Source: Kouleothrix aurantiaca (GTDB taxonomy: Bacteria; Chloroflexota; Chloroflexia; Chloroflexales; Roseiflexaceae). From it: a DNA stretch of 7,737 nt. Below the pieces are notes generated by a model that did no database searches, was not told where the DNA came from, and worked only from the letters and a program-made list of their open reading frames with translations. Both the position numbers and the translations under genes were made by a program. The DNA lies in NCBI GenBank assembly GCA_001399705.1, contig LJCR01000087.1, forward strand, positions 1 to 7,737, given 5' to 3'. This document shows, one piece after another, positions 1 through 7,737 of this stretch (position 1 is its first letter; every line of letters starts with the position of its first letter).

Positions 1-2185
1 CCGTGTGCAGGCCGCTCACCATGGGCCGCAGATCCAGCGACGAGCTGGTAACGCGGCCGATCTGGCTGATCGCGTCAAGCTCGGCAATGCGCCGCTCGCG
101 GTCGGTGAACAGGCGAATATTCTGTACGCCCAGGGCAAGCTGGCTGGCGACCGTGCTGAGAAAGGCCATTTCGCGCTCGCCGTAGCGGTTGGGCTCGTAG
201 CTCTGCACCGACAGCACGCCCACAATATCGCCGTCGCCCACGAGGAGCGGCACGCCCAGCCAGGAGGCCGATTGCTGCTGGGTGTTGCCGAAAAATGTTG
301 CGACGCTGTTCTTCGGGCGCTCGGCTCGCAGATCGGTGAAGAGCAGTGGCGCGCGGTGTTTGACGATCCCTTCAACCAGGCCACTTTCGGTGGGTGGCTG
401 GTTAATAATCTGAAATTCGCGGATGCCGATGTCGATCATCAGGCCTTCCTGCAGCAGGTTGGCGCTGCTGCGGTAGGTCATTGCGAAAAAGGCATCAAGG
501 GGCAAGAAATCGGTCAGGCAATCGTACACGCCATTCAGCATGTCCTCGATGTTGAGGGTCGCGCTGACGATGTTGCCAATCCGGTTGATGATTGCCAGCT
601 CGGCCAGGCGCTGCTCGCGCTCGTCAAACAGCCGTACTTTTTCAAGCGACACCGCGAGTTGGTTTGCCAGCGTGGTGAGGAACTGAACATCGCGCTCACT
701 GAAGGCATTTGGCCTCAGGCTTTGCGCGCACATCACGCCAATAATCTGATCCTGGTTGCGCAGGGGCATGCCCAACCACGAGCGCACATCGGAAGAACCC
801 AGGCGAATGGGCTGTGTTGGCAGGGTCGCGCGTTCAGCCGGCAGGTCGCGCACATACAGCATCTGGCCCGACTCAATGATCCAGCCGGTCAGGCCGCTGC
901 GCGCAACCGTAGTATGGTGATAGGCGGGGACGATCTTGCCTTCTTCGTTGAACAGCTCGTAGCGCATGGTTTTGTGCTGGCTGTCGTACGAAAGCACGAT
1001 GAAGAAGGGCAGCACGCCCAGGTAAGCTGTGACCTCTTCATAAACGCGCTGCAGCAGATCGTCGAGATCGAGTGTCGACACAGCGGCCGCGCTGGCGCGT
1101 GCAAGCGCGGTCATCTGGGCGGCCTGGCTGCGCGCCTCGTTCAGCAGTTCGAGGTTTTCAAGCGCGTTGGCGGCTTGCTGGGCGTAAATCTCGAGCGCCT
1201 CGACCGTGCGCCGGTTAGGGCGCTGCCGATCGTACGGGTTGTCGACGGAAATCAGGCCGAGCAGGTTACCGCGCGTGCTATACAGTGGAATGAACAGCTC
1301 GTCGCCGGGCTGCCATTCATCCTGAGCGCGCGGTTCGGTAATGGTTGTCAGCGAAACGTCGCTGATATCGACATCTGCAATCAGCTCGTTGAGCTCATCG
1401 TATGGCAGAAAGAAGCTCCGCCCGACCCGAAAGCGTGGGTCGAGGAAGCGCAGCACAACCGCGAGTGGAAGGCGGCCTTGTTTCAAGCGCTCGATTTCTT
1501 CCAGCGGAATGCCTGCCGCGCTGGCGACGCGCATGGTATCAGGCCGATCGCGGTCGACAATATTGATCACAACTTCGCGAAAGGCGGTTGTGTCGGCGAT
1601 GCTAAACGCGATCTGCTCAAGCATTTCGTCGATTGAGCGATCGGCGCGCAATGCCTGGCCAATATCCAGCACTTCTTTGAGCAAGCTGGCGCGCTGCTGG
1701 AGCTGCTCGCGCTGAATAACTGCCCATTCTTCAAACAGGGTGCTGTCGGGCAGGCTGAAGCCGGTGAGAAACTCGTCGCGGTAGAGCGCGACCGCTTCGG
1801 CCAGCCGTTCGGCGCATGTGTCGCAGCGCTCGAGCGCGGGGTGGGCGTGCCTGGCAACGGCTGCGAGCGCGCCGCGAAATGCCGCCACGTCGAGCGTATG
1901 CCCAGGGGCAAGCTGAACATACTGCCGGTCGGCGATCAGCGCGGCCTGGCCGGCCGGGCCGAGTGCGCGGCGCAGACCCGCCAGCACCACGCGCAGATTG
2001 TTGCGGGCGATATCTTCGGGGCTGTCTGGCCAGAGCAAGCCAAGCAGGCTTTCGCGGCGGTGGCGCTGCTGCTCGACCGCCAGGTACGCAAGCAGCGCCA
2101 GCTCTTTGCGCACCCGTAAATCGAGCGTGTGCTCATCGGCAGTGATGCGCGCAGCACCGAGTAGTTCAATAGTGAGGCCTGGCAT
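1..2185 (-). CDS. SARP/BTAD-type DNA-binding domain fused to multiple GAF sensor domains (3' end outside window)
   Basis: The frame is open for 728 codons from the ATG at 2185 to the window edge, where it is still open. Residues 1-95 resemble the OmpR-like winged helix of SARP/AfsR activators: a core around 27-52 (RKELALLAYLAV, then LLGLLWPDSPEDIARNN) and a recognition-helix-like LRVVLAGLRRALG at 64-76. Residues 97-170 match the start of a BTAD domain (LYRDEFLTGFSLPDS at 134-148, then FEEW), but the usual TPR-like remainder is absent. Three GAF domains follow, about 178-345, 365-518 and 535-692, each ending in a helical linker. A further sensor unit begins near 700 (AELDAISQIGRV). The GAF domains probably bind a small ligand or pigment, or dimerise. 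The output is presumably DNA binding, though an enzymatic C-terminus beyond the window is possible. Stop codon TAG lies eight codons upstream of the ATG. TTG at 2197 is the only alternative start, and neither has a clear Shine-Dalgarno. Domain identity is by motif recognition, without a database search. Confidence 0.88.
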   Translation of the reverse strand, partial: MPGLTIELLGAARITADEHTLDLRVRKELALLAYLAVEQQRHRRESLLGLLWPDSPEDIARNNLRVVLAGLRRALGPAGQAALIADRQYVQLAPGHTLDVAAFRGALAAVARHAHPALERCDTCAERLAEAVALYRDEFLTGFSLPDSTLFEEWAVIQREQLQQRASLLKEVLDIGQALRADRSIDEMLEQIAFSIADTTAFREVVINIVDRDRPDTMRVASAAGIPLEEIERLKQGRLPLAVVLRFLDPRFRVGRSFFLPYDELNELIADVDISDVSLTTITEPRAQDEWQPGDELFIPLYSTRGNLLGLISVDNPYDRQRPNRRTVEALEIYAQQAANALENLELLNEARSQAAQMTALARASAAAVSTLDLDDLLQRVYEEVTAYLGVLPFFIVLSYDSQHKTMRYELFNEEGKIVPAYHHTTVARSGLTGWIIESGQMLYVRDLPAERATLPTQPIRLGSSDVRSWLGMPLRNQDQIIGVMCAQSLRPNAFSERDVQFLTTLANQLAVSLEKVRLFDEREQRLAELAIINRIGNIVSATLNIEDMLNGVYDCLTDFLPLDAFFAMTYRSSANLLQEGLMIDIGIREFQIINQPPTESGLVEGIVKHRAPLLFTDLRAERPKNSVATFFGNTQQQSASWLGVPLLVGDGDIVGVLSVQSYEPNRYGEREMAFLSTVASQLALGVQNIRLFTDRERRIAELDAISQIGRVTSSSLDLRPMVSGLHT

Positions 2186-2219
2186 CGTGTCGTACAAATC
2201 AGTTGCCTAGCGCCTGCCA

Positions 2220-2248
2220 GCTAATGGTGTGCTAATGATCCGCAAATG
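2220..2248 (+). promoter_or_regulatory. Three heptamer direct repeats with 11-bp period: candidate SARP operator
   Basis: GCTAATG occurs at 2220-2226 and again at 2231-2237, and GCAAATG (one mismatch) at 2242-2248. The spacers are exactly 4 bp, so the repeat units start every 11 bp, on one face of the helix. Known SARP-family activators such as ActII-ORF4, DnrI and AfsR bind heptameric direct repeats of this period, with the last one about 8 bp before the -10 box. Here the gap to the -10-like TAGAGT is 9 bp. The site lies in the spacer between a SARP-type regulator and the divergent plus-strand genes. The repeat is directly visible; binding by the neighbouring regulator is inferred. Confidence 0.6.
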
Positions 2249-2257
2249 GCGCGGCGC

Positions 2258-2263
2258 TAGAGT
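2258..2263 (+). promoter_or_regulatory. Candidate -10 box for the 2300 gene
   Basis: TAGAGT matches four of six bases of TATAAT and begins 9 bp after the last heptamer. There is no good -35 hexamer; the heptamers occupy that place, as expected of an activator-dependent SARP promoter. Transcription would start near 2270, giving an untranslated leader of about 30 bases. Support is positional only. Confidence 0.35.
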
Positions 2264-2299
2264 AGCCACAGAACACAGCCACCACCCAGGAGCACGACG

Positions 2300-2506
2300 A
2301 TGTCTCGCCCGCCAGCCCAATCCTACCTGCTGCGCCTGTGGCGCGAACACGATGGCGCGCCGCTCCACGCGACGCTGATCCCGGTAGGCCAGCCCAGTGT
2401 GCCGCAGCACTTCGCCACGCTTGAGGCGTTGTTCAGCTTCCTGCATGCACAGGCGGCCACGCGCGTGGTGGCAACACAATCGGATGTAGAGCAATCGGTT
2501 GAGTGA
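2300..2506 (+). CDS. Small hypothetical protein, 68 aa
   Basis: The ATG at 2300 is preceded by AGGAG at 2288-2292 with 7 bases of spacing, a convincing ribosome binding site. The protein is soluble-looking, with no signal peptide or membrane segment. It begins with a beta-strand-like YLLRLWRE (residues 9-16), has an ATLIPVG stretch in the middle, and ends the core with FATLEALFSFL (38-48), a strand-turn-helix pattern. From memory, small proteins of the form YLLRLWR...ATL...F.SLEALF.FL are common in Chloroflexota and Actinobacteria near regulators, but no function is known to me. It is the first gene downstream of the heptamer operator and is followed after 55 bp by the collar-protein gene, so both are probably on one transcript. 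It could serve as a partner or modulator of the regulator; that is a guess. Confidence 0.75.
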   Translation: MSRPPAQSYLLRLWREHDGAPLHATLIPVGQPSVPQHFATLEALFSFLHAQAATRVVATQSDVEQSVE

Positions 2507-2550
2507 AATCACATGCATTGTACACCGGATACCCGGCAATGGAAAGAGAG

Positions 2551-2556
2551 GAGGAG
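2551..2556 (+). promoter_or_regulatory. Strong ribosome binding site of the double collar gene
   Basis: A purine run ending in GAGGAG lies 5 bases before the ATG at 2562. It decides the start in favour of 2562 over the upstream in-frame TTG at 2499. Confidence 0.7.
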
Positions 2557-2561
2557 CTGAT

Positions 2562-3590
2562 ATGCCCGATTCATATCTTGGCGAAATTCGTGTGTTTGGC
2601 GGCTCGTTTGCGCCCGCAGGCTGGGCCATGTGCGATGGGTCGCTCGTCTCGATCAGCGCGAACGCTGCGCTGTTTCAGCTGCTCGGCACCACCTACGGCG
2701 GCGACGGAACCAGCAGCTTTGCCCTGCCCGATCTGCGCGGGCGCGCCCCCGTGCATATGGGCCAGGGAAGCGGCCTTTCGCCGCGCGCGCTGGGCGAGCG
2801 CGGCGGCGCAGAAGCGGTTGTGCTGCAAACCGCACACCTGCCGGCGCACAGCCACGCCGCCCTGGCCGACGATACCGTCGGCAACCAGTCCGAGCCCTAC
2901 CAGGGCACCTGGGCGCCCTCGGCGCTGGGCCAGTTTTCTGCCAGCTCCCCCAGCGCTTCAATGCACCCGGCGGCAATTGCGCCCAGCGGCGATGGCTTCC
3001 CGCACGAAAACATGCCGCCATTTCTGGTGCTCAACTTCATTATCTCGCTTGCGGGCGCCTACCCCTCGCCCGACCGCGTCGAGCTCTTCGAGCAGTATGG
3101 AGGCGAGCTTCGCGCGTTTGGCTTTGGCTTCGCCCCGGCGGGCTGGGCGCTGTGCAACGGCCAGCTTCTCGCGATTGCTGGCAACGAGGCGCTGTTCGGC
3201 GTGCTGGGCACACGCTACGGCGGCGACGGCACCACTACCTTTGCCCTGCCCGATCTGCAGGGCCGCATGCCCATGCAGGCTGGCGCGGGCGTTGCGCAGG
3301 GGGCGAGCGGCGGCGAGGAAGGCCACGCGCTGACCATCAACGAGCTGCCGAGCCACACCCACATGCCGCAGGGCAGCATGAACTACGCCGAAGACGACAG
3401 CCCCGCCAACGGCGTGTGGGCGAATCAGGATGCGTTTGCGGCATACAGCAAACGAACACCCGACGCCGCGATGAGCACAAACGCGATTGCCAGCACCGGC
3501 AGCAACCAGCCGCACGAGAACATGTCGCCCTTTCAGGTGGTGAATTACTGCATTGCCCTGCAGGGCGTGCCGCCGAGCCAGGCGGCCTAG
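2562..3590 (+). CDS. Double tail-collar-domain protein (microcystin-dependent-protein type), 342 aa
   Basis: Two tandem copies of the phage-tail-collar domain typical of microcystin-dependent protein (Mdp-type) proteins are fused in one chain. Copy 1 spans about residues 5-166 and copy 2 about 179-336. Both carry GE[IL]R.FG...APAGWA.C[DN]G, YGGDGT..FALPDL.GR, an LP.H.H motif (93-98 and 262-267), and end in PHENM.PF.V.N. The usual family protein is a single domain of about 170-180 residues. Collar domains form trimeric beta-rich knobs in phage fibres; bacterial homologues of this type are of poorly known function, possibly exported or surface-associated, although no signal peptide is visible here. 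The start at 2562 is fixed by AGGAG at 2552-2556; a longer frame from TTG at 2499 would overlap the preceding gene. There are no capsid, tail or integrase genes nearby, so a prophage is not supported. Confidence 0.9.
   Translation: MPDSYLGEIRVFGGSFAPAGWAMCDGSLVSISANAALFQLLGTTYGGDGTSSFALPDLRGRAPVHMGQGSGLSPRALGERGGAEAVVLQTAHLPAHSHAALADDTVGNQSEPYQGTWAPSALGQFSASSPSASMHPAAIAPSGDGFPHENMPPFLVLNFIISLAGAYPSPDRVELFEQYGGELRAFGFGFAPAGWALCNGQLLAIAGNEALFGVLGTRYGGDGTTTFALPDLQGRMPMQAGAGVAQGASGGEEGHALTINELPSHTHMPQGSMNYAEDDSPANGVWANQDAFAAYSKRTPDAAMSTNAIASTGSNQPHENMSPFQVVNYCIALQGVPPSQAA
2717..3258 (+). repeat. Internal duplication within the double collar gene
   Basis: The 20-base string CTTTGCCCTGCCCGATCTGC occurs at 2717-2736 and again at 3239-3258, exactly 522 bp (174 codons) apart. 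It encodes FALPDL in both domains. The surrounding GGDG codons are also alike. The rest has diverged, so either the duplication is old or this stretch is under strong codon-level constraint. Confidence 0.75.
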
Positions 3591-3628
3591 TGCCTGTTAA
3601 GCCGACGATTGCAACACAGGAGCATACG

Positions 3629-3922
3629 ATGAGCGACCAGTTTATTGGCGAGATCCGCGCATTTGCAGGCAGCACCGTGCCGGAAGGCTGGTTGCCGTGC
3701 AACGGCCAGATCTTACTCATTCAGGGGCCGTACACGGCGCTGTATAGCCTGATCGGGAATTTCTTTGGCGGCGATGGCAAAACCAACTTCGCCGTGCCGA
3801 ATTTGGGCGCGCGCGTGCCGATTGTGCTCACCAGCGGCGCGAACAGCCCGCTGAGCATCATGGCATCGTGCGCAATCGCGCTGCTGCTGGCGCGCCAGCC
3901 TCAACAGGCAAGCCACGCATGA
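3629..3922 (+). pseudogene. Truncated third tail-collar protein, 97 aa
   Basis: Residues 1-66 are a good collar-domain N-terminus: FIGEIRAFAGS, VPEGWLPCNGQ, FFGGDGKTNFAVPNLGARVPI. After about residue 70 the similarity stops and the chain ends in SIMASCAIALLLARQPQQASHA, with none of the LP.H.H or PHENM..F..VNY elements seen twice in the preceding protein. Family members are about 170-180 residues, so roughly the C-terminal half is missing. No continuation appears in the other two frames, which points to a deletion rather than a simple frameshift. AGGAG at 3618-3622 before the ATG shows that translation initiation is intact. The stop codon overlaps the next gene's start as ATGA (3919-3922). It may be a decaying paralogue, or a retained short form whose translation feeds the kinase gene. 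Confidence 0.65.
3886..3899. repeat. Perfect 14-bp palindrome
   Basis: GCTGGCGCGCCAGC reads the same on both strands. It lies in the non-collar tail of the truncated third collar gene, 20 bp before the kinase start. It could be chance in GC-rich DNA, a protein-binding site, or a mark of the rearrangement junction. Confidence 0.5.
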
Positions 3923-4395
3923 CGCCATTGCTGATCATCATTTCCGGCCCGCCCTGCGCCGGCAAAACCACGCTCGCCCGCCAGCTTGAGCAGCAGCACC
4001 ACGCCCTGCGCCTCACGCCCGACGAGTGGCACATCGCGCTGTTCGGCAACGACCTGGCCGACCCCGCGCACGACGCCCGGCACACTACTGTCGAGGCGCT
4101 GATGTGGGGTGTCGCTGCACGGGCGCTTGCGCTTGGAACGAATGTCATCCTCGACTTCGGCTTCTGGGCGCGTGCCGAGCGCGACGACTTTCGCGCCCGC
4201 GCGGCCCGGCTTGGCGCGGCGTGCGTGGTGCACGCGCTGGTGCTGCCCAAGGCCGAGTTGCTCGCCCGCCTGGGAGCGCGCAACGCCGCCCTGCCGCCCG
4301 GCACTTTCTACATCAGCCCCACGTATATGCACCAGTGGTACGCGATCTTCCAGCCACCAAGCGCCGACGAGCTTGACACCCCGCCGCAAACATAG
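3919..4395 (+). CDS. AAA_33-type P-loop kinase-like ATP-binding protein, 158 aa
   Basis: A Walker A motif GPPCAGKT sits at residues 10-17 directly after a hydrophobic strand (LLIIIS). TPDEW (33-37) is the usual substrate-side acidic motif of this family, VILDFGFW (76-83) fits a Walker B-like strand with D79, and RAERDDF (85-91) carries arginines in the lid region. This order is that of small nucleoside/antibiotic-kinase-like proteins grouped as AAA_33 (zeta-toxin and chloramphenicol-phosphotransferase relatives). It probably phosphorylates a small molecule; the substrate cannot be told. The length is normal for the group. The start at 3919 puts the P-loop near the N-terminus and overlaps the previous stop as ATGA, suggesting coupling. 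An in-frame ATG at 3868 would add 17 unrelated residues and is less likely. Shine-Dalgarno is weak. Confidence 0.85.
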   Translation: MTPLLIIISGPPCAGKTTLARQLEQQHHALRLTPDEWHIALFGNDLADPAHDARHTTVEALMWGVAARALALGTNVILDFGFWARAERDDFRARAARLGAACVVHALVLPKAELLARLGARNAALPPGTFYISPTYMHQWYAIFQPPSADELDTPPQT

Positions 4396-4408
4396 TAGAA
4401 ATACGCGG

Positions 4409-4427
4409 GCGCGCCAGAGCGGCGCGC
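4409..4427 (+). other. GC-rich hairpin between kinase and DUF309 genes
   Basis: GCGCGCC, a 5-base loop AGAGC, then GGCGCGC form a perfect 7-bp stem. There is no T-run after it, so it is not a convincing intrinsic terminator. It could attenuate or protect the transcript between the two genes. Confidence 0.45.
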
Positions 4428-4443
4428 GAGCAGCAGGCACCGC

Positions 4444-4833
4444 ATGGCTCCCAGCAGTATCCCGGCCGAGGCACAGTTTGCGCAGGCCGTCGCCCATTTC
4501 AACGCCGAAGAATATCGCGACGCGCTGCTGGCCTTTGAGCAGTGCTGGTTTGCCGAGCGATCGGATTTCCTGCGCGGCCTGATCCAGCTCGCCAATGCGC
4601 TGAACCAGCTGCGCCTGGGCCTGATCACCGGGCCGCGCCGCACGCTCGCCAGCGCCGAAGCCCTGCTGGCGCCCTACGCGCCTGCGCACGGCGGGCTGGA
4701 TGTCGCGGCGCTGTGCGCGTATATCGCAGCCGTGCGCGCCCGCATTCCCGCCGATATCGAAAGCGGGCAGGGCCGCGCCGACTGGGCCGCCATGCCCCGC
4801 CTGACGCTTCAGCTCGGCGAGCCTGCGGTATAA
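4444..4833 (+). CDS. DUF309 family protein, 129 aa
   Basis: Residues 19-59 carry the DUF309 signature: F...EYRDALLAFEQCWF, then DFLRGLIQLANALNQLRLG, followed by a helix with ASAEALLAPYAP. The fold is a small helical bundle; the biochemical role of the family is unknown. In typical members the first motif reads Y.EAHE.LE..W. Here the His-Glu pair is replaced by Leu-Leu (residues 28-29), so if those residues are functional this is a divergent copy. The start ATG at 4444 follows a weak AGCAGG. The gene lies 48 bp after the kinase gene and may be cotranscribed with it. The stop codon is overlapped by a TATAAT hexamer. Confidence 0.8.
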   Translation: MAPSSIPAEAQFAQAVAHFNAEEYRDALLAFEQCWFAERSDFLRGLIQLANALNQLRLGLITGPRRTLASAEALLAPYAPAHGGLDVAALCAYIAAVRARIPADIESGQGRADWAAMPRLTLQLGEPAV

Positions 4834-4834
4834 T
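4829..4834 (+). promoter_or_regulatory. Perfect TATAAT overlapping the DUF309 stop
   Basis: The consensus -10 hexamer TATAAT straddles the TAA stop. No good -35 is seen at 16-18 bp upstream (the region reads GCTTCAGC), and there is no TGn extension. If active, it would drive the hydrolase gene at 4972 with a leader of about 130 bases. Confidence 0.25.
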
Positions 4835-4971
4835 GCGCTTTCAGCGCAGGGGATAGGGGATTAGGGTTTAGCGATTGTAGTGCTGAAATTCTTCCTTTAT
4901 TTCCGCATCGCTTGCTTACGCAATAACATGCCGCCGCGCGCCACGCCTGCCGCGCACCTGCGAGGAAAAGA
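4834..4971 (+). other. Spacer with hairpin and G-rich simple repeat
   Basis: TGCGCT-TTC-AGCGCA at 4834-4848 is a 6-bp hairpin directly after the DUF309 stop, without a T-run. It is followed by a G-run tract (4849-4875) of the form GGGGATA-GGGGATTA-GGGTTTAG, then an AT-rich pyrimidine stretch near 4885-4930. The G-runs number three, one short of a standard quadruplex. A good ribosome binding site, GAGGA at 4962-4966, closes the spacer. Confidence 0.5.
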
Positions 4972-5877
4972 ATGGCCCTACTGCAGCCGATTACTGCGCG
5001 CACCTTCTACATCCCTGGCTCGAACAACCTGGGTTTTGTCGCAACCGCTGACGGCGGCGCAATCGCAATCGACACCGGCCTCGACAAAGACGCCGGGCGG
5101 CTCATTCGCAAGGCGCTCGACGAGGCAAAGCTGCCGCTGCGCGCGATTGTCAACACGCACCACCACGCCGACCATATTGGCGGGAACGACTTCCTGGTGC
5201 GCAACATTCCTGGCGTGCCGGTGTACGCCCCGCCGCTCGAAGCCGCGCTGATCGCGCACCCGCTGCTGGAGCCGATCTACCTGAGTATGGGCGCGCAGCC
5301 GATTCCCGCGCTGCAAAACAAGTGGCTCATGGCCAAGGGCGTGCCCGTCGATCACCTGATTGAGGGCGCGCAGCTCACGATTGCGGGCACCACGCTCGAC
5401 GTGATCGCGCTGCCGGGCCACAGCCTCGGGCAGATCGGGCTGGCCTTCGATGGGGTCTGCTTCGCCGCCGATGGCTTTTTCGGCCCGGCCATTCTGCAGA
5501 AGCACGGCATCCCCTACGCGCAGGATGTTGGCGCGCAGCTGGCGAGCCTGGGGCGGCTGGCCGCGCGCAACGACCTGTATTTCCTGCCCGGCCACGGCGA
5601 CCTGACCCCGCGCGACCAGCTGGAGGAATTGCTGGCCGTCAATCAGTCCGCGATCGAGCACGCCAGCGCTACGGTGCGCGCCGCGCTTGCCGAGCCCGGC
5701 GACCTGCTGGCGGTGGCGCGGCGGGTGCGTGCCGCGCTGGGCCTGCAGCTCGCCGCCATCCCGCAGTATGCGATCTTTGTGTCGGCGGTGTCGGCGCACC
5801 TGGGCTACCTCGCGCAGCAGGGCCAGGCGCAGCTCGTGCTTGAGGAAGACGGCATGATCTGGCAGGCGGCGGGATGA
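4972..5877 (+). CDS. Metallo-beta-lactamase-fold hydrolase, 301 aa
   Basis: The complete metal site of the MBL fold is visible: HHHADH at 63-68 (H63, H65, D67, H68), PGHS with H150, D167 in FAADGFF, and a final PGHG with H208. IDTGLD at 33-38 is the usual strand leading into the fold. The protein is likely a cytoplasmic zinc or iron hydrolase of thioester, lactone or similar bonds; the substrate cannot be read from sequence, and there is no reason to call it an antibiotic-resistance enzyme. The C-terminal 90 residues are helical and probably contribute the substrate pocket. GAGGA 5 bases before the ATG at 4972 supports the start. The stop codon lies inside the simple-repeat tract that begins at 5871, so the repeats may have reset the last codons. 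Confidence 0.9.
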   Translation: MALLQPITARTFYIPGSNNLGFVATADGGAIAIDTGLDKDAGRLIRKALDEAKLPLRAIVNTHHHADHIGGNDFLVRNIPGVPVYAPPLEAALIAHPLLEPIYLSMGAQPIPALQNKWLMAKGVPVDHLIEGAQLTIAGTTLDVIALPGHSLGQIGLAFDGVCFAADGFFGPAILQKHGIPYAQDVGAQLASLGRLAARNDLYFLPGHGDLTPRDQLEELLAVNQSAIEHASATVRAALAEPGDLLAVARRVRAALGLQLAAIPQYAIFVSAVSAHLGYLAQQGQAQLVLEEDGMIWQAAG

Positions 5878-6127
5878 CAAGATGACGGGGTGAAAGGGTG
5901 AAAGGGTGATAGAGCCAGCACTCATTCCAATCGTAAATCGCAAATAGGCAATCGTAAATTTATAAACCTCCGTGCCTCTGTGTCTCTGTGGTAAATCTTA
6001 CGGTCGTCGTTCGTCTATGCCTGAACAACCTGCAACCTTCAAACGTTCAAACCTGCAACTCCAAAGCCTCTGTGTCTCTGTGGTGAACTATTTGGTCGTC
6101 GTTCGTCATTCGTCCTTCGTCAATCCT
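5871..6127 (+). repeat. Mosaic of short simple repeats before the thioesterase gene
   Basis: The spacer is made of several distinct repeat types. GGGTGAAA stands at 5888-5895 and 5896-5903, with GGGTGATA at 5904-5911. CAATCGTAAAT stands at 5928-5938 and 5949-5959. GCCTCTGTGTCTCTGTGGT stands at 5974-5992 and 6066-6084. GGTCGTCGTTCGTC stands at 6002-6015 and 6094-6107, with TTCGTC-like units up to 6120. A TTCAAAC/CTGCAAC mix fills 6026-6060. The base composition is clearly lower in GC than the genes. From memory, strings of the CTCTGTGTCTCTGTGG kind are dispersed in spacers of several environmental bacterial phyla. No gene is supported here. Confidence 0.8.
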
Positions 6128-6148
6128 ATGCCTGAACCACTCGCAACC
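5974..6148 (+). repeat. Imperfect direct duplication that includes the thioesterase start
   Basis: Copy 1 (5974-6037) and copy 2 (6066-6148) share the 19-base CTCTGTG-type string, then GGTCGTCGTTCGTC 92 bp apart in both cases, then ATGCCTGAAC and GCAACC. Copy 2 has about 19 extra bases of TTCGTC-like repeats before its ATG, making the ATG-to-ATG distance 111 bp (37 codons), still in frame. The real thioesterase begins with copy 2. Confidence 0.7.
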
Positions 6149-6553
6149 GAAATCACTGTGCGGGCGCGCTACGCCGAAACCGACGCCATGGGCGTGGTGC
6201 ACCACGCCAGCTATATTGTCTGGCTGGAAGAAGGGCGCACCGAGCTATTCCGCGCGCTGGGCCTGCCATACGCCGATCTGGAGGCGGCGGGCTACTTCGT
6301 GCTGCTCACCGATGTGCAGGCGCGCTACCTTAGCCCCGCCCGCTACGACGACCGCGTGATCGTGCGCGCCGAAGTGGCAGAGCTGCGCAGCCGCCAGATC
6401 GTGTTCGCCTATACATTGCGCATGGCTGAAAGCGGCACGCCGCTGCTGAGCGCGCGCAGCGAGCATGTGCTGGTGGCGCGTGCCACTGGCCGCCCGGCGC
6501 GCTGGCCGCCCGAGGTGCTGGAGCGGCTGCGTTCCGTATCCGGGCCCAAGTAA
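6128..6553 (+). CDS. YbgC/4HBT-type acyl-CoA thioesterase, 141 aa
   Basis: The hot-dog-fold signature is near the N-terminus: YAETDAMGVVHHASYIVWLEEGRTE at about 15-39, written here as YAETDAMG, VVHHASY and WLEEGR. D19 corresponds to the catalytic aspartate of 4-hydroxybenzoyl-CoA thioesterase-like enzymes. The second half, with VQARYLSPARYDD and an SEHVLVA strand, completes a single hot-dog domain of normal length. It should hydrolyse acyl-CoA thioesters in the cytoplasm, possibly short-chain or aromatic ones. The frame extends upstream to 5972, but those residues come from repeats. The start at 6128 fits the family; an in-frame duplicated ATG lies at 6017. Neither start has a Shine-Dalgarno sequence. 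A double stop TAATAA ends the gene. Confidence 0.87.
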   Translation: MPEPLATEITVRARYAETDAMGVVHHASYIVWLEEGRTELFRALGLPYADLEAAGYFVLLTDVQARYLSPARYDDRVIVRAEVAELRSRQIVFAYTLRMAESGTPLLSARSEHVLVARATGRPARWPPEVLERLRSVSGPK

Positions 6554-6577
6554 TAAATCTCGCTCTACATTACGGCG

Positions 6578-6595
6578 GCGCTGCACGCGCTGCAC
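6578..6595 (+). repeat. Tandem 9-mer before the transporter ribosome binding site
   Basis: GCGCTGCAC occurs twice head to tail (6578-6586 and 6587-6595), immediately before AGGAG at 6596-6600. It is short; its effect, if any, on initiation of the transporter gene is unknown. Confidence 0.5.
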
Positions 6596-6607
6596 AGGAG
6601 CAACCCT

Positions 6608-7717
6608 ATGACACAGCCCGAAAGCGAGCTGCCCGTCGCCGCCGAGCCGGCGTCGCGCCGCGTCGCGGGTATTCCGCGCTGGGTGTTTAAAGCGCTGGCG
6701 ATGGTGGTGGGGCTGCTGGTGTTTATTCTGGCCCTGCAGCTGCTGAAGCAGGGCGCGCGCGAGTATGGCCGCGCCATCCTGGCGTACCTGAACGTCAGCA
6801 CGGCGGCCAACTCACTTGGCTTTGGCTGGCTGCTGGCCTACATCTTCCTGAGCGGCTCGCCCGTGGCTGCGATCGCCGTGTCCTTCTTTGCCGCCGGCAC
6901 CATCACCGACATGCAGGCCTTCACCATGATCACCGGCTCGCGGCTGGGCGCGTCGTTTATTGTGCTGTTTGTCGGCTTTCTCTACTACCTGCGCGGCCAC
7001 CAGCGCTCGGCCAGCATCTCGATTGGCGTGCTGGCGCTGCTCACCACGGCGGCGATCTACGTGCCCGCGCTGGCGGTGGGCTACTGGCTGCTCACGTCGG
7101 GCGTGTTTGCGGGCATGCAGGTGAGCGCCAGCACGCCGCTTTCTTCGGTCATCGACGCAATGTTCGACCCGCTGCTCGATTTTATCAAAAGCGTCGGGCT
7201 GCCGGGCTGGATCGTGTTTGCGCTGGGCATTGGCACGCTGCTGCTGGCCTTCAACCTGCTCGACCGCGCGCTGCCCGAGATGAGCGCCGAGCGCAGCTCG
7301 TTTCAGCGCATCGGGCGGCTGGTCTACCGCCCGATGGCCATGTTCCTGCTTGGGTGCGCCGTTACCTCGGTGACGCTCTCGGTGTCGGTGTCGCTCTCGA
7401 TCCTGGTGCCGCTCTCGGCGAAGGGCCTGGTGCGGCGCGAAAATACCCTGCCCTACATCATGGGCGCGAATATCACCACCTTTATCGACACGCTGGTGGC
7501 GGCGTTGATCAATGGCGGGCCGGCCGCCTTTACGATTGTGCTGGTTGAGATGATCAGCGTGGCGGTGCTCTCGCTGCTGGTGCTGTTGTTGTTCTATCGC
7601 GGGTTCGAACGCGCAATTCTGCGCACACAGGAGCTGATCATTCGCACAAATCGGACGCTGGGTGCGTTTCTGTGCGTGATGCTGATCATTCCTGTGGTTC
7701 TGCTGCTGGTGAAGTAA
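6608..7717 (+). CDS. Na/Pi-cotransporter-like integral membrane protein, 369 aa
   Basis: About nine hydrophobic segments are visible, roughly at 28-48, 70-95, 113-128, 137-163, 198-217, 243-272, 283-303, 305-329 and 350-368. Two inverted-repeat-like units resemble NptA/SLC34 sodium-phosphate symporters. The first runs from GFGWLLAYIF through AGTITDMQAF to TGSRLGAS (71-116). The second runs from GCAVTSVTLSVS to MGANITTFIDT (249-295), with GANITT matching the family's GANIGTT. The QSSS motifs that normally bind the substrates are not present; SGSP (82-85) and SVSVS stand in their places. It may carry another anion or be a divergent phosphate transporter. AGGAG 7 bases before the ATG at 6608 supports the start. 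The 54-bp gap after the thioesterase permits cotranscription. Confidence 0.75.
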   Translation: MTQPESELPVAAEPASRRVAGIPRWVFKALAMVVGLLVFILALQLLKQGAREYGRAILAYLNVSTAANSLGFGWLLAYIFLSGSPVAAIAVSFFAAGTITDMQAFTMITGSRLGASFIVLFVGFLYYLRGHQRSASISIGVLALLTTAAIYVPALAVGYWLLTSGVFAGMQVSASTPLSSVIDAMFDPLLDFIKSVGLPGWIVFALGIGTLLLAFNLLDRALPEMSAERSSFQRIGRLVYRPMAMFLLGCAVTSVTLSVSVSLSILVPLSAKGLVRRENTLPYIMGANITTFIDTLVAALINGGPAAFTIVLVEMISVAVLSLLVLLLFYRGFERAILRTQELIIRTNRTLGAFLCVMLIIPVVLLLVK

Positions 7718-7737
7718 TGAAGATGTTACGCTACGCC
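7717..7737 (+). CDS. Possible start of next gene (TAATG overlap)
   Basis: The transporter stop TAA (7715-7717) overlaps an ATG at 7717-7719, and a second in-frame ATG follows at 7723. Only seven codons (MKMLRYA) are inside the window. The overlap is the usual sign of translational coupling, but the sequence is too short to identify. Confidence 0.3.

Follow-up and report, generated by a model that had tools for sequence, protein, structure and literature searches.

SARP switches have been described from actinomycete gene clusters. In their operators, according to part of the AfsR report (PMC10936776), repeats lie 11 or 22 bp apart with the last repeat 8 bp from the -10 element, and the afs box of the S. 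coelicolor afsS promoter is centred at -29.5, over a poor -35. The same part of that report describes the AfsR BTA domain (residues 120–270) as seven helices, of which helices 3–7 seat sigma region 4, while residues near 240–263 meet the alpha CTD (PMC10936776). The operator of PimR consists of three heptamers with 4-nt spacers, two repeats being the minimal 22-nt binding box (PMC5930380, in part). EmbR of Mycobacterium tuberculosis (2fez, 2ff4) joins an OmpR-type DNA-binding domain to a BTA fold. Pho boxes likewise step by 11 bp, as direct repeats near the -35, and PhoB-type operators show one consensus for one regulator.

The locus studied here resembles each of these systems in part. Like PimR (SARP-LAL) at pimM of Streptomyces natalensis, it has three heptameric direct repeats with 4-nt spacers; unlike it, it lies outside an actinomycete antifungal cluster, its regulator ends in GAF domains and not in an LAL-type C-terminus, and its operator is predicted, whereas PimR binding was shown (PMC5930380, in part). 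With AfsR and the afs box it shares 11-bp direct repeats, a poor -35 and a distance of about 8 bp between the final repeat and the -10 (PMC10936776, in part). AfsR (8k60) is also the nearest solved fold of the regulator. However, the AfsR system has two repeats and a regulator with complete BTA, NOD and TPR, whereas the regulator here has a partial BTA followed by GAF. EmbR is similar in its DNA-binding and BTA fold (Foldseek E 5.3e-7) but carries an FHA domain in place of the GAF domains. PhoB-type operators share the direct repeats and the 11-bp step near the -35; in the kind of site described below, by contrast, the words vary by locus and a SARP gene is a recurrent neighbour.

Repeats of a probable operator and predicted promoter

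The window, that is, the whole stretch analysed, is one complete contig of 7,737 bases from a draft genome of Kouleothrix aurantiaca, class Chloroflexia of the phylum Chloroflexota (83.5% complete, 7.5% contamination). On its plus strand the heptamers GCTAATG (2220–2226), GCTAATG (2231–2237) and GCAAATG (2242–2248) follow one another at exactly 11 bp, separated by the spacers GTGT (2227–2230) and ATCC (2238–2241). A 9-bp gap (GCGCGGCGC, 2249–2257), of which one base depends on where the heptamer end is set, leads to the predicted -10 element TAGAGT (2258–2263, plus strand), at a distance that recurs in relatives. The preliminary description had read the repeats, the 4-bp spacers and the 9 bp to TAGAGT in the same way, and they are exact in the sequence; the likeness that it drew to Streptomyces SARP sites also holds, as both the step and the spacing from the -10 agree with the published rule (PMC10936776, in part). 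The usual -35 place before TAGAGT (2235–2240) reads ATGATC, which is no good -35, and a consensus scan of 2150–2600 found no plus-strand sigma-70-like promoter.

The repeats stand between two divergent genes. The regulator gene (2–2185, minus strand) runs beyond the end of the contig, and the small gene (2300–2506, plus strand) encodes 68 amino acids and belongs to an as yet unnamed family, here called YLLRLW after its motif, recognised by its open reading frame and by protein and profile searches. An AGGAG (2288–2292, plus strand), seen by eye, resembles a ribosome-binding site of the small gene. All three heptamers lie within the 114-bp spacer, 35 bp from the regulator start codon. With up to three mismatches, the pattern GCWAATG-4-GCWAATG-4-GCWAATG matches once in the window, in none of 200 dinucleotide-preserving shuffles, and once across the 7.8-Mb draft genome to which the window belongs. 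The stretch 2220–2248 is probably a SARP-type operator, at which the neighbouring regulator would bind the three heptamers, hold RNA polymerase on TAGAGT and turn the small-protein/collar operon on.

Recurrence of the layout before the small genes

Relatives of the 68-residue protein were found beside other SARP genes by protein search, and a motif search located a divergent YLLRLW gene within 700 bp in 11 of 75 SARP upstream regions, including those of the window and of L050. The association is also seen from the other side. Among loci fetched through the small gene alone, a divergent SARP neighbour is present in 14 of 40 (held-out set 1, look-alikes still included) and in 18 of 35 (held-out set 2, look-alikes removed).

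For each small gene the test region was the spacer to a divergent SARP gene 50–500 bp away ("div") or else the 350 bp upstream ("other"), and the regions were chosen without regard to repeats. A region passed the layout test when it contained two heptamers at step p that agree in at least 6/7 letters, and a TANNNT 8–10 bp further; in the window (L001), heptamers 2 and 3 are 6/7 identical and pass. The class set was drawn from 50 of the 51 best profile rows (G056 left out) and L050, 51 loci in all, from which L130 (89 bp upstream) and then two look-alikes were dropped. This left 21 div regions, the window among them, and 27 other regions. At step 11 the test is passed by 11/21 div and 14/27 other regions, compared with means of 0.16 and 0.21 and a maximum of 2 in 100 shuffles, and with 0–2 passes for each of the remaining 22 steps from 8 to 30.

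Two further draws served as held-out sets. The first, from the phylum outside the class, took 40 of 54 profile rows in genomes previously unused; one locus, L165, was too short and three look-alikes were dropped. Here 7/13 div and 10/23 other regions pass at step 11, other steps giving 0–2. The second, from another class, took the best 42 rows less two with under 400 bp upstream, less five look-alikes; at step 11, 10/18 div and just 3/17 other regions pass, and again other steps give 0–2. Pooled over the three draws, 55 of 119 distinct upstream regions pass, against 9 of 119 read on the opposite strand, and upstream of other genes (at least 100 codons) the figure is 4/79, one of the four being the small-gene site of L203 again. 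The layout is therefore a directional promoter feature of the YLLRLW family. It extends to small genes with no SARP in the stretch of DNA inspected, of whose regions 27 of 67 pass.

The repeats, their phase, their distance to the -10, their direction and their recurrence before one gene family are read directly from the letters of these loci. For instance, read towards the small gene, L050 (MAG TGS_CHL14) has CATGACG-ATTG-GCTGATG-TGCT-CCTGACG-9-TAGACT, and L002, in the window's own genome, has TGTGACG-TTTC-TCTGACG-9-TATGCT. Further examples are TTTGACG-TTTT-TGTGACG-9-TATAAT (L015), CCTGATA-CTTT-CCTGATA-9-TAGCAT (L013) and GGTAATA-GAAT-GGTAATA-9-TAGACT (L156). Relaxing the identity to 5/7 gives 67 regions with a site, and 10 of these show a third heptamer copy (at least 5/7). 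The test is failed by 64/119 regions (24/52 div, 40/67 other). L028 was scored as a miss; its GCTAACG-4-GTTAACG-9-CATGAT is similar by eye and fails the TANNNT rule.

The regulator

Open reading frame, Pfam, model and fold search together assign to the regulator a SARP-like DNA-binding domain, about half of a BTA domain, and GAF domains. Residues 1–200 were modelled from a 55-sequence alignment with a mean pLDDT of 93.5, and the best solved folds for this part are AfsR 8k60 (E 1.2e-8) and 8hvr (6.9e-8) and EmbR (5.3e-7); PhoB and its kin come next after the SARPs, at E 5.9e-3 and weaker. The N-terminus is thus predicted to have an AfsR-like fold, with the OmpR-type winged-helix DNA-binding domain that a SARP carries. 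The AfsR match covers 200 columns at a TM of about 0.67 with an rmsd of 7.7, so that the parts of the model and of AfsR are not superposed as one body. Pfam Trans_reg_C scores 24.9 bits, just below its cut-off of 26.2, and EmbR is the sole phmmer match at E ≤0.1 among PDB sequences (E 8.3e-4). The predicted recognition helix comprises codons 57–75 (1961–2017, minus strand, EDIARNNLRVVLAGLRRAL), placed by a model helix at 57–82 and by the AfsR alignment.

The BTA domain of the regulator is incomplete. Pfam BTAD is unreported at a maximum E of 10, a search in which the filters drop most weak matches, and the BTA homology ends near residue 166–182. In the model a single helix (149–199) leads into the GAF domains. 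Over residues 1–166 the protein P0005 and the regulator are 95% identical; P0005 then continues with a complete BTAD (98–251) and NB-ARC, the two proteins diverging near window position 1688 (codon 166). On these grounds a complete SARP as the partner is not supported; from sequence and model we would class it as SARP-related, SARP-like in its DNA-binding part, and not as a full SARP.

The joining of half a BTA domain to GAF domains may have arisen by domain swapping in nature or by a misjoin in the assembly. In the window's own draft genome (84% complete, 7.5% contamination), residues 167–708 of P0005 have no near-identical match, the best outside the window being 61%, and no second full copy of the junction DNA was found. 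No precomputed GAF domain is recorded among the best 120 of 785 homologues found. If the fusion is real, the activation mode of AfsR would not be fully copyable, because about half of the BTA domain, with the seat of sigma region 4 and the contacts to the alpha CTD, is missing.

Candidate readers of the heptamers

The letters of the heptamers do not recur as their phase does. Among the 158 class genomes searched, the window alone has the three-heptamer pattern without mismatch; with up to three mismatches 42 of the 158 match, but a reversed control pattern also matches often, and the letters therefore do not form a motif common to a regulon. The idea of such a word was accordingly rejected, the pattern having a single match in its own genome and no clear excess over the reversed pattern in the class. 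Conservation of the heptamers in related spacers had been proposed as a check on the operator. The spacing passes this check, both in its 11-bp phase and in how far it lies from the -10; the letters themselves do not. A scan of genome contigs for close orthologues gave a single locus, L050, at 56% over residues 30–166. The letters vary among loci, as would be expected if each regulator reads its own version.

Alternatively, the repeats could be bound by some other OmpR/PhoB-type regulator, and not by the product of the neighbouring gene. PhoB and its kin do stand next in the fold list, and the layout is present before small genes without a SARP in the examined DNA (27/67). In the first 25 pairs of operator and divergent SARP, moreover, heptamer similarity does not track that of the recognition helix overall (r 0.10, p 0.12), and tracks that of the whole SARP domain at r 0.21 (p 0.009). 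Nevertheless, one regulator would give one word as PhoB does, whereas here the words differ from locus to locus and the exact word of the window is absent elsewhere, and SARP genes are recurrent divergent neighbours. Binding by another regulator is hence improbable.

The residues that might choose the word were sought in 36 of the 52 divergent pairs, those having a site. When heptamer positions 3, 4, 6 and 7 are averaged, the strongest columns are 62, 53, 65 and 66 if the alignment is registered on the motif; if the register is set at 9 bp instead, column 65 ranks first and 66 fourth. Over these 36 pairs the whole recognition helix shows no excess covariation relative to other columns (p 0.07, or 0.32 in the fixed register), and the column that covaries most with heptamer position 4 is outside the helix. 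Serine in place of arginine at regulator residue 65 goes with words ending in TA (4/5 vs 1/31, Fisher 4e-4, a post hoc comparison with relatedness not removed), which argues against another regulator as the reader. AfsR contacts bases through T88 and R92 and the backbone through R87 (PMC10936776, in part). Counted along the alignment, T88, R92 and R87 correspond to V66, G70 and R65 of the window regulator, so the residue linked to the TA-ending words aligns with one that contacts the backbone and not a base in AfsR (PMC10936776, in part). An idea from the first 25 pairs, that Q or V at residue 66 sets base 4, was discarded (G at position 4 in 9/14 vs 1/5, p 0.14, 36 pairs). On the sequence side, then, the covariation gives a hint that the neighbouring SARP is the reader of the words.

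Probable direction of action

The repeats sit in a spacer shared by both genes, 35 bp from the regulator start codon, and their main target could be the regulator gene itself, for which they would serve as a site of autorepression or autoactivation. Several relatives have a TATAAT-like box facing the SARP gene beyond the repeats (TATAAT or TACAAT by eye in the spacers of L002, L013, L015, L028, L052 and L057, at varying distances past the heptamers), and these boxes suggest a possible additional effect of the repeats, from upstream, on the SARP promoter. However, the layout facing the SARP gene passes in 0/21, 1/13 and 2/18 div regions of the three draws (3/52 pooled), against 11, 7 and 10 facing the small gene (28/52), and in the window no TANNNT lies 8–10 bp beyond the repeats towards the regulator. 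Action mainly on the regulator gene is thus quite unlikely, more so than binding by another regulator. The preliminary description had envisaged a SARP-GAF switch that activates the small-protein/collar genes and perhaps adjusts its own gene. The operator facing the small-protein/collar genes is borne out by the 55/119 vs 9/119 count and by the AfsR/EmbR-like fold; the self-control is not, given the 3/52. That the repeats are chance, or a functionless leftover of local duplication, is hardly credible: the words are indeed not conserved in letters, but 0 of 200 shuffles and uniqueness in 7.8 Mb stand against it, as does the occurrence, in three draws, of this layout in this direction ahead of this gene family.

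The preferred reading, a SARP-type operator acting on the small gene, would work as follows. Copies of the divergently encoded regulator would bind the three phased heptamers side by side and cooperatively, their DNA-binding domains aligned on one helix face, with one domain on each heptamer, covering the position at which sigma would contact a -35. The bound regulators would hold RNA polymerase on the -10 TAGAGT, which is without a good -35, and the small-protein/tail-collar operon would thereby be switched on; activation, and not repression, is the effect that we infer. With a start assumed near 2270, the last two 11-bp units would be centred near -28.5, compared with -29.5 for the afs box (PMC10936776, in part). 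The GAF domains, tied to the DNA-binding part by the long predicted helix, may let a ligand or dimerisation set the activity. If the half-BTA fusion is real, GAF-driven pairing of the regulator could substitute for the sigma seat of AfsR.

Small proteins and downstream genes

The small proteins form a large family. Profile A1, built from 18 sequences, has hits in 43 of the 158 class genomes (E 0.01) and in 35 of 400 phylum genomes (E 0.001); in another class, a second profile, A3, has hits in 182 of 396 genomes (E 1e-5). At least 7,181 protein-database relatives were found at E 0.001; among the best 120 of these, none has a precomputed Pfam domain and the named ones are called hypothetical protein. 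The model of the window protein has three strands and one helix (pLDDT 78.7), with no useful fold match among solved structures (best E 1.9). A protein 91% identical to it, P0001, occurs in 8 contigs. Many of the best profile matches (P0125–P0170) have 101–151 residues, about twice the family length, and are possibly tandem copies.

In the window the small gene is followed, 55 bp past its end, by a gene with two phage tail collar domains (2562–3590, plus strand) and then by a short gene with one (3629–3922, plus strand), all assigned by Pfam Collar. The tail of the second protein after its collar domain is unlike the domain repeat of the first, and this gene may be cut down. Because of the 55-bp gap and since no terminator-like hairpin was found in 2150–2600, a shared small-gene/collar transcript is likely, and the small gene and the first collar gene probably belong to one operon.

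The genes next to the small genes differ among loci. At L203, L204 and L206 the following genes encode proteins with PD40, propeller or FG-GAP matches. At another locus (L215, 397–5998, genome G083) the small gene is followed by genes for an AAA protein, eCIS_core, Pvc16_N and a tail sheath, which together denote a contractile injection system, and the small gene of G083 itself carries an 11-bp-phased site (L160). Exported or injected products are thus a candidate theme of the targets, judged from the genes at a handful of loci.

A wider picture is tentative, and we consider it somewhat doubtful as a whole. Chloroflexota SARPs, each with its own 11-bp-phased word, might switch on the YLLRLW family at the head of operons for exported or injected products (collar proteins here, an injection system in G083, surface or secreted proteins elsewhere); the word might follow residues 62, 65 and 66; and the switch of the window might have been re-wired to GAF by a swap of half the activation domain.

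The SARP-type promoter kind is already known. A literature search of titles and the starts of abstracts found no description of SARP operators in Chloroflexota or of SARP/BTAD with GAF, and within its reach neither the phylum, nor the target family, nor the half-BTA/GAF partner appears to have been described for such a switch. The finding is also broader than the single operator first proposed: across the loci compared, the SARP-type promoter layout turns up repeatedly in the phylum upstream of a single small-protein family. If this is true, a second phylum is added in which the operator layout is directly readable, many uncharacterised SARP genes gain target genes, at least 7,181 unnamed small proteins are tied to one promoter kind, and many natural operator–regulator pairs become available for learning how SARPs choose their DNA words. 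Should the word follow residues 62, 65 and 66, it would be possible to deduce from sequence which operator an uncharacterised SARP uses.

A possible duplication was observed at one further locus. On the contig minus strand of L205 (G054), two near-identical YLLRLW genes lie about 3 kb apart, and each precedes a gene whose product has, by eye, a secreted-like start, as if an operon header had been copied.
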